In this document: positions 1 through 64,000 of the stretch, in pieces | Layout of the letters: the number at the start of each line of letters is the position of its first letter | Position numbering within the stretch: the first letter of the stretch is position 1 | NCBI RefSeq assembly: GCF_009649955.1 | Contig: NZ_CP045875.1 | Span: 2,696,501-2,760,500, forward strand | Length of the DNA: 64,000 nucleotides | Direction of reading: 5' to 3' | From: Heliorestis convoluta | GTDB taxonomy: Bacteria > Bacillota > Desulfitobacteriia > Heliobacteriales > Heliobacteriaceae | Position numbers and translations under genes: made by a program | The notes under the pieces: generated by a model | What the model was told of the DNA's origin: nothing | Database searches by the model: none | Seen by the model: the letters and a program-made list of their open reading frames with translations, nothing else

Positions 1-776
1 GCTTTGGCTGCTTGGAGGCTCTCTAGCGTCTTTTCTGGAATGTTTTCTAAGAAAAATTGATTGTCTGATGGTCTAAAGAGGGGGTGAAACTGTCCCCCCT
101 TTATTTTTCCCAGTATTCCGAAGCCTTGTTGGCCTGTTCTATCGTTGCTATTGTTGCTATTGTTGATGACTTCCTTGAGCTCTGTGGCTTTAAATAGTAG
201 CATGTCTGTGCCTATTCTTTGATTGCTTTCGTTGATCATGATGGGGGCGCTTATGATGAGATAAGGGCCATCGGTAGGGTTAAGCCAGAAAGGCTCGCTT
301 ACCGAGGTTTTGCTTTTTTCATTCATTCGTTCCATGGTTTCGATCGTTTCTGGATCGACAGGGATGGCTTTGCCGACTTGAATGACGAGCTTTCCTTGCT
401 GATCTAGGCGACTGATGCCTAAGATCACACCATCACTCTGGTTCATGGCATCTTCTAGCTTGTCGTAGCTAAAGTCAACCAGCTCGTCGAGGGTCACTTC
501 TCTCTTGTTGTATCTTTCTAAGTAGTTACGGATCTGCGTACGACTGACTACTTGCTGTGCGATTTCTTTGCCTCGAATCAAGTATTGATCGGCTGCCATG
601 GCTCTGGCGCTGACATTGAAAAGAAGTTGTTGTTTTTCATAGTGCCAGAGATGCTGATAGAGGGGGTAGATGCTAACGAGGGAGATAAGAAGGCTTATGA
701 AAAAAATGCCAATGGCCACGTAGGCCACTAGCTTCTTTTGCAAATTTCCTGTACCATTTTTTGATGTTGATGGCAT
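1..776 (-). CDS. Membrane sensor protein, N-terminal part (cut by window edge)
   Basis: An open frame runs from an ATG at 776 off the left edge without a stop, about 258 codons. The product begins with a short basic stretch and one strong membrane segment at roughly residues 16-36 (core LVAYVAIGIFFISLLISLVS), followed by a long extracytoplasmic region, as in chemoreceptors, sensor kinases and membrane diguanylate cyclases. The output domain is outside the window, so the class cannot be told. The sensor part contains motifs such as GVILGISRLDQQGKLVIQVG and a later GPYLIISAPIM, the style of a Cache-type ligand-binding fold (inference). Given five chemoreceptors nearby, a sixth is possible. Confidence 0.75.
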   Translation of the reverse strand, partial: MPSTSKNGTGNLQKKLVAYVAIGIFFISLLISLVSIYPLYQHLWHYEKQQLLFNVSARAMAADQYLIRGKEIAQQVVSRTQIRNYLERYNKREVTLDELVDFSYDKLEDAMNQSDGVILGISRLDQQGKLVIQVGKAIPVDPETIETMERMNEKSKTSVSEPFWLNPTDGPYLIISAPIMINESNQRIGTDMLLFKATELKEVINNSNNSNDRTGQQGFGILGKIKGGQFHPLFRPSDNQFFLENIPEKTLESLQAAK

Positions 777-883
777 GACGCTCACCCACTTTGTCTTTCC
801 ATCTTTTCATTTTCTGTCTTGCTGTCTCACTTTCTATTGGTGCATTTCCGAGTTCCCTATGTATATATAAACTTCTATGGAAA

Positions 884-932
884 AAGCCCGTACAGTGCTA
901 CAATGCTTTTCACTGTTCGGGCTGACTTGATG
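884..932 (-). terminator. Rho-independent terminator of copA
   Basis: Stem AGCCCG-T-ACAGTG pairs with CACTGT-T-CGGGCT around a 13-base loop. Read on the minus strand it is followed by a T run, and it lies about 80 bases past the copA stop. Confidence 0.8.
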
Positions 933-1014
933 GTTTTTTCTTAGTTCTTTCCTTTTTACGAAAGCTTCTACTAACATTATACACTATATCATGCTTGGAG
1001 TGGCAAAAGACCCC

Positions 1015-3603
1015 CTACTCCACTGCCGTGGGTGTAAACATGCGTAATCGTAAGGTATTCAAAACAACAGAGACGGAGCTAAAGGCCATGGCGGCGGCGG
1101 CGAGCATGGGGTTGAGAATAATGCCGAAGAAGGGGTAGAGCACGCCGGCGGCAACGGGGATGAGGGCAACGTTGTAGGCAAAGGCCCAGAATAGGTTCTG
1201 CCAAATCATAGACATGGTTGCTTTGGAAAGTTCAATGGCGGAAGGGACACCTTGCAGGTCGCCGGAAATTAAGGTGATGTCGGAAGCTTCAATGGCTACG
1301 TCTGTGCCTGTGCCGATGGCAATGCCTACGTTGGCTTGGGCGAGGGCTGGTGCGTCATTGATGCCGTCACCGACCATGGCCACGACTTTTCCTTCTTCTT
1401 GTAGCCTTTTTACTTCTTGTGCTTTGTGCTCAGGCAGCACTTCCGCTCGTACGGTGGTTATGCCTACTTGCCGAGCAATGGCTTGGGCTGTTTTTTCATT
1501 ATCCCCTGTTAGCATGATCACTTCTATGCCAAGGCTTTGTATGCGGGCGATGGCTTTTTGAGACGTCTTTTTGATTGTATCGGCCACAGCGATGAGACCG
1601 ACAAGCTTGTGATCAATGGCGATGAACATCGGGGTTTTGCCTGCTTCGGCCAATTCGTTGGCTTGTGTGAGAAAAGCTGTCCCTACTTCCTGAGACTTTA
1701 CCTCTGAGGACTTTACCTCTGAAGACTTTGTCTGTGAAGGCTTGACCTCTAGAAGATCTACATCAGAAAAACCTTCTACCCCTTGCTCACGCATAAGCTT
1801 TAGATTGCCGATTAGGATAGACTTGCCTTCGATGGTCGCTTGTAAGCCATGACCGGGAATGGCTTGAAAATCTTTTGGCTCTAGCAAGGAAAGCTTTTTT
1901 TCTTGTGCTGCTTGCACAATGGCTTCCCCGAGGGGGTGCTCTGATGCCTGCTCCACCGAAGCGACCCAGGTAAGCACTTTTTCTTCATCGTAACCGGGGG
2001 CCACGATAAGGTCTGTTAGCGATGGCTTGCCGACTGTAATGGTGCCTGTTTTATCAAGAACGATGGTATTGAGCCTGCGTGAACTCTCTAGCGCTTCGGC
2101 ACCTCGAATGAGCAGGCCATTTTCAGCGCCTTTGCCAATGCCAACCATGATGGCCGTCGGCGTGGCCAGTCCTAAAGCGCAAGGGCAAGCAATAATTAAA
2201 ACAGCGATAAAAATGGTTAAGGCAAAAATCAGGGACGGTTCTGGGCCAAAAAGCCACCACAAAGAGCTGCTTACAATGGCAATGGTGATCACTGCGGGTA
2301 CAAAGTAAGCAGCCACGAGATCGACCATGTTCTGAATCGGCGCTTTCGAACCTTGCGCGTCTTCGACCATCTTGACGATCTGGGCTAGCATGGAATCTTT
2401 GCCCACGCGCGTCGCTTTATATTGGAAGCTTCCCGTTTTGTTAATGGTTGCTCCGATAACGGTGTCTTTTTCTTTTTTCTCTACGGGCATGCTTTCTCCG
2501 GTGAGCATGGATTCATCGACGGTAGAGTGCCCGCTAATAACAACGCCGTCTACTGGAATTTTTTCGCCGGGGCGGACGAGAATGATGTCGCCGGGGAGGA
2601 CTTCTTCAATCGGTCTATCCATGATCTGGCCATCTTCTCGAAGGATGCGCGCTCTTTTGGCTTGCATGCCTAAGATTTTTTTGATCGCTTCTGATGTTTT
2701 CCCTTTGGCTCTCATTTCTAGCAGCCTTCCTAAGAGGATCAAGGTGGTGATGACGGTGGCTACATCATAGTAAAGCTGGTAGGGAAAGCCAAGGTTGGTT
2801 AAAAAAGTAGGTGCAATGGTCATGGCAGCGCTATAGGCCCAGGCGGTTGTTGTGCCAATGACAACCAAGACATTCATATCGCTGGTGCCATGGGACAAGG
2901 CTTTATAAGCGCCTCGATAAAAGCGCCAACCGGATAGAAACTGCACCGGTGTTGTGAGGGCTAGCAAGGTTAACGGAGATGTTAAAAAGCGAGGCACCCA
3001 TTCTCCCCAGCCGGGCATCATATGAGGCAAGCTACCGATGAGTACGATGATGGTTAAGATAGCAGCGCGGATAAAGTCTTTCATTAAATCATTGAATTCT
3101 TGCTCTTTGCGCTCTTCTTCTCGGTTTGTTGCATCTTCTCGCTCTTCTAAGAAAACTTCATAGCCTAGATCGTTAATCTTTCGCTTGATCTGCCCAAAGC
3201 CGATGGTTTCGCTTTCGTACTGGATCGTTGCTTTTTCTGTAGCCAAGTTGACTTGTACTTCTACGATGCCTTCTAGCTTAGCTAAGCCTTTTTCCAATCT
3301 CCTTACGCAGGCCGCACAAGTCATGCCTTGCACAGGCACAGTAATGCTTTCTACGTGCGCTTTTTCTACTTCAAAGCCGAGGCGCTCAATTCTTTCTACG
3401 ATTTGCCTTGCGTCGATGCCATCGGAATTATAGTAGATATGGGCTTTTTCTACGGCTAAATTAACGTTGGCATTAATAATCCCACTTTGCTTTTTGAGAA
3501 CTCGTTCAATACGAGCAACGCAGGCAGCGCAGGTCATGCCTCTTACTTTGAGGACTAGGCTCTGTAACGGGGAGTCTATGCTTTCCTTTTTACTATCTTT
3601 CAT
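1015..3603 (-). CDS. copA: Copper-exporting P1B-type ATPase CopA
   Basis: An 862-residue heavy-metal P-type ATPase that would export Cu(I) across the cytoplasmic membrane at the cost of ATP. Two N-terminal HMA domains each carry GMTCAAC (cysteines 25/28 and 97/100). Eight membrane segments follow, with the CPC transport motif in [13 protein letters not shown], the phosphorylation site DKTGT, the SEHPLG nucleotide-binding motif and [10 protein letters not shown]. Length and order are standard for CopA. A Ser/Lys/Glu-rich insert in the ATP-binding domain ([20 protein letters not shown]) is encoded by short direct repeats at about 1680-1740. The ATG has GAGGT about 9 bases upstream. No copZ or csoR adjoins; a short inverted repeat at 3671-3682 (ACACAGTTGTGT) upstream is at best a weak operator candidate. 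Family assignment is firm. Confidence 0.96.
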
Positions 3604-3740
3604 TAGGTTCTACCTCATTTCTCCGGGAACCTTTAGGCTTTTTGGCGCTTCAATGCATCCGTCTTTCAGTACACAGTTGTGTCATAACCCTGATATCGAA
3701 AGATTGCGCTGGCTATCTTTGCTCATTTAATGAAACTCAA

Positions 3741-3935
3741 CTTTCCCTGATTACGTTGGGGGTACTTCATAGAGGGGCCAGGTCACAACAAGCAAAATAT
3801 ATCTGGGTCAGGCCTTATTCCTTCCTGGAGAGAGGACTTCAGACCTCAGCCATCGGCAGCTACGCTGCCGCTCATGGCGTGGGATGAGTCCGTTCGGAAG
3901 GAATGAATAAGGCCTGACCCCACCACAAAATAACC
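3741..3935 (+). repeat. Composite repeat, copy 1 (B hairpin only)
   Basis: Shares its left flank with copy 2 (ATTACGTTGGGGGTACTTCA and GAGGGGCCAGGTCA) but then jumps straight to CAACAAGCAAAATATATC and the B hairpin at 3805-3921. The A hairpin and linker are missing, as if deleted between two GTCA repeats. Outer B stem: GGGTCAGGCCTTATTC with GAATAAGGCCTGACCC. The rest of the 3604-3964 gap should hold the copA promoter; I see no clear -35/-10 pair. Confidence 0.85.
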
Positions 3936-3964
3936 GTGACAAACTAAACGTCCCTTTGCCGCTC

Positions 3965-5971
3965 TTACACCTTATAGCCGGCCAAAACTTTATCTAATTC
4001 CTCCGATGTCGATACAAGAAAAGCTGCAGAGTTGGTAATTTCCGTCATGGCAGCTGCTTGCTCTTCTGTCACGGCTGCAATGTTTTCAGCATTACCTACT
4101 GTGCGCTTAGAAGACTGTCGTACTGCTTCCACTTGGTTAACCAGATCATCCCAGCGACTCGCTAAAAGTTGGTTCTTTTCCGTGATTGTCATAATACGCC
4201 CTACCACTTCTTGGCTAGAAGCATCAATCTGATCGAAAACTTCTTCGACAGTGCCAAAAGATTGGAGGCCTGCTTTGATATCTTCATTATATTTGCTTCT
4301 TTTCTCTACAATATTGCCAATCTCACCTTGAATATCTTTAACAATTTTACTAATTTCTTCTGTCGATCCTACGGAGTCTTCGGCCAGTTTGCGCACTTCT
4401 TCAGCCACAACGGCAAAGCCTCTTCCTGATTCGCCAGCTCGTGCGGCTTCGATGGCTGCGTTGAGTGCCAAGAGATTGGTTTGGGCAGCAATTTGACTGA
4501 TCATAATTAAAATATCTTCAATCTGTTTTGATTTGGCGGCGAGGCGATCGATGATCTGGTTATTAGTCTCATTGTTATTGTCAATTTGCTGAATTTTATC
4601 ATTGGCATCGGCTAAGACGGTGCGGCCTTTTTTGACGATAGCGTTGGCTTTGGCGGTAGAGCTGTTTGTCTCTTCTGCAATTTGAGCCACTTGACTTACA
4701 AAAGAAGCCATTTCATTGATTTGTCCGTTCATTTCTTTCAGCTTCTGATCTGATTCTTGTGCATCCATAGATACTTGCTGCGTTTCTTCGGCCACTTGCT
4801 GGTTGGCCATAGATACTTCTTCCGTAATCTTCTGCATATTGTGAGAAGCCTCGTTGTACTCCTCTGTAGCCGCTTTTACTTTTTGCAATGTCTTTTGTAA
4901 TGTCTCGATCATCGCGTTCGTTGAATGAGCCAAGCTGCCAATCTCATCGTTGCTTTTGAATTGCAAACGTTTTGTTAAGTCACCATCACCTTCACGAATC
5001 GCTTGCAGGGCCTCATTCAATTGATGTAGCGGTTTCATTTGCTGATTGACGATAAAAAAGAGTGACAAACCACCGAGCAGCAAGCCCGCCAGTGCCGCTA
5101 TGATCGTGGTATTCCGAATATAGGTTAAGATATCATTCGAGTAAGCAATTACCAGTGTCTTTCCATCTTGCAAGGGCGCCTGATAAAAGGTCGCTTTAAT
5201 CCCCAGATAATGACCAGAAAGGAAGGCAATATCGGTTCCTTCATAAAAAGTGGCTTTTCCTTGGTCAAAGAGATCGAAGGACGACGCTTCCCCTTTTGTA
5301 GCTACTAAAAATGTACCATCTTGATCAAGAAGGCCGGCAAAGAGGACTTCTCCTGTAAGATCTTTTTGCAGTTGTTCCAACAAAAAGTCGACGCCAATGG
5401 CCTCTTCTAAGGCTTCTAGCAATAGACCATTGCGACCGACTTGCACAATCCGCTCATCGGACCAACCGGTGACACCCACGTATTTGTACAGATCCGGTGT
5501 AATATCTCGGATCATCGCAGGCTGGCTTACTTGATCTCGCAGGCCTGTGATCAGATCCATAAACTCATAGGCTTGCCCCTTCGGATCTGCACCAAAGTCA
5601 AAATCGATGTCCGGCCCTACATTGGTTAAAATATTGACGCCACTTCCATCGGTAATCCAAAACTCATCAATGCCGGCTCGTTCCGCGAGTTGCACCAGTT
5701 CGTTATGGTTGGTGCCTTTCTCTACGAGCAAAGATAGCAAGGCAGCCTGACCAAGCATTTCTCGCTCCATCACTTCTTCCGCTGTCTGACGGGCCGTCAT
5801 GGCATTTTCAAAAGAGAGACGCACTGTCTCCGTAAAAACGATGCCTTGTTGCTGCTTGCTCTTCACCGTTTGATTGTAGATAAACAAAGACATCCCTACC
5901 ATAATCAAGGCAAAGAGAACCAGCACAGGCACCATAATTTTTATTTGCAACGAGTTCGTAGTTTTATCCAT
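3965..5971 (-). CDS. Methyl-accepting chemotaxis protein
   Basis: A membrane chemoreceptor (669 residues from the chosen start) that would signal ligand binding to CheA/CheW. N-terminal membrane segment ([20 protein letters not shown]), an extracytoplasmic sensor of about 250 residues, a second membrane segment near residue 295 ([19 protein letters not shown]), a HAMP linker ([20 protein letters not shown]), then the coiled-coil signalling domain with hairpin tip [20 protein letters not shown]. No C-terminal CheR-docking pentapeptide. An ATG 48 bases further upstream is in frame, but AAAGGGGG sits 8 bases before the MDKTTN start used here. It begins 57 bases after the MutS-like gene on the same strand, so the two may be cotranscribed. 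Ligand unknown. Confidence 0.93.
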
Positions 5972-6027
5972 TTTTCGTCCCCCTTTTGACTCCTCCAGGT
6001 TCTGTGCAACAAAAAGCAACGAAAAGA

Positions 6028-7989
6028 CTACTCCAAGCCGACCATTTTCATCAAGGCCATGGCATTGGTAGTCGTCGACACGCCTTCTCGTAAACGATAG
6101 TCAAAGTGTAGTTGATTCTCGATGATGCGATCGGTAAAGTGATAGTTTTTGATCAAGCCTTCCTTCTCTTCGGCCAGTGCGCTCAGCTCTAAATCGTGTG
6201 TTGTGACCAGGCCGATGGTATTGTCTTTGCTTAGACGCGTTATTACTTTTTTCGCACCGGCGATGCGATCTTTGGAGTTGGTGCCACGGAAGATTTCATC
6301 GATCAAAAAAAGAAGGGGCCTATCTTGTTGTGAAGCATCGACAATGGCTTTGATTCGCTTGAGTTCAGCATAGAAAGTGGAAGTATGGTTTTCTAGATCG
6401 TCTTGTATGCGCATGCTTGTATAGATATGCATGGGCGAACACGTAAGGGCGCGAGCACAAACGGGTGCACCTGTGTAGGCTAGGACCAGATTAATCCCGA
6501 TGGTCCGCAAAAAGGTGCTTTTGCCGGACATGTTGGACCCTGTTATGATCCAGGTCTGATTGTGGGCAAAGATAGCATTATTACATACACGTGTCTTATT
6601 GCCAAGTAAGGGGTGGCCCAGTTCTTCTGCTTCTATGCGTAGCCTTTGCTCTGTCTCTACGACTTGTGGGTAGGCCCAGTCGGGGTGATCGTGGGCTAAA
6701 ATAGCCAGACTGGAAAGCACTTCGAACTGGGAAATCGAATCAAGCCAACTTTGCAAGGCTGTACCGTTTTTTTCTTTCCATTGTTCTAGTCGTTGAAGGA
6801 CATGAAGATCCCAGAAGAGCAAGTTGTTCAGTATAAAATGAAGTACTGGCGAGTGACGGAAGTAAGACCATTCTACGATTTGGGACAGCTTTTTGAGTTG
6901 TTCTGCTGCACCTTCTTGATGGTGTTGAATCGGTTCGCTCATCGCTTTTAGCAAAGGCGCTTGGAAAGATTGTTCTTCTACTTTGCGTAGCAAGGCGGCG
7001 TAGCGTTGTAGCTCTTCAACGGCTCCTTCTGTGAGATTGTAGGCGCTATTTGTGCCTCTACCGGTTAGGGCGACGTAGATAATTTGTAGAAGAAGTAGTA
7101 TGGTGGGGATGGTAGAAGATAGAATTTGAAAGTTGGCGAGAATGAAGGTAGATAGGGTGAGGAGCGGTAGCACGATAATGAGAAGTTTTTGTGCTTTCCC
7201 TAGCTTGATCCGTGGACTTTCTAGCCAAGCAATAATTTTTTGGGGATCTTTTATTGTTTGCCTTTCTTGATCTTGCTGTTGCTCTGTCTTTGGTTGACCT
7301 TCTAAGCCCGCGATCTGAAACTGTTGCCGCCAGTCTAACAAGTTGGCCAGTTCCTGCACAGCTTGTTGTCTCTCTTCTAAGGTTCGGAGTAGTTCTTGCT
7401 TTGCCGATGCTTTTGCGGTTGCCGGCCTTTCTTCAGGCGTCATTGCTCCTGATAGTAGCTGGGCTAGTTTTTTTTCGCCTTCATAGGTTGTTGTTGCGTT
7501 AATATGTTGGAATAAGGAACCTCGACCGAAGATATTGAGGTCCCCCGCATAGGGATGTTCTTCTTCTAGATAGGCTGTGCCGTCTTTGGGAAAATGGTAC
7601 CACTGGTCCTGAAGCCTTTGTATCGCTTGCTTGTTAAGCTGAACCATCTGTTTATAAAAAAGCATGCTTTTTTCTGTTTCACCATGCTTGCGGATAAGAA
7701 CAAAAAAAGCGACGGCCACAAGAATGGCGCCACCGAAGGCGATAGGTTCATTATAGTAGTAACCATAGCCGAAGAGTGCGATGGTTGTGAAGGCTGCAAT
7801 GAGGCGTAGCGAGACGATACGATCGAACTTGCTTTTGGCTTCGTTGTACTTTTCTTGAAAGTCTTTTCTTCGTTCTTCATAGAGCGCCTTGATTGGATCT
7901 TTCGACTGCCTAGAACCATCTGTCTGAGGCTGGGCCTTGTAGTGTTTTTCCTTTTGAAAAGTCATAGTTTGGTTTATCACTCGTTTCAC
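6028..7989 (-). CDS. Membrane-anchored MutS-family ATPase
   Basis: 653 residues. The C-terminal third is a MutS-type ABC ATPase: Walker [14 protein letters not shown], Walker [18 protein letters not shown] and the downstream VTTHD motif. The N-terminal DNA mismatch-binding domain of MutS is absent. Two pairs of hydrophobic segments (about residues 57-98 and 275-315) predict a membrane protein, and the middle has lever/clamp-like helices. This matches the widespread but functionally unclear MutS-like membrane family, not MutS1 or MutS2. A role in mismatch repair should not be assumed. A chemoreceptor follows directly downstream. ATPase assignment is firm, cellular role unknown. Confidence 0.88.
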
Positions 7990-8124
7990 GATACATTTTC
8001 TAGTGCTGGGAGATACATATTTTCCCTGACAAAGCAGCGCTTGTGTTTAGTAATACGACCACAGTTAAAGTTTTCCCTGCTTTTTCTTTCTTCATTTCTT
8101 TCTTCATAAGTGATGCAAAGCAAA

Positions 8125-8170
8125 AAACGCCAGCAGCTATGAATCTGTCATAACTACTGGCGTTTTTTTA
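8125..8170. terminator. Bidirectional terminator hairpin
   Basis: AAAAACGCCAG pairs with CTGGCGTTTTT across a 23-base loop and has T runs in both directions. It separates the small unknown gene at 8213 from the MutS-like gene's upstream region. Confidence 0.85.
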
Positions 8171-8212
8171 ACTATCGATAGGATGAGAGGTCTTCTCAGC
8201 CTTCCCTAAGAT

Positions 8213-8548
8213 TCAATGTACAGGAAAAAGAAAGCCTTTGAACGCAGGGCTATAGGTTAGATGAATTGTAGAGTCATGTACATGACCTTCTGAAAAAATG
8301 GAGGTCCTGACGATGCGCTTTCCTGCTGTTAATGAAATCTGAAGGTGTACAAATTTGTCGATTACCTCCTGCAAACCCTGGGGCGAGATCTCTTCTTCTT
8401 CCGAGTCGTCAACCTTTACGATAATACCGGGTGTTTCAGGTGTAAGATTATAAAGCGCATGCTGGAGCATTTCCTGGTCATCGGCGTCAAACAACTTGAT
8501 CGCTTCTAAGACCTGGCTCATTCTCGTTTCGTGCAAATCATTCATCAT
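8213..8548 (-). CDS. Hypothetical protein, acidic, 112 residues
   Basis: I do not recognise this protein. The start used is MMNDLHETR because AAGGAAG lies about 10 bases upstream; the frame stays open 17 codons further. The N-terminal half is helical and acidic with a DDSEEEE cluster, the C-terminal half looks beta-rich (KFVHLQISLTAGKRIVRTSI). No membrane segment, no cysteines. It sits alone between a terminator and aroF. Codon use resembles its neighbours, so a real gene is likely, but no function can be proposed. Confidence 0.65.
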   Translation of the reverse strand: MMNDLHETRMSQVLEAIKLFDADDQEMLQHALYNLTPETPGIIVKVDDSEEEEISPQGLQEVIDKFVHLQISLTAGKRIVRTSIFSEGHVHDSTIHLTYSPAFKGFLFPVH

Positions 8549-8682
8549 AATTGGCCAGCTTCCTTTTCTCATAATATTAAAGGCAAGATATCCAGCCATC
8601 TCTAGTTCGAAAACGAGACAAAAATCACTTTTTTCATTATAACAGGTCTAACAAGCTTCGATAAGACCTATAAATAATTCTT

Positions 8683-9702
8683 TTAGGAAATCTTGCGGTC
8701 CACGGCTTGGGCGAGGCGACGTAGGTCTGTTGTAAGGGTGGCGAATTGTTCGGGATCGAGTGATTGTGGTCCATCACAAAGGGCTTTGCATGGTTCGGGG
8801 TGAACTTCGATGAGTAAGCCATCGACGCCTGCAGCTACGGCGGCTTTGGCCATGGAGCTAACAAGTTTGGCGCTGCCTGTTGCGTGGCTGGGGTCTACGA
8901 TAATGGGCAAGTGAGACAAGTCTTTAATCAGTGGAATGGCACTTAGGTCAAGGGTATTGCGTGTGTAGGTCTCGAAGGTACGGATGCCTCGTTCACAAAG
9001 AATAACTTGTTCATTGCCTTCAGACATGATATATTCGGCTGCCATTAGCCACTCTTCTATGGTTGCTGATAGACCTCGCTTTAAGATAACAGGCTTGCGT
9101 ACTTTGCCGACAGCTTGTAAGAGACGGAAGTTTTGCATATTGCGTGTACCGATTTGCACCATATCGACATAGCGACAAGCGAGATCGAGGCTCGGCTGAT
9201 CGATGACTTCTGTAACGGTGGCCAAGCCATATTCGTGACCGGCTTGCTGTAATATTTCTAAGCCCTTTTCTTCCATGCCCTGAAAGGCGTAAGGCGATGT
9301 TCGAGGCTTGTAGGCGCCACCGCGCAAGACTTGACCGCCTGCTGCTTTGATCTTTTCTGCGGCCGTCATGACTTGGTTTATACTTTCAACTGCACAGGGT
9401 CCTGCGATAATGGCCAGATGTTCACCACCGAATTTTGCATCTTTTACTTCTATAATCGTTGGCATTTCTTTGGCTTCTCGGCTGACCAGCTTGAAAGGCT
9501 TCATAATAGGCACTACTTTTTCAACGGCTGACAAAGCTTCTAGACCAAGAGAAGCAATGACTTGTCTTTCATCGCCTACGGCGCCAATAACAATGCGGTT
9601 GACACCGCGAATAAGATGTCCTGATAAACCACCATCTTTTAATCTTTTTTCTACCGCTAAGATTTCTTCTTCTGTTGCATTAAGCTTCATAACCACAATC
9701 AT
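8683..9702 (-). CDS. aroF: 3-deoxy-7-phosphoheptulonate (DAHP) synthase, type I-beta
   Basis: Catalyses the first step of aromatic amino-acid synthesis, condensing phosphoenolpyruvate and erythrose 4-phosphate. About 339 residues: an N-terminal ferredoxin-like regulatory domain (first ~70 residues, MIVVMKLNATEEEILAVEKR) and a TIM-barrel KDO8P/DAHP synthase domain with GPCAVES, RGGAYKPRTSPYAFQG, the CERGIRTFE metal/substrate segment and DPSHATGS. The start chosen has GGGAGGT 8 bases upstream; a further ATG 24 bases earlier overlaps this site. Expression should be controlled by the two T-box leaders immediately upstream, i.e. by tRNA charging. No other aro gene adjoins. Confidence 0.95.
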   Translation of the reverse strand: MIVVMKLNATEEEILAVEKRLKDGGLSGHLIRGVNRIVIGAVGDERQVIASLGLEALSAVEKVVPIMKPFKLVSREAKEMPTIIEVKDAKFGGEHLAIIAGPCAVESINQVMTAAEKIKAAGGQVLRGGAYKPRTSPYAFQGMEEKGLEILQQAGHEYGLATVTEVIDQPSLDLACRYVDMVQIGTRNMQNFRLLQAVGKVRKPVILKRGLSATIEEWLMAAEYIMSEGNEQVILCERGIRTFETYTRNTLDLSAIPLIKDLSHLPIIVDPSHATGSAKLVSSMAKAAVAAGVDGLLIEVHPEPCKALCDGPQSLDPEQFATLTTDLRRLAQAVDRKIS

Positions 9703-9771
9703 TTTGAAAAACCTCCCATAATTCAATACATTCTTTCTTTACCGCTCTTGCTTTTTACCTATGAATCAGCT

Positions 9772-9799
9772 ATGCCCAGTTGGGCACAACCAACGATGA
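9772..9799 (+). repeat. Short palindromic repeat (TGCCC-n-GGGCACAACC family)
   Basis: TGCCCAGTTGGGCACAACC followed by GATGAA. The same 28-35 base unit recurs at 12327, 21478, 53068, 53323 and 53377, several times next to the large composite repeat. Here it lies in the aroF leader downstream of the T-boxes. Confidence 0.7.
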
Positions 9800-9871
9800 A
9801 ACGAGTTGCCAAGCGAATCGTACCTGTGCACTGCAAATGCCACCGTACCATTGCATACCACCATAGAATGA

Positions 9872-10080
9872 TCAAAAAAAGCCCACTTTCATCCCCTCTG
9901 CAGGGACGAAAGCAAGCTTCCGCGGTACCACCCTCATTGCCCCTGTCTTTTTACCACTAAAAGGTTCTTTACCCCTTTTTCCTCTGGGCAAAGTTTCCTT
10001 CCAAGGCGTAAAAATACCAAGGCCACTTCATTGCTAGAGTACTGGAACTTGCCAAGAGGACCTCCATCTCCTTGCCTCTG
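9872..10080 (-). promoter_or_regulatory. T-box leader 2 (proximal) of aroF
   Basis: On the minus strand the T-box core AGGGTGGTACCGCGGAAGC is followed by a GC-rich hairpin (GTCCCTGCAGAGGGGAT region) and TTTTTTT at about 9873-9880. That is the antiterminator/terminator pair of a T-box riboswitch, which reads uncharged tRNA. The stem I region is short and I could not assign a specifier codon; Trp, Tyr or Phe would be expected for DAHP synthase. Confidence 0.85.
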
Positions 10081-10093
10081 ATTGTTCTAAGAG

Positions 10094-10380
10094 ATCAAAA
10101 AAAGCTTTTCATCCCTACAGGGACGAAAAAGCTTTTGCTTATCGCGTTACCACCCTGGTTAATCCATAAAAGGATTCACCTCAATCAAAGAGCACGGGAA
10201 AAGAAGGTACCATTCCGATACTCCCTTCCTTGTAACGTCGGAAGATGACGGCATAACCTACTTGCCACCAAGGTGTGGGTTCAGTTAGCAGCTTCAGAGG
10301 GAACTTCAGCCAGTCATGCTTTGAAAGCGCTCTCAATCTATGACGCTTCCTCCCTGTAAAGCTGTTTCTTGCTTACTTTT
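10094..10380 (-). promoter_or_regulatory. T-box leader 1 (distal) of aroF
   Basis: A second complete T-box on the minus strand: long bulged stem I (CAGCTT/AAGCTG, GGGA/TCCC, GTCAT/ATGAC at about 10290-10380), T-box core AGGGTGGTAACGCG at 10145-10155, and terminator hairpin AAAAGCTTTTTCGTCCC...AGCTTTTTTT ending near 10098. The core differs from leader 2 (GGTAACGCG against GGTACCGCG). Specifier codon not assigned. Transcription would pass both leaders before reaching aroF. Confidence 0.88.
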
Positions 10381-10576
10381 CTCTTTCATTGCTTTTATCA
10401 TTTTGAAGTTATATCCAATTTAGCATAGTCTCTAGCAAAATTCAAGAAAAAATCACGATGATTTGCAGGAAATTTTCCCTGTCATCAGGAAAATGATCTA
10501 TGTCCCAAAAGGATCAATTTGCTTGTTACTTTTTTCTGTTTTGAAAGCAGAAGTAGAAAAACTGGAGGTGCTGCTG

Positions 10577-12307
10577 TTGGAAGGAAAAATGCTGCTCAAA
10601 GGATTGATTCGGCTTAAAGGGGAAGATCTGCGCTTACTCTATACCCTCTTTAACGAAGTCACTGTCTGGACAGCCCTGCGCAATCGCATGTTTGACAAAA
10701 TCAGCTTTGTCGCAAAAACAGAAGATGAAAGTCATCACTTTGAATCATTGAAGGAAAAAGCGGGCGAATTCGTAGTTGAGTCCGATGAAGAACTGCAACT
10801 ACGTTTGTTGCTGGAAATGGCCCGTACCTTACAGATCAGCAAAGTGAACTGTGCAAGCGAAGAAGATCTCTTAGAACTGACCGATTATATGGCCGACGGT
10901 GTCTTACAATTGCTACATGAACAAGAAGAAGACTTTACAGGCCACAGCATGGAGAAAATGGCCCTCTGGCAGCTCCAAAAGCTGTCTCAGGCTTGCAAAA
11001 ATTGTGACAATGGTGCCACAGAAAGTGAAAAAGAAGGATCAGCCAAAGTAGCGGCTGCCGCTACCTTAGATGCGCTGTCTGAAGCTTTTACGAAAGCCTT
11101 GTCAAAGCTCTCAGCCGAAACAGCTTCAAAAGAGGGAGCCTCGAAAGAACCCATCCTGTTCGAAGATAGAAAAGAGGAAGCACCTGTTGATGGGGTTGAT
11201 GGGGTCGCTGCGGCAACAGCAACAGCCGCAACAACAGCAACAGCCCAAGCGCTGCCTAGCTATAGGCCTGATGAAGGGGCGGAATTCGCAGACCATCAAG
11301 AAGCTTCTGTGGTAGATGCCCTAGAAGCGCCTAGCAAAGAAGCCCACCTAGATAGGGGCGATAGGGACTACATCGAACCCATGCCAGCAGCTGTTGTTAC
11401 AGCGCCACCAAGTCTACCAGCTATCATCGAAGCCCGCGAAGAAGAAAGTCTAATGGATATTGATTTAAAAGAAGCCTTATCTGTAATCGCCAAGCCTTCT
11501 TTTTTGCTAAAGCTTTTTGGAGGCAGTACTTCTTGGCTCAGCTTCTCGCAGGGGAACCTTTTCCGCCAACGCCTCTTGCCTTTGCTCATCACCATGATTG
11601 TTCTACCTGAAATCAAAAATCCCTCCAGAGGGCTTTTCACAGAACTTCTCGTTGTACGTTGGAATTACTTACAAGGCGATCATCAGAAGCTGCTGAAAAC
11701 GTTGCAATCCCTCAAGACCAACATCGGTCAGCTCGTAGAACAGACAGAACTAGCCAAAGTAGAGCTATCGAATCTGAAAGAAAAGCTGGCCATCAACCAG
11801 AAAAAAGAAGAAATGACACGAGCAAGCCTTCTAGAAAAGATTCGAGAAAGCCAGACCTATGTTCGTGATGGGGCCATCAAAGAAAGCGCTCTTTTCAAAG
11901 GTACCGTAGAGGAAGAACCCCTTCATCTTTTGGCTCTCCAATACCTCTATAAGCTCGGTGAAGCTGTTGTAGCCGATCAAAAAGCGAGCTATGAACAACC
12001 GAAGTTTTTGCAAAAACTAAAAAACTGGCAAACAGGTTATTCCTACAAAAAAGATCTTGCCAATCTGGAAGAACAGTTAATTCCTGCATTGCTCCAAAGC
12101 ACCGTTGCTTTTGCTGCCGAAGAAAGAGCTGTCATTGTGGAATGTCAGGGCAAGCAAGAAAGACTGCAATTGCAAATTGAAGAAAGTGTAGCGAAAATCG
12201 AAACTATCTTACAAAGTATAAAAGTTGAGAAGAAGCATCAAGAAAAAATCGAAGAAGAGCTTCAGGCGTTAGAACTTCGTTACTACGGTCTTGGTGGACA
12301 GGCTTAG
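10577..12307 (+). CDS. Hypothetical coiled-coil protein with low-complexity linker
   Basis: Not recognised. A TTG at 10577 is preferred because GGAGG lies 8 bases upstream (about 576 residues); the frame is open back to an ATG at 10463. The first ~170 residues are helical and acidic. A middle linker rich in Ala, Thr and acidic residues (VAAATATAATTATAQA) is encoded by CAACAG-like microrepeats at about 11205-11250. A hydrophobic patch follows (RLLPLLITMIVLPEI), then about 200 residues of heptad-rich coiled coil (TELAKVELSNLKEKLAINQK and the C-terminus). Such an architecture suggests a structural or scaffold role, but this is only inference. Stands alone, divergent from the aroF leader. Confidence 0.72.
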   Translation: MEGKMLLKGLIRLKGEDLRLLYTLFNEVTVWTALRNRMFDKISFVAKTEDESHHFESLKEKAGEFVVESDEELQLRLLLEMARTLQISKVNCASEEDLLELTDYMADGVLQLLHEQEEDFTGHSMEKMALWQLQKLSQACKNCDNGATESEKEGSAKVAAAATLDALSEAFTKALSKLSAETASKEGASKEPILFEDRKEEAPVDGVDGVAAATATAATTATAQALPSYRPDEGAEFADHQEASVVDALEAPSKEAHLDRGDRDYIEPMPAAVVTAPPSLPAIIEAREEESLMDIDLKEALSVIAKPSFLLKLFGGSTSWLSFSQGNLFRQRLLPLLITMIVLPEIKNPSRGLFTELLVVRWNYLQGDHQKLLKTLQSLKTNIGQLVEQTELAKVELSNLKEKLAINQKKEEMTRASLLEKIRESQTYVRDGAIKESALFKGTVEEEPLHLLALQYLYKLGEAVVADQKASYEQPKFLQKLKNWQTGYSYKKDLANLEEQLIPALLQSTVAFAAEERAVIVECQGKQERLQLQIEESVAKIETILQSIKVEKKHQEKIEEELQALELRYYGLGGQA

Positions 12308-12326
12308 AGTATAAGTCTCTCCCCCA

Positions 12327-12346
12327 TGCCCGGTCAGGCACAACCA
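12327..12346 (+). repeat. Short palindromic repeat (TGCCC-n-GGGCACAACC family)
   Basis: TGCCCGGTCAGGCACAACCA, a copy with one changed arm base, placed between the coiled-coil gene's stop and its terminator. Confidence 0.65.
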
Positions 12347-12348
12347 TT

Positions 12349-12397
12349 TGAAACCACCATGACCATTTTATCATCGGTCTATGGTGGTTTCTATTTT
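12349..12397 (+). terminator. Terminator after the coiled-coil gene
   Basis: GAAACCACCATGACC pairs with GGTCTATGGTGGTTTC, followed by TATTTTT. Very stable stem with one mismatch. Confidence 0.8.
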
Positions 12398-12542
12398 TCT
12401 GAATACAATTCATTTGAAAAGGATTTCGAACGAGTTGGGTAGAAAGTATAGGTGTGTTAAAACTCGGGAAAATAGCAGATTGGTACATAATTTTTTAATA
12501 GCAGATATAAATCCAAGAAGAAACGAAAAGGAGATTATTTAG

Positions 12543-14627
12543 ATGAACTGGTTACGAAATCAAAAAGTAGGCCAGAAGATCACCTTATTACTCCTACTCA
12601 TGGCCTTCTCCATCACCATTGTCGGTGGTACGGGGTTTTACTTCATGAAAAATATGTCTGACCGGGCTCATGACATGTATGAAGACCGTACATTGCCTAT
12701 CCTTTGGCTTAACAGTGGTCGAGGTTTTGCTCGTTTAATTGAAGCTCGCACACTGGAATTAATCATAACCGATGATATCGATCGCATGCAGTACTTAGCG
12801 CGAGATATTGAAGAGAGATTGGCTCTTTTGGAACGAGATATTGTCGATTATGAACAAACGCACCTTTTGCCTTATGAAGCGGAGCGCATCGGACCCTTGA
12901 AAGAGAGCATGGAAGAGTTCAAGACAGAGTTACTACGAACGTTGGCGCTAGCCATTATCGGAGAAAAAGAAGCTGCCTACGAACATTACCTGCAAACCAC
13001 AATGGAGCCTGCCACAAGAGCCAATGAGTTGCGCCGAGAGTTGGCCGAATATAATGCCGAGGTGGCACAGCAACTAAATAATGATATTTATCGCGAATTT
13101 TCAACAGCTTCTGTGGTGATGACCATTGTTGGATTTGGCGCACTGCTTGGAAGCATTCTGATCGGTGTTGCCATCTCTCGTATGATTGTGAATCCTCTGA
13201 AAGATGTCCAACAACTGATGGCTTTAGCCGGTGAAGGAGATCTATCCGTTCAAGGGAAGGTAGAGTCGCGCGATGAGATGGGCGAGATGATGGCCATCTT
13301 TAACAAAATGATTGGGCAGCAAGCAGAAATTGTTGATCATGTGCGCAAAGCTTCTATCGAGCTGGCAGCAGGTTCTGAGCAAACAGCCGCTTCTACGGAA
13401 GAAGTGTCTACAGCGAGCCAAGAAGTGGCCTATGCCATACAGAAAGTAGCGCAAGAAGCCGATCAAGGAAGTCAGGCTATTGTCAATGTTTCCGAAGTCT
13501 TGATAGAGCTTTCTTCTTTAATTCAAATGGCCAAGGATCAAGCTTTAATTGCTGAAAAACACTCTATCAGTACCTTAGAAGCTGCTAAGAAAGGTCAAGA
13601 AACAGTCGCTGAGACGATAGATCGCATGGAAATTATCAAAAACAAAACAGTAGAAACGGAAGCCACGATGAAGACCTTAGAAGACTACTCAAAGCAAATT
13701 GGCGTTATTACCGAAATGATTACCAACATTGCTAGCCAAACCAATTTGCTCGCTTTGAACGCAGCCATCGAAGCGGCTCGTGCGGGTGAGTCTGGCAAGG
13801 GCTTTGCTGTCGTCGCTGAGGAAGTAAGAAAGCTCGCTGAACAATCGAATGAAGGTGCCAAAGAAGTCGCCAATCTTGTTAAGAAAATTGCTACCGCCAC
13901 CTCAACGGCCATGGAAACGACACACGAAAGCCGCCGGGCCTCAGAACAAGGTGTCCTAGTAGTAGCCCAAGCAGGCCAATCACTGCGTTATATTGTAGAA
14001 GCGGTTGATGGAACTGAAAGAGCGATTGGCGATATTGTGACTTTAACAGAAGATGAAGTGGCAGGCTCTGAAAAAATTGTTGAACTGATTAATACTGTCG
14101 CCACCGTCATTGAAAATATGGCCAATGATGCGATGCATGTAGCCGCATCGACGGAAGAGACAACAGCAGCCTTAGAAACGGTAGCAGCTAGCACAGAAGA
14201 AGCCAGTGCCATGGCGGCTGAGCTGCAATCCTCTATGGAAAGGTTTACAATTCAAGTCAAATCAATCGATCAAATGTCCAGTCTGGAAGTTCTAAATATG
14301 GCCAAATCCGATCACTTGATTTGGAAAGTGCGCATTCAAAACCTACTAAAAGGACAGGGGCAGGTTAATTCTGAAGAATTAACTTCCCACCAACAGTGTC
14401 GCTTGGGCAAATGGTACTTTAGCGATCGCAACCCTTTCAAGAATGACCCCGACTTTATTGCCATGAATGGCCCGCACGAGCAAGTCCACACTGCCGCTCG
14501 AAGCGCCGCAGAAGCTTATGCTGCCGGTAGACAACGTGATGCCGAGAGATATTTCAAGGAGCTTGAAAGCAGTTCAACCCTCGTTCTCATGTATCTTGAC
14601 CGTTTGATCAAAAAAGCTTCTTCTTAG
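12543..14627 (+). CDS. Methyl-accepting chemotaxis protein with C-terminal CZB domain
   Basis: 694-residue chemoreceptor. N-terminal membrane segment, a four-helix-bundle type sensor of about 150 residues ([20 protein letters not shown] start), second membrane segment near residue 190, HAMP, and the signalling hairpin with [20 protein letters not shown]. After the coiled coil comes a CZB (chemoreceptor zinc-binding) domain: [24 protein letters not shown] and [10 protein letters not shown] provide the usual His, Cys, His, His zinc ligands. Known CZB domains sense zinc and, through the cysteine, hypochlorous acid or redox state. Start supported by AAAAGGAG upstream. Monocistronic, ends in a strong terminator. 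Confidence 0.94.
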
Positions 14628-14684
14628 GATAAGGGGACCTTGTTACTCGGGAACACAGTGCCCTGGCTATGGTTACGCTATGGT

Positions 14685-14731
14685 TATAAAAAAGAGGCTT
14701 CCACAGTTTTTGTGGAGGCCTCTTTTTTGAA
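14685..14731 (+). terminator. Bidirectional terminator
   Basis: AAAAAAGAGGCTTCCACAG pairs with TGTGGAGGCCTCTTTTTT around TTTT. Sits between the convergent chemoreceptor and cbiK genes and can serve both. Confidence 0.88.
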
Positions 14732-14773
14732 GGTTTTGAAGGTCGGGGGGACTCAGCAGAACCGTCCCTTTTA

Positions 14774-15607
14774 TTAGGTAGCTTCGGCTATAAGCGCTTC
14801 GATAGTATTTTGTAGCCGCTCCATATACATATCTTGAAACGCTTTATTCTCCCCCAAACCACGCATGTACACATGGACGGCAATGCCTGCTGCTTCTAGC
14901 TGGGATTTGGCGGAGTCTTCTTCGTCACCGGCCATGTCGTTATGAGCATGATCGCCTGCTACGAGCATGAAAGGAATGAGTGTGGCTTTGGTGATATCCT
15001 TTTGCTGGAGTTCTGCTAGCACTTCTTCTAGCGATGGACCGCCTTCTACCGTATAGAAGTAGAGGTTTTTTAAGCCTCTTTTTTCTGCTTTATATTGTAA
15101 GACGATATAGTAAGCATGGGTAGGATGGGGTGAGCCATGGCCCATCAGGACAAGGGCTTCCCCTTCTTCTGTCTTTGGTAACTGTGTTTCGAGCGCGTCC
15201 AGTGCTTTGGTGAAGTCATCGGTCATGCCTTCTTGTCCCATGGAATATAGAAGCGGAAGCCCTAAGCCGATTGCTTGGAACGCTTTTTTGTCTTGAAATT
15301 GCTTGATGACAGCTTCTACTTCTTCATATTCAATGCCTGGAATGACATGTAGAGACGTTACGGCTACCATGTTGTAGCCTTCTGCTTGCAGGCGCTCTAA
15401 GGCTTGCTGTACCGTGTCTACTTGTAATTGATCGCGCTCCTTAAGCACTTTAATAATCTTTTTCGAGGTAAAAGCGCGTCGAACTTCCCAGTCAGGATAT
15501 TCTTCACGCACTCTATTTTCAATGGCTTCAATCGTTACCTTCCGTGTCTCGGCATAGGAAGTACCGAAAGAAACGACGAGGATGGCTTTTTTCCCTTTTT
15601 CATTCAC
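14774..15607 (-). CDS. cbiK: Sirohydrochlorin cobaltochelatase CbiK
   Basis: Inserts Co2+ into sirohydrochlorin, the entry step of the anaerobic (early-cobalt) B12 route. 277 residues, the normal CbiK length. Recognisable elements are ILVVSFGTSYAETRKVTIEA at the start, TSLHVIPG, VLMGHGSPHPTHAYY (His157) and AGDHAHNDMAGDEEDS (His220); the two histidines correspond to the metal-binding pair known in CbiK. The start is GTG with GGAGAG about 10 bases upstream. It is the last gene of a minus-strand run and follows cbiL by 44 bases. No signal peptide is seen, so a cytoplasmic enzyme rather than the exported CbiK-P type. Confidence 0.95.
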   Translation of the reverse strand: MNEKGKKAILVVSFGTSYAETRKVTIEAIENRVREEYPDWEVRRAFTSKKIIKVLKERDQLQVDTVQQALERLQAEGYNMVAVTSLHVIPGIEYEEVEAVIKQFQDKKAFQAIGLGLPLLYSMGQEGMTDDFTKALDALETQLPKTEEGEALVLMGHGSPHPTHAYYIVLQYKAEKRGLKNLYFYTVEGGPSLEEVLAELQQKDITKATLIPFMLVAGDHAHNDMAGDEEDSAKSQLEAAGIAVHVYMRGLGENKAFQDMYMERLQNTIEALIAEAT

Positions 15608-15651
15608 GGCAGTGACTCTCTCCTTTTTTGGTTGATACCATAAAGGGTCTG

Positions 15652-16359
15652 TTATTTTTGTGGCTTCCGTCGAGCTAGAATCAAGGACAGATAATTGACG
15701 GGCTTAGAGCGAATCTCATCGAGGTTGTTGACGATGATTTCTCCATCAAGGCCACAGCGACTGATTAAGGTTGCTTGATCTTTGAGCCCATGCTTTTCCA
15801 GTCTATCGATGATCTGATCCTTTTCTTTATAGACCTTCATTAAAACCAGGTTGTCGGCCTGGGCAAAAAGACTGTCTAGATCGTCGCTTTCTGAAATTGC
15901 AGGAACGATGGTGAGATGCTCTTTGCCTTCAGCGAGCGGTTGCCCTGTTCGCGCGGCAGCGGCACAGAAAGAAGGAATGCCCGGTATGATTTCGGTAGGA
16001 TAATTTTGCGCTTGCACAAGCTTGTGCATATATATGTAGGTGCTGTATAACATGGGATCCCCAAGGGTAATAAAGGCTACCGACTGGCCCTGATCCAGCG
16101 CTTTCGTGATTGTCTGGATAATCTCCTGCCAGGCCGCATCGAGTGTCTCTTGCTCATAGGTCATCGGAAAGAGCAGAGTATGTACAGTTACTTGTGGTCT
16201 TAGATAGGCTTGCACAATCTGCAGAGCCAGGCTCGCTCGATCATCACGACTTTTCGGCGCAATAATCACATCCACCTGCCCTAGAATGCGCGTCGCCTTA
16301 TGGGTTAACAACTCCGGATCACCCGGTCCTACTCCGATCCCATAAAAAATGGCCGACAT
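15652..16359 (-). CDS. cbiL: Cobalt-factor II C20-methyltransferase CbiL
   Basis: SAM-dependent tetrapyrrole methyltransferase that methylates C20 of cobalt-sirohydrochlorin, the step directly after CbiK. 235 residues. The N-terminal FYGIGVGPGDPELLTHKA is the glycine-rich signature of the family, AFITLGDPMLYSTYIYM the SAM-binding segment, and EIIPGIPSFCAAAA the second signature. ATG with GGAGAAGC upstream. Linked to cbiK, with which it forms the first two committed cobalt steps; the remaining cbi genes must be elsewhere. Confidence 0.94.
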   Translation of the reverse strand: MSAIFYGIGVGPGDPELLTHKATRILGQVDVIIAPKSRDDRASLALQIVQAYLRPQVTVHTLLFPMTYEQETLDAAWQEIIQTITKALDQGQSVAFITLGDPMLYSTYIYMHKLVQAQNYPTEIIPGIPSFCAAAARTGQPLAEGKEHLTIVPAISESDDLDSLFAQADNLVLMKVYKEKDQIIDRLEKHGLKDQATLISRCGLDGEIIVNNLDEIRSKPVNYLSLILARRKPQK

Positions 16360-16398
16360 GCTTCTCCAACCTCTCTTTTTTTAACAATTAGAGCCACT

Positions 16399-16647
16399 TT
16401 ACCTGCTCTCTCCCCCTTTTGTCAAGGGGGCAGACGGCAACGAAAGAGCCCGTCGAACGTGCCTATAAAAATCTTGCCACAGGGGCTCCATATGATCTAT
16501 CTTAGCTGGCGGAAGAGGCAACGCTTCATAGAAAACACTAGGGCCTGCTTCTTCAAGAGCCTTTTTTTTATTTGAACCACTCTTTTTACGGCCCCTTACT
16601 TCCTTTTCATTCACAGGCTCCGCCTTACCTTGCGGTTTTTTTACCAT
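16399..16647 (-). CDS. Small basic hypothetical protein
   Basis: About 82 residues starting MVKKPQGK, behind GGGAGG 4 bases upstream; an alternative TTG 18 bases earlier overlaps the SNF2 stop. Lys/Arg-rich N-terminal half (EVRGRKKSGSNKKKAL), then ALPLPPAKIDHMEPLWQDFY. Not recognised. Tight coupling behind the SNF2 gene suggests cotranslation; a nucleic-acid-binding partner of the SNF2/SWIM pair is possible but is inference. Confidence 0.6.
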   Translation of the reverse strand: MVKKPQGKAEPVNEKEVRGRKKSGSNKKKALEEAGPSVFYEALPLPPAKIDHMEPLWQDFYRHVRRALSLPSAPLTKGGESR

Positions 16648-16665
16648 AATACCTCCCTCTGCCAA

Positions 16666-19600
16666 CTACTCCACAAGCTGACTACGCAACGCAAACACAT
16701 CACGCAACTCTTTGGTAGACAATTCCGTAAGCCATTGTTCGCCGCCACCAATAATCTGGTTGTTCAAAAACTGCTTCCGTTCAATCATATTGTCAATGCG
16801 TTCTTCCAAAGTACCGAGGGTAATAAATTTATGAGCTTGCACCCGCCGCGTCTGTCCAATTCGATAGGCCCGATCGGTCGCTTGGTTCTCTACAGCAGGG
16901 TTCCACCAACGGTCAAAGTGAAAGACATGATTGGCTGCCGTTAAATTCAAGCCGCTTCCTCCTGCTTTCAGGGAAAGAATCAGAGCCGTACAAGCTTCTT
17001 CTGAAGGCCCATCGACTTGTTGAAACTGTTCAATCATTTTCTCGCGCTTTGCTTGTGGCGTTCCACCGTGTAAAAAGAGGACGCCTTCGCCTAAAAGCGC
17101 TCGCAAGGCGCGCTCAAGCAAGCGCCCCGTCTCTACATACTGGGTAAAAATAAGACAGCGATCGCCTTCTTGATAAACTTCTTCAACCATCTCTAAGAGT
17201 CTCTCTACTTTATTAGAACGGTGGCGAAGGGGAGCCTCTGCACCTTCTTTGAGCAACAAAGCGGGGTGGTTGCATAGTTGTTTGAGTCGAGTCAAGGTGC
17301 CTAGAACGATGCCTTTGCGCGCAATGCCCTGGGCTTCTTCGATTTTTTCCATGGCTTCTTGAACGACTGTCTCATAAAGAGCTGCTTGTTCTGCTGTTAG
17401 ATTCAAATATTCTTTGCTTTCTTGCTTTTCCGGCAGTTCTAACTCAATGGTCTGATCTTTTTTCTCACGGCGAAGTAAAAAGGGACGAATCAAGCGCTGT
17501 ATTTGCTCTAGCTCTTCCCCTTTCGGATCCCGTTCAATTGCTTGAACAAAGCGGCGGCCAAACTCACGAATGTTGCCTAGATAGCCGGGGTTAAGAAAGT
17601 CCATAATCGACCACAATTCAGTCAAGCGATTTTCCATTGGCGTTCCTGTTAAAGCGACACGGTGCCGACTGGGAAAAGCGCGCACAGCCATGGATTGCTT
17701 GGCATAGGCATTTTTGATATTTTGCGCTTCATCGAGACAGATGCAGTCCCATTCTAGATTCTTGAGATCTTCTTCATCCATCTGCGCCAATGTATAGGTT
17801 GTAATGACCAAGTCCTGGCCTTGAAGGGCTGTTGAAAGTGCTGCATCTCGGGCACGACGACTGCCATAGTGTAGATATACTTTTAACGAAGGGGCAAAGC
17901 GCTCCAGTTCTTTCTGCCAGTTCCCGAGTACGGAAGTGGGACAGATGAGCAAGGAGGGGCGGGTCGGCCCTTCTTTTTCTTTGACATGGAGCAAGTAGGT
18001 AATCCATTGAATGGTCTTACCCAGTCCCATATCGTCGGCCAGACAACCCCCGAGACCGAATTTGCGGAGAAAAAGAAGCCAGGCGCTGCCGAGTTTTTGG
18101 TAGGTCCGCAAAGCACCTTCAAAGGTAGAGGGTGGATCGAGCGGTTGGAGCTGCTGGGCGTTGGTTAAGTCTTTGACCAGCTTTTGCATGGGTTTGTCCC
18201 AGAAAAGGGTCAGCTCCATCGATTCGCTTTTGCCTGATTCCTTCTGCGCTCTATCAATAGAATCTTGCGCAGTGAGGGAACTGTTGTTTTCTGTGGAAGC
18301 AAGGGCACCGGCATTCTGATCGTTCTCAGCAAGCCCAGGGGCCCTTCGTTCCACCTCATCAGATTTGCCAGCCTCTCCGGGCAAGGGCAACGTATTATCT
18401 TGCCCGTCCAGATCGATTTTCCAAGACGGTGGCAAAGCGCCAAAGTAAAGCTGCAGGGCTTCACCAAAGGTAAAGCCTTTTTCTTTTTTCTGCATTTTCT
18501 CTAAAATCTTTTGCGCTAGAGCAGGGTCTAGGCGAATCCAACGATCGCGCAAACGAACGAGCCGTCGACCTTCTCGGGCTAAGCGGACAAAATCTTTTTC
18601 TTCTAGCTCCAAATCTCCAATGGCCACTTTCCAGTCGAATTGCACAATTTGTTGGAGACCGAAAAAGGTCTCACCCGTTCCCCCTACAGAAGTCGTAGCA
18701 TGTACATGAAGTCGTGCCTTTTGCTGGGCCAACTCTTCCCACCATTTTGGTAACATCACAGAAAATCCAGCCCCAGCCAATCGCAGGCTATGGTCCGTTA
18801 AAAAAGTCCAAGCTTCTTCTTCCGTAAGCCAATCTTTCATGATTGGTGGAGATGAATCTTCTTGCTGATGAAAAAGATCCGGGACCAAACGATGAAGCTT
18901 CTGTAAATCCCGATCGAGTTGGCCAAGCTGTTCCATCCAATGAGGCGGCAAAGCTGCTTTAAGAATATGCTCTTTGTTGTAAACTACTTTTTCATCGTCT
19001 TTTGACTGTAAGAAAAAGCGCAGCGGCCACTGATCTTCAAGAGGGTAAGGGCCTTCTCCTGGTAGCATGCCTCCATCGAGATTCGGCTCATCCAATTGCA
19101 AAAGAGGGCGAAAAGGCGCTGCATTCTGAAGCCAGCCAATCAGTTCTAACCAGTCTTTTTCATCGACAATCGATCCTGCAGAAGATAGGGCGGTTGCAGC
19201 AGTTTGTGCAGCAGTTTGTGCAGCAGTTTGGTCACCCTTTTTCTCTACTTTACCCTTTCTTGGCTTACTGGCTCTTTGCAAAGATTCGCTACCTTGTAAG
19301 GCAGTGTATTTTTCCGTAAGACATCGCCAAGTCTCGCCAACAGAAGGATCATTGGCCAGAAGTTCTTCCAGAATGCCATGGATCCATGCTTCCATTTGAT
19401 CGCAAGAGGCAATGCCCTTCCCGAGAGAATGAAGGGCTTCTTTAACGAAAGAAAAAGCTTCTTCTTGCAAACGCCAGCGTCGACGACCTTCCTCCCAGGC
19501 TTTGTAGTCAGGAAGCCATAAGCCTTTCTCTAAAGCAGAGGCAATCATTGGCGCAGCGACCGTTAGCGTCAGTGTGTCTTCTGACCAAGACCAAGCAAGA

Positions 19601-19866
19601 TCTTGCATCCACGGTTGATATAGCAATAGTTCTAGCATTGTCAAGGGAGATACTTGCAAGCCCCATCGTTGATCCTGCTTCATAAGAGGGACAAAAGTAC
19701 CATAAAAAGATCGTTCATGCCAGGTAAAAAGGGCAAACTTTAGTGCCTCAGCGCCCTTTTCTGATTGGTTGTGTATGGAAGTTGTGCTGTTGGCATTGAC
19801 AAAAAAGAAGCTCTCTTTTTCCATCCATTCAATATGCAGATATATTTTACAATGTAGATCGATCAT
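16666..19866 (-). CDS. SNF2-family DNA-dependent ATPase/helicase
   Basis: 1066 residues. The C-terminal half is a complete SNF2 motor: CLADDMGLGKTIQWITYLL (Walker A), LDEAQNIKNA (DEAQ box), ALTGTPMENRLTELWSIMDF, then helicase lobe 2 with LIFTQYVETG, GGSGLNLTAANHVFHFDRWW and ATDRAYRIGQTR. The N-terminal half is the bacterial SNF2-associated domain, interrupted by linkers including a QTAAQTAAQTAAT repeat encoded by 12-base direct repeats at 19195-19230. It would translocate on duplex DNA and remodel protein-DNA complexes, like the RapA/HepA group. The start codon overlaps the SWIM gene stop (ATGA), so the two are translationally coupled. Confidence 0.93.
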   Translation of the reverse strand: MIDLHCKIYLHIEWMEKESFFFVNANSTTSIHNQSEKGAEALKFALFTWHERSFYGTFVPLMKQDQRWGLQVSPLTMLELLLYQPWMQDLAWSWSEDTLTLTVAAPMIASALEKGLWLPDYKAWEEGRRRWRLQEEAFSFVKEALHSLGKGIASCDQMEAWIHGILEELLANDPSVGETWRCLTEKYTALQGSESLQRASKPRKGKVEKKGDQTAAQTAAQTAATALSSAGSIVDEKDWLELIGWLQNAAPFRPLLQLDEPNLDGGMLPGEGPYPLEDQWPLRFFLQSKDDEKVVYNKEHILKAALPPHWMEQLGQLDRDLQKLHRLVPDLFHQQEDSSPPIMKDWLTEEEAWTFLTDHSLRLAGAGFSVMLPKWWEELAQQKARLHVHATTSVGGTGETFFGLQQIVQFDWKVAIGDLELEEKDFVRLAREGRRLVRLRDRWIRLDPALAQKILEKMQKKEKGFTFGEALQLYFGALPPSWKIDLDGQDNTLPLPGEAGKSDEVERRAPGLAENDQNAGALASTENNSSLTAQDSIDRAQKESGKSESMELTLFWDKPMQKLVKDLTNAQQLQPLDPPSTFEGALRTYQKLGSAWLLFLRKFGLGGCLADDMGLGKTIQWITYLLHVKEKEGPTRPSLLICPTSVLGNWQKELERFAPSLKVYLHYGSRRARDAALSTALQGQDLVITTYTLAQMDEEDLKNLEWDCICLDEAQNIKNAYAKQSMAVRAFPSRHRVALTGTPMENRLTELWSIMDFLNPGYLGNIREFGRRFVQAIERDPKGEELEQIQRLIRPFLLRREKKDQTIELELPEKQESKEYLNLTAEQAALYETVVQEAMEKIEEAQGIARKGIVLGTLTRLKQLCNHPALLLKEGAEAPLRHRSNKVERLLEMVEEVYQEGDRCLIFTQYVETGRLLERALRALLGEGVLFLHGGTPQAKREKMIEQFQQVDGPSEEACTALILSLKAGGSGLNLTAANHVFHFDRWWNPAVENQATDRAYRIGQTRRVQAHKFITLGTLEERIDNMIERKQFLNNQIIGGGEQWLTELSTKELRDVFALRSQLVE

Positions 19867-21413
19867 GATATCAACTTTCCTTTGCGCAACTCCTCTTGAA
19901 AGGCTCGTAAACGAAAATGGGTCTGTAGCAGTTGGGCGAAATAAACTTCCCAGCGATCCATCTTTTTCAGCTTTCGATAAAGTGTACGCATTTTCTTGAG
20001 CATGCGAGTCGCTTCTTTATAAGCAGGACGATTTTTTTGCGCTATGATATGTATAACTTTTTGATGATAATAGGGCAAAAGGATGGCAGGATCTTCTCTT
20101 TCAAGAACCTTTATATAATATAAGGATTCTGAAGAGTAGAAAGAATGGACAAGTCGTAGTTCCATCCAGCGTCGATGCTCTTTTTTCTCTCGCAAGACTC
20201 GCTCATAGATAGAAGCGCTTCTAGGCATACCGCTTCGCAGCAGGGCCATCATCTCTTCTTCTACTTCCATCTCTTTCGCTACCCTTAGCCACAATTCATA
20301 ATATTCTTGGACCATTGGACTCTGCTCTACCGATTGCCTGTTATTGCAAGCCACTGTTTTTTCTAACCAACGAAGCCAGGCTAAGAGTCGCTCCCACTGC
20401 TTCCCTTTGACAAAGCCATGGATGTAGATCTGCAATGTTTCCATAAACCAAGATAGATTTTGAATCTTTGACTGCTCGAGTACCTCTTGGGCTTCTTCAT
20501 CTTCGCGCCAAACAATGGAAAAATGAGCCACCAGTGCATTCAATCGATGATACTGCTGACCTTTGCTTTTTTCAACCTGCTCTAAGATTTGCTCCCTTTC
20601 CCTTTCTTCTTGCTCCGTATCCCGTAGAAAGTGGGCTAAGAAAAGGCGATATAGATCGAGCCAGGGATAATAGCCTTCATTGCCAAATTCCAGGGTCAAG
20701 CTGCGTAGGGAATCTAGGAAAACTTCTTCTCCTTCTTCCTCATCAGCCCAAGTGCTTTTTTCAAGCTTGCTGGCTCTTTCTAAGAAAAGCGCTGGCAGAT
20801 CTTGTAGGTAGCCATACATTTTTAATCGAGGATCGTCGCTAACCACTTTTTCCCATGCTTTCATGAAAAATAAAATGGCTGCCAGTTGGAAAAGGGTCTG
20901 ACGTTTGACCGGCCAATCTTTGCTATGCTTTTCCACCTTTTTACCAAAATTTTGATAACCACTGTGGATCAGGGTTCTAACATAGCTTTCCGCCGAAAGG
21001 CCGTAGGTATCTTCATAGTAAAGCTGATAGAGGAGCTCCCAGCTCGTCACGGGGCTTTTGCTCGTTATATCACGAGGTTTTGTTCCTTTATTTTCGCCTT
21101 TTGCGCTTCCTCGTGACGCTCTTCTCTCAGCAAGAGCATGCAAAGCGGCTGCCTCGTGTTCACAACAATCCGCATAGAGTGAGCACGTGCAATGATTTTC
21201 ATAGGGGCGATTGAGATATACGGTTGTTATATGAATTCCACCTGTAAGGCCTTTCACTTGGGCAATGACTTTGTTGCCCTGGCCTAGAAGGTTAACTACA
21301 TAGCCTTCTTGATAAAGGCGCCATCCCTCTTCATAGTCCTCCGGATGAAGCGATTCAAGATAGGCCTCCACATTCGCTCGTTGTTGTGTCGTTAGTGTTA
21401 ACAGCGACTGCAT
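19863..21413 (-). CDS. SWIM zinc-finger protein
   Basis: About 516 residues from the ATG with GGAGG 8 bases upstream; the upstream in-frame ATG would start inside an intergenic repeat and is rejected. Residues ~60-85 hold the SWIM motif (CTCSLYADCCEHEAAAL, pattern CxCx6-8CxH), which binds zinc and probably DNA or protein. The rest is helical, tryptophan- and tyrosine-rich, with no catalytic motif that I can see. SWIM proteins are commonly encoded next to SNF2 ATPases, as here, and are thought to act with them. Specific role unknown. Confidence 0.88.
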   Translation of the reverse strand: MQSLLTLTTQQRANVEAYLESLHPEDYEEGWRLYQEGYVVNLLGQGNKVIAQVKGLTGGIHITTVYLNRPYENHCTCSLYADCCEHEAAALHALAERRASRGSAKGENKGTKPRDITSKSPVTSWELLYQLYYEDTYGLSAESYVRTLIHSGYQNFGKKVEKHSKDWPVKRQTLFQLAAILFFMKAWEKVVSDDPRLKMYGYLQDLPALFLERASKLEKSTWADEEEGEEVFLDSLRSLTLEFGNEGYYPWLDLYRLFLAHFLRDTEQEEREREQILEQVEKSKGQQYHRLNALVAHFSIVWREDEEAQEVLEQSKIQNLSWFMETLQIYIHGFVKGKQWERLLAWLRWLEKTVACNNRQSVEQSPMVQEYYELWLRVAKEMEVEEEMMALLRSGMPRSASIYERVLREKKEHRRWMELRLVHSFYSSESLYYIKVLEREDPAILLPYYHQKVIHIIAQKNRPAYKEATRMLKKMRTLYRKLKKMDRWEVYFAQLLQTHFRLRAFQEELRKGKLIS

Positions 21414-21477
21414 TGTATAGCGCCTCCATATAAAAGTGGCCTTAGAAAAAAGGGCCATGTAATTTTTCATTCCCCCA

Positions 21478-21505
21478 TGCCCGGTCGGGCACAACCAGTG
21501 ATGAA
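21478..21505 (+). repeat. Short palindromic repeat (TGCCC-n-GGGCACAACC family)
   Basis: TGCCCGGTCGGGCACAACC with GATGAA downstream, 40 bases before composite copy 2. Perfect arms GCCC/GGGC around GGTC. Confidence 0.75.
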
Positions 21506-21519
21506 AAAAAGCTTTTCCT

Positions 21520-21922
21520 GATTACGTTGGGGGTACTTCATAGAGGGGCCAGGTCATCACGCTTTCCTCCGCTCTGGACTGGTCCCACGCTGTTACCGCC
21601 AGCAAGCTGGCGACAGCTGAGGTCCCAAGTCCCGCTCCGGAAAGCGTGATGCCCAGGCCCAGAGAGTTTTTACTGATTGTTACTCCCATTGACATTGCTT
21701 TGGGCAACTTTCTGCTATGTATACGCAACTGTCTATTGTATTTGCAATAGGCCCAAACCCAGTCTCAACCAGCAAGATGTACCTGGGGCAGGCGTTATGA
21801 CTTCCTGGAGAGAGGACTTCAGACCTCAGCCATCGGCAGCTTGCTGCCGCTCATGGCGTGGGATGAGTCCGTTCGGAAGGAATTCATAACGCCTGACCCC
21901 ACCACAAGGTAGCTATTTTCCT
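21520..21922 (+). repeat. Composite repeat, copy 2 (A and B hairpins)
   Basis: Full copy. A hairpin 21545-21660 (minus orientation), B hairpin 21785-21900 (plus), joined by a 122-base linker containing CTATTG-TATTTG-CAATAG and ending CCAGCAAGATGTACCTGG. Tail GTAGCTATTTTC. Occupies most of the 21414-22197 gap. Confidence 0.92.
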
Positions 21923-22088
21923 GCTATAAACAAGAGATTCGACAGTATATCCTTTTAACCTCGTTATTTTCTCATAGTCTCGTCCCTTAAAACAAGTTGT
22001 AATGTAGATTTTTTATGATAGCGGAAAGGTTTTACTGTGATCTTGTATCTTCTATGCTTCTACGACAGGATGTGCGTTATTTAAATCT

Positions 22089-22103
22089 TATTTATGTTAT
22101 AAT
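22089..22103 (+). promoter_or_regulatory. Extended -10 promoter element upstream of a chemoreceptor gene
   Basis: TATGTTATAAT contains TGn-TATAAT (TATAAT at 22098-22103), about 95 bases before the chemoreceptor start. No good -35 is seen. Confidence 0.45.
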
Positions 22104-22197
22104 GAATAAGATTAACAGCAACAAACATCAATCTATTTTTCAGCACTCCATGCATCATTTTATAGTTAGAAAGGGATACGTAAGGAGTGAGTACACT

Positions 22198-24201
22198 ATG
22201 TTCCAGGGCATCAAGGGCAAGTTTATACTTTCTTTTCTTGTTGTAATTATCGCCGTAACGACAGCCATCGGGACGACTTCCTACTTCTATGCAAAAAAGG
22301 CTATCCTCACAGAAATTGAAGATGCAATGGACGCTTTTGCAAGGGAAGGTAGCAAGTTGGTCAACAGTCAGCTCAGCAGACAATTGATATTCCTAGAAGC
22401 GCTTGCAGAGCGAAGGATTGTAACTGACGATACATCTTGGGAAGAAAAAGTAAGGATTTTACAAAATGAAGCCCAAAGAATGGGCTATCAAGATTTTTAC
22501 CTAGCCGATCCTTCTGGAATGGCTCGTCAGTTTACTATTGAAGAAGCATGGCCTGATGTGCGCGATCGACCTTATTTTCATCAAGCTCTAGCAGGAAAGC
22601 CTGCGGTTTCTGATGTCATTATCAGTCGCGTAACCGGTCAGCCTGTGATTGTTTTTGCTGTTCCCGTCTTTCGAGATGATCAAGTTGCAGGCGTTTTCTT
22701 CGGCACACGAGATGGTACAGGCTTAAGTACCCTTGCTGGTGGCATTACCATTGGTCGAGGTGGTTATGCTTACATAATTAATGAAAAAGGCACATTTATT
22801 GCCCATCCCAACGAAGCGCTCGTTCTAGAAACGTTTAATCCCATTGAAGAGGCCCAGACGCAACCTGAATTGAGAGAATTGGCAGCAATCATGGAAAATC
22901 ATATGATTCAAGGCGAAAGCGGAGTTGCCTATTATTTTTTCGATGGGGCTGAAAGAGTTGTAGCTTATGGGCCCATTGAAGGTACGGGGTGGTCTCTCGC
23001 CGTTGCCTCTACGACAGAGGAGTACTTGTCTGGTTTACGGCAGCTTGTGCTCGTAATTGCTGGAGCAACAGGTTTTGTTATGCTGGCTGGTGCGGCTATT
23101 GGCACGTTTTTTGGCAATAACTTTGCCAAGCCAATTATAGAAGTAACGAAGCAAGCAGAAGATCTAGCCCAGCTTAATCTGAAGAACGACATTCCTGCAG
23201 AGTATTTACAGCGACAAGATGAAGTTGGGAGGCTTGCGCAGTCTTTTCAGCTTATTATGAACAATTTACGGACCATGGTGAAAGAGCTTGGACAAGCTTC
23301 TCAGCTAATGGCGGCTACTTCAGAAGAGTTAACCGCCACTTCGGAGCAGGCTTCCAGTTCGGCCGATGAAGTCGCCAGAGCCGTTGGTGATGTGGCCAGT
23401 GGTGCTACCAAGCAAGCTGATGATACAAGCCAAGGCACTGAGAAGATGATGGAGTTTTCTACGATGATTGAACGGAATCAGTCTGACTTAGAAGATGTAA
23501 ACTGCGCTGCTGATAAGGTGCTACAGTTGCAAAAGGATGGCTATCAGACATTGCAACACCTTTTGCGCAAAACAGAAGAAAGTGCACAAGCAGCCGACCA
23601 CGTTTCTCAGGTGATTGCGTCAAACAACGACAATGCTCAAAAAATTGCTGCCTCTAGTAAAATGATTGAAAGCATTGCCGCGCAAACGAATCTTCTCGCT
23701 TTAAATGCCGCCATTGAATCAGCCCGCGCGGGCGAAGCCGGTCGAGGCTTTGCTGTTGTTGCTGAAGAAATACGGAAGCTGGCAGAACAGTCTACGCAGT
23801 TCTCCAAAGATATTGAAACTGTGCTGCAAGCGTTACAAAGTGAATCGCAAAAAGCTGTCGAGATCATGGGCTCTGTATCTAAAGTGGTGACCGCCCAGAG
23901 TCAACAAGTAAATCGTACAGAACAGACTTTCCAGGATATTGCTACTGCGATGGAGCAGACGAAAGGTCGTATTAATGCGCTAAATCAGTCAGGGCAAGAA
24001 ATGGAAAGAAAAAAAGAAGAGATTATGGCTATCATAGGCCGGCTTTCTGATATTGCAGGAGAAAATGCTGCGGCCGCGGAAGAGGCTTCTGCTGCAACGG
24101 AAGAGCAGTCAGCTTCTATGCATGAAATTGCTCGGGCCAGTGATTCTTTGGCACAGTTGGCGCAGGCATTGCAAGGGGTTATTCAGCGCTTTAAGACGTA
24201 G
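22198..24201 (+). CDS. Methyl-accepting chemotaxis protein with Cache sensor
   Basis: 667 residues from the ATG preceded by AAGGAGTGAGTACACT; the frame is open another 61 codons upstream through promoter-like sequence, which I reject. Membrane segment 1 at residues ~10-32, then an extracytoplasmic double-Cache-like sensor ([44 protein letters not shown] and [10 protein letters not shown] are typical Cache landmarks), membrane segment 2 near residue 285, HAMP, and a signalling domain with [20 protein letters not shown]. Likely senses a small organic ligand outside the cell; identity unknown. Followed by its own terminator. Confidence 0.93.
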
Positions 24202-24230
24202 ATGCATGATTTTGTGGTGGGAACACAGTA

Positions 24231-24300
24231 AAAAAACCGCAGTGGCTTTTTAGCCAAGGCGGTTTTTCTTTTTCTACAAATATCGCTTTTTTCAGTGAAA
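24231..24300 (+). terminator. Terminator, member of a duplicated post-chemoreceptor segment
   Basis: CCGC-AG-TGGCT/AGCCA-AG-GCGG stem with flanking A and T runs (about 24231-24270), followed by TATCGCTTTTTTCAGTG. The same hairpin and trailing sequence recur at 28826-28900. Confidence 0.88.
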
Positions 24301-24316
24301 ATCATCAATCCAAGAC

Positions 24317-24363
24317 TTGACATTCTTGGGATCGAGATATAATATCATTGATAATGTATTTCA
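24317..24363 (+). promoter_or_regulatory. feoB promoter with possible Fur box
   Basis: TTGACA at 24317-24322 and TATAAT/TAATAT at 24338-24345. Just downstream, TGATAATGTATTTCA (24349-24363) matches 11 of 14 positions of the 7-1-7 Fur box TGATAATnATTATCA. Iron repression of feoB would be expected; the match is by eye. Confidence 0.5.
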
Positions 24364-24398
24364 GTTTAATGTTTTATTAAAGTTTGAAGAGGTGAATT

Positions 24399-26174
24399 AT
24401 GAGTTGTCATGATTTAGATGGTTCTTCTGAAGAGTCTACTTCTGGAGAACGTAAGTTTCTTCTTGTGGGCAATCCGAATGTAGGAAAAAGTGTTATTTTC
24501 TCTAAGCTCACTGGAAAGAATGTGATGGCCTCTAATTATGCAGGTACAACCGTGAGTATGACAGAAGGTACGATTCACTATCAAGGTACGAAAAGTTCAC
24601 TCGTCGATCTCCCAGGCATCTATTCTTTAGAAGCTTCATCACCGGCAGAAGAAGTGGCTGTCAAAGTGTTAGAAGCCCGTGAAGTAGATGCCATCCTTTT
24701 TGTCCTCGATGCCACAGGGTTGGAGAAGAACTTGCCCTTTGCTTATCAGATCTTGGGTTATGGCATCCCTGTTGTCTTTGCCTTGAACTTGCTGGATGTG
24801 GCCAAGGCCAAAGGGATACAAATTGATATTAATAGGCTGGAAAAAGAACTCGGTGCTCCTGTGATATCAACGATAGCCGTTCGGCATATTGGGTTGAAGG
24901 AGATCCTACAGAAGCTTCATGAAGTTTCCAGCAAAAAGAAGAAGGTAGCGCCTTCTCATAGACCAAAGAGTGTAGAAGAATATTGGTCTGAAGCCAATCG
25001 AGTGAGCCAGCAAGTTCAGAAAGTTACGGAACCGCGACAAAGCTCTTTTCTTGATCGCCTTAGCATGCTCAGTCTGCAATTGTTGCCCGGTACGTTGATT
25101 GCTTTGATCGTGTTATGTCTTTCAGTGGCTTTTGTTGTCGGTGGAGGAAAAGCACTGCGCAGCTTGATCTTGCTTCCTCTAGTTAACGATCTTTATATCC
25201 CTTGGATCACCCAATTTATGTCTCAATTTATGGCTGAAGGCATCTGGCTCAACGTGCTTGTCGGCGAATATGGGATGCTCGTTAAAGGGATTGAATGGCC
25301 TTTTGCTTTAATATTGCCTTATGTTTTTCTTTTTTATATCGTCTTATCGGTATTAGAAGATACAGGTTATTTGCCTCATCTTGGTGTTCTTGTTGACGGT
25401 TTACTTCGACGAATAGGGATTCAGGGGAGCAATATTGTACCTTTTATCATGGGCTACGGTTGCGCCATTCCAGCTATTTTAGGCTCTCGCGCTGCGACTA
25501 CTTATAGAGAACGAGTTATCCTAGCGACGATTGTTTCTCTTGCTGTACCTTGCATCGCTCAGACAGGTGCTTTTATTGCTTTACTCGGTGAACATTCTGC
25601 CATGGCACTGATCTTTGTCTATTTACTTTCTTTTCTTGCCATTTTGTTTAGCGGCATGCTCTTAAATAAAAGTATATCTGGCAAGTCAGATCCACTGCTT
25701 GTAGAAATTCCTCATCTACTTCTTCCTAATGAACAAGCGTTAATGAAGAAAATCTATCTTCGAACCAAATCTTTTATGATAGAAGCGGAGATACCGATGA
25801 TTTTAGCCATTGGCGTAGCAGCTTTACTCGTAGAAACAGGGCTATTGAATGCTCTCGGCATTTTCCTCCAACCGCTCGTCGTAACTTGGCTAGGTCTGCC
25901 TCAAGAGGCGAGCATTGCACTGATCCTGGGGGTTATTCGAAGAGAAATTGCTGTACTACCACTACTTGAGATGAATTTAACGACTTTACAAATGGTGGTG
26001 GGATCGGTGGTTGCGCTTTTTTACCTTCCTTGCCTTTCTGCCTTTGCTGTCTTAACAAAGGAATTTCGCTTGAAACTGGCTTTGGCTGTTAGCCTTTCCA
26101 CCATTGTTGTTGCATTCTTCGTAGGAGGCCTCATTCATCATATTGGAAAAGCCCTTTTGCCTCTTCTTATCTAA
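24399..26174 (+). CDS. feoB: Ferrous iron transport protein B (short form)
   Basis: Membrane GTPase for Fe2+ uptake. 591 residues, shorter than classical FeoB (about 650-770). N-terminal G domain: GNPNVGKS (G1), the TT of YAGTTVSMTEG (G2), DLPGIYSLEA (G3) and NLLD in place of the usual NMxD (G4). After a short linker come about eight membrane helices, with the gate motifs PFIMGYGCAIPAILGSRA and VPCIAQTGAFIALLG and the second repeat IRREIAVLPLLEMN. Start has GAGGTG 6 bases upstream. No feoA next to it. The promoter region carries a Fur-like box. Another divalent metal cannot be excluded for this compact subfamily. Confidence 0.92.
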   Translation: MSCHDLDGSSEESTSGERKFLLVGNPNVGKSVIFSKLTGKNVMASNYAGTTVSMTEGTIHYQGTKSSLVDLPGIYSLEASSPAEEVAVKVLEAREVDAILFVLDATGLEKNLPFAYQILGYGIPVVFALNLLDVAKAKGIQIDINRLEKELGAPVISTIAVRHIGLKEILQKLHEVSSKKKKVAPSHRPKSVEEYWSEANRVSQQVQKVTEPRQSSFLDRLSMLSLQLLPGTLIALIVLCLSVAFVVGGGKALRSLILLPLVNDLYIPWITQFMSQFMAEGIWLNVLVGEYGMLVKGIEWPFALILPYVFLFYIVLSVLEDTGYLPHLGVLVDGLLRRIGIQGSNIVPFIMGYGCAIPAILGSRAATTYRERVILATIVSLAVPCIAQTGAFIALLGEHSAMALIFVYLLSFLAILFSGMLLNKSISGKSDPLLVEIPHLLLPNEQALMKKIYLRTKSFMIEAEIPMILAIGVAALLVETGLLNALGIFLQPLVVTWLGLPQEASIALILGVIRREIAVLPLLEMNLTTLQMVVGSVVALFYLPCLSAFAVLTKEFRLKLALAVSLSTIVVAFFVGGLIHHIGKALLPLLI

Positions 26175-26258
26175 GAATACGGAAAAATAGAAAAAACCAA
26201 CGTTGAAATAGAATTGGATGGATCTATTAAGTTGAGATAGAGGGGATTGGAAAAGAGA

Positions 26259-27953
26259 ATGAAGAATATAAGAATACGAAATAAGTTGATCGTAATTTTT
26301 GTGGTAACAACCATTTTACCACTCCTTGCTATGGGGTGGCTTACCTATGAGAAAGCAAAGGAGCATCTTCACGAAAAAACCTTTGCCAACCAATCTTTAC
26401 AATTGACTCTGGTAAAAGAGCGTGTAGGTCTCTTATCCATAGATAAAGCACTCCAGCCATGGAGTGAAGAGCAATTTATCGACAGTTCTGTCTACATAAC
26501 CAATAATAAGGGAGCCTTACTTGGGTACAGAGAAAAGGCGAGTCCAGTCTTCCTAACGACAGTTGATAGCCTCGATTCCGCTCAAAAGATATCGCTCCAA
26601 CTCCCTCCCGAGATTCTTCAGATCCTACAATCAGCACTGGCTCATAAAGACCTTTCTTTTCAAGCCTCTTTGTCTTATAGAAATGCCCTGGGCGAAGAGG
26701 TCTACGGTACAATGGGGACTGTGCTATGGCAAGATCAAATTCTAGGAATTCTCATTGAAGAAGAAAAGAAAAAACAACTTGAGGGACTCGGCGAAATTCA
26801 GACGATTGTGATGAGCATCTTGGTTTTATTTCCCCTCTATGGCATCATTGCAGCCCTTTACCTAGGGAAAGTGATTACCAACGGTTTAGAAGCTACGACC
26901 CTTCATAGCAAAGTCATAGCTGATGGCGATTTCAGCATCGATGTTCCCGATGATTATATAAATAATAAAGATGAAATTGGAGAAATGTCCCGAGCTCTTC
27001 ATAGCATGCAGCAATCGATTCGTGCTATTTTTCTTCAGATTATGGATGCCAGTCAACGGTTGGGCGCAGCCTCCGAAAAGTTGTCCTCGAGTGCCGATGA
27101 AACGAACGATGCTGCTTCTCAAGTCGCTGTTATGATTCAAGAAGTTGCCTCTGGTGCCGAGAAACAGTTACATAGCACCGAAGAAAGCGCTCGTGTCATA
27201 GCAGAAATGGCAAGTGGCATCGAGCAGGCTTCTCTAACTTCTAGCAGCATGGCAGAAACATCACAAGAAATGATCGAAAAAGCCAATACAGGAAGCAAAG
27301 CTATCGACACCACAATTAAGCAGTTTTATCAAATTCAAGAAGACACAACAGGTATGGAAAAAGTGATCCAGACCTTGCAAAAGGATTCAGAGCAAATTGG
27401 CTCTATTCTTCAGATTATCTCTACCATTTCTGATCAGACGAACTTACTCGCCCTGAATGCAGCCATCGAGGCTGCTCGAGCTGGTGAAAAAGGCAGAGGC
27501 TTTGCTGTTGTAGCAGAGGAAATTCGTAAGCTATCGATGCAAACTTTAGATGCTGCCAATCAAATCGGACAATTGATCGAAAAGATTCAAAGCAATACGG
27601 CACAGGCTGTTTATTCTATGGATAAAAGCAAAGTGCAAGTAGAAAAAGGATTAACGAAAGTTGAAGAACTGCATCAAGTCTTTGACACCATTCTAGGTTC
27701 AATCCAAAAAGTAGCCCGTCAAATTGAAGAATTAACGAGCTTTACCAAAGCGATTTCCTCTCGTTCTGATGAAGTAAAGAATTATGTTACAAGTTTTGAG
27801 AACATTGCTAAAGACTTTTCTTCTTCTACGCAGAAAATTGCTACTTCTTCAGAAGATCAAGTTAGCAATATAGGAGAAATAAAAAAAGCAGCGAAAAGCT
27901 TAGCTGCGATGTCGGAAGAACTGCAGCAATTGGTGCCTAAGTTCAAAGTGTAG
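26259..27953 (+). CDS. Methyl-accepting chemotaxis protein
   Basis: About 564 residues. Membrane segment 1 near the N-terminus ([20 protein letters not shown]), a compact extracytoplasmic sensor of about 150 residues, membrane segment 2 near residue 190 ([20 protein letters not shown]), HAMP-like linker ([20 protein letters not shown]), and a signalling domain with [20 protein letters not shown]. No docking pentapeptide. The in-frame TTG 12 bases upstream has no usable ribosome site, so the ATG at 26259 is used. Lies 84 bases behind feoB on the same strand without a clear terminator, so it may be cotranscribed with iron uptake. Confidence 0.92.
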
Positions 27954-27998
27954 CTCCGCTCATCAACAAAAGCGGTCGGTTGCTTTTTTCTTTGCAGT

Positions 27999-28733
27999 CT
28001 ATTCGTCAACCATTTGTAACCATAAGCCTAAGCTTTGTTCTACAAAAGTCGCTACAAGTTCTATAAATGGACCATAATCTTTCGTTATATGGCCGTAGTC
28101 TAGTCCATCGTAGTAATGCGTACGGGCTGTCTTTGGAATTACTACGGGTGGATACCCCTGCTTCATTAATTCAAAGTTAAGTAATAGTCGAGCTGTTCGG
28201 CCATTACCATCGACAAAAGGGTGTATTTTTACAAATTCACCGTGTAGCAGTGCCGCTCTTTCAATGGTATGATAGGTTCTCCAATCCTGTCTGTATTGCT
28301 GAATCAGCCATTCCATTTGCTCAGGCACAAGTATATGTTGAGGTGGTCTATGCTTTGCTCCACTAATCAAAACATTTTCTCTTCGATAGATTCCAGCATT
28401 GCTATCATCAATAGACTTGAGTACAAGTCGATGTAAATTCTTGATATCCCACTCGCTCAGGTCTTGTTTTTGTGCCACAATGCTTTCTAAATACAAAATG
28501 GCTTCTTTGTGGTTAATAACTTCTAGGTGCTCTTTCATCGACTTGCCACCAATGGTAATACCCTCGAGAACAACTTTTGTTTCCGTTAAGGTTAGGGTGT
28601 TCCCTTCAATGGCGTTCGAATTGTAGGTCCATTCTAAGAGGACATGATCTCGTAAAGATTTTGCTGTATGAGGCGGCAAAGGTCGCTTTTCATCGAGGCG
28701 CTTCTTTTTCTTGTCTATTTCTAGGAAGGCCAT
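27999..28733 (-). CDS. Fic-family AMP transferase
   Basis: 244 residues. The catalytic Fic motif HPFVDGNGRTAR begins at His171. An N-terminal inhibitory motif SNAIEGN (Ser39-Gly44, pattern S/TxxxE G/N) would clamp the active site, making this a class II, self-inhibited Fic enzyme. Such enzymes move AMP (sometimes other nucleotides) onto target hydroxyls; no target can be inferred. RRENVLISGAKHRPPQ is the usual flap segment before the catalytic helix. Start has GGAG 9 bases upstream. No antitoxin gene adjoins, consistent with the built-in inhibitory helix. Confidence 0.93.
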   Translation of the reverse strand: MAFLEIDKKKKRLDEKRPLPPHTAKSLRDHVLLEWTYNSNAIEGNTLTLTETKVVLEGITIGGKSMKEHLEVINHKEAILYLESIVAQKQDLSEWDIKNLHRLVLKSIDDSNAGIYRRENVLISGAKHRPPQHILVPEQMEWLIQQYRQDWRTYHTIERAALLHGEFVKIHPFVDGNGRTARLLLNFELMKQGYPPVVIPKTARTHYYDGLDYGHITKDYGPFIELVATFVEQSLGLWLQMVDE

Positions 28734-28825
28734 ATGCTATCACTCCAATAATCATTCCTACGGCGTCCTTGGAACCTTCGTTTTTTCCATTTTACTAAAA
28801 TTGCCAATAAGATACAAGGGGACGT

Positions 28826-28900
28826 AAAAAAACCGCAGTGGCTTTTGGTGAGCCAAGGCGGTTTTTCTTTTTCTATAAATATCGCTTTTTTCAGTGGTTA
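28826..28900 (-). terminator. Terminator, second member of a duplicated segment
   Basis: Same CCGCAGTGGCT...AGCCAAGGCGG hairpin as at 24231, with loop TTTGGTG, followed by TATAAATATCGCTTTTTTCAGTG. Here it lies 3' of a minus-strand chemoreceptor gene and T runs exist on both strands. Confidence 0.85.
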
Positions 28901-28943
28901 AAGACAATGGAATGGTTTCAACAAAATATTGTCGTGACTGGTT

Positions 28944-31055
28944 CTAGCTGACCGTAAACTGGCCCACTTGATTTTCTAACTCATTGCCTAAATGGGTTAG
29001 TTTTTCGGCTGCATCGTTTATTTCTGTTAAGCCATGGCTGGTGCGTTGACTGCGCTGATCAATGTCATTCATACTTGTATTGACTTCAGAAATGGTTCCT
29101 GCCACCGATTCGATGGCGCCTGTCACTTCTACAACTGCTTGTTGTACTTGTCCTGTCATTTCATTAAATTGCTTGGCCATAGCGAGAAATTGGTCTGCAT
29201 CCCCTTTATACTTGCGGCTGACAGTAGCAAAGTCTTGATAGTCTCCCATGACTTGTTGATTTACAAATCGAAGCATACGATTGGAACTTTCCACGAGTTC
29301 ATTCATAGCTTGTTGAACTTGGCCAATTACTTTTCGAATATCGACAACTGCCTCGGAGGAGTTTGCCGCTAGCTTACGCACTTCTTCTGCCACTACAGCA
29401 AAGCCTCGACCATTGTCACCTGCTTGGGCTGCTTCAATGGCTGCATTCAGCGCGAGAAGATTTGTTTGGTCTGCAATTTGATGGATCGTTTCTACAAGCA
29501 CAGAGATTTGCTGGACTACTTTGGCTTCTTCAATCGAACGTACTAGAATCGGTTCAATTTCTTCATAGATTTTTTCTGCTTCTTTTTTTGATTTTAGGGT
29601 ACGCTTTTCTAACTCTAAGGCTGCTTTTCCAATCTTTTCAGCTTCTTTTTGCCCACCTTCTGCCTCCGTACTTAAATGGGTTAAAAAAGAAGCCATCTCT
29701 TCACTAGAAGCCGTAATTTGCTCCGTGGCAGCTGAAGCACTTTCTGTTCCAAGCGCAATGCGTCTTGTTGAAGAAGCCACTTCTTCCATATCCTGTGCTG
29801 CTGTTTCGGTGGTCGCTGACAGTTGCTCACTTGAAGCGGCCAATTCACTAGCGGCAGTCCCGATTTTTTGCCAGCTATGACGCAACTTATTTTGCATCTG
29901 ATCAAGGGCTCTTGCCATATCTCCCAATTCATCGGTCAGAGCCAACTGTTCCGGCGGCAAGCTTTGTGAAAAATCACCAGCAGCAATGCGGGCCAAGTGT
30001 TCTTTTGTTGCATTAATTTTGCCTGTGATTCTAGAGACAGAAAAGGCAATCACCAAAGCAATTACGATTATGCCTGCTAGGGCAATACCGATTGTAATCA
30101 ACATGGTCTTTTGAATGGGTGCTGTAATTTCTGAGTGATGAACGACGGTGCCATAGCTCCAAGGACTTTCTGTTTCTCCTATTATAATCGGAACATAGGT
30201 CCGTGAAACGACTTGGTCCATGACCTGGGAATAGGATTGGTTAATAAAAATTTGTCCACTTTGAATTTTTTCCAAAATCTCTCCATCGCTATCCAGTGTT
30301 AGTTCTCCAGCAAGCTCTCCAATTCTCTCACTATGCGGGTGAGCCGCAATGATTCCTTCATGGGATAGCAAGCGACCAAAACCACTTTCGTAGAGGACCA
30401 TATCATTATTAATTTCATTTATTTGATCGAGTGTGACATCTACACCGACAACACCAACAGTTTGGCCTTCCTTTTTCACAGGAACAATGAGAGAAGTCAT
30501 CATAACATCTTGTCCCATAATGGAATAGCTGTAAGGCTCCAGTATAACTTCTTGTCCCTTCTCTAGCGGTAAAAGATAATAGTCACCGATTCCAGGCTGA
30601 TCATAGCCTTGCAATATATCACGAATGATTACATCATTACTGCGGTGCCAATAGGGAATAAATCGCCCTGTCTGATCGTGATCAGGCTGATTGACAAAGT
30701 CACTATCTTTCCCATCAAAAGCATTAGGTTCCCAACAAGTCCAGACCGCCAGGAATTCTTCATTGTATCGAAGTACGTTGGCAAGCATGGTATCTACCAC
30801 GTCTCGATGTACCTGTCCTTTTTCTTGCATTCCTTCTATGGACTGCGCCAATATTCGTGCACCATCCATGGCGCCATTTAAAATATTTTTGATCTCGTTG
30901 GCGTATTCGTGGGACACATGCAGAGTTATTTGAGCAGCCTGCTCTAAAGCCTGTTGCTGATTCATGTATGTAGTGACTCCAATGACCAAGCTAAAAAGAG
31001 CAATCACCGTTCCAAGGGTCAGTGTAATAATCTTTTTCTGCAAAGTACTTCTCAT
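28944..31055 (-). CDS. Methyl-accepting chemotaxis protein with double-Cache sensor
   Basis: 703 residues from the ATG with AAAGGAG 7 bases upstream; an in-frame ATG 66 bases earlier is less likely. Membrane segment 1 ([20 protein letters not shown]), a long Cache sensor of about 300 residues with [31 protein letters not shown] and [16 protein letters not shown] (hallmarks of Cache_1 amino-acid or organic-acid sensors), membrane segment 2, HAMP, then a signalling domain with [20 protein letters not shown]. The tip has AAQAGDN where the other four receptors have AARAGE or SARAGE. Upstream TATAAT near 31095 may be its promoter. Confidence 0.93.
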
Positions 31056-31193
31056 GAAAAAACTCCTTTGAAACTTTCTCTGGTTGTTTTTCATTATAAT
31101 ACCATTGTTTCCGAAAAGCACTAACCGCTTTTTGTTTTTATATTATATATTTTAGCTTGTAATCCGATTCCAAGCAATTACTGCTCTCTATTG

Positions 31194-31232
31194 AAAAAAC
31201 CCTCGGTCACTGAATCCGAGGGTTTTGATTTC
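31194..31232. terminator. Hairpin with T run, upstream of composite copy 3
   Basis: AAAACCCTCGG pairs with CCGAGGGTTTT over an 8-9 base loop. No gene ends nearby on the plus strand; it may end transcripts from the repeat region. Confidence 0.6.
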
Positions 31233-31251
31233 TCTATACTAACTCGCCATG

Positions 31252-31665
31252 GCACGGACGATAGAGTAACCTTGTAGAGGGGACTGGGCATCACGCTTTC
31301 CTCCGCTCTGGACTGGTCCCACGCTGTTACCGCCAGCAAGCTGGCGACAGCTGAGGTCCCAAGTCCCGCTGCGGAAAGCGTGATGCCCAGTCCCAGAAGG
31401 TTTTTGCTGATTGTTACTTCCGTTGGAATAGCTTGGCGAAACTTTCTTCTATACGCAACTACCTATTGTATGTGCATCTGGAATAGGCTCAAACCCAGTC
31501 ACAACCAGCAAGATGTATCTGGGTCAGGCGTTATGACTTCCTGGAGAGAGGACTTCAGACCTCAGCCATCGGCAGCTTGCTGCCGCTCATGGCGTGGGAT
31601 GAGTCCGTTCGGAAGGAAATCATAACGCCTGACCCCACCACAGAGTAGCTATTTTCGTATTAGCC
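31252..31665 (+). repeat. Composite repeat, copy 3 (A and B hairpins)
   Basis: A hairpin 31279-31395 (minus), B hairpin 31521-31636 (plus). The A outer stem is perfect here (GGGACTGGGCATCACGC with GCGTGATGCCCAGTCCC). Tail GTAGCTATTTTCGTATTAGC and a truncated TGCCCGG repeat follow. Confidence 0.92.
31279..31395 (-). ncRNA. Candidate structured RNA, type A (representative)
   Basis: Read on the minus strand: 22-bp outer stem, then the core GGACT-T-GG ... CC-AGTCC enclosing GACCTCA and GTGGGA, which in turn enclose stem GCTGT-CGCCAGC-TT-GCTGGCG-GTA-ACAGC. The same core is found in type B with different but still paired stem bases. Also at 21545-21660, 40811-40926 and 53477-53595. Whether it is transcribed is unknown. 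Confidence 0.6.
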
Positions 31666-31708
31666 CCCTATGCCCGGTACAATAGAAAAAATATAAGGAA
31701 GTGACAAA

Positions 31709-33028
31709 ATGATTTACTACCCCTCGCTACGCACCATCGCCATTGTAGGCATCTCAGACAAAAAAGAACGCCCCAGCTACCAGGTTGCTCAATACCTCCA
31801 GTCACAAGGCTATCGAATCATACCTGTCAACCCAAGAGTCACAGAAGTCTTGGGAGAAAAATCCTATCCCGACCTACTATCCATTCCTGAAGAAATAAAA
31901 ATTGACGTAGTAGATGTTTTTCGTCGTTCCGAAGAAGTGCTACCTATAGCACAGCAAGCCATCCAAAGAAGTGCATCGGTTTTGTGGCTCCAAGAAGGCG
32001 TTATCAACGAAGAAGCAGAAGCACTCGCAGCCTCCGCAGGCCTTACTGTAATCATGGATCGGTGCCTAAAAAAAGAATACACCGCCTGGCTCCATAGCGA
32101 TCCGAAAGAAATATACGATGTCATCATCATAGGCGCTGGACCGGCGGGCTTAACAGCAGCACTTTATGCCGCTCGCTCAGGCCTAAAGACAGCCATTTTC
32201 GAAGGGCAAACACCGGGTGGGCAAGCTTCTACCACAGAAATGCTAGAAAATTACCCTGGCTTTGAAGAACCCGTATCAGGGCCCGAGCTCATGATGCGCT
32301 TTTTAAGCCAGGCCACAGGCTTTGGAGCGACTTTAATCACCGAAGAAGTCCAACGATGCGAACTAGAAGGACACCTCAAAGTCATAGAGACAGCTTTTGA
32401 TAACAGATTTTTTGCTCGCGCCGTCATCATAGCAGCAGGTGCGCAGTCGAAAAAGCTCGGTGTAAAAGGCGAAGCTACCTTTCATGGTCGAGGCGTATCG
32501 TACTGCGCCACTTGCGATGGAGCTTTCTTTCGAGATCGCCACGTTGTCGTAGTCGGTGGCGGTGACTCTGCTGTAGAAGAAGCTCTCTACCTGACCAAAT
32601 TCGCATCGCAAGTCACCATCGTGCATCGTCGCGATCAACTACGAGCCACAAAAGTCCTCCAAGATAGAGCCAAGAAAAACCCCAAGATCAAGTTTCTCTG
32701 GAATAGCGTCGTGGAAGAAATAACAGGCGATACAGCGGTAGAAAAAGTAGTCGCCAAAAATGTAACAACCGGCGAAGCTTCTGATCTATCCTGCGAAGGT
32801 ATCTTTGTCTATGTCGGTCATGCGCCTTCTCTAGACTTTCTCGGCGGCGCTGTCGCTTTATCGCCCGATGGCTATATTGCTACCGACAGCCAGTTAGCGA
32901 CCAATATTGCCGGTGTCTTTGCTTGCGGTGACGTAAGAAACACACCTCTGCGGCAAGTAGCCACCGCCGTTGGGGATGGTGCCATTGCTGCCATGGCAGT
33001 GGAAAAATATTTATCTTATCATGAATAA
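31709..33028 (+). CDS. CoA-binding domain fused to thioredoxin reductase
   Basis: 439 residues with two domains. Residues 1-~125 are a CoA-binding (YccU-type Rossmann) domain: [34 protein letters not shown] and the MDRCLKKEY signature with Cys119. From ~135 on is a complete thioredoxin reductase: [17 protein letters not shown] (FAD), active-site CATC at 266-269 ([11 protein letters not shown]), [17 protein letters not shown] (NADPH), HRRDQLRA and the C-terminal FAD segment [19 protein letters not shown]. It would reduce thioredoxin with NADPH; the fused domain suggests coupling to CoA or CoA-disulfide redox state (inference). The fusion is unusual, since reductases are normally about 310 residues. 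Confidence 0.92.
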
Positions 33029-33160
33029 GTAGCTATGTTATAATGTCATTTATGCTGTGCCCAAGACCCTATCACCCTATCATTGGCGCGGGATTACAAG
33101 ATTCTGCTTGATAGTCATTGCAGATAAAAGAAATCATTCACCATAGAAAGGATGAAGAAC

Positions 33161-33889
33161 GTGTTCAACAAGAATCGTACTTTTGTTACCGTAACAGCTA
33201 TCATCCTCGCCATTGGTCTGATTGGGAGTACCATGGCTTTCACCTTATTTTCCCTCCCCATTGGATCAGACCCAACCATCAATCCAGAAGTCTATGAAGA
33301 AAGCTTGCGACAAGATATTGCCATCATGGAAGCAGAAGTAGAAAATGATCCCGACTACTTGCCAGGTTGGGTAGCTTTGGGCAACTATCGCTACGACATG
33401 GGACGCTTTTTATCACTGAACGGCAACCTTGAAGAAGGGGAAGATTTTTACCGACAAGCTGTTGAAGCGTACAGCAAAGCTTTAGAAATGGACCCCGATG
33501 ACACCAATGTTCGTGTTGATATGGCAACAGCTGCTTTTTACAGCGGGATTAGCGATCTAGCGGAAGAAAACTTTCAAATCGCCATGGAAAAAGATCCACA
33601 GCACGTTATTGCGCCTTTAAACTATGGCATCTTTCTAATAGAAGTGCGTCAAGACTACGAAAAAGCCAGAGACGTCTGGACGAAAGCACAATCCTTAAAC
33701 CCCACAAAAGAACAAGCCGACTTCTTAAAAGAGTTGGTCGCTTTTGCGACATCTGTGATCGAAAGTGCACCGCCGGGCGCTCCAGCAGGATTGCAGTCAC
33801 CTGATCTAACAGGCCTTTTTGAACTAGAAGGCGAGGAAGAGATTACCCTAGAGGCTCTTTTGGAGCTAGATGACACACAGCAAGAATAA
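33161..33889 (+). CDS. Membrane-anchored TPR protein
   Basis: About 242 residues. GTG at 33161 is preferred because AAAGGA lies 8 bases upstream; an ATG 9 bases earlier is too close to it. One N-terminal membrane segment (FVTVTAIILAIGLIGSTMAF), then at least three tetratricopeptide repeats (DYLPGWVALGNYRYDMGRF, AVEAYSKALEMDPDDTNVRV, NFQIAMEKDPQHVIAPLNYG, ARDVWTKAQSLNP) on the outer side, and an acidic C-terminal tail. TPRs mediate protein contacts, for example in cytochrome or envelope assembly; no partner is evident. Ends before a strong terminator. Confidence 0.85.
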   Translation: MFNKNRTFVTVTAIILAIGLIGSTMAFTLFSLPIGSDPTINPEVYEESLRQDIAIMEAEVENDPDYLPGWVALGNYRYDMGRFLSLNGNLEEGEDFYRQAVEAYSKALEMDPDDTNVRVDMATAAFYSGISDLAEENFQIAMEKDPQHVIAPLNYGIFLIEVRQDYEKARDVWTKAQSLNPTKEQADFLKELVAFATSVIESAPPGAPAGLQSPDLTGLFELEGEEEITLEALLELDDTQQE

Positions 33890-33937
33890 AGCACTGAGCT
33901 GACTCAAGAGCAATATTGCACAGTCTAGTGCTCCCAC

Positions 33938-33973
33938 TGCCACCAGCACAAAAAGCTGGTGGTCTTTTTTTAC
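33938..33973 (+). terminator. Terminator after the TPR gene
   Basis: CCACCAGC-ACAAAAA-GCTGGTGG followed by TCTTTTTTT. Confidence 0.9.
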
Positions 33974-34077
33974 TCTTCTCCCACCCCTTTACTAACCAGA
34001 AAAAGAAGCAATCCTGATATAATGGTATCGCTTCAAGGGAAAGCTAGTAAGTTTTTTAGGGGAAAGAGGAGAAGCCA

Positions 34078-34986
34078 ATGGGGGCAAAATTTAATATGGG
34101 TTACTACCTGATAGCAGCCCCAGTTGCCTACAGGGCACTGATACATTTTTGGCGCTATCATGTAGGAACCCAAACAGGCTTTTCTCTAATAAGACCTATC
34201 ATACAGTTGCAACAGAAAAGCTACCATCTTTATCGCAACTATAAAATAAAGCAAGCCTTAGGCGAAACAAAAGATTGGCATCACCTTGAAGGTGAAAGTG
34301 TGATCTTGCGCTATAAAAGAGGTCAACAGCAAGAAGCGGAGGTCTTATTAGAGAAAACAGAATCTATCTATAACAAGGTTGTTCGGCATATGAATTGCAG
34401 ACCGGAACAAAAAGCCATCGTACTTTTTTATCAAGATCGTCATAGCTTTAATCAAGTTTTTGGTTGGAACGATGAATCGGCCTTGGGCGTCTACTATGCA
34501 GGTGTAGTTCGCCTTCTTTCACCCCGACTGTGGGACCCATCAGCAAAAGGAACGGTTGAATCGAAAGAATCTGTCGCTGTCGCTGGCCCCATGGCACATG
34601 AACTAGCTCATCTTATCTTAGACTATCGAACGAAAGGCAACGTACAACGCTGGTTTACCGAAGCCGTGGCCCAGAATATAGAGAGAGTCGTGACAGGATA
34701 TACTTTGCAAGATCCAGCCCCGGGATGGTCACAGCGACTGTACCCCTGGGAAGAAATGGACCGACGTTTTGACAGCCTGCCCGATCAAAAGCTAGCCTAT
34801 CGTCAATCCCTGCTTGCCTATGATACACTTGTAGAAGCACAAAGCGATGCCATGCCTCTGATCTGGGAAGAACTCGCACAAGGTAAAAAGATAGAGCAAG
34901 CCCTTTACTTGGCTACTGGCTTGACTTGGGCCGACTTCACCGAGCAAGTAAAGCAAAAAGCTTATGAAGCAGAGAAAAAAGGCTAA
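34078..34986 (+). CDS. Peptidase MA-like metalloprotease
   Basis: 302 residues. The zinc-binding HExxH motif is HELAH in GPMAHELAHLILDY, followed 20-25 residues later by FTEAVAQ, whose glutamate would be the third ligand (gluzincin pattern). The N-terminus has one weakly hydrophobic segment (YYLIAAPVAYRALIHF). This matches the peptidase MA-like (DUF2268/collagenase-like) families, many of which act at the cell surface. Substrate unknown. GAGGAG precedes the ATG. Lies alone between two terminators, upstream of murA. Confidence 0.8.
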   Translation: MGAKFNMGYYLIAAPVAYRALIHFWRYHVGTQTGFSLIRPIIQLQQKSYHLYRNYKIKQALGETKDWHHLEGESVILRYKRGQQQEAEVLLEKTESIYNKVVRHMNCRPEQKAIVLFYQDRHSFNQVFGWNDESALGVYYAGVVRLLSPRLWDPSAKGTVESKESVAVAGPMAHELAHLILDYRTKGNVQRWFTEAVAQNIERVVTGYTLQDPAPGWSQRLYPWEEMDRRFDSLPDQKLAYRQSLLAYDTLVEAQSDAMPLIWEELAQGKKIEQALYLATGLTWADFTEQVKQKAYEAEKKG

Positions 34987-35014
34987 CCTTTTATTACAAA
35001 GGGGCCTTTTTTCT
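34976..35014 (+). terminator. Imperfect terminator overlapping a stop codon
   Basis: AAAAAAGGC ... GGCCTTTTTT, with TAACCTTT/AAAGG inner pairing, begins within the peptidase gene's last codons. Confidence 0.6.
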
Positions 35015-35122
35015 CGCTACAGCAGGAATCCCTAAAGAGTAAGAGAAATATAAATTGTTTAGGTTCATTTTTTTGCAAAATGGCCAAGCTCCTGGTAGCG
35101 CAAGAAAGGGGAACGATTATCT

Positions 35123-36385
35123 TTGGGTAAACTTATCGTTCAAGGGGGCACCCCTTTAGAAGGAACGGTAGCCATAAGTGGAGCAAAAAATGCAGCGCTG
35201 GCTCTATTGGCCGCCTCTTTTCTCAGTCGCGGAGAAGTTATTTTAGAGAACATACCAGCTATCACCGATGTCAATGTGATGCTTGATATTGCCAAAGAAA
35301 TGGGTGGAGAAGGAGAATGGATAGGACCGAATGCTCTCCGTCTCAACCTTCCAGACACTATCTCCTGCAAAACGCCTTATAAGCTAGCCAAGAAGCTGCG
35401 AGCTTCCAATCTTCTGCTAGGCCCCCTTGTAAGTCGCTTTGGCTGGGCTGAAGTGGCTTTGCCTGGTGGCGATAACATTGGTACAAGACCAATGGACTTA
35501 CATATTAAAGGACTATCAGCCATGGGAGCCAGTTTAACCGTAGAACATGGCTACATTTGTGGTGGAGCCCAGGGCAGCAAAAGACTACAAGGTGCCAAGA
35601 TTTACCTCGATTTTCCATCCGTTGGCGCGACCAAAAATATTGTGATGGCAGCGGCTCTTGCTCGAGGTCAGACACTGATTGAAAACTGTGCCAAAGAGCC
35701 AGAGATCGTCGATCTCGCCAACTTTATCAATGCCATGGGTGGTAAAATTCGAGGTGCCGGAACCGATTTGATTCGCGTAGAAGGCGTAGAGCAGCTAGAA
35801 GGAACAGCCTACTCTATTATTCCAGATCGTGTTGAAGCAGGTACCTACATGATTGCAGCTGCTGCGACTCGAGGGCGTGTACGGGTCACCAACGTCATTC
35901 CAACGCACCTCCACGGCGTCACGGCAAAACTACGAGAGATGGGTGTCCAGATTGAAGAAGATGATGATTCGATTGTCGTCGATGGCCGCGGAGAACTGAA
36001 CGCCGTTGATATCAAGACCTTACCCTATCCAGGCTTTCCCACCGATATGCAATCGCAAGCCATGGCTCTCTTAACGACTGTACCTGGAACGAGTATGATC
36101 GTGGAAAATGTCTATGAGAATCGCCTCCGCGTCGTCGATGAGCTGCAACGCATGGGTGCCCAGATTAAGATTGAAGGGCGCACGGCCATTATTGATGGCG
36201 TTGCCTCTCTTTCTAGCGCCCAGGTAAAAGCTTCCGATCTGCGAGCCGGTGCCGCTTTGCTTATCGCAGGGATGACTGCAGATGGGGAAACAGAAGTCTG
36301 TGGCCTCTATCATATTGACAGAGGTTATGAAAAGCTAGAAGAAAAACTAACGGCTTTAGGCGCTAAAATTCGGCGCATAGAATAA
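35123..36385 (+). CDS. murA: UDP-N-acetylglucosamine 1-carboxyvinyltransferase MurA (Asp in place of catalytic Cys)
   Basis: First committed enzyme of peptidoglycan synthesis, adding enolpyruvate from PEP to UDP-GlcNAc in the cytoplasm. 420 residues, with GGTPLEGTVAISGAKNAALA at the start (Lys22/Asn23 region), the active-site loop, FPTDMQSQAMAL and the C-terminal DLRAGAALLIAGM. In the loop, where E. coli MurA has PGGCTIGARP with the fosfomycin-reactive Cys115, this protein reads PGGDNIGTRP: Asp117 (GAT at 35471). Known Cys-to-Asp MurA variants are active and fosfomycin-resistant. Start is TTG behind AAGGGGA. Heads a run of co-directional genes through rlmH. Confidence 0.95.
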   Translation: MGKLIVQGGTPLEGTVAISGAKNAALALLAASFLSRGEVILENIPAITDVNVMLDIAKEMGGEGEWIGPNALRLNLPDTISCKTPYKLAKKLRASNLLLGPLVSRFGWAEVALPGGDNIGTRPMDLHIKGLSAMGASLTVEHGYICGGAQGSKRLQGAKIYLDFPSVGATKNIVMAAALARGQTLIENCAKEPEIVDLANFINAMGGKIRGAGTDLIRVEGVEQLEGTAYSIIPDRVEAGTYMIAAAATRGRVRVTNVIPTHLHGVTAKLREMGVQIEEDDDSIVVDGRGELNAVDIKTLPYPGFPTDMQSQAMALLTTVPGTSMIVENVYENRLRVVDELQRMGAQIKIEGRTAIIDGVASLSSAQVKASDLRAGAALLIAGMTADGETEVCGLYHIDRGYEKLEEKLTALGAKIRRIE

Positions 36386-36415
36386 AAATCAATTCAATGC
36401 TAAGCGAAGGAAGTA

Positions 36416-37051
36416 GTGACATCGTTGCAATACCTACAAGAGAGAATTACCATTCCGCAAGGCCCCACTTTGACTTTTCGCCGTATTGCCAACGTAGAAG
36501 AGCTTATTGACCGAGCCGAGGAAGTCGATGATCTGCCTTTCTGGGCTGAACTTTGGCCTTCAGCCCTGGCTTTATCGGCGTATTTGTGGCAAGAAGAAAA
36601 ACTTCATTTATCGCAACAACCTCTTCTAGAGCTAGGCTGTGGCTTAGGTCTTGCCGGCATTGTAGCCGCTCTCAAAGGTGCTAAAGTAGTTCAGAGCGAC
36701 TTTGTTTCTGCTGCTCTTTCTGTAGCAGCAGAAAACAGTCGCTTTAACGGCGTTGAAACGCAGCAAGTGCAGGCAGACTGGCGCAATTTTCCCGCTGAAC
36801 TAGGTACTTTTTCTTACATCATCGGTTCTGATATTCTCTATGAACCAGATGTTCATGAAGCTTTGGAAAAAGTTTTGCACCATCATCTGGCTCCGCAGGG
36901 TCAAGTTATCCTCACTGATCCAGGTCGAAAAGGAGCGCAACAATTTCTACAGCGCCTTCCCCAGGGCTATCATATCGAGAAAAGCACACAACGCATTCAT
37001 CTTGATGGCAAAGACTACAGAATTGACTTGTATCACCTGCGGAGGGATTAA
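36416..37051 (+). CDS. SAM-dependent methyltransferase (NNMT/PRMT-like, METTL type)
   Basis: 211 residues. Class I methyltransferase fold: LLELGCGLGLAGIVAALKGA is motif I, VVQSDF motif II, and YIIGSDILYEP motif IV, the form seen in the lysine methyltransferase 16 / nicotinamide N-methyltransferase-like family. DDLPFWAELWPSALALSAYL is the conserved substrate-side motif of that group, which often methylates proteins. Target unknown. GTG start with AAGGAAG upstream; 30 bases after murA. Confidence 0.85.
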   Translation: MTSLQYLQERITIPQGPTLTFRRIANVEELIDRAEEVDDLPFWAELWPSALALSAYLWQEEKLHLSQQPLLELGCGLGLAGIVAALKGAKVVQSDFVSAALSVAAENSRFNGVETQQVQADWRNFPAELGTFSYIIGSDILYEPDVHEALEKVLHHHLAPQGQVILTDPGRKGAQQFLQRLPQGYHIEKSTQRIHLDGKDYRIDLYHLRRD

Positions 37052-37060
37052 GGAAAAAAC

Positions 37061-37909
37061 ATGAGATACACCACCATCGCCAGCGGTTCAAGTGGGAACG
37101 CCATTTATGTAGAGCACAAAGAAAGTCGTATTCTCGTCGATGCAGGATTAAGCGGTAAAAAAATAGAAAAAGGCCTGCAAGAAGCAGGGGTAGATCCCTC
37201 TTCAATAGATGCCATTGTAGTTACTCACGAACATATTGATCATGTTCGTGGTGTAGGCGTACTGGCTCGCCGCTATGGCTACCCAGTCTATGCAACCGAA
37301 GGCACCTGGCAGGGAATGTCGTCTAAGATTGGTGAGGTAAAAGAAGAACAAATCTACACCATTCAAGTCGATGATAAAGTAACAATCAAAGATCTAGAAG
37401 TAGAGACCTTTCCAACGCCTCATGATGCCCGCCAATCCATTGGCTTAACCTTTGATGATGGCAACAGCCGCCTTGGCATTGCCACCGATATTGGCTATGT
37501 GACGCAGGCTATGGGAAGAAAGCTTCTCGGCTGTGAAGCCTTGATCTTTGAATCAAACCACGATCGACAGATGCTTCTCCAGGGTCCTTATCCAGAAAGG
37601 CTAAAAAGGCGAGTTGATAGCAAAGAAGGGCACCTCTCTAATGAAGAAGCGGGAAGAGTTTTGACCAAGCTTTGTGATGGCGGCACCCAACAAATTATGC
37701 TCGCCCATCTCAGTGCAGAAAACAATCGACCTGAAATCGCAGTAGATACGGTGAAAGAAGTCTTACAACAAGAAGGCTACTCTGTGAAGGCTTGGAAAAA
37801 GCATGAAGAGCAGGGCTGCCTTTTTACCGAAAAAGAGAATAAAAAAGCAGCAGATCTACGCCTAACTGTCGCACCAAGGTATGAAATACACCCTATGGAG
37901 GAAATATAA
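37061..37909 (+). CDS. walJ: MBL-fold metallohydrolase, WalJ/YycJ family
   Basis: 282 residues. Metallo-beta-lactamase fold nuclease-like protein: ASGSSGNAIYVEHKESRILV, then VVTHEHIDHVRGVG (metal-binding HxHxDH), GIATDIGYVT, ALIFESNHD and MLAHLSAENN. The ASGSSGN start is diagnostic of the YycJ/WalJ group, tied to coordination of wall synthesis and DNA replication. In B. subtilis it lies downstream of walRK and beside an htrA paralogue and rlmH; here the htrA-like and rlmH genes follow but the WalRK two-component system and walHI are absent upstream. Confidence 0.92.
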   Translation: MRYTTIASGSSGNAIYVEHKESRILVDAGLSGKKIEKGLQEAGVDPSSIDAIVVTHEHIDHVRGVGVLARRYGYPVYATEGTWQGMSSKIGEVKEEQIYTIQVDDKVTIKDLEVETFPTPHDARQSIGLTFDDGNSRLGIATDIGYVTQAMGRKLLGCEALIFESNHDRQMLLQGPYPERLKRRVDSKEGHLSNEEAGRVLTKLCDGGTQQIMLAHLSAENNRPEIAVDTVKEVLQQEGYSVKAWKKHEEQGCLFTEKENKKAADLRLTVAPRYEIHPMEEI

Positions 37910-37994
37910 TATTGGTGTTGAATAGCTATCTTTAGGAGCCTTTCTGTAAGACCTTTTTCAACATAAATATTATTTGGACAAAGGGGGGCCTTTT

Positions 37995-39146
37995 GTGGGG
38001 CACTTTGAAGAAGAGGAAGTATACCGCAAAAAGCGTCAACCTGGCTTACTTTCATACTTTCTTGTAGCGCTTGTGGCGGCTTTTCTCGGCGGCTACATTT
38101 CTCTCTTTTTTTACACATCATCGATGCCAGAGCCAGAAGGAGGCCAGTCACCGCAAAGTGGTTTTGTTATACCTTCGCCAGATTTGAACTTGTCACGCCT
38201 TAACAGCGATAGCCAGAGAATTGTAGAAGTGGCACGCCAAGTGGGACCCGCTGTGGTGGGTATTGCCAACCGAGCGCCTGTGCGTGGTGTTTTCTGGAAC
38301 CAGCGCATTGAGGAAGTAGGAAATGGCTCTGGTGTCATTTATGACCCAGCTGGCTTTATCGTTACGAACCACCATGTCGTTGCTGACGCCACGGAAATCA
38401 TAGTAACCTTAGCAGATGGGCGAACCGCCAGTGCTACGCTGGTAGGCACCGATCGATTGACCGATCTAGCCGTCCTCAAAATCGATCTAGAGAATTTGCC
38501 TGTCGCACGCTTTGGAGACTCTGAAAATGTACAAGTGGGAGAATTGGCCATTGCCATTGGGAACCCAGGTGGTCGAGAGTTTGCCGGCTCTGTTACATCC
38601 GGCATTGTATCAGGACTGAATCGCCAATTGAACACACCAGAAGGTTACGCTTTTAACCTGATTCAGACCGATGCAGCCATCAATCCTGGGAACTCCGGCG
38701 GTGCCCTTTTGAATGTAACCGGTGAAGTGATCGGAATTAACTCCATCAAGATCGCCATTCCAGGCTTTGAAGGCATGGGCTTTGCCATCCCTTCCAATCA
38801 GGTGCAGCAGATTATACAAGACTTACAAAGCCAGGGTAAAGTTACAAGGCCCGCTTTGCAAGTTACTTTGATTATGAATGTAGACAAATGGCTAGCGCGT
38901 CAGTATAATCTGCCTGTAGATTATGGTGTGGTCGTTCGTCCTATTCCCGGCGGTGTCGCGCAGCAGGCCGGTATTCAAGATAACGATATCATCATTGCCC
39001 TCGGCGAACGACAAGTTCGGAACATGGCAGATCTACAGCGGGAATTATTTCAGCATCGCGTGGGCGATACGATTACGGTAACTTTCCTCCGTAACAATGA
39101 AGAAGTCACCGTTTCAATCACATTGGGTGAGCTGCCAGCTCGCTAA
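37995..39146 (+). CDS. HtrA-like membrane serine protease with PDZ domain
   Basis: About 383 residues from the GTG behind GGGGGG; the frame stays open 7 codons upstream. A single membrane anchor (LLSYFLVALVAAFLGGYISL) places the protease outside the membrane. Trypsin-like DegP domain with catalytic His in VTNHHVVADA, Asp in LTDLAVLKI and Ser in NPGNSGGALL. One C-terminal PDZ domain (VVVRPIPGGVAQQAGIQDND ... DLQREL). Quality-control protease for exported proteins, corresponding by position to HtrC/YyxA of the wal locus. 86 bases after the walJ-like gene. Confidence 0.94.
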   Translation: MGHFEEEEVYRKKRQPGLLSYFLVALVAAFLGGYISLFFYTSSMPEPEGGQSPQSGFVIPSPDLNLSRLNSDSQRIVEVARQVGPAVVGIANRAPVRGVFWNQRIEEVGNGSGVIYDPAGFIVTNHHVVADATEIIVTLADGRTASATLVGTDRLTDLAVLKIDLENLPVARFGDSENVQVGELAIAIGNPGGREFAGSVTSGIVSGLNRQLNTPEGYAFNLIQTDAAINPGNSGGALLNVTGEVIGINSIKIAIPGFEGMGFAIPSNQVQQIIQDLQSQGKVTRPALQVTLIMNVDKWLARQYNLPVDYGVVVRPIPGGVAQQAGIQDNDIIIALGERQVRNMADLQRELFQHRVGDTITVTFLRNNEEVTVSITLGELPAR

Positions 39147-39203
39147 CAGACTTTTTGCGCACAAGAAATAGGAGAAACAGGAGAAGAAGGGGGCATTTTA
39201 CCA

Positions 39204-40121
39204 ATGGGACAAGATCATCACGATACCAAAGTTGAAAAGAAAAACCCCCATCCCTGGGGATGGGTACCTTTCCTCATCATTCTAACGCTCTTTGCGACCT
39301 TTGCTTTTGGGCCTGTCGTCGCTTATCAAGGACAACCGTATCTGATGGATATGAATGTGGTAGAACCAAAGACAAAAGCTCAAAAAGAAGTCTTGTCAAC
39401 AGTAGAAAAAGCACTAGACCAGCGTTTTGAGGCGCTTCTCCAAGACGATCCTGCCATTTTAGAAGAAACCTTTGGTTCCTATGGCATTGCGGATGCCTTA
39501 CAAGAAGAGATAATTCATTTCCCCATCGTGCAAGAAATGCTGCGGGAAGAAGGTTTGCTTGCGGAGAAGCCTGAGATTTTTGTAAAACCGTATGCTATCG
39601 ATGTAAAAGGTCATCATGCCCATGTTGTCTTTGAATACATTACCCTGTTTGATAGCCGTCAGGTTCAAGGCGCTCACGTCTGGGATCTGGTAAAAACAGA
39701 AGAGGGCTGGCAAGTCGTCGGTGACGCTGCCTTTCTAGACAGTGCCATCACGTCCCGAGTAGCCCAAACTGCCCGCTCTTTTCTCACAAGCTTAAAGTTT
39801 GGCCACAGCCACTCCTTACAAGGACCTTGGCAGGAAAGCCCGGATCTGCTGGCTCAAATGACCAGTGAAACAGTAACAGCATTGGCTGGACAAGGTGGCT
39901 CTTGGGAAGTTCTCAGTGTCTCCCTTTTCGGCAACCATGGCTCTAGCCACATTCCCTACGCCGACATGGCCGATGCCGCTCGCATCATTGTTCGTAACGT
40001 TGACAATGATGAACGCTATGTGATGGTTCTTGCACTCATTGATGAAGCCTCTTCCATTATGGGAGCACCAAAGTGGACTGTTATTGGCTTTGTAGCAGAG
40101 CAAGAATTGCTAGAGCTGTAA
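39204..40121 (+). CDS. Hypothetical membrane-anchored protein
   Basis: 305 residues, not recognised. A His/Lys-rich cytoplasmic N-terminus (GQDHHDTKVEKKNPHP), one membrane helix (VPFLIILTLFATFAFGPVVA), then an extracytoplasmic domain of about 265 residues with no catalytic motif that I can see. The ATG has GGGGG 9 bases upstream. Position between an HtrA-like protease and rlmH suggests an envelope role and perhaps a function replacing walHI, but sequence gives no support for that. Confidence 0.78.
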   Translation: MGQDHHDTKVEKKNPHPWGWVPFLIILTLFATFAFGPVVAYQGQPYLMDMNVVEPKTKAQKEVLSTVEKALDQRFEALLQDDPAILEETFGSYGIADALQEEIIHFPIVQEMLREEGLLAEKPEIFVKPYAIDVKGHHAHVVFEYITLFDSRQVQGAHVWDLVKTEEGWQVVGDAAFLDSAITSRVAQTARSFLTSLKFGHSHSLQGPWQESPDLLAQMTSETVTALAGQGGSWEVLSVSLFGNHGSSHIPYADMADAARIIVRNVDNDERYVMVLALIDEASSIMGAPKWTVIGFVAEQELLEL

Positions 40122-40164
40122 AAAAGCATAGGATTCGAATTATTTCATCATAACGACAAGAAAA

Positions 40165-40216
40165 GCACAAGAAGGTCTTCAGGGAGATATACCCGAAGAC
40201 CTTCTGTGTTTTTTAC
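40165..40216 (+). terminator. Terminator between the unknown membrane gene and rlmH
   Basis: AGAAGGTCTTC pairs with GAAGACCTTCT across a 14-base loop, followed by GTGTTTTTT. Confidence 0.85.
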
Positions 40217-40237
40217 GATAAAAGGGAGATAGAACAA

Positions 40238-40717
40238 TTGCAGATTCAAATCATCTCTGTAGGAAAAATCAAAGAAAAATATCTCAAATTAGGCATAGAA
40301 GAGTTTAGCAAGCGCTTACAAGCCTATTGTCGCTTAACTCCTATAGAAGTGAGCGACGAAGAAGCACCTGATACCTTAAGTGCCAAAGAAGTTGAACGAG
40401 TCAAAGAAAAAGAAGGCCAGCGAATCTTACAACAACTAAGACCAGATAGCTACGTCATTGCCTTGGCCATCGACGGAACCACCTGGTCTTCTGAAGAACT
40501 AGCCCGAGAAATCGATCAACGAGCAACATACGGCCAAAGCCAGATCGCCTTTATCATTGGCGGATCCCACGGCTTGAGCCCCCAAGTGCTACAAAGGGCC
40601 AATAAGAAGCTTTCTTTTTCCAAGATGACCTTCCCCCATCAACTGATGAAGCTGATCTTGCTAGAACAGATCTACAGAGCCTTTCGGATTAATCGGGGAG
40701 AGCCGTACCACAAGTAA
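40238..40717 (+). CDS. rlmH: 23S rRNA pseudouridine-1915 N3-methyltransferase RlmH
   Basis: SPOUT-fold methyltransferase that methylates pseudouridine 1915 of 23S rRNA in the assembled ribosome. 159 residues, the usual length. [20 protein letters not shown] at the start, IGGSHGL in the SAM-binding knot and the invariant C-terminus RGEPYHK are all present. TTG start with GGGAG 9 bases upstream. Normal companion of walJ and htrA genes in Bacillota. Confidence 0.96.
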
Positions 40718-40728
40718 CGGCGAAAAAA

Positions 40729-40777
40729 ACCGAAAATCTCCTGCCCAATTACGCAAATTTGACAGGAGATTTCTCTA
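40729..40777 (+). terminator. Hairpin after rlmH
   Basis: GAAAATCTCCTG pairs with CAGGAGATTTCTC across 19 bases. The T run is weak, so termination is probable rather than sure. Confidence 0.55.
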
Positions 40778-40796
40778 TGTCTAGGGAATGAATGAA

Positions 40797-41185
40797 AAGA
40801 TAATTGTGCAGGGGCCAGGTCATCACGCTTTCCTTCGCTCTGGACTGGTCCCACGCTGTTACCGCCAGCAAGCTGGCGACAGCTGAGGTCCCAAGTCCCG
40901 CTGCGGAAAGCGTGATGCCCAGGCCCAGAGATTTTTTGCTGATTGTAACTCCCATTGGCACTGCTTTGCATAACTTCCTGCTATGTCTACATAACTGCCT
41001 ATTGAATTTGCAATAGGCCAAAACTCAGTCACAACCAGCAAAATGTACCTGGGTCAGGCCTTATTCATTCCTGGAGAGAGGACTTCAGACCTCAGCCATC
41101 GGCAGCTACGCTGCCGGCTATGGCGTGGGATGAGTCCGTTCGGAAGGAATGAATAAGGCCTGACCCCACCATCAAGCTATTGCCA
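40797..41185 (+). repeat. Composite repeat, copy 4 (A and B hairpins)
   Basis: A hairpin 40811-40926 (minus), B hairpin 41051-41166 (plus). The B outer stem is a perfect 21 bp and uses the GGCCTTATTC/GAATAAGGCC version, as in copy 1, where copies 2, 3, 5 and 6 use GGCGTTATGA/TCATAACGCC. Fills most of the 40718-41262 gap. Confidence 0.92.
41051..41166 (+). ncRNA. Candidate structured RNA, type B (representative)
   Basis: Outer stem of 21 bp (GGGTCAGGCC... with ...GGCCTGACCC), then core GGACT-T-CA ... TG-AGTCC enclosing GACCTCA and GTGGGA, then stem GCCAT-CGGCAGC-TAC-GCTGCCG-GCT-ATGGC. Core loops equal those of type A while stem bases covary. Also at 3805-3921, 21785-21900, 31521-31636, 53173-53288 and, degenerate, 53725-53838. 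Transcription not shown. Confidence 0.6.
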
Positions 41186-41262
41186 ACCATTATGCTATTT
41201 TCGCACAAAAAACAACATACACCTGCTCCAAGCCGAAAGCCAGAAAGGCAGGGAACACCACC

Positions 41263-44200
41263 ATGGAGCCACAAAAGATCCGTCAATCACTTTTTGCACG
41301 CCTATCCATGACCATGTTTTTCATTATCCTCTTATTCGCCCTTGCTGTAAAGCAATTTATAATCGATCCTGCCGTAGATCGAGTCGCCGACAGTGAATTT
41401 CGCCAGTACACATCAGAAATAAAAGACAATATTGAAGAATTCTTCAACTCAGCAGAAAGACAACTTTTTATCGCCCGAGACTATGCGGCAAAAAGCCTAT
41501 GGGCCGATGATGACATAGACAGCTTTAGCCAGCTTTTTATGCCTGTACTTCGAAACAATCCAGCCTTATCGGCCATGATCTACGCACGAGAAGACTCCAA
41601 AGAATTCATCTTATTCCAAGACGAAGAAGGCTGGCGCAGTCGAGTCACCTTTCCAGAGCGTGATTCAGAAAAGGCACGGTGGCTATACTGGGATAGAAAT
41701 GGGATGTTTCTTCAAGAGAAACAAGGAACAAGCGGCTATGATTGCCGCCAGAGACCCTGGTTTATCGGTGCCATGAACTCTTTAGAAAGAGACGTATTCT
41801 GGACAGAACCTTACATATTTTATACGAAACAAGAACCCGGTATCACAGCATCGCTTCTGTACACCGATCAAGAAGGAACAAACTATGTCATAGGTATGGA
41901 TGTATCACTACGAGATCTCTCCATGATTACTCGATCTGTCGCTGTCGGTCCAAAAGGCTATGTGGCCCTTTTTGACCAAGGAGGCACTCTAATCGGCTTA
42001 CCCGTAGGCGAGCGTTCTTTGGCGGAAAATGGTGAATCCCTCGTTATCCAGTCCATATCAACATTGGGCTTGGAATCATTAGAGGCGGGCTTTTCTCGCT
42101 GGAGCAATAATAATTGGACGGTCGAAGAAAAGCTGCGTTATACCAGCAATGGTGAGGTCTGGCTAACCATGATCACTCCCATTGTGGTTGGGCAACATGA
42201 ATTTTTTATAGGCATCTTTGTACCAGAAAGTTACTTTGCACAGGACAGAGAACGGTGGCTTTATGCTTTAGGCATACTCCTTGTTCTCGTGATCGGCCTC
42301 TCTTTTGGTTTGGCCAATGAAATCGCTAGACATCTAAGCAGACCACTGCGTCAACTACTAGAGCAAAGTGAACGAATTGGACGACTTGACTTTCGACCTA
42401 CCCCTTTTTCCAAAACAGAATGGGAAGAGATCAATCGTCTCGCAGAAGCACAAGAGAAAATGCGTCGCTTGGTAAGCCAAGCAGCAGAAGATCTTGAAGA
42501 GATAGTTCGCTCTCGAACTTTAGAGCTTCAAGAAGCAACGCAGGCCAAATCAATGTTTCTGGCCAACATGAGCCATGAGATACGGACACCACTTAATGCG
42601 ATTATCGGCATGGCCTACTTGGCCTTAAAGACGGACCTTACACCCAAACAAAGAGATTACATAGAAAAAATCTATAAATCCGGAACCTCTTTATTGCAAA
42701 TCATCAATGATATACTCGATTTTTCCAAAATCGAGTCTGACAACCTTAAGATGGAGCAGATCGACTTTCTCTTGACCGATGTAATGCAAGGCGTTGTTGA
42801 TGTAAATAGTGGCAAAGCCTACGAAAAAGGGCTAGAATTTCTATATCATATCCCACCGGATATCCCTGTGAGCTTGATTGGCGATCCCCTTCGACTGGGT
42901 CAAGTCATTACCAACTTGGTCGACAATGCATTGAAATACACTGCCAAAGGGCAAGTTGCCATTGATGTACAATTGCTCCAAAGCACGAACGGCAAAGTAC
43001 AGCTTCAGTTTAACGTCAGTGACACCGGCATCGGCTTATCTCAACAAGAAGTAGAAAAGCTATTCCAGCCTTTTACACAAGCCGATGGTTCCACAACTCG
43101 CAAGTATGGTGGAACCGGTCTTGGTCTTTCCATCTGCAAGCGTTTGGTGGAAATGATGGAAGGCGCCGTCTGGGTAACCAGTGAAGCAGGCAAAGGCAGT
43201 CGATTTAGCTTTACCGCTTGGTTTGGCGTTTCAAAGCTAGAACAACAGCAACAGCGCGTCATACCAGATATACTGAACAACATGCGCCTTCTCGTCGTCG
43301 ACGACAATCCAATGGCTCTTGAAATAATGGTTGAGTATCTACGTTCTATGGGCTTTCGCGTTGATACAGCCACAAGCGGTGAAGAAGCCATCGCAGCAGT
43401 TCATCAATCCGATCGCCAAGATCCCTATGCCATGGTCTTTATGGACTGGCAGATGCCAGGCATCAATGGGATTCAGGCAGCTACGAACATTAAGACAAAT
43501 TCCGATCTAGAACAGACGCCAGCCGTAATTATGGTCAGCGCCTTAGAAAGAGATGAACTGCGCCACCAGGCAGAGCAAGCGAACTTAGAAGCTGTTCTTA
43601 CGAAGCCCATTAGCCAGTCCCTCTTAATCGACACCATTGTCCATCTTTTTGCACCGGAAAAAGGTGAGAGCCTACGCAGCCCTACTATTATGGATAAAAA
43701 TTATGGCTTGGCAGGTCTTCGTGTACTTGTGGCTGAAGACAACGACGTGAATCAGCAGATTGTGCAGGAATTGCTGAAAAGCCAAGGCATCCTTGTAGAC
43801 CTAGTAGACAACGGCAAAAAGGCTGTTGATAAAGTCTTGCTTTCTACTGCCGAAAAGCCTTATGATCTAGTCCTCCTCGACTTAGAAATGCCTGATATGG
43901 ATGGATTTGAAGCAGCCCGTGTGATACGAAAGACCGATACAGACGTACCCATCATTGCCTTAACAGCGTGGGCTATGAAAAGTGAACGAGAGCGGTGCCT
44001 TGATGCAGGCATGAATGCCCATGTGGCCAAGCCAATTGATCCCCATCTACTTTTTACTACCTTGTCGCAGTACCATCCTTCTGCACAACAATCCAGCCTC
44101 ATCCCTCAAGAAATCACAGCAATAGGCAGAATGATAGAATCCATACCAGGACTTGATGTAGAAGAAGGGTTGACTCGTGTTGCAGGCAATGTCAGCTTGT

Positions 44201-44736
44201 ACAGAAAACTACTGATGCAATTTGCCAGCAATCAACAAAAAGCATCAGAAACGTTGCAAGAAGCACTGCGTCAAGGAGACAAAGCTACAGCGGTAACAAG
44301 GGTCCATTCCATCAAAGGCGTGGCAGGAAACCTAGGCGCTCATACACTGTACGAAAGTGCTGCAGCTTTAGAAGCAGCCCTACTCAACTCAGAAAGTGAA
44401 AAATCCGAAACAATAGAAAAGCGTTTTGAACAGTTTTCTCAGCAACTGCATAGAGTGATAGAAGGGATTGAAAGCACGCTATACAACGAAGTGATTGCGA
44501 ACGAGGCGAATCAGTACGATCGCCCGTCTAGTATAGCCAAACTGAAAAGGTTACAAGATCTACTAGAAGAATACGACAGTGAAGCAATTGATTTTTTCGA
44601 TTCGGTTCGCGAATCTTGGATGGAATACGTAGACCACAACAAGATCGTTCAATTAGAAAAAGAAATAAAAAGCTATCAATATGATAAGGCCTTACAAATA
44701 CTGAAAGGCCTAGATGTGGGTGATGGAGAAGGATGA
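41263..44736 (+). CDS. Hybrid sensor histidine kinase (Cache-HAMP-HisKA-HATPase-REC-REC-HPt)
   Basis: 1157 residues. N-terminal membrane helix, Cache-type extracytoplasmic sensor ([49 protein letters not shown]), second helix ([17 protein letters not shown]), HAMP-like linker, then dimerisation helix with phospho-His in [17 protein letters not shown] and an ATPase domain ([26 protein letters not shown]). Two receiver domains follow ([10 protein letters not shown] ... MDWQMPG and [10 protein letters not shown] ... [10 protein letters not shown]), then an HPt domain with [16 protein letters not shown] BarA-type phosphorelay. Overlaps the next gene by 4 bases, so the HD-GYP regulator is its likely output. 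Confidence 0.95.
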
Positions 44737-45830
44737 AAAGGGGAAAACAAGTCATCCTTGTTGTCGATGATACACCAGAAATTTTAGCCCTAATTAGTGG
44801 GTTATTAAAAAACAATTATAGAGTAAAGATTGCTACCAACGGTGAAATGGCGCTAGCAGTCGCCAAAGCGGCACCACCCGATTTGATTTTACTGGATGTC
44901 CTGATGCCCAAGATGGATGGGTATGAGACCTGTCGGCGACTCAAGGAAAGCCCTTGCCTGGCTGATATCCCTGTCATATTTCTAACAGCCCTGAGCAAAG
45001 TGGAAGATGAACAGAAAGGCTTGGCTTTAGGCGCTGTAGACTATATTGTCAAACCAATCAGCCCACCCATTTTATATTCCCGCATCAAGACCCATCTCAC
45101 TTTAAAAGAAGCCAGAGATTTTCTGAAAGACAAAAACGCCTATCTAGAAACAGAAGTAGCTCGGCGCACAGAAGAAATCGCTTTAATCCAAGAAGTATCT
45201 ATCGTTGCCATGGCTTCCTTGGCAGAAACGCGGGACAATGAGACGGGAAATCACCTCCGACGTACGCAACAATATGTATGGGAATTGGCGCGAGATCTTC
45301 ATCACCATGAACGGTTTCGTCATTTTCTTTCAGCAGAAAATATTCAGTTGCTTGTAAAGTCAGTTCCTTTGCATGATATTGGTAAAGTGGGCATCCCTGA
45401 CGCTATCTTACAAAAACCTGAAGCGTTGTGCGATAAAGAGTTTGAAATTATGAAAACCCATACCCTTTTAGGGCGAGATGCGATTGTACGAGCTGAAATG
45501 TTGCTCAATCAAGGGGAAACTTTTCTTCGCTTTGCCAAAGAAATTGCGCTATCCCATCACGAGAAATGGGATGGCAGTGGCTACCCCGAAGGTCTCCGCG
45601 GCGAAGAAATTCCCATTCCAGCGCGTCTCATGGCCGTAGCAGATGTCTATGACGCTTTAATTAGCCGACGAATCTATAAAAAAGCACTTCCACATACAGA
45701 AGCCATTAAAATCATAAGAGAAGGTTCGGGAGTGCACTTTGACCCGGCCATCGTAGAAGCCTTTTTGCGATTAGAAAGAAGATTTCAAGAGATCTCAGAA
45801 GCTTTTAGTGATGAAGATAAAGCGCAATAA
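44733..45830 (+). CDS. Response regulator with HD-GYP phosphodiesterase domain
   Basis: 365 residues. N-terminal receiver domain ([19 protein letters not shown], phospho-Asp in [13 protein letters not shown], Lys in YIVKPISPP), a coiled linker, then an HD-GYP domain: [19 protein letters not shown] supplies the HD pair, [20 protein letters not shown] the GYP motif, and [13 protein letters not shown] a further metal site. Such enzymes hydrolyse cyclic di-GMP and move cells towards motility. Start overlaps the kinase stop (ATGA), strongly implying a cognate pair. Ends at a strong terminator. Confidence 0.95.
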
Positions 45831-45845
45831 ACAATCCGGAGAAAG

Positions 45846-45899
45846 CACAAAAGCGTCCTCGCAACAGCATGGTATCGCTGTTACGAGGACGCTTTTGCA
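45846..45899 (+). terminator. Bidirectional terminator
   Basis: AAAAGCGTCCTCG-CA-ACAGC pairs with GCTGT-TA-CGAGGACGCTTTT. Separates the convergent HD-GYP and carD genes. Confidence 0.88.
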
Positions 45900-45930
45900 A
45901 TCCACAAGAGCTACGTCCCTTCCTAAAAAG

Positions 45931-46419
45931 TTAGCAACTCTCTGCACAAGGACTTTCTAAGGCTTCTTCCAGTAATTCCTTCGCTTCTTCCTGATCAATA
46001 CCCATCACAAGAGCCAGTTCGCTAACGAAAATTTGCCGTGCATTGTCTAACATAGAGCGATCGCCTGTGGTCAGAGAACGCTTCGCGGCAATTCGCACCA
46101 GATCACGGATCACCTGTGCACCTTCGTAGATATCGCCACTTTTCATGCGGTTCATATTCATCCGATAGCGCTGTGAATGACTCAAAGACGACTCAGATAC
46201 TTCCTCCTGAAAAGTGCTTGACAGTACATCTTCCACAATAGCTACATCTACAACGGGTCGAATCGAGATTTTCGCCTCTGTCGGAAACATTACTTGCATG
46301 TTGCCAATCGTTACAACATAATAGAGTTGCTTGTTGCCTAGAATTTCTTTCTCTTGAATATCTTCAATCACACCGGCTCCATGCATGGGATAGACAATCT
46401 TATCACCGACTTGAAACAC
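45931..46419 (-). CDS. CarD-family transcription regulator
   Basis: About 162 residues from the second of two GTG codons, chosen because GGGGG lies 8 bases upstream. The N-terminal CarD/TRCF RNA-polymerase interaction domain is clear (FQVGDKIVYPMHGAGVIEDI, YYVVTIGNMQVMFPTEA), followed by the helical DNA-binding part (SQRYRMNMNRMKSGDIYEGA, QVIRDLVRIAAKRSLT, SMLDNARQIFVSEL). CarD proteins bind the polymerase beta subunit and stabilise open complexes, notably at rRNA promoters. A CESC-type tail (SPCAESC) is unusual. Monocistronic. Confidence 0.92.
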   Translation of the reverse strand: MFQVGDKIVYPMHGAGVIEDIQEKEILGNKQLYYVVTIGNMQVMFPTEAKISIRPVVDVAIVEDVLSSTFQEEVSESSLSHSQRYRMNMNRMKSGDIYEGAQVIRDLVRIAAKRSLTTGDRSMLDNARQIFVSELALVMGIDQEEAKELLEEALESPCAESC

Positions 46420-46636
46420 ATGAAGCACCCCCTGCTTGAGTATGATTTCATTATAACAGAAAAAGCAGCAAATATCAAAATCAATTATTCTAACACAATA
46501 ACAAAAACAGTGTCAATATGGTTTTTGCAACTAAAAAAGTAAAAAGAATCACTGCAAAAGAGACAAAAAGAAAACCATCTAGTTAAAAATACTAGAAAAA
46601 AATACAAATTATAGAACAGCAGAAAGGAACTACCTT

Positions 46637-48877
46637 ATGAGCAAAACACTCGTCTTAGCAGAAAAACCGTCCGTAGGCCGCGACCTAGCACGAGTCTTAC
46701 AATGTCATAAAAAAAACAACGGCTACTTTGAAAGCGAGCGCTACATTGTCACCTGGGCTTTAGGACACCTCGTTACCTTAGCAGACCCAGAAGGATACGA
46801 TGAAAAGTACAAGGAATGGCGTATGGAAGATCTGCCTCTATTACCACCACAGCTCAAGCTGGTTATCATTCGTGAGAGCAGCAAGCAGTATCATAAAGTC
46901 AAAGAACTCCTACAACGCAAAGACGTCAAAGACATCGTCTTAGCCACCGATGCAGGACGAGAAGGAGAACTCGTCGGTCGCTGGATCTTAGAAAAAGCAA
47001 ATATCAAAAAGCCCCTTAAGCGGCTCTGGATTTCCTCTGTCACCGACAAAGCCATTCGAGAAGGCTTTCAAAAGCTGAAAAATGGAAAAGAGTACGAAAA
47101 CCTCTACGCCTCAGCCGTAGCTCGCTCGGAAGCCGACTGGCTTGTAGGCATCAATGCCACACGAGCGCTCACCTGTAAGTTTAACGCCCAGCTTTCCTGT
47201 GGTCGTGTACAAACACCAACGCTTGCAATCATCGCTCGTCGAGAAGAAGAAATCAAAAACTTCCAACCTCGAAGCTATTACAGCCTAGTCGCTACAGCTC
47301 AAACGGCACAAAGCACGGAGCATGGCAACCAGAATAAAGTCACACTCGAGTTACAATGGCAAGACGAGAAAACAAAAGACTATAAAACCTTTGATAAAAA
47401 CCAAAGCGATCAACTGCTACAAAAGCTACAAGGCCAAAAAGCTCAAATCACAGAAATCAGCAAAAAAGCCAAAAAAACTTATGCACCCCCCCTTTATGAC
47501 CTTACAGAACTACAAAGAGATGCCAACAAACGCTTCGGTTACTCCGCCAAAGAGACCCTCTCCATTATGCAAAGACTGTACGAACAGCACAAGATCTTGA
47601 CCTACCCGCGCACAGACTCACGGTACCTATCGAGTGACATGGTCGACACCTTAAAAGAAAGAATCAAAGCCATCAGCATCGGTCCTTACACAGCCAAAGC
47701 CGCCAAAATCTTACGAAATCCTATCAAAACAAGCAAAGCCTTCATTGACGACAGCAAAGTCTCCGATCACCATGCCATCATCCCCACCGAAGAAACGATT
47801 CTTCTGAATAACCTTACGGACAAAGAAAGAAAAATCTACGATCTCGTTGTGAAACGCTTCCTCGCTGTGCTCTACCCACCTTTTGAATATGAGCAAATAA
47901 CAATAAAAGCCAAAATCGGCGGAGAAACCTTTCTAGCCAAAGGAAAGCATATCCTTCAGGCTGGCTGGAAAGAAGTTTACGATCATACCAGCGGCGATGA
48001 AAAGGACGAAGAAGCCGCAGAAGGCCTATCCGATCAGATCCTGCCAGACTTGCAGCCACAACAAATTCTTACCATCGCCGAACTAAGACAACGACAAGGC
48101 CAGACTAAGCCACCGGCTTATTTTAATGAAGGAACATTACTGTCAGCCATGGAAAATCCCATACCCTATATGACAGGAGAAAAGCAAGATCTGATCAAAA
48201 CAATGGGACAAACAGGCGGCCTCGGCACAGTTGCCACAAGAGCCGACATCATTGAAAAACTTTTTAACAGCTTTTTAATCGAGAAAAAAGGCAAAGACAT
48301 TCACAGCACCTCAAAAGGCCGCCAACTTCTAGAACTCGTCCCAGAAGAGCTCCAATCACCAGCCCTAACAGCGCAATGGGAACAAAAGCTCAACGCCATA
48401 GCCAAAGGCACCTTGCCCAAGCAGGCCTTTGTCAACGAAATGAAAAAGTACGCTCAACAAGTCGTCGCAGAAATCAAAAAAAGCGAAAAAAAATTCCAAC
48501 ACGACAATCTCACAGGCGAAAAATGCCCCCAATGTGGCAAAAAAATGCTTCAAGTAAACAGCAAAAAAGGTGTCCTCCTCGTCTGTCAAGACCGCCAGTG
48601 TGGAGAGCGAAAAAACGTAGCCAAAACAACGAACGCACGCTGCCCCGAATGCAAGAAAAAGCTTGAACTACGAGGCGAAGGAGAAGGTCAAATCTTCTAC
48701 TGTCGCTGCGGCTACCGGGAAAAACTCTCAGCCTTCCAGGAGCGAAGAAAAAAAGATCCCGGCAAGACCTCCAAAAAAGATGTCGCCCAATACATGAAAA
48801 GCCAGAAAAAAGAAGACCAAGGGCCGATGAACACCGCCCTTGCCGACGCCTTGGCTAAATTAAAAGGGACATTATAA
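46637..48877 (+). CDS. topB: DNA topoisomerase III
   Basis: 746-residue type IA topoisomerase acting on single-stranded DNA to decatenate replication or recombination intermediates. Toprim domain: KTLVLAEKPSVGRDLARVLQ and ATDAGREGELVGRWI. Core: SCGRVQTPTLAII, and the catalytic tyrosine in ILTYPRTDSRYLS. The C-terminus carries two four-cysteine-type zinc ribbons (CPQCGKKMLQ ... CQDRQCG and CPECKKKLEL ... YCRCG). RBS GAAAGGAAC precedes ATG. In Bacillota topB copies are often borne on mobile elements, but base use and neighbours here look chromosomal. Confidence 0.95.
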   Translation: MSKTLVLAEKPSVGRDLARVLQCHKKNNGYFESERYIVTWALGHLVTLADPEGYDEKYKEWRMEDLPLLPPQLKLVIIRESSKQYHKVKELLQRKDVKDIVLATDAGREGELVGRWILEKANIKKPLKRLWISSVTDKAIREGFQKLKNGKEYENLYASAVARSEADWLVGINATRALTCKFNAQLSCGRVQTPTLAIIARREEEIKNFQPRSYYSLVATAQTAQSTEHGNQNKVTLELQWQDEKTKDYKTFDKNQSDQLLQKLQGQKAQITEISKKAKKTYAPPLYDLTELQRDANKRFGYSAKETLSIMQRLYEQHKILTYPRTDSRYLSSDMVDTLKERIKAISIGPYTAKAAKILRNPIKTSKAFIDDSKVSDHHAIIPTEETILLNNLTDKERKIYDLVVKRFLAVLYPPFEYEQITIKAKIGGETFLAKGKHILQAGWKEVYDHTSGDEKDEEAAEGLSDQILPDLQPQQILTIAELRQRQGQTKPPAYFNEGTLLSAMENPIPYMTGEKQDLIKTMGQTGGLGTVATRADIIEKLFNSFLIEKKGKDIHSTSKGRQLLELVPEELQSPALTAQWEQKLNAIAKGTLPKQAFVNEMKKYAQQVVAEIKKSEKKFQHDNLTGEKCPQCGKKMLQVNSKKGVLLVCQDRQCGERKNVAKTTNARCPECKKKLELRGEGEGQIFYCRCGYREKLSAFQERRKKDPGKTSKKDVAQYMKSQKKEDQGPMNTALADALAKLKGTL

Positions 48878-48884
48878 ATAGAAA

Positions 48885-48975
48885 ATAGCTACCTTGTGCT
48901 GAGGTCAGGCGTTATGAATTCCTTCCCAGGAATTCATAACGCCTGACCTAGGTACATCTTGCTGGCTGTGCCCGA
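48885..48975 (-). repeat. Composite repeat, minimal reversed copy (copy 7)
   Basis: Reads as the reverse complement of a B unit: GAAAATAGCTACCTTGTG, then perfect 20-bp hairpin 48903-48948 with loop TTCCCA, then GGTACATCTTGCTGG. The whole inner core of about 70 bases is missing, leaving only the outer stem. Lies 3' of topB and may act as its terminator. Confidence 0.88.
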
Positions 48976-48983
48976 GATTTGGC

Positions 48984-49208
48984 CTACGATGAAATCTCTT
49001 TTTCCACATTCCGACTCTTAATATAGATAGCCACTGTGTGCGCCTCATGATGAAAGGCAATCGCCTCAATCACACCATGATAAGGCGCTTTGATTGAGCG
49101 CGCTCCCGAGTAACCGAGGAGCTCACCGGCATAAACAGAATCACCCTCTTTCTTCTCAAAAGCCGAACCCTCCACAAGTAACAGCGTCCTTTTGCATCGA
49201 TGGCTCAT
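48984..49208 (-). CDS. Small lipoyl/biotinyl-like domain protein
   Basis: 74 residues. Pattern of a barrel-sandwich hybrid fold: EGSAFEKKEGDSVYAGELLG and SIKAPYHGVIEAIAFHHEA resemble the paired half-motifs of biotin/lipoyl domains and RnfC- or membrane-fusion-type barrels. The loop that normally bears the modified lysine reads RSIKAPY, so a lysine is present though its context (not MKM or DKA) is atypical. GGAGG lies upstream. Probably a stand-alone accessory domain; role unknown. Divergent from the Rrf2 regulator. Confidence 0.68.
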   Translation of the reverse strand: MSHRCKRTLLLVEGSAFEKKEGDSVYAGELLGYSGARSIKAPYHGVIEAIAFHHEAHTVAIYIKSRNVEKEISS

Positions 49209-49333
49209 AAAAACCTCCTCCCTTCACACCAAATCAAATACCATTATTTAACATATATTTCGCAACGCCTTTGAATAATACCTTTTATTATCACCAGCGA
49301 AATACTGAAAGCAAAACCTTCTTCAAAAGACAC

Positions 49334-49386
49334 TTGACAAAAAATACAAGAAGAGTAAACTAAAAACTACACCGATAGAGTATACT
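49334..49386 (+). promoter_or_regulatory. Promoter region of the Rrf2-family gene
   Basis: TTGACA at 49334-49339 and TAAACT at 49356-49361 (16-base spacer). A second -10-like TATACT at 49381-49386 lies within GAGTATACTT, which shares AGTATAC with the cooS upstream repeat; autoregulation is possible. Confidence 0.5.
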
Positions 49387-49424
49387 TTAATCCACAATAA
49401 TTACCATTTTAGCGAGGTCAGCCT

Positions 49425-49850
49425 ATGAAAATCACCCAAGAAGCAGATTACGCCCTACGAGTGATCGCCTATCTAACAGAAGTCGGGCAGGGAGAAATCG
49501 TCGAAGCCAAAACAATCGCCGAACAGCAAGCCATCCCCCTTCGCTTCTCCCTAAAGCTACTTAGAAAGCTGCAAAAAGCTGGCATCGTACAATCCTATCG
49601 AGGAATCTACGGTGGTTACGCACTCCATCGTCCCCCAAGTTCAGTCACTTTCAAAGAAGTCATTGAGGCCATCGAAGGACCCATCTATCTAAATAGCTGC
49701 CTCGACAACATCAACAACTGCAATCTCATCACAGCAGGCTCACAATGCCAAGTTCACCAGGCACTCGCCCAGATCCAATCCCGCTTCATCAAAGACTTAG
49801 AAAGAGTTAACTTTGAAAATATAAAAAAGCCTGTCTTCAGCACAAAGTAG
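49425..49850 (+). CDS. Rrf2/IscR-family Fe-S transcription regulator
   Basis: 141 residues. Winged-helix DNA-binding domain at the N-terminus (MKITQEADYALRVIAYLTEV, recognition region LRFSLKLLRKLQKAGIVQSY, wing GIYGGYAL). Three cysteines, Cys92, Cys99 and Cys108 (SCLDNINNCN ... GSQC), match the spacing of the cluster-binding cysteines in IscR/NsrR-type regulators, so it should hold an Fe-S cluster and sense redox state, NO or iron. It immediately precedes cooS, 121 bases away, and a palindrome between them is a candidate operator. GAGGT precedes the ATG. Confidence 0.92.
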   Translation: MKITQEADYALRVIAYLTEVGQGEIVEAKTIAEQQAIPLRFSLKLLRKLQKAGIVQSYRGIYGGYALHRPPSSVTFKEVIEAIEGPIYLNSCLDNINNCNLITAGSQCQVHQALAQIQSRFIKDLERVNFENIKKPVFSTK

Positions 49851-49910
49851 CGATGCAATCATCGTACGACGGCCCCTCATCACATAGCAAGGCGAGCCTA
49901 GGTTGGCCCA

Positions 49911-49940
49911 AAAGTATACCAAAAAGGTATAGGATAATAC
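49911..49940 (+). promoter_or_regulatory. Inverted repeat in the cooS promoter, possible Rrf2 operator
   Basis: TATACC-AAAAA-GGTATA at 49915-49931, about 40 bases before the cooS start and overlapping TATAGGATAAT-like -10 sequence. Confidence 0.45.
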
Positions 49941-49971
49941 AAAATAATACAACAAAAGGAGACTGAAACCA

Positions 49972-51843
49972 ATGGCCATCTGCCCATCAGCCGACAAAAA
50001 ACTAGAACAATACATCGCCACCAAAGGCGAAGAAACATCCTTTCACCGCGTAGAACCACAAAAACACAAATGTACCTTTGGCCTCCAAGGCATCTGCTGT
50101 ACCCTCTGCTCCAACGGACCTTGTAAAATAACCAAAACAGCACCTCGCGGTGTCTGTGGTGCCAACGCCGACACCATCGTAGCCAGAAACTTTCTACGTG
50201 CCGTCGCAGCCGGTTCTGCCTGTTATATCCACGTCATCGAAAATGCAGCCAAAAACCTAAAAGCCATCGGAGAAAAAGAAGGCACCCTCAAAGGAGAAGG
50301 CAAACTCCAAGAGCTCGCCGAACTCTTACACATAAAAGAAGCAGAAACCATGACAGTGCACCAAAAAGCCATCGAAGTAGCCCAAAAGATCCTGCAAGAC
50401 CTCTACAAACCAAGAGAAGAAAAAATGGAGCTTGTCAAAGTACTCACACCAACCAAACGCTATGAAAAATGGCAAGACCTCAACATACTCCCCGGCGGTG
50501 CCAAATCAGAAGTCTTTGACAGCATCGTCAAAACATCGACCAATCTCAACAGCGACCCTATTGACATGCTATTACAAACCCTAACCCTAGGCATCTCCAC
50601 AGGACTCTACGGCCTGACCCTAACCAACCTCGTCAACGATGTCATCATGGGCGAGCCTGTCATTCGCCAAGCCTCTGTTGGCTTCAAAGTGGTCGACGAA
50701 AATTACATCAATATTATGATCACAGGCCATCAACATTCCATGCTTGCAGATCTGCAGGATAAACTGACAACACCGGAAGCCATAGCCCAAGCAGAAGCAG
50801 CAGGCGCCAAAGGCTTCAAAATCATAGGTTCCACCTGCGTAGGCCAGGACCTACAAGTGCGAGGAGAACACTGTCAGGATATCTTCGCCGGACATACAGG
50901 CAACAATTTTACCAGCGAAGCCTTGATTACTACAGGGGCCATCGACCTCCTACTTTCCGAATTTAACTGCACTGTCCCAGGCCTAGAACCGCTAACCGAA
51001 AAATACCAAGTCAAACGAATCTGCCTCGACGATGTAGCCCGAACAGCAGGCGCCACCTACCAGCCTTTTACCATGAATCAGGCCGAAGCCCTAACAGATC
51101 AGATCATCGAAAGCGCCATCAAGAGCTACCAAGAAAGAAGAAATCAGATCAGAATTGATATCCCCACAGACCATGGTCACGACGACGTAGTCACCGGTCT
51201 TAGTGAAAAATCACTAAAACAATTTCTCGGCCACAGCTGGAAGCCCCTTATCGACCTCATCGCCAGCGGCAAAATCAAAGGCATCGCCGCCGTTGTCGGA
51301 TGTTCCAACGTTGCTTTAGGCCATGACGTCATTACAGTCGGCCTCACCCAAGAACTAATCCAAAAAGATATCCTCGTCCTCTCGGCCGGTTGCTCCAGCG
51401 GAGGCTTAGAAAACGTAGGACTCATGTCACCGGCCGCAGCATCTCTAGCCAGCGACAACCTCCGCAGTGTTTGCGAAAGCCTTGGCATCCCTCCAGTCCT
51501 TAACTTCGGCCCTTGCCTCGCCATCGGACGCCTGGAAATGATCGCCGCCGAACTGGCAGAAGCCCTTGCCATCGACATCCCCCAACTACCACTTGTCCTC
51601 TCAGCACCACAATGGCTGGAAGAACAAGCCCTTGCCGATGGTGCCTTCGGTCTCGCCCTAGGACTACCCCTACACCTAGCCACAGCACCGTTTATCACCG
51701 GCAGCGAAACAATCACCAAAGTACTCACCGAAGACCTCAAAGAAATCACCGGCGGCTACATCATCATAGAAAGTAGCCCTGCCAAAGCAGCCAAAGAGCT
51801 TTCTAGCATCATCGAAGACAGAAGAGCAGCCTTGGGTCTGTAA
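49972..51843 (+). CDS. cooS: Ni-containing carbon monoxide dehydrogenase, catalytic subunit
   Basis: Oxidises CO to CO2 reversibly, yielding electrons for ferredoxin. 623 residues, typical for CooS. N-terminal cysteines 34 and 42 would bind the D cluster at the dimer interface and 43, 46, 51 and 62 the B cluster (CTFGLQGICCTLCSNGPCKI). C-cluster motifs are present: MITGHQHSMLADL (His), GSTCVGQD, SEFNCTVPGLEP, VVGCSNVALG, SAGCSSGGLENVG and NFGPCLAIGR. No cooF, cooC or acsABCD genes adjoin, so this is a lone CODH with only an Fe-S regulator upstream. A role in CO detoxification or ferredoxin reduction is inferred. RBS AAAGGAG. Confidence 0.96.
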   Translation: MAICPSADKKLEQYIATKGEETSFHRVEPQKHKCTFGLQGICCTLCSNGPCKITKTAPRGVCGANADTIVARNFLRAVAAGSACYIHVIENAAKNLKAIGEKEGTLKGEGKLQELAELLHIKEAETMTVHQKAIEVAQKILQDLYKPREEKMELVKVLTPTKRYEKWQDLNILPGGAKSEVFDSIVKTSTNLNSDPIDMLLQTLTLGISTGLYGLTLTNLVNDVIMGEPVIRQASVGFKVVDENYINIMITGHQHSMLADLQDKLTTPEAIAQAEAAGAKGFKIIGSTCVGQDLQVRGEHCQDIFAGHTGNNFTSEALITTGAIDLLLSEFNCTVPGLEPLTEKYQVKRICLDDVARTAGATYQPFTMNQAEALTDQIIESAIKSYQERRNQIRIDIPTDHGHDDVVTGLSEKSLKQFLGHSWKPLIDLIASGKIKGIAAVVGCSNVALGHDVITVGLTQELIQKDILVLSAGCSSGGLENVGLMSPAAASLASDNLRSVCESLGIPPVLNFGPCLAIGRLEMIAAELAEALAIDIPQLPLVLSAPQWLEEQALADGAFGLALGLPLHLATAPFITGSETITKVLTEDLKEITGGYIIIESSPAKAAKELSSIIEDRRAALGL

Positions 51844-51989
51844 AAATAGAATCTACGAAACCTTCTCATATCCCCAAAATAGACAGAGGTCGCCATCAAC
51901 AGCGTTGCTGCTCAAGAACTCTCTGCTTGTAAAATTATGGAACTTATGATACACTATCAAAAACCTCTATGCGAGGAAGTGATTTTGTC

Positions 51990-52439
51990 ATGACTATAAA
52001 AAATACAATAGAAGAAGCAATAGAAGAAACCAAGAAAATCTTACAAAAAAAGGAAGAAGTCAGCGCCGCCTACCTCTTCGGTTCCATCGCCAAAGGAAAC
52101 TACAGAGCCAACAGCGACATTGACATTGCCATCTTATTTATCCCAGCCATGACAAAACTAGAACGCTTCGAAAAACGCTTAGAACTAATGGGCCACATAG
52201 AAGACGTAGCCCAACGAAGCGCAGACGTCATCGACCTACTCGAAGCACCGCTATTTCTACAACATCAGATTCGAAAGTACGGAAAACTGATCATAGAAAA
52301 AGACAAAGCCTACCGCATAGATCAAGAAGTACGATCACGAAGAGAATACTTTGACCTAATGCCGCATCTTGAACGACGACAAAAAGCCATCATAAAAGAC
52401 TTTCTTGAAAAAAGAGGGAAAGAAAATGGTCGATCATAA
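51990..52439 (+). CDS. mntA: Nucleotidyltransferase antitoxin, MntA-like
   Basis: About 149 residues from the ATG behind GAGGAAG. Minimal nucleotidyltransferase: LFGSIAKGNYRANSDIDIAI carries the GSxxxG and DxD motifs (Gly31/Ser32, Asp43/Asp45). In characterised HEPN/MNT pairs this protein AMPylates the HEPN toxin on its RX4HXY tyrosine and neutralises it. The C-terminal half is helical. Overlaps the HEPN gene by 14 bases. Downstream of cooS, separate transcription likely. Family pairing is clear; activity here is inferred. Confidence 0.9.
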   Translation: MTIKNTIEEAIEETKKILQKKEEVSAAYLFGSIAKGNYRANSDIDIAILFIPAMTKLERFEKRLELMGHIEDVAQRSADVIDLLEAPLFLQHQIRKYGKLIIEKDKAYRIDQEVRSRREYFDLMPHLERRQKAIIKDFLEKRGKENGRS

Positions 52440-52851
52440 GCTCCTAACGCAAAAAATAACACTTCTTACAGAATACATAAAGGACCTTACAGAGATCCGA
52501 GACAACGCAGCAATAACCCTCTCTATATTCAAAGAAGATAAAGTAACAAGGCGTTATGTAGAAAGAACATTACACCTAGCTGTTGAATGCACTCTTGACA
52601 TCGGGAGTCACATCATAGCTGATGAAAAATTTCGTGAACCTATTAGCAACAAAGATGTTTTCACAGTTCTCGCTGACGAAAAAATAATTACCCCCCAATC
52701 CTTAGCCGCTTTACAAAAAATGGCCAAATTCAGAAACGTCCTTGTACATGACTACGCCAAAATCGACCCAGAAATTATCTATAGCATCCTAAAAAAGAAC
52801 CTTAAAGATATAGAAGACTATATGGAACAAATAATTAAATCCTATCTATAA
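52426..52851 (+). CDS. hepT: HEPN-domain toxin, HepT-like (DUF86)
   Basis: 141 residues from the ATG behind GAGGGAA. All-helical HEPN domain with the RNase motif RNVLVHDY (Arg103, His108, Tyr110), which fits RX4HXY exactly. HepT toxins cleave RNA, often tRNA 3' ends, and are silenced by AMPylation of the motif tyrosine by MntA. VDHKLLTQKITLLTEYIKDL and ECTLDIGSHIIADE are usual DUF86 landmarks. Followed by a strong terminator. Confidence 0.9.
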   Translation: MVDHKLLTQKITLLTEYIKDLTEIRDNAAITLSIFKEDKVTRRYVERTLHLAVECTLDIGSHIIADEKFREPISNKDVFTVLADEKIITPQSLAALQKMAKFRNVLVHDYAKIDPEIIYSILKKNLKDIEDYMEQIIKSYL

Positions 52852-52871
52852 GAAGATGCTTCATAAAAAAA

Positions 52872-52914
52872 TAGAGAAAAAAGCGAACCATACAGATTGG
52901 TTCGCTTTTTTCAT
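52872..52914 (+). terminator. Terminator of the MNT/HEPN pair
   Basis: AAAAAAGCGAACCA-TACAGA-TTGGTTCGCTTTTTT. Confidence 0.92.
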
Positions 52915-53067
52915 AACAATGAAAAAAACAAAAAAGCTACAAACCAACAAGCGATGACTTGGCACCAGAAAGAGAAAACTATAAAATGAACCTCTACCCA
53001 TAGCATTGCTAGCAAGGCCACATGGAATAAAGCCTCCGAAAAGAAAACAAACTAAACTAACCAGTCA

Positions 53068-53310
53068 TGCCCGGTTAGGCACAACTTGGCGAAACTTTCT
53101 TCTATCCGCAGCTACCTATTGTATTTGCAATGCAATAGGCCAAAACTCAGTCACAACCAGCAAGATGTATCTGGGTCAGGCGTTATGACTTCCTGGAGAG
53201 AGGACTTCAGACCTCAGCCATCGGCAGCTTGCTGCCGCTCATGGCGTGGGATGAGTCCGTTCGGAAGGAATTCATAACGCCTGACCCCACCACGGGGTAG
53301 CTATTTTCGT
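53068..53310 (+). repeat. Composite repeat, copy 5 (B hairpin only)
   Basis: Starts with a TGCCCGGTTAGGCACAAC palindrome joined directly to the linker (GGCGAAACTTTCTTCTAT), so the A half is absent. B hairpin 53173-53288. The linker hairpin is TTTGCAATGCAATAGG, lengthened by a CAATG duplication relative to other copies. Confidence 0.9.
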
Positions 53311-53322
53311 GTTAACCCCCCA

Positions 53323-53408
53323 TGCCCGGTCGGGCACAACCAAAGATGAAAATTCTATTTTCGTACTAACCAGTCATGCCCGGTTGGGCACAACCAAAGA
53401 TGAAAATT
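53323..53408 (+). repeat. Two tandem short palindromic repeats
   Basis: TGCCCGGTCGGGCACAACC and TGCCCGGTTGGGCACAACC, each followed by AAAGATGAAAATT, 54 bases apart. Placed between composite copies 5 and 6. Confidence 0.8.
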
Positions 53409-53445
53409 GCGTGGCAAACGAAACATCCCCGTGACACACCCAGGT

Positions 53446-53865
53446 TTATCACACTGACGATAGAGTAACTTTGCAGAGGGGCCAGGTCATCACGCTTTCC
53501 TCCGCTCTGGACTGGTCCCACGCTGTTACCGCCAGCAAAGCTGGCGACAGCTGAGGTCCCAAGTCCCGCTGCGGAAAGCGTGATGCCCAGTCCCAGAGGG
53601 TTTCTACTGATTGTTACTCCCATTGGCATTGCTTTGCGTAACTTTCTGCTATGTTTAAGCAACTACCTATTGTATGTGCATTTGCAATAGGCTCAAACCC
53701 AGTCACAACCAGCAAGATGTACCTGGGGCAGGCGTTATGACTTCCTGGAGAGAGGACTTCAGACCTCAGCCATCGGCAGCTTGCTGCCGCTCATGGCGTG
53801 GGTAGGACCTTCGGAAGGAATTCATAACGCCTGACCCCACCACAAGGTAGCTATTTTCGTACAAA
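53446..53865 (+). repeat. Composite repeat, copy 6 (A hairpin and degenerate B hairpin)
   Basis: A hairpin 53477-53595 with mixed outer arms (CCAGGTC on the left, CCCAGTCCC on the right) and an extra A in its apical loop. B hairpin 53725-53838 has GGGTAGGACCTTCGG where other copies have GGGATGAGTCCGTTCGG, so the inner GGACT/AGTCC pairing is broken. Confidence 0.9.
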
Positions 53866-54384
53866 GGCAGGAATGTTGCGAAAGGGCAATGTGAGAATGG
53901 CTGAAACCTTTTTAAGGCTTGGAAGGTAATAAAGCCATATCGTTGTCAAGGATCGATGGGTTGTGATTGGTCATAGCATTTGTTCTCTCTGTGGTCCCCA
54001 GACCGGCGACCGTAGCGCTATGTCATATTCGGGCAGCTATTATAGCAGCTGTTGTAGTACCCGAAAATTGCAAAAACCGTCTGGCGCTTAAACCGTACAC
54101 AACACATCTCTCCCTTCTCAAAAAAGTCAAAAATTGTGCTTATTTAACTTCATTTGAGAAGTCAAATAAGCACAATCTAGCTAAATTAAGTTGTTACGCT
54201 ATTCTCTCTATAGCAACTACTTATCTTTACTGTATTCTTTCGGGAAAAGACTGTCAATACTATGCACGGTTTAAAACAAAGTTATTGTGAGTTTTGTAAA
54301 ACTTTTGTGAACCTTCAAATTTTCAATACTGGCAGATCAGTATGTTACTAACTAAAGCAGGCCAATAGAATCATAATAAAATAC
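53866..54384. other. Intergenic region with two hairpins, no gene recognised
   Basis: Contains TTCGGG-CAGCT...AGCTG...CCCGAA at 54028-54065 and an 18-bp near-perfect inverted repeat at 54135-54176. The one long open frame here (53967-54290) has no ribosome site, skewed composition and crosses both hairpins, so I do not call it a gene. Confidence 0.5.
54135..54176. repeat. 18-bp inverted repeat
   Basis: TTGTGCTTATTTAACTTC pairs with GAAGTCAAATAAGCACAA (one mismatch) over loop ATTTGA. No T run follows, so not an ordinary terminator. Confidence 0.75.
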
Positions 54385-54428
54385 AAAAAAAGCCAGACCT
54401 TCTCACTAACGAAGCTCTGGCTTTTTAA
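54385..54428 (+). terminator. Hairpin terminator upstream of sigK
   Basis: AAAAAGCCAGA pairs with TCTGGCTTTTT over an 18-base loop, about 75 bases before the sigK start. It would shield sigK from readthrough. Confidence 0.8.
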
Positions 54429-54501
54429 CTATATTTTCCTTGTCACCGACCAAGCACCACCGCCATAGGATATATGACAGTATCTGACCGGAGGTGGGCT
54501 C

Positions 54502-54909
54502 ATGATTGACGTAGTAGGAGCCTTAATTCTTCCTTTTATAAAAGGTGTTACAGCCTTAATGAGTTACATTAGCAACAATGCCTTTCCCCATCCATTAAAC
54601 GAAAAGGAAGAAAGAATGTACCTACAAAAACTGGCCGAAGGCGACGGTGAAGCAAGAAACAAACTGATTGAACACAACTTGCGACTGGTCGCCCATGTCT
54701 GCAAAAAGTTTGACGGCACAGGCGAGAACAACGACGACTTGATCTCCATCGGCACGATCGGACTCATCAAAGCCATTAATACCTTTAAAGCCGATAAGGG
54801 AACTAAGCTAGCAACCTATGCGGCTCGCTGTATCGAAAACGAGATATTTATAACAATAGTATGCGTAAAAACATGGAAAAAAAGAACTATATCATCAATG
54901 ATAATATAG
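54502..54909 (+). pseudogene. sigK: 5' part of pro-sigma-K gene, interrupted by the inserted element
   Basis: Late mother-cell sporulation sigma factor, split as in B. subtilis spoIVCB. Residues 1-115 match sigma-K closely: a hydrophobic pro-sequence ([20 protein letters not shown]), then [45 protein letters not shown] and [16 protein letters not shown]. Similarity stops after Ile115 (54846); the remaining 20 codons ([13 protein letters not shown]...) are element sequence and regions 3-4 of sigma are missing. Excision in the mother cell would restore the full gene. ATG behind AGGAGGT. Not a decayed gene but a programmed rearrangement target. Confidence 0.93.
54838..54860 (+). other. Left attachment site of the sigK-intervening element
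   Basis: Coding identity to sigma-K ends within GAAAACGAGATATTTAT, the codons for ENEI, the same place as the skin insertion in B. subtilis sigK. The exact crossover cannot be fixed without the right end. Confidence 0.75.
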
Positions 54910-54914
54910 TTCTA
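54883..54914. terminator. Hairpin between sigK fragment and recombinase gene
   Basis: GAACTATAT pairs with ATATAGTTC around CATCAATGATA; it lies between the convergent stops. No long T run, so termination strength is uncertain. Confidence 0.5.
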
Positions 54915-56408
54915 AAACAGCAAAATATCAACTTTTTCGTCTTTGAAAACCCTGATTTCACGGACAACAAAACGAATTAGGTTTTGTTTCATCTTCAGAT
55001 CCAGTTCATCTTCGTGGGACATATAATATTCTTTGGCTTCGAGTAGTAAGTCTTTTGTGTTTTCTGTTTGCGACAATTCTTCCATTCGTGATTGTATTGT
55101 TTCGATTTGGGCGATGATGGTTTTCTCTTTATTTTGAAGCTCGCGAACTGCTTCTTGGTAGATGTCGTCGCCCACATTTTCAACGGCAAAACTGAGCGTT
55201 AACTTCACTTGCCCTTTTTTGACCTTTTCAAGTTCTTTTTGCAACTTTTCCAATTGGTTTTGCTCAACTCTTAATTTGTCAAAACTTTCATTATTCCCAA
55301 AATCTAAGCCTTCTACGTCGTCTAGCATTTCACGAAACGCTCTCCAAACGAAATTGTCAAGCTGTTCACAACGAATTTTTAGACCGCAACCTTTATTTTT
55401 TGCTCCTGCTGTGCTCTTCACATCGTAATACTCGAAAACATACGAGTCCCAATTCTTTGCCTTTCTGCCTGACATGGTGTTTCCACATTCACCGCATCGG
55501 ACAAGTCCACTTAATAGGTATTCATTCTTCGGCTTCCCCGCCCAACGACGGCGGGACTCGGTTAATAACGATTGGGCATGCGAAAACGTAACATCATCCA
55601 CGATTCTTGGACAAGGGACAATGATCCATTCTTCCTTCGATCTTTCTTTAATTCTAACCTTATCTTCTTCGTTTTTTACGTATTTGTTCAGATGGATCTT
55701 TTCAGTATTCCATCGGTTCTGAGTAAACTTGCCATCATAGACAGGGTTCATCAAAATCTGGCGAACAACTTGACGATGCCACGAGTGCCCACCTTTTTTG
55801 GTTTTTACGCCGATACTATCGAGATGTTTAGCGATTCCGTTGATCCCATGGTTTTCCTTTGTGAACATGTGAAAAATCATTCGAACCACTTCGGCTTCAG
55901 TTTCATTTACCACTAACTGTCCTTTTTCTGTGTCGTAATCATATCCGAAAATATGATAGTTTTTAACTATTTTCCCATTCTTTGCCTTAGAGCGTCTGCC
56001 GTCGGCTGTCCGCATTGCAATCAAGTTTTTTTCGAGTTCCGCTACAGCCCCATGGAGCTTGAACATAAATGCACCTTCGGGGGTGTCTTGATAGTCGCCA
56101 CGAACAAAAACAGCTTGAACTTTCTTTTTTTTGAGCTCGCTCATGATCGCAAGCTGATTCTCTAAGTTTCTTGACAAGCGATCGGCAGAATAAAAAACAA
56201 CTCGATCAATAATTCCCGCTCGAACATCAGCGAGCAATCTTGATAAAGCGGGGCGGACTAAAACTTCACCGCTCACACCGTCGTCAATATATTCTTTTGT
56301 TTTTACCGTGCCAGCTTTCTGACGACATTCAGCGATCTGATGAGCAAGGGAATACCCGTGTTTCGCCTGATCTTCCGTCGAGACACGGGCATAGATAGCT
56401 GTATACAT
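54912..56408 (-). CDS. spoIVCA: Large serine recombinase, SpoIVCA-like excisionase of the sigK element
   Basis: 498 residues. Resolvase catalytic domain with Ser10 (YTAIYARVSTEDQAKHGYS), conserved arginines (DRLSRN) and VFVRGDYQDTPEGAFMF; then the recombinase DNA-binding domain (GIAKHLDSIGVKTKKGG, RQILMNPVYDGKF), a zinc ribbon (VRCGECGNTMSGRK) and a C-terminal coiled coil. It lies just inside the left boundary and points back towards the sigK fragment, as spoIVCA does in the B. subtilis skin element. It should excise the element in the sporulating mother cell to join the sigK halves. Identity as serine recombinase is certain; the sporulation role rests on position. Confidence 0.95.
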   Translation of the reverse strand: MYTAIYARVSTEDQAKHGYSLAHQIAECRQKAGTVKTKEYIDDGVSGEVLVRPALSRLLADVRAGIIDRVVFYSADRLSRNLENQLAIMSELKKKKVQAVFVRGDYQDTPEGAFMFKLHGAVAELEKNLIAMRTADGRRSKAKNGKIVKNYHIFGYDYDTEKGQLVVNETEAEVVRMIFHMFTKENHGINGIAKHLDSIGVKTKKGGHSWHRQVVRQILMNPVYDGKFTQNRWNTEKIHLNKYVKNEEDKVRIKERSKEEWIIVPCPRIVDDVTFSHAQSLLTESRRRWAGKPKNEYLLSGLVRCGECGNTMSGRKAKNWDSYVFEYYDVKSTAGAKNKGCGLKIRCEQLDNFVWRAFREMLDDVEGLDFGNNESFDKLRVEQNQLEKLQKELEKVKKGQVKLTLSFAVENVGDDIYQEAVRELQNKEKTIIAQIETIQSRMEELSQTENTKDLLLEAKEYYMSHEDELDLKMKQNLIRFVVREIRVFKDEKVDILLF

Positions 56409-56834
56409 ACTTCTTACGCCCCTTTCTTTTCAGTGCTTTCTTTTTTCTCCTTTTCAGCCTTCATCCTATGGTAGCATTCAGCGAGATAAGCATAACACAT
56501 AGCCTTCCTTTTGTCAGTGAGTGGTCCCTTAATAATTCTAACATGCATATGTGCGTACCCCCTTTTTTTTGATGGGGGTACTTTAAAATTTTTTTCTAAA
56601 AACCATCTTTAAACTTTAAACTTTAAACAAAAAAATCTTTATATTTAAACGATTATTAAAAAAAGTCGTTTAAATATAAAGAATATCAAACGGTTAATTG
56701 TTAAACATTTAATTTAAGGTCATAAAGAAGGGGTAAATTACCGCCTTTTTTCTTTAAAAAAAATTTTTAAAAAAGGTTATGCAACGGTTTAATTGAAATA
56801 GAAAGCAACAAAAAACGTAAAGGAGTTGATCGAT
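56409..56834. other. AT-rich control region of the element
   Basis: Upstream of both the recombinase and the small plus-strand gene. Holds CTTTAAA direct repeats (56607-56628) and a perfect 17-bp inverted repeat (56636-56682). No coding frame with a ribosome site was seen. Confidence 0.6.
56636..56682. repeat. Perfect 17-bp inverted repeat
   Basis: TCTTTATATTTAAACGA and TCGTTTAAATATAAAGA around a 13-base A-rich loop, between divergent genes. May be an operator or transcript-stabilising hairpin. Confidence 0.8.
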
Positions 56835-57137
56835 ATGACAATGATCAATGTTTATGCTAACATCTGTCCGCAAAGTGAGAAAGACGCGATCATACTTATA
56901 GCCGTTGCGTCAAAAATGTTGGCGGACAAAGGGCATAGTGTTGCTAACGGAAACAGACCACACTCGTTAATCGACGTGGAGAATACTACTTCGGATGAAT
57001 TAGAAAAAATCGTAGAAACCTACGAATATCTACTTGAGATTATACCGTTTTTAGTTGCCACGGTTGATGACGCAAAAATGATGTTAGAACTTAGAATCAA
57101 AGGCGAAAAACACGAACCAGACGATATGCCGTTCTAA
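56835..57137 (+). CDS. Small acidic element protein with SSB-like C-terminal tip
   Basis: About 100 residues from the ATG 9 bases after AAAGGAG. I do not recognise the fold: MINVYANICPQSEKDAIILI then helices. The C-terminus HEPDDMPF resembles the acidic-hydrophobic tip of single-strand binding proteins (DDDIPF), which docks many replication and repair partners. No OB-fold is evident, so it is not itself a normal SSB; it could mimic the tip to recruit host proteins (inference). First plus-strand gene of the element. Confidence 0.72.
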   Translation: MTMINVYANICPQSEKDAIILIAVASKMLADKGHSVANGNRPHSLIDVENTTSDELEKIVETYEYLLEIIPFLVATVDDAKMMLELRIKGEKHEPDDMPF

Positions 57138-57333
57138 ACGCAAGGCAGTAGTTACCTTGTTTTTTTATTTTTTCTTTTGGGTGTTAGAATAGGCATACAG
57201 TGGGATGGAGAAAAGGGGTAAGCCCAAGTTGATGAGTTTTGCTCACAACGATATAGCAAAGGCAAGCGTTGAACGGGAGAACCACAAACCAAATCAAACC
57301 CTGTATGAAAACTCCGTTCCCTAAGTTAAGTTC
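57138..57333. other. Short noncoding stretch
   Basis: Separates the converging small plus-strand gene and the nuclease-like gene. I see no terminator-quality hairpin or promoter that I would defend. Confidence 0.3.
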
Positions 57334-58584
57334 CTAAAGGCTGAATTCTTCTAACTTTTGCTTTAAAAATTCTCTGTCCCAAAGGATGATATTATTTGCT
57401 TTTGCTAACTCAATAGCCGATTTTGTAAATCCACGGTTTGTAACAACAATACCTTTGCTTAAGCCATAAAACCTCAATCCTGCAACAACTTCTTGGATAG
57501 CGGAATTGGACACACTGGATGAGTAGCACTTTGTTTGGACTCCGATTTTCTGATTTGCCTTCTCTAATATTATGTCTATTCCTTGATCTCCGCTAAGATT
57601 GGTTACTTGACTTTTATATCCCATTTTCTTAAATAAAGATGCTATGTAGTGCTCAAACTCAGATCCAGTCATTAGATCAATATCATGTATTGTGATTATT
57701 TCTATTGCACTGGCTTTACTTGTGGCCAGCTTTTTCTCCGTTAGCTCAACTTGCTTTCTATACAACATCTCTAAAACTGAGTCTTTAGTCTGCTGAACCA
57801 GACATGCATAATCACCTTTACTTAATACAGACCTGGAAATCAAGTAACTAGTCAGCTTGTTTAGAGAATAATCATCCAGATGATAAATGGTATCTATATT
57901 TATATACTTTTCAATCATATGTGGTAAGTCATCTATTTCAGAAAAAAAGTCTCCATATTCACTATTAAAAATATCTGAAAGCACATCGATATAGATTATT
58001 TGAAGCATTTGTAAAGTGACTGTTTCTAGCTCGTTTTTACTATTTAATGGCGGTAGTTTTTTACAAAGAATGTCAGTTAGTAGATTAAAAGATGCATTCT
58101 CGCTATTTGTAATAGTCGGGTACGATGTAATATCAAACTCAATAATATAGTTAGAAACGATGGTTTTAATTTCTGCATTAGATAGTGAGGATTCGGAAAT
58201 TCGTTTTAGCTTCTGATTCTTTTTAATGAGTTCTTGATTTTTTTTAGCAATAGCAATTCCCCTATACTCTTTAAATAAATTTAATTGATTTATTATTTTT
58301 TCAAAATCTGAATGGTTACAATATATTTCGCAATAAGCTCCTTCACGACAAATTATTAAAGTGCGATCATACGCACCATGGTAGGCGAAGTTTTCAGTAT
58401 TTAATGATATTTTTTCGAAATCAAAATAGATTGTTCTGCTATCGTATCTTTTTTCGTATTTATACAAAAAATCTAGTCTGTCGATATAAACAACTAAACT
58501 CCCATATACTGGCTTATCGTCAAATTTAAACCCTAGGTTTTCCAACTCTAATGGCTCAGGTTCCAATAGTTTTTCTTCAGTCAA
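57334..58584 (-). CDS. Mrr-like restriction endonuclease-fold protein
   Basis: About 417 residues starting at a TTG behind AAAGGTG; the frame is open 19 codons upstream. The last ~110 residues form an Mrr_cat nuclease domain: TGSEFEHYIASLFKKMGY, SGDQGIDIILEKANQKIGVQ (catalytic Asp) and the QTK of VQTKCYSSS, then GIVVTNRGFTKSAIELA. The N-terminal 300 residues are AT-rich, helical and unrecognised, perhaps a specificity or sensing part. Base composition is lower in GC than the chromosome. Such nucleases often defend against or police foreign or methylated DNA; here it may be element cargo. Function inferred. Confidence 0.85.
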   Translation of the reverse strand: MTEEKLLEPEPLELENLGFKFDDKPVYGSLVVYIDRLDFLYKYEKRYDSRTIYFDFEKISLNTENFAYHGAYDRTLIICREGAYCEIYCNHSDFEKIINQLNLFKEYRGIAIAKKNQELIKKNQKLKRISESSLSNAEIKTIVSNYIIEFDITSYPTITNSENASFNLLTDILCKKLPPLNSKNELETVTLQMLQIIYIDVLSDIFNSEYGDFFSEIDDLPHMIEKYINIDTIYHLDDYSLNKLTSYLISRSVLSKGDYACLVQQTKDSVLEMLYRKQVELTEKKLATSKASAIEIITIHDIDLMTGSEFEHYIASLFKKMGYKSQVTNLSGDQGIDIILEKANQKIGVQTKCYSSSVSNSAIQEVVAGLRFYGLSKGIVVTNRGFTKSAIELAKANNIILWDREFLKQKLEEFSL

Positions 58585-58716
58585 AATGATCACCTTTTTT
58601 ATATTATTTTTACAAGAGAATATACTAATTATTGAAATCACATCAAACTAGATTGCTCCATACATTTTATTCCGCTAATTTGTTTTTTTTCCTTCTTTAG
58701 ATACTTCAATATAAAA

Positions 58717-58765
58717 GAAAAAAAGCGGGGTCAGAAACTTCTAAGTTTCTGACCCCGCTTTTTTT
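58717..58765. terminator. Strong bidirectional terminator hairpin
   Basis: AAAAAAGCGGGGTCAG plus AAACTT pairs with AAGTTTCTGACCCCGCTTTTTTT, perfect over more than 20 bp with a 2-base loop. The GGGGTCAG/CTGACCCC arms resemble the outer stem of the composite repeat, perhaps by chance. Confidence 0.88.
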
Positions 58766-58835
58766 ATGTTTAGATTCTCGAAATCTAGGCGGTTTTTCTT
58801 TTATCCATATCCTTTTCATTTTCATTCATCTTGTA

Positions 58836-58872
58836 CGGGGCGGCCGCAGTAAGCGGTCGCCCTGTTTTTTGT
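58836..58872 (+). terminator. GC-rich terminator hairpin
   Basis: GGGCGGCCGC-AGTAA-GCGGTCGCCC (one G-U pair) followed by TGTTTTTT. With the hairpin at 58717 it fills the 58585-59113 gap; the rest is AT-rich leader of the XRE gene. Confidence 0.85.
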
Positions 58873-59113
58873 GCAATTTTACGAGTGAAACTTTTTTGTA
58901 GGCTTAAAACTCTAACTGAACACAAAGCAAATTTTAATCATACCACGCCAGCTTAAAAAAAAACTTTAAAGCAAAAAAGGGTTTTTGCAACGCTTAGCTT
59001 AAAAAATGGGTGCCGTTTACTTTGCCCCTTTTTTATGAAGGGGTTTGGGGCGGGATGACCGCCCTAAAAATTAGGGTGGTAAATTAAGAAAATCTTAAAG
59101 GAGATGGTTAGAA

Positions 59114-59350
59114 ATGAACAAAACAATTGGGCAACAAATCAGACAACAACGGATACAAAAGGGTATCACACAAGGGGAATTGGCTAAATTGATAGGTTGT
59201 ACATCAGCTAATATATGCAAAATGGAAAAAGGGGATCACAGGGTCAGATTGATACATGTGCCGACGTTGGCAAACCTTTTGAATATCCCCTTAGAAACGT
59301 TTTTCATAGAAGAAAGGAGTGGAATAGATGGTCAAAAAGCAGACATATGA
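59114..59350 (+). CDS. XRE-family helix-turn-helix regulator
   Basis: 78 residues, Cro/C1-type: TIGQQIRQQRIQKGITQGEL, ANICKMEKGDHRVRLIHVPT, LANLLNIPLETFF. The HTH sits at residues ~15-45, typical for small phage regulators controlling lytic or replication genes. RBS AAAGGAG. Overlaps the initiator gene by 23 bases, so it is cotranscribed with the replication module and probably regulates it. Confidence 0.92.
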   Translation: MNKTIGQQIRQQRIQKGITQGELAKLIGCTSANICKMEKGDHRVRLIHVPTLANLLNIPLETFFIEERSGIDGQKADI

Positions 59351-60467
59351 GCCTGGGACTTTTTATCGTGGCACATGTTTTATTTTCCAAAGAAGTCGAG
59401 AACTAGGTTTGGTTTCAGACGACATAGCCGTATATTGTGCACTTGAGTCAAGGGCACGAGGCGGTGAATGTTTTCCGTCGTATGAAACGATAGCGAACGA
59501 TGCAGGTCTATCTCGCCGAAAAGCGATTCTAGTAGTCAAAAAATTAGTCGAAAAAAACGTAATCAAGATCGACAAAAGGTACAATGGAGATGGCCAAACG
59601 TCCAATCTATACACCTTGATCGATAGTTCGCTATGGGGAGGGAGTGCACAGCATGCACCCCCTAGTGAACAGCATGCACCCCCTAGTGCACAGCATGCAC
59701 CCCCTAGTGAACAGCATGCACTACCCCTAGTGCACAGCGTGCCCCCTCCTAGTGCACAGCGTGCACCCGAACTAAACGAATATAACAATACCAAGGTTAA
59801 CAACAAGATAGATGATGATAGAGCCTTGAGTAATTCGCTTGTAGATATTATAGAGCAATCCTTCAAAAAGTCGTTTGGACAAGACCAAGATCTATCAAAA
59901 CAGCAAGCAAACAATTTAGCATTGTTAGCTACAAAAAAAGGTATTATCACAGAAGATATTTCGAGCATCATGATCGAGTGTGCTATAGCGGCACCGAAAA
60001 ATCCAGCACGTTATTTGTTGCAAGTTTTGAAGAACTGGACAAGAGAAAAAGAAAAAAGGGCAAGCACTCTACAGCCCACCCCTACAAAAGAAAAACTTGA
60101 ACTTGTTTCTTCTAATACTTCAATAGATAAACCCAAAAAACCTTCTCAAAACCCTGAAATTGAAATGTTGACTTCATATTATCGGGATAAATTTGTAAAA
60201 ACGTTTAAGGCAGAGCCAAACATTGGTGATAACGACAAAAAAATAGCGAATGAACTACTGAAAAGCCGTTCCCTAGAAGAGCTAAAGAAATTGATGGACA
60301 AATGGTTTGGGAAAAAAGATGACATTTACACGTGGAAAAACGGCGATTTATACAGTTTCTCAAATATGATCAACAAGCTTCTATCCATGCCCCAAACACC
60401 ACCACAGCCACAGAACTACTACCAAAAGCCAAGCGGTATCGCATCCACAAGTGATCAATTTTGTTAA
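59328..60467 (+). CDS. DnaD-like replication initiator with embedded repeats
   Basis: 379 residues. N-terminal winged helix (HTH_36-like: FPSYETIANDAGLSRRKAIL) suited to origin binding, a linker of repeated QHAPPS units (residues ~105-150), and a C-terminal helical domain (TSYYRDKFVKTFKAEPNIGD ... KLMDKWFGKKDDIYTWKNGD) like phage replisome organisers and DnaD/DnaB2 proteins. Directly followed by a DnaB helicase and DnaC loader, the standard phage initiation order. The linker DNA holds six 21-23 base iterons and may be the origin. ATG behind AAAGGAG. Confidence 0.88.
   Translation: MVKKQTYEPGTFYRGTCFIFQRSRELGLVSDDIAVYCALESRARGGECFPSYETIANDAGLSRRKAILVVKKLVEKNVIKIDKRYNGDGQTSNLYTLIDSSLWGGSAQHAPPSEQHAPPSAQHAPPSEQHALPLVHSVPPPSAQRAPELNEYNNTKVNNKIDDDRALSNSLVDIIEQSFKKSFGQDQDLSKQQANNLALLATKKGIITEDISSIMIECAIAAPKNPARYLLQVLKNWTREKEKRASTLQPTPTKEKLELVSSNTSIDKPKKPSQNPEIEMLTSYYRDKFVKTFKAEPNIGDNDKKIANELLKSRSLEELKKLMDKWFGKKDDIYTWKNGDLYSFSNMINKLLSMPQTPPQPQNYYQKPSGIASTSDQFC
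59643..59773 (+). repeat. Six iteron-like direct repeats, candidate replication origin
   Basis: Units of 21-23 bases starting at 59643, 59664, 59685, 59706, 59729 and 59751, consensus AGTGCACAGCATGCACCCCCT. Each has palindromic GTGCAC or GCATGC cores; GTGCAC and GTGAAC units alternate. Located inside the initiator gene, as in several phages of Gram-positive bacteria. Confidence 0.8.
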
Positions 60468-60487
60468 AAAGAAAAGGAGTGTTGAAT

Positions 60488-61843
60488 ATGTCAAACGAGA
60501 TTATGGGTGCAGAACAAAGTTTCTTAGGTTGCTTCTTCTTGGATAACGACATAGCAGAAGAAGCATTTGGTTGGGTGGATGCTTCCGATTTTTCGTCGGA
60601 AGCACACCGCCAAATCTACCAAGTTTTCAAGACTTTGAACGAAGCGGGACAGCCGATTGACTATATCACCGCATCACGTGAATTACAAGGGAAAGTTGCA
60701 ATTGACTACATCATACAACTTGCCGATACAGTTCCTTCCGTTGCTAACATCAAACAGTATGCCCAAATGATTCGTAAAGAATCGCAAAAAAGAAAGATTA
60801 TTGCTTTAACAACAAAAGCACACCGCGATCTAATTGAAAAAGACGCCGAAGAAGTTCTTCCCCAACTAGAAAAATCGTTGCAAGAGTTGGCAGTTGCCAC
60901 GGAGACAGAAAAAAACTACAAATCAATTGCAGAAACGTTGCCCAATGTTTGGGGTAATATCCAAGAAAGGAAGAAAATCAAAGGATTGCCTGGGCATTCT
61001 ACGGGCTACCAACACTTGGATAATATGACAGACGGTTTGCAAAAAGGTGAATTGGTCATTTTGGCCGCACGCCCAAGTATGGGTAAAACAGCTTTGGCAC
61101 TAAAAATTGCCTTAAATGTTGCTAAGAAAGGTGTTCCAACAGGTGTGTTTAGTTTAGAGATGACAACGGAACAATTGGTGCAACGATTGTTAGCGTGTGA
61201 GTGCTTGGTGGATTTGAAAGATCTCAAGCACGGCAAAATGACACAACAGGACGAAGAAGCGGTTAAGATAGGCATGGGTGAAATAGCGAAGTATCCACTA
61301 TACACCGATGACGACTTTGGCGACTTGGACAAGTTGATTGCACGTGCAAAAAAAATGAAAAGGGATTTCAACCTTGGCTTTTTGGCAGTTGACTACTTAC
61401 AAATTGTAAGCACAGGTAGTGCTAAAAATGACAATAGAAACTTAGAAATTACGAAAATTTCATGGGCTTTTAAAAAGATAGCGAAAGAACTAAACATTCC
61501 TGTGCTTCTTCTCTCACAGCTTTCAAGGACTGTAGAACAACAACAAAACAAACGCCCAAATTTAAGTCACTTACGGGATAGTGGTGCCATCGAACAAGAT
61601 GCAGACCAAGTGTGGTTTATTTATCGAGATGAATATTACAACCAAGAAAGCGAAAAGAAAGGGATCGCCGAAATTATTGTAGCCAAAAACAGAAATGGTT
61701 CCATTGGAACGGTCGAGTTAGGTTTTTTGAAAGAGTATGTACTTTTCGCAACTCGTGACGACGACGGCATGGAAAAAAAGCATCCTTTGGGCACAGAATT
61801 GATTTATACAGGGCAAGGAAAACAGCAACAAATAATTAGCTAA
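60488..61843 (+). CDS. dnaB: Replicative DNA helicase DnaB (phage-type)
   Basis: 452 residues from the ATG behind AAAAGGAG. N-terminal DnaB domain (GAEQSFLGCFFLDNDIAEEA), then RecA-like motor with Walker A ARPSMGKTALALKIA, VFSLEMTTEQLVQRLLA, Walker B-like LGFLAVDYLQIV, LLLSQLSRTVEQQ, and the arginine-finger region SGAIEQDADQVWFIYR. Hexameric helicase unwinding DNA at the element's fork. Sequence is a complete DnaB, not a fragment; it probably replaces the host helicase for element replication. 20 bases after the initiator gene. Confidence 0.95.
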   Translation: MSNEIMGAEQSFLGCFFLDNDIAEEAFGWVDASDFSSEAHRQIYQVFKTLNEAGQPIDYITASRELQGKVAIDYIIQLADTVPSVANIKQYAQMIRKESQKRKIIALTTKAHRDLIEKDAEEVLPQLEKSLQELAVATETEKNYKSIAETLPNVWGNIQERKKIKGLPGHSTGYQHLDNMTDGLQKGELVILAARPSMGKTALALKIALNVAKKGVPTGVFSLEMTTEQLVQRLLACECLVDLKDLKHGKMTQQDEEAVKIGMGEIAKYPLYTDDDFGDLDKLIARAKKMKRDFNLGFLAVDYLQIVSTGSAKNDNRNLEITKISWAFKKIAKELNIPVLLLSQLSRTVEQQQNKRPNLSHLRDSGAIEQDADQVWFIYRDEYYNQESEKKGIAEIIVAKNRNGSIGTVELGFLKEYVLFATRDDDGMEKKHPLGTELIYTGQGKQQQIIS

Positions 61844-61860
61844 AAAAAGGAGTGTTAAAT

Positions 61861-62637
61861 ATGAGATTAGCGGATTTACTCCAACAAAAAGAAGCGGAAA
61901 GGGTTTCACAATTGCATACACAACAGCAAAAATCCAATTGTCCTGTGTGTTGCGATAGGGGCATGGTGGTTGACCGTACCACGAAGACGTCCAGAACTTG
62001 CATTTGCATTTTTGAAAGAATCGTAAAAAGAAAAATGGGAGAAGCGAACATTACGCCAAAGGAACAACTGCAAACATTAGACTCCTTTGAGTTTCGTAAG
62101 CCAGTCCACAGCCAAATGAAACAACTTGCCGAAAAATATATTGCAAATATGCCTACAGACTACGTGATGCACCAAGGGCGGATTTGCACGACACAAGATC
62201 ATTGCCTATGGTTAGGCGGAGCAACGGGTATGGGCAAAAGCCATTTGGCAATTGCAATCGCACAGGTTGCTATTGCCAGCGGCCACAATGTCAAGGTAAT
62301 CAATTGTGTCCGCATGTTTGCAGAAATCGTGGATTGCTTTTCTACAAACGAAAAGCCTAAAATGTACCAAGAAGCAATGGATGCAACAGTTCTAGTTCTT
62401 GACGATATTTTCAAGCAAAAACCAAGCGACTTTGTAATACAAAAAATATACGACTTGGTCCAATGGCGAGTGCAACTGGGATTGCCAACAATTTACACGT
62501 CAGAAAGAAGATTGGGCAACAAAGGCGAAGAAGCAAACAAGCTAAACCCGACGACGATCAAGGACATGGACACATCCATTTGGCGTAGAATCAGAAAATC
62601 TTGCGGTGATGGGACGTATGTTTTTGAATACTTCTAG
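61861..62637 (+). CDS. DnaC/IstB-type helicase loader ATPase
   Basis: About 258 residues from the ATG behind AAAGGAG. N-terminal zinc motif (CPVCCDRGMV ... RTCICIF) joined to an AAA+ ATPase: Walker A LGGATGMGKSHLAIAIA, Walker B VLVLDDIFKQKPSDF, sensor region PTIYTSERRLG and terminal SIWRRIRKSC (arginine finger). This is the DnaC/DnaI family that opens and loads the DnaB ring. Follows dnaB by 17 bases, completing an initiator-helicase-loader operon. Confidence 0.93.
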   Translation: MRLADLLQQKEAERVSQLHTQQQKSNCPVCCDRGMVVDRTTKTSRTCICIFERIVKRKMGEANITPKEQLQTLDSFEFRKPVHSQMKQLAEKYIANMPTDYVMHQGRICTTQDHCLWLGGATGMGKSHLAIAIAQVAIASGHNVKVINCVRMFAEIVDCFSTNEKPKMYQEAMDATVLVLDDIFKQKPSDFVIQKIYDLVQWRVQLGLPTIYTSERRLGNKGEEANKLNPTTIKDMDTSIWRRIRKSCGDGTYVFEYF

Positions 62638-63025
62638 ACAATGCAAAACTAAAATGACATTGATTGATCTTGGCACAGAGATGATTTTCACGTAAGTGTT
62701 AAAAAATCCGCCCTAAATCGCCATCTAAACGCCTAAAAAACCCTTCGAAGGGTTAAATACACCAAAGCATGCCCAACCCCGTCACAATATCCCATAGAAC
62801 GCCAAATAAGCCTATTCACGGTAGGCGGGGTGGTGGGGAAAATGAAAAGACTAATAAATATTGGACTTTTTTGTTTTTCAAGAACTGCCAAGTAGAGTGG
62901 TTTTCGTTATTTATCGTAAGCTTGTGATTATAGAATAATACATTTTTTGTTTTTTTATAAAGAAAAAAAGGATATGCAGGGTTTTGATGTAAATATTATG
63001 ATAAAAAAGAAAGGGGTTTAGATTA
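62638..63025. other. Noncoding gap after the replication operon
   Basis: Contains a short hairpin AACCCTTCGAAGGGTT (62737-62754) without a T run and an AT-rich stretch (62930-63000) that should hold the promoter of the next gene. No coding frame supported. Confidence 0.4.
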
Positions 63026-63322
63026 ATGGAGAAAATGAAAATTTACGATCCTTTAGTAAAGAAAGTTTTTGAAGCCGAAATAATGAAGCGTTATGAGCTT
63101 CACGAAGATGCGGAGTTTTTACTCGTAAAATTCCAAACCGAAGACGAAGATTTGTTTGAGATTGCTGTTATTCGCTATGACGACGGTCATTATTTCACCA
63201 CACCTGATTGGCAAGGTCAACAACCAAAAAGCCCCAAAGAGATCTCTAAATACAAATGGGTTGACATTAATTTCACCCAAACAATTCTGCTTAATGGATT
63301 GCCCCGTTATTTACCATTTTAA
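63026..63322 (+). CDS. Hypothetical element protein, 98 residues
   Basis: Not recognised. Start with AAAGGGG 9 bases upstream. Acidic, beta-rich (MKIYDPLVKKVFEAEIMKRY, EFLLVKFQTEDEDLFEIAVI, HYFTTPDWQGQQPKS). No membrane segment or cysteine. Followed at once by a strong terminator, so it is its own transcription unit. Confidence 0.75.
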   Translation: MEKMKIYDPLVKKVFEAEIMKRYELHEDAEFLLVKFQTEDEDLFEIAVIRYDDGHYFTTPDWQGQQPKSPKEISKYKWVDINFTQTILLNGLPRYLPF

Positions 63323-63324
63323 CC

Positions 63325-63360
63325 ATGAAAAAAACCGCCGATATAGGGCGGTTTTTTTTG
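63325..63360 (+). terminator. Terminator
   Basis: AAAAACCGCC-GATATA-GGGCGGTTTTTTTT. Confidence 0.92.
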
Positions 63361-63902
63361 TCCTCTATGGTGAAGAATGGACGATTATCCGCATGGACAC
63401 GCCTACTTCATATCGCACAATGTTTGGCGATGATTTACTCGCAGGACTTGATCTAGTTGGGCGTGGCGATGGTATGGCAAAACTCGAGTCAAACGTTGGG
63501 GTTGGTTATCAGCGTTTTTAGTCAGCCATTATCGATCTCGATAACACAAAAACAATGCAATCAGCAGAAGTGATAGCCCAATGGTGGAGCAATCAGGGGC
63601 GATATACCCGCATCGAGCGGCACGGACACAAGCGGAAACAATGCGGACACTACACCGACAACGGGAAGCGGAAGTGGAAGTTGCGACTACAAAAGAATCA
63701 GCATGAGCGGAAACAGAACAGCCCGATCCGATTTTGGAAATCATAATGTCCGTCCAAAACGGCGATCAATTACCACCTGTTGATACTATCCGTGATCGAG
63801 TTGGTGGAAGAAACGCTAACGTCATCGCACGATTAAGTGAGTTTGCAGACAAAGGTTTGATTGTGAAAAAATCGAATAAATGGCATCGTAGCGATACGTA
63901 GT
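63361..63902 (+). pseudogene. Degraded coding remnant ending in a winged-helix segment
   Basis: No single frame spans it, but coding-like segments follow one another with stops and frame changes: LYGEEWTIIRMDTPTSYRT ... GVGYQRF then a stop at 63519, continuing SAIIDLDNTKTMQSAEVIA in the same frame; then another frame with RTQAETMRTLHRQREAEVEV, a TGA near 63700, and IMSVQNGDQLPPVDTIRD plus LSEFADKGLIVKKSNKWHRS to a TAG at 63902. The last part looks like a winged-helix domain. Probably a broken element gene; parent family not recognised. Confidence 0.45.
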
Positions 63903-63939
63903 TCCCGCCGTTCCATTCCAATTTAACCCCACCTTTTTA

Positions 63940-63998
63940 GGGGTTTTTAGGTTCCTAAAGGGTCTTTAAAGTACCTAGTAGGTACCTAAAAGGTACTG
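63940..63998. repeat. Cluster of overlapping palindromes at the window end
   Basis: TAGGTTCCTA, GTACCTAGTAGGTAC, TAGGTACCTA and GTACCTAAAAGGTAC crowd into about 55 bases. Iteron- or operator-like; the window ends before its extent is clear. Confidence 0.6.
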
Positions 63999-64000
63999 CA

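Follow-up and report, generated by a model that had tools for sequence, protein, structure and literature searches.

The repeats described here probably constitute a new family of non-coding, non-autonomous mobile elements, MITE- or REP-like in kind, with hairpins selected for their structure and mobilised in trans. The copies are dispersed, their base pairing is under constraint and, in two relatives of Heliorestis convoluta, they have terminal repeats, duplicate the hairpin at their target and carry modular cargo. The unit is a long imperfect hairpin, in which a variable outer stem is predicted to enclose a conserved core; its length is ~120 bases in H. convoluta and ~115–145 nt across the family.

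Ten copies of the core in the window

Within the 64,000-nucleotide stretch of DNA analysed here (the window), the core pattern was found ten times, compared to 0.02 occurrences expected from dinucleotide shuffles, which confirmed the repeat family proposed in an earlier, sequence-only reading. A type A hairpin (21544–21662, minus strand; outer stem CATCACGCTTTCC/GGAAAGCGTGATG) and a type B hairpin (21784–21902, plus strand; outer stem GGCGTTATGA/TCATAACGCC), both with the conserved core, matched the description given there. Further type A hairpins were located on the minus strand at 31278–31396, 40810–40928 and 53477–53594, and type B hairpins on the plus strand at 31520–31638, 41050–41169 (outer stem GGCCTTATTC) and 53724–53840, the last being the partner of the copy at 53477–53594. 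Two type B hairpins on the plus strand stand alone, at 53172–53290 and at 3804–3923 (outer stem GGCCTTATTC); at the latter, hairpin A has been deleted and its flank is fused to a remnant of the spacer. At 48899–48950 (minus strand), a type B outer stem has lost its core and forms a perfect hairpin. Lone copies are at least partly deletion products, as seen at 3804 and 48899–48950. The window copies are placed between genes.

The window also contains other features. A small palindromic repeat, CATGCCCGGTNGGGCACAACC, was observed in separate copies at 9751–9804, 53056–53085 and 53301–53408, as well as at the left edge of the composite unit described below. A T-box leader at 10116–10398 (minus strand) scored over the Rfam gathering threshold, and at 59643–59721 a 21-bp in-frame tandem repeat lies in a predicted replication-type protein adjoining a DnaB helicase gene.

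Copy number and composite unit in H. convoluta

The genome of H. convoluta HH comprises 3,218,981 bp (PMC7143216). On its single contig, the exact core occurred 132 times and the reversed control pattern did not occur. A covariance model built from the ten window copies gave at least 148 matches among 150 candidates scored, with one palindromic site counted on both strands. Hairpins follow one another as A(−)...B(+) or as B(−)...A(+), and close neighbours were oriented −+ in 61 cases, −− in one and +− in one. The gap from hairpin to hairpin was 118–142 nt in nearly all pairs, typically ~125 nt.

Alignment of 58 pairs with 520-nt flanks revealed a conserved composite unit of ~460 bp, in which hairpins A and B, separated by a spacer, lie between a left flank, preceded by the small palindrome CATGCCCGGTNGGGCACAACCA, and a right flank extending to near CTATTTTCG. 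Around the first A/B pair of the window this unit spans approximately 21475–21927. Its left flank (21475–21543, with the small palindrome CATGCCCGGTCGGGCACAACC) and right flank (21903–21927, CACAAGGTAGCTATTTTC...) are conserved in the 58-pair consensus and have approximate boundaries, while the spacer (21663–21783) is conserved genome-wide in the paired unit and has no open reading frame; none of at least 100 aa was found in the whole stretch from A to B. The ~460-bp unit would be the amplified form in H. convoluta, with the diverged hairpins A and B facing each other in inverted orientation. In genomic copy 2796286, an A core was found inside a B outer stem.

This arrangement, with inverted pairs, intergenic placement in the window, more than 100 copies and a fixed hairpin foot, has the same layout as the REPs described in PMC3733652. 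It would suit a REPIN- or BIME-type element, that is, a pair of inverted palindromes that a REP-associated tyrosine transposase (RAYT) moves as single-stranded DNA, but we regard this as a distinctly improbable account of the family. The only Y1 transposase found in H. convoluta belongs to the IS605 type, a tnpA with a tnpB-like frame behind it; no copy of the element adjoins it, and no Y1 transposase was found in Heliobacterium chlorum or Heliobacterium mobile; among the Heliobacteriaceae carriers examined, RAYT was absent from most. In the genome G007, three Y1 genes were detected, none adjacent to an element. Further, REP palindromes measure 20–40 bp, and the present hairpins are 3–4 times longer.

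Covariation of the conserved fold

The core consists of a GGAC/GTCC stem, an internal loop, a CCG/CGG-type stem, a T/NTAA bulge and a capped stem of 6–7 bp. Between types A and B, the two-sided stem differences reported in the sequence-only reading were all recovered (GCTGT/ACAGC vs. GCCAT/ATGGC, CGCC/GGCG vs. CGGC/GCCG and GG/CC vs. CA/TG), as were three distinct outer stems among the window copies. A set of 24 cores drawn from three genera had 92.7% of its cells paired and 61 changes on both sides of a pair, compared to 14.8 after shuffling. In 32 cores from five families, 99.4% of helix cells were paired, 10 of the 15 pairs had changed on both sides, and 55 such changes were counted vs. 10.6 in the shuffled sets; since the shuffle controls keep the relatedness among copies, these counts are to be read as strong covariation rather than as formal probabilities. 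The outer stems behaved similarly in Heliorestis acidaminivorans, where the 5′ outer arm differs in each of nine copies: an arm paired with its own partner at 12.0 of 14 positions, compared to 7.6 across copies and 6.0 after shuffling. The proposal that a dispersed element without a protein has its structure under constraint was thus borne out over a much wider alignment than the one from which it had been drawn.

The same proposal had taken the loops GACCTCA and GTGGGA to be constant. They are so within the Heliobacteriaceae only; in other families, parts of these loops are now paired (e.g., GCATCC/GGATGC and TTTCGC/GCGAGC), and the common unpaired parts are CAG...CGT and T/NTAA.

Covariation in palindromic repeats is a known pitfall in the calling of structured RNAs, where selection on RNA has to be told from correction at the DNA level. 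Template switching or hairpin repair might rewrite both arms of a near-perfect long palindrome at once, so that covariation would arise unselected. Rewriting events do occur in this family, as witnessed by the core-less perfect hairpin at 48899–48950, by arm inversions and by mosaic copies. The covarying core helices, on the other hand, adjoin internal loops that are kept unpaired and are conserved across families, and template correction is disfavoured because it would erase such loops. We therefore consider unselected covariation improbable and retain selection on structure as the preferred reading. The family in this respect offers a natural data set for the question of whether covariation in palindromic repeats reflects selection on RNA or correction at the DNA level.

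Distribution among relatives

Within the Heliobacteriaceae, the element was also found in H. acidaminivorans (10 matches), H. chlorum (5) and H. mobile (5), and it was absent from five further genomes of the family. These three were the only named species besides H. convoluta retrieved with the strict core pattern from ~85,000 species. A broader core model (R2), based on three genera and leaving out the outer stems, matched 10 of 398 genomes, H. convoluta included, and identified multi-copy relatives with full hairpins in four other families of the phylum (f34, f37, f45 and f93). The matches in a further family (f139; locus L286, genome G446) consisted of the core only, in a tandem array with ~90-bp spacing.

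Empty sites for the window copies were sought by synteny with H. acidaminivorans, and gene order is broken at those points. In H. chlorum and H. mobile, nine matches lie directly 3′ of the end of the 23S rRNA gene, in sense orientation (one of these 23S ends is partial), and the post-23S spacer is occupied in some rRNA operons and empty in others, which is indirect evidence for insertion. An interpretation of the element as a regular constituent of rRNA operons was rejected, as only some operons of H. chlorum and H. mobile carry it and the checked operons of H. convoluta are without it. At the corresponding post-23S site of H. acidaminivorans (L059 and L083), a different, GGGGTCAGACCCC-type hairpin was observed.

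With regard to a phage, plasmid or viral origin, BLAST searches gave no match. In viral contigs, a loose pattern gave 109 matches, none of them convincing by the model among the 80 loci scored (best E 0.076), and a tighter core pattern gave none.

Duplication of terminators by a 142-bp element

In two of the relatives (G191 and G449), the hairpin sits in a 142-bp element with the ends CAGACCGTNGACAAA...TTTGTCTACAAGCTG, which form 15-bp imperfect terminal inverted repeats. The terminal-repeat pattern matched 68 times in G191, compared to two matches for the reversed pattern. Beside both ends of these elements lies the same stem-loop, differing between loci, that resembles an intrinsic terminator; removal of the element in silico leaves one ordinary terminator (e.g., at L287, AAAAAAAGCGCATGCGCGCTT and then ATTTTT). 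At a match score of at least 12, flanking duplication was detected for 20 of 34 elements vs. none of 1122 cross-locus pairings. Nearly all duplicated flanks directly abut the element ends, and the duplicated stem-loop covers 16–28 bp, its length following that of the stem-loop. At a few loci, L339 and L345 among them, the two terminator copies were seen to differ by compensated base pairs, suggesting that both copies may still work.

The same ends also enclose unrelated interiors in G191 (L328, L330, L334 and L345; about 201 and 265 bp). Since shared ends carry unrelated interiors, it is the ends, not the core, that define the mobile unit in G191 and G449. Core orientation is inverted relative to the element ends at L290, L293 and L295. 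Two side observations were made in G191: at L328, L332, L334 and L345, the different interior, at 264–408 bp, holds large hairpins and the terminator duplication is mostly retained; and at L330, L331, L333, L335 and L298, hairpin elements have an extra insert of ~60 bp in one arm, with GGGGACA/TGTCCCC inverted repeats. No pair of ends 0.5–3 kb apart was found in G191, and none of the 2.5-kb stretches at seven end-matches, scanned for end matches only, contained a larger element bounded by these ends.

No flanking duplication beyond background was detected in the Heliobacteriaceae, neither for the copies of H. acidaminivorans, H. chlorum and H. mobile nor for the H. convoluta pairs. In the latter, flanks of the same copy matched in 12 of 59 cases vs. 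a background of 9%, because the repeat ends are shared. Terminal inverted repeats were likewise not seen in Heliobacteriaceae copies, and the mode of insertion in this family may differ from that in G191 and G449.

RNA or single-stranded DNA

A sense-strand RNA should tolerate G-U mismatches better than A-C mismatches. Among distinct isolated outer-stem mismatches, we counted 12 G-U and 8 A-C in the Heliobacteriaceae, and 11 G-U and 3 A-C in other families (one-sided p 0.03), giving a ratio of ~23:11 for the outer stems overall and ~27:14 with the core. In the core helices themselves, counting every distinct copy again directly gave 4:3, below the 5:1 obtained from alignment A4. This G-U excess weakly favours RNA over single-stranded DNA. 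Further, the copies that follow the 23S rRNA gene in H. chlorum and H. mobile are likely to be transcribed, as predicted from their position.

These data invite an explanation in which the core functions as RNA and the element uses RNA for its spread in the manner of a bacterial SINE, a reverse transcriptase making the copies at terminators and target-primed reverse transcription producing duplications of variable length. The rich, covarying internal structure, the lean towards G-U (more pronounced outside the Heliobacteriaceae than inside), the sense orientation of all nine post-23S copies and the 16–28-bp range of the duplications are in its favour. The G-U lean is modest, however, even with the core included; defined terminal inverted repeats with unrelated cargo suggest recognition of DNA ends; and at three loci the core and the ends have opposite orientations. 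Spread through RNA therefore appears unlikely. The full version of this idea, a bacterial SINE in which a structured RNA moves through an RNA intermediate, lands on terminator hairpins and duplicates them by means of a reverse transcriptase acting in trans, seems quite unlikely.

A model for insertion at terminators

Under the preferred reading, the two relatives carry the hairpin as cargo of a 142-bp element whose insertion sites are intrinsic terminators. The mobilising enzyme would be provided in trans and would cut each strand at the foot of the target hairpin, and fill-in after cutting would result in the duplication of the terminator hairpin. Retention of the element’s own hairpin may reflect its recognition, or its tolerance, when single-stranded, either as DNA in transposition or as RNA once transcribed. 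No mobilising enzyme was detected.

As a trace of transposition, the duplication of a complete terminator hairpin, without a fixed length, is unusual, and literature searches gave no match for terminator duplication by small repeats. By inserting in this way, an element could enter 3′ regions and leave gene ends intact. The signature also suggests that the enzyme recognises hairpins and not sequence.

Comparison with known systems

A structured element that is common to several bacterial families yet absent from Rfam 15 is rare. The search suggested in the sequence-only reading, which had likened the element to the HEARO/IsrB omega RNAs, gave no match to any family, RF02033 included, even at E ≤ 10 on a 701-bp stretch. 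A stand-alone guide resembling the omega RNAs of HEARO/IscB/IsrB would share with the present element a structured and mobile nature, its size and the lack of a protein of its own. The absence of an Rfam match stands against such a guide, and no RRXRR (IscB/IsrB) protein was found in 12 element-bearing genomes, although the control genomes likewise gave no match. The link is therefore unsupported, and we consider it highly improbable.

REP, BIME and REPIN elements with their RAYT are similar in being intergenic palindromes in inverted pairs, which in the present family applies to H. convoluta only (61 −+ pairs). They differ in that the hairpins described here comprise 115–145 nt with a multi-loop core, rather than 20–40 bp. 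Some REPs have been described within larger palindromes, CGTC-type REPs occur without a transposase, and the text of this 2013 survey names no Firmicutes (PMC3733652).

Bacterial MITEs are likewise short, without an open reading frame and present in many copies, and the copies of G191 and G449 share with them terminal inverted repeats and a duplicated target. In contrast to the fixed length of the MITE target duplication, the duplicated target here is a whole terminator stem-loop of 16–28 bp; the interior is a conserved, covarying hairpin, and the parent insertion sequence was not found. The bcr1-type repeats of the Bacillus cereus group, of which Bcr1 is listed at 167 bp (PMC2267715), are alike by description in mobility, size and conserved fold, and differ, again by description, from a family that spans several bacterial families and shows terminator duplication.

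The element behaves like a MITE or a REPIN but, by the tests applied, can be filed as neither: for a MITE, no parent transposase was found at the end-matches examined in G191, and for a REPIN, RAYT and hairpin size do not fit. We conclude that these structured mobile repeats form a new family, of a familiar kind but unusual in structure, breadth and choice of target.
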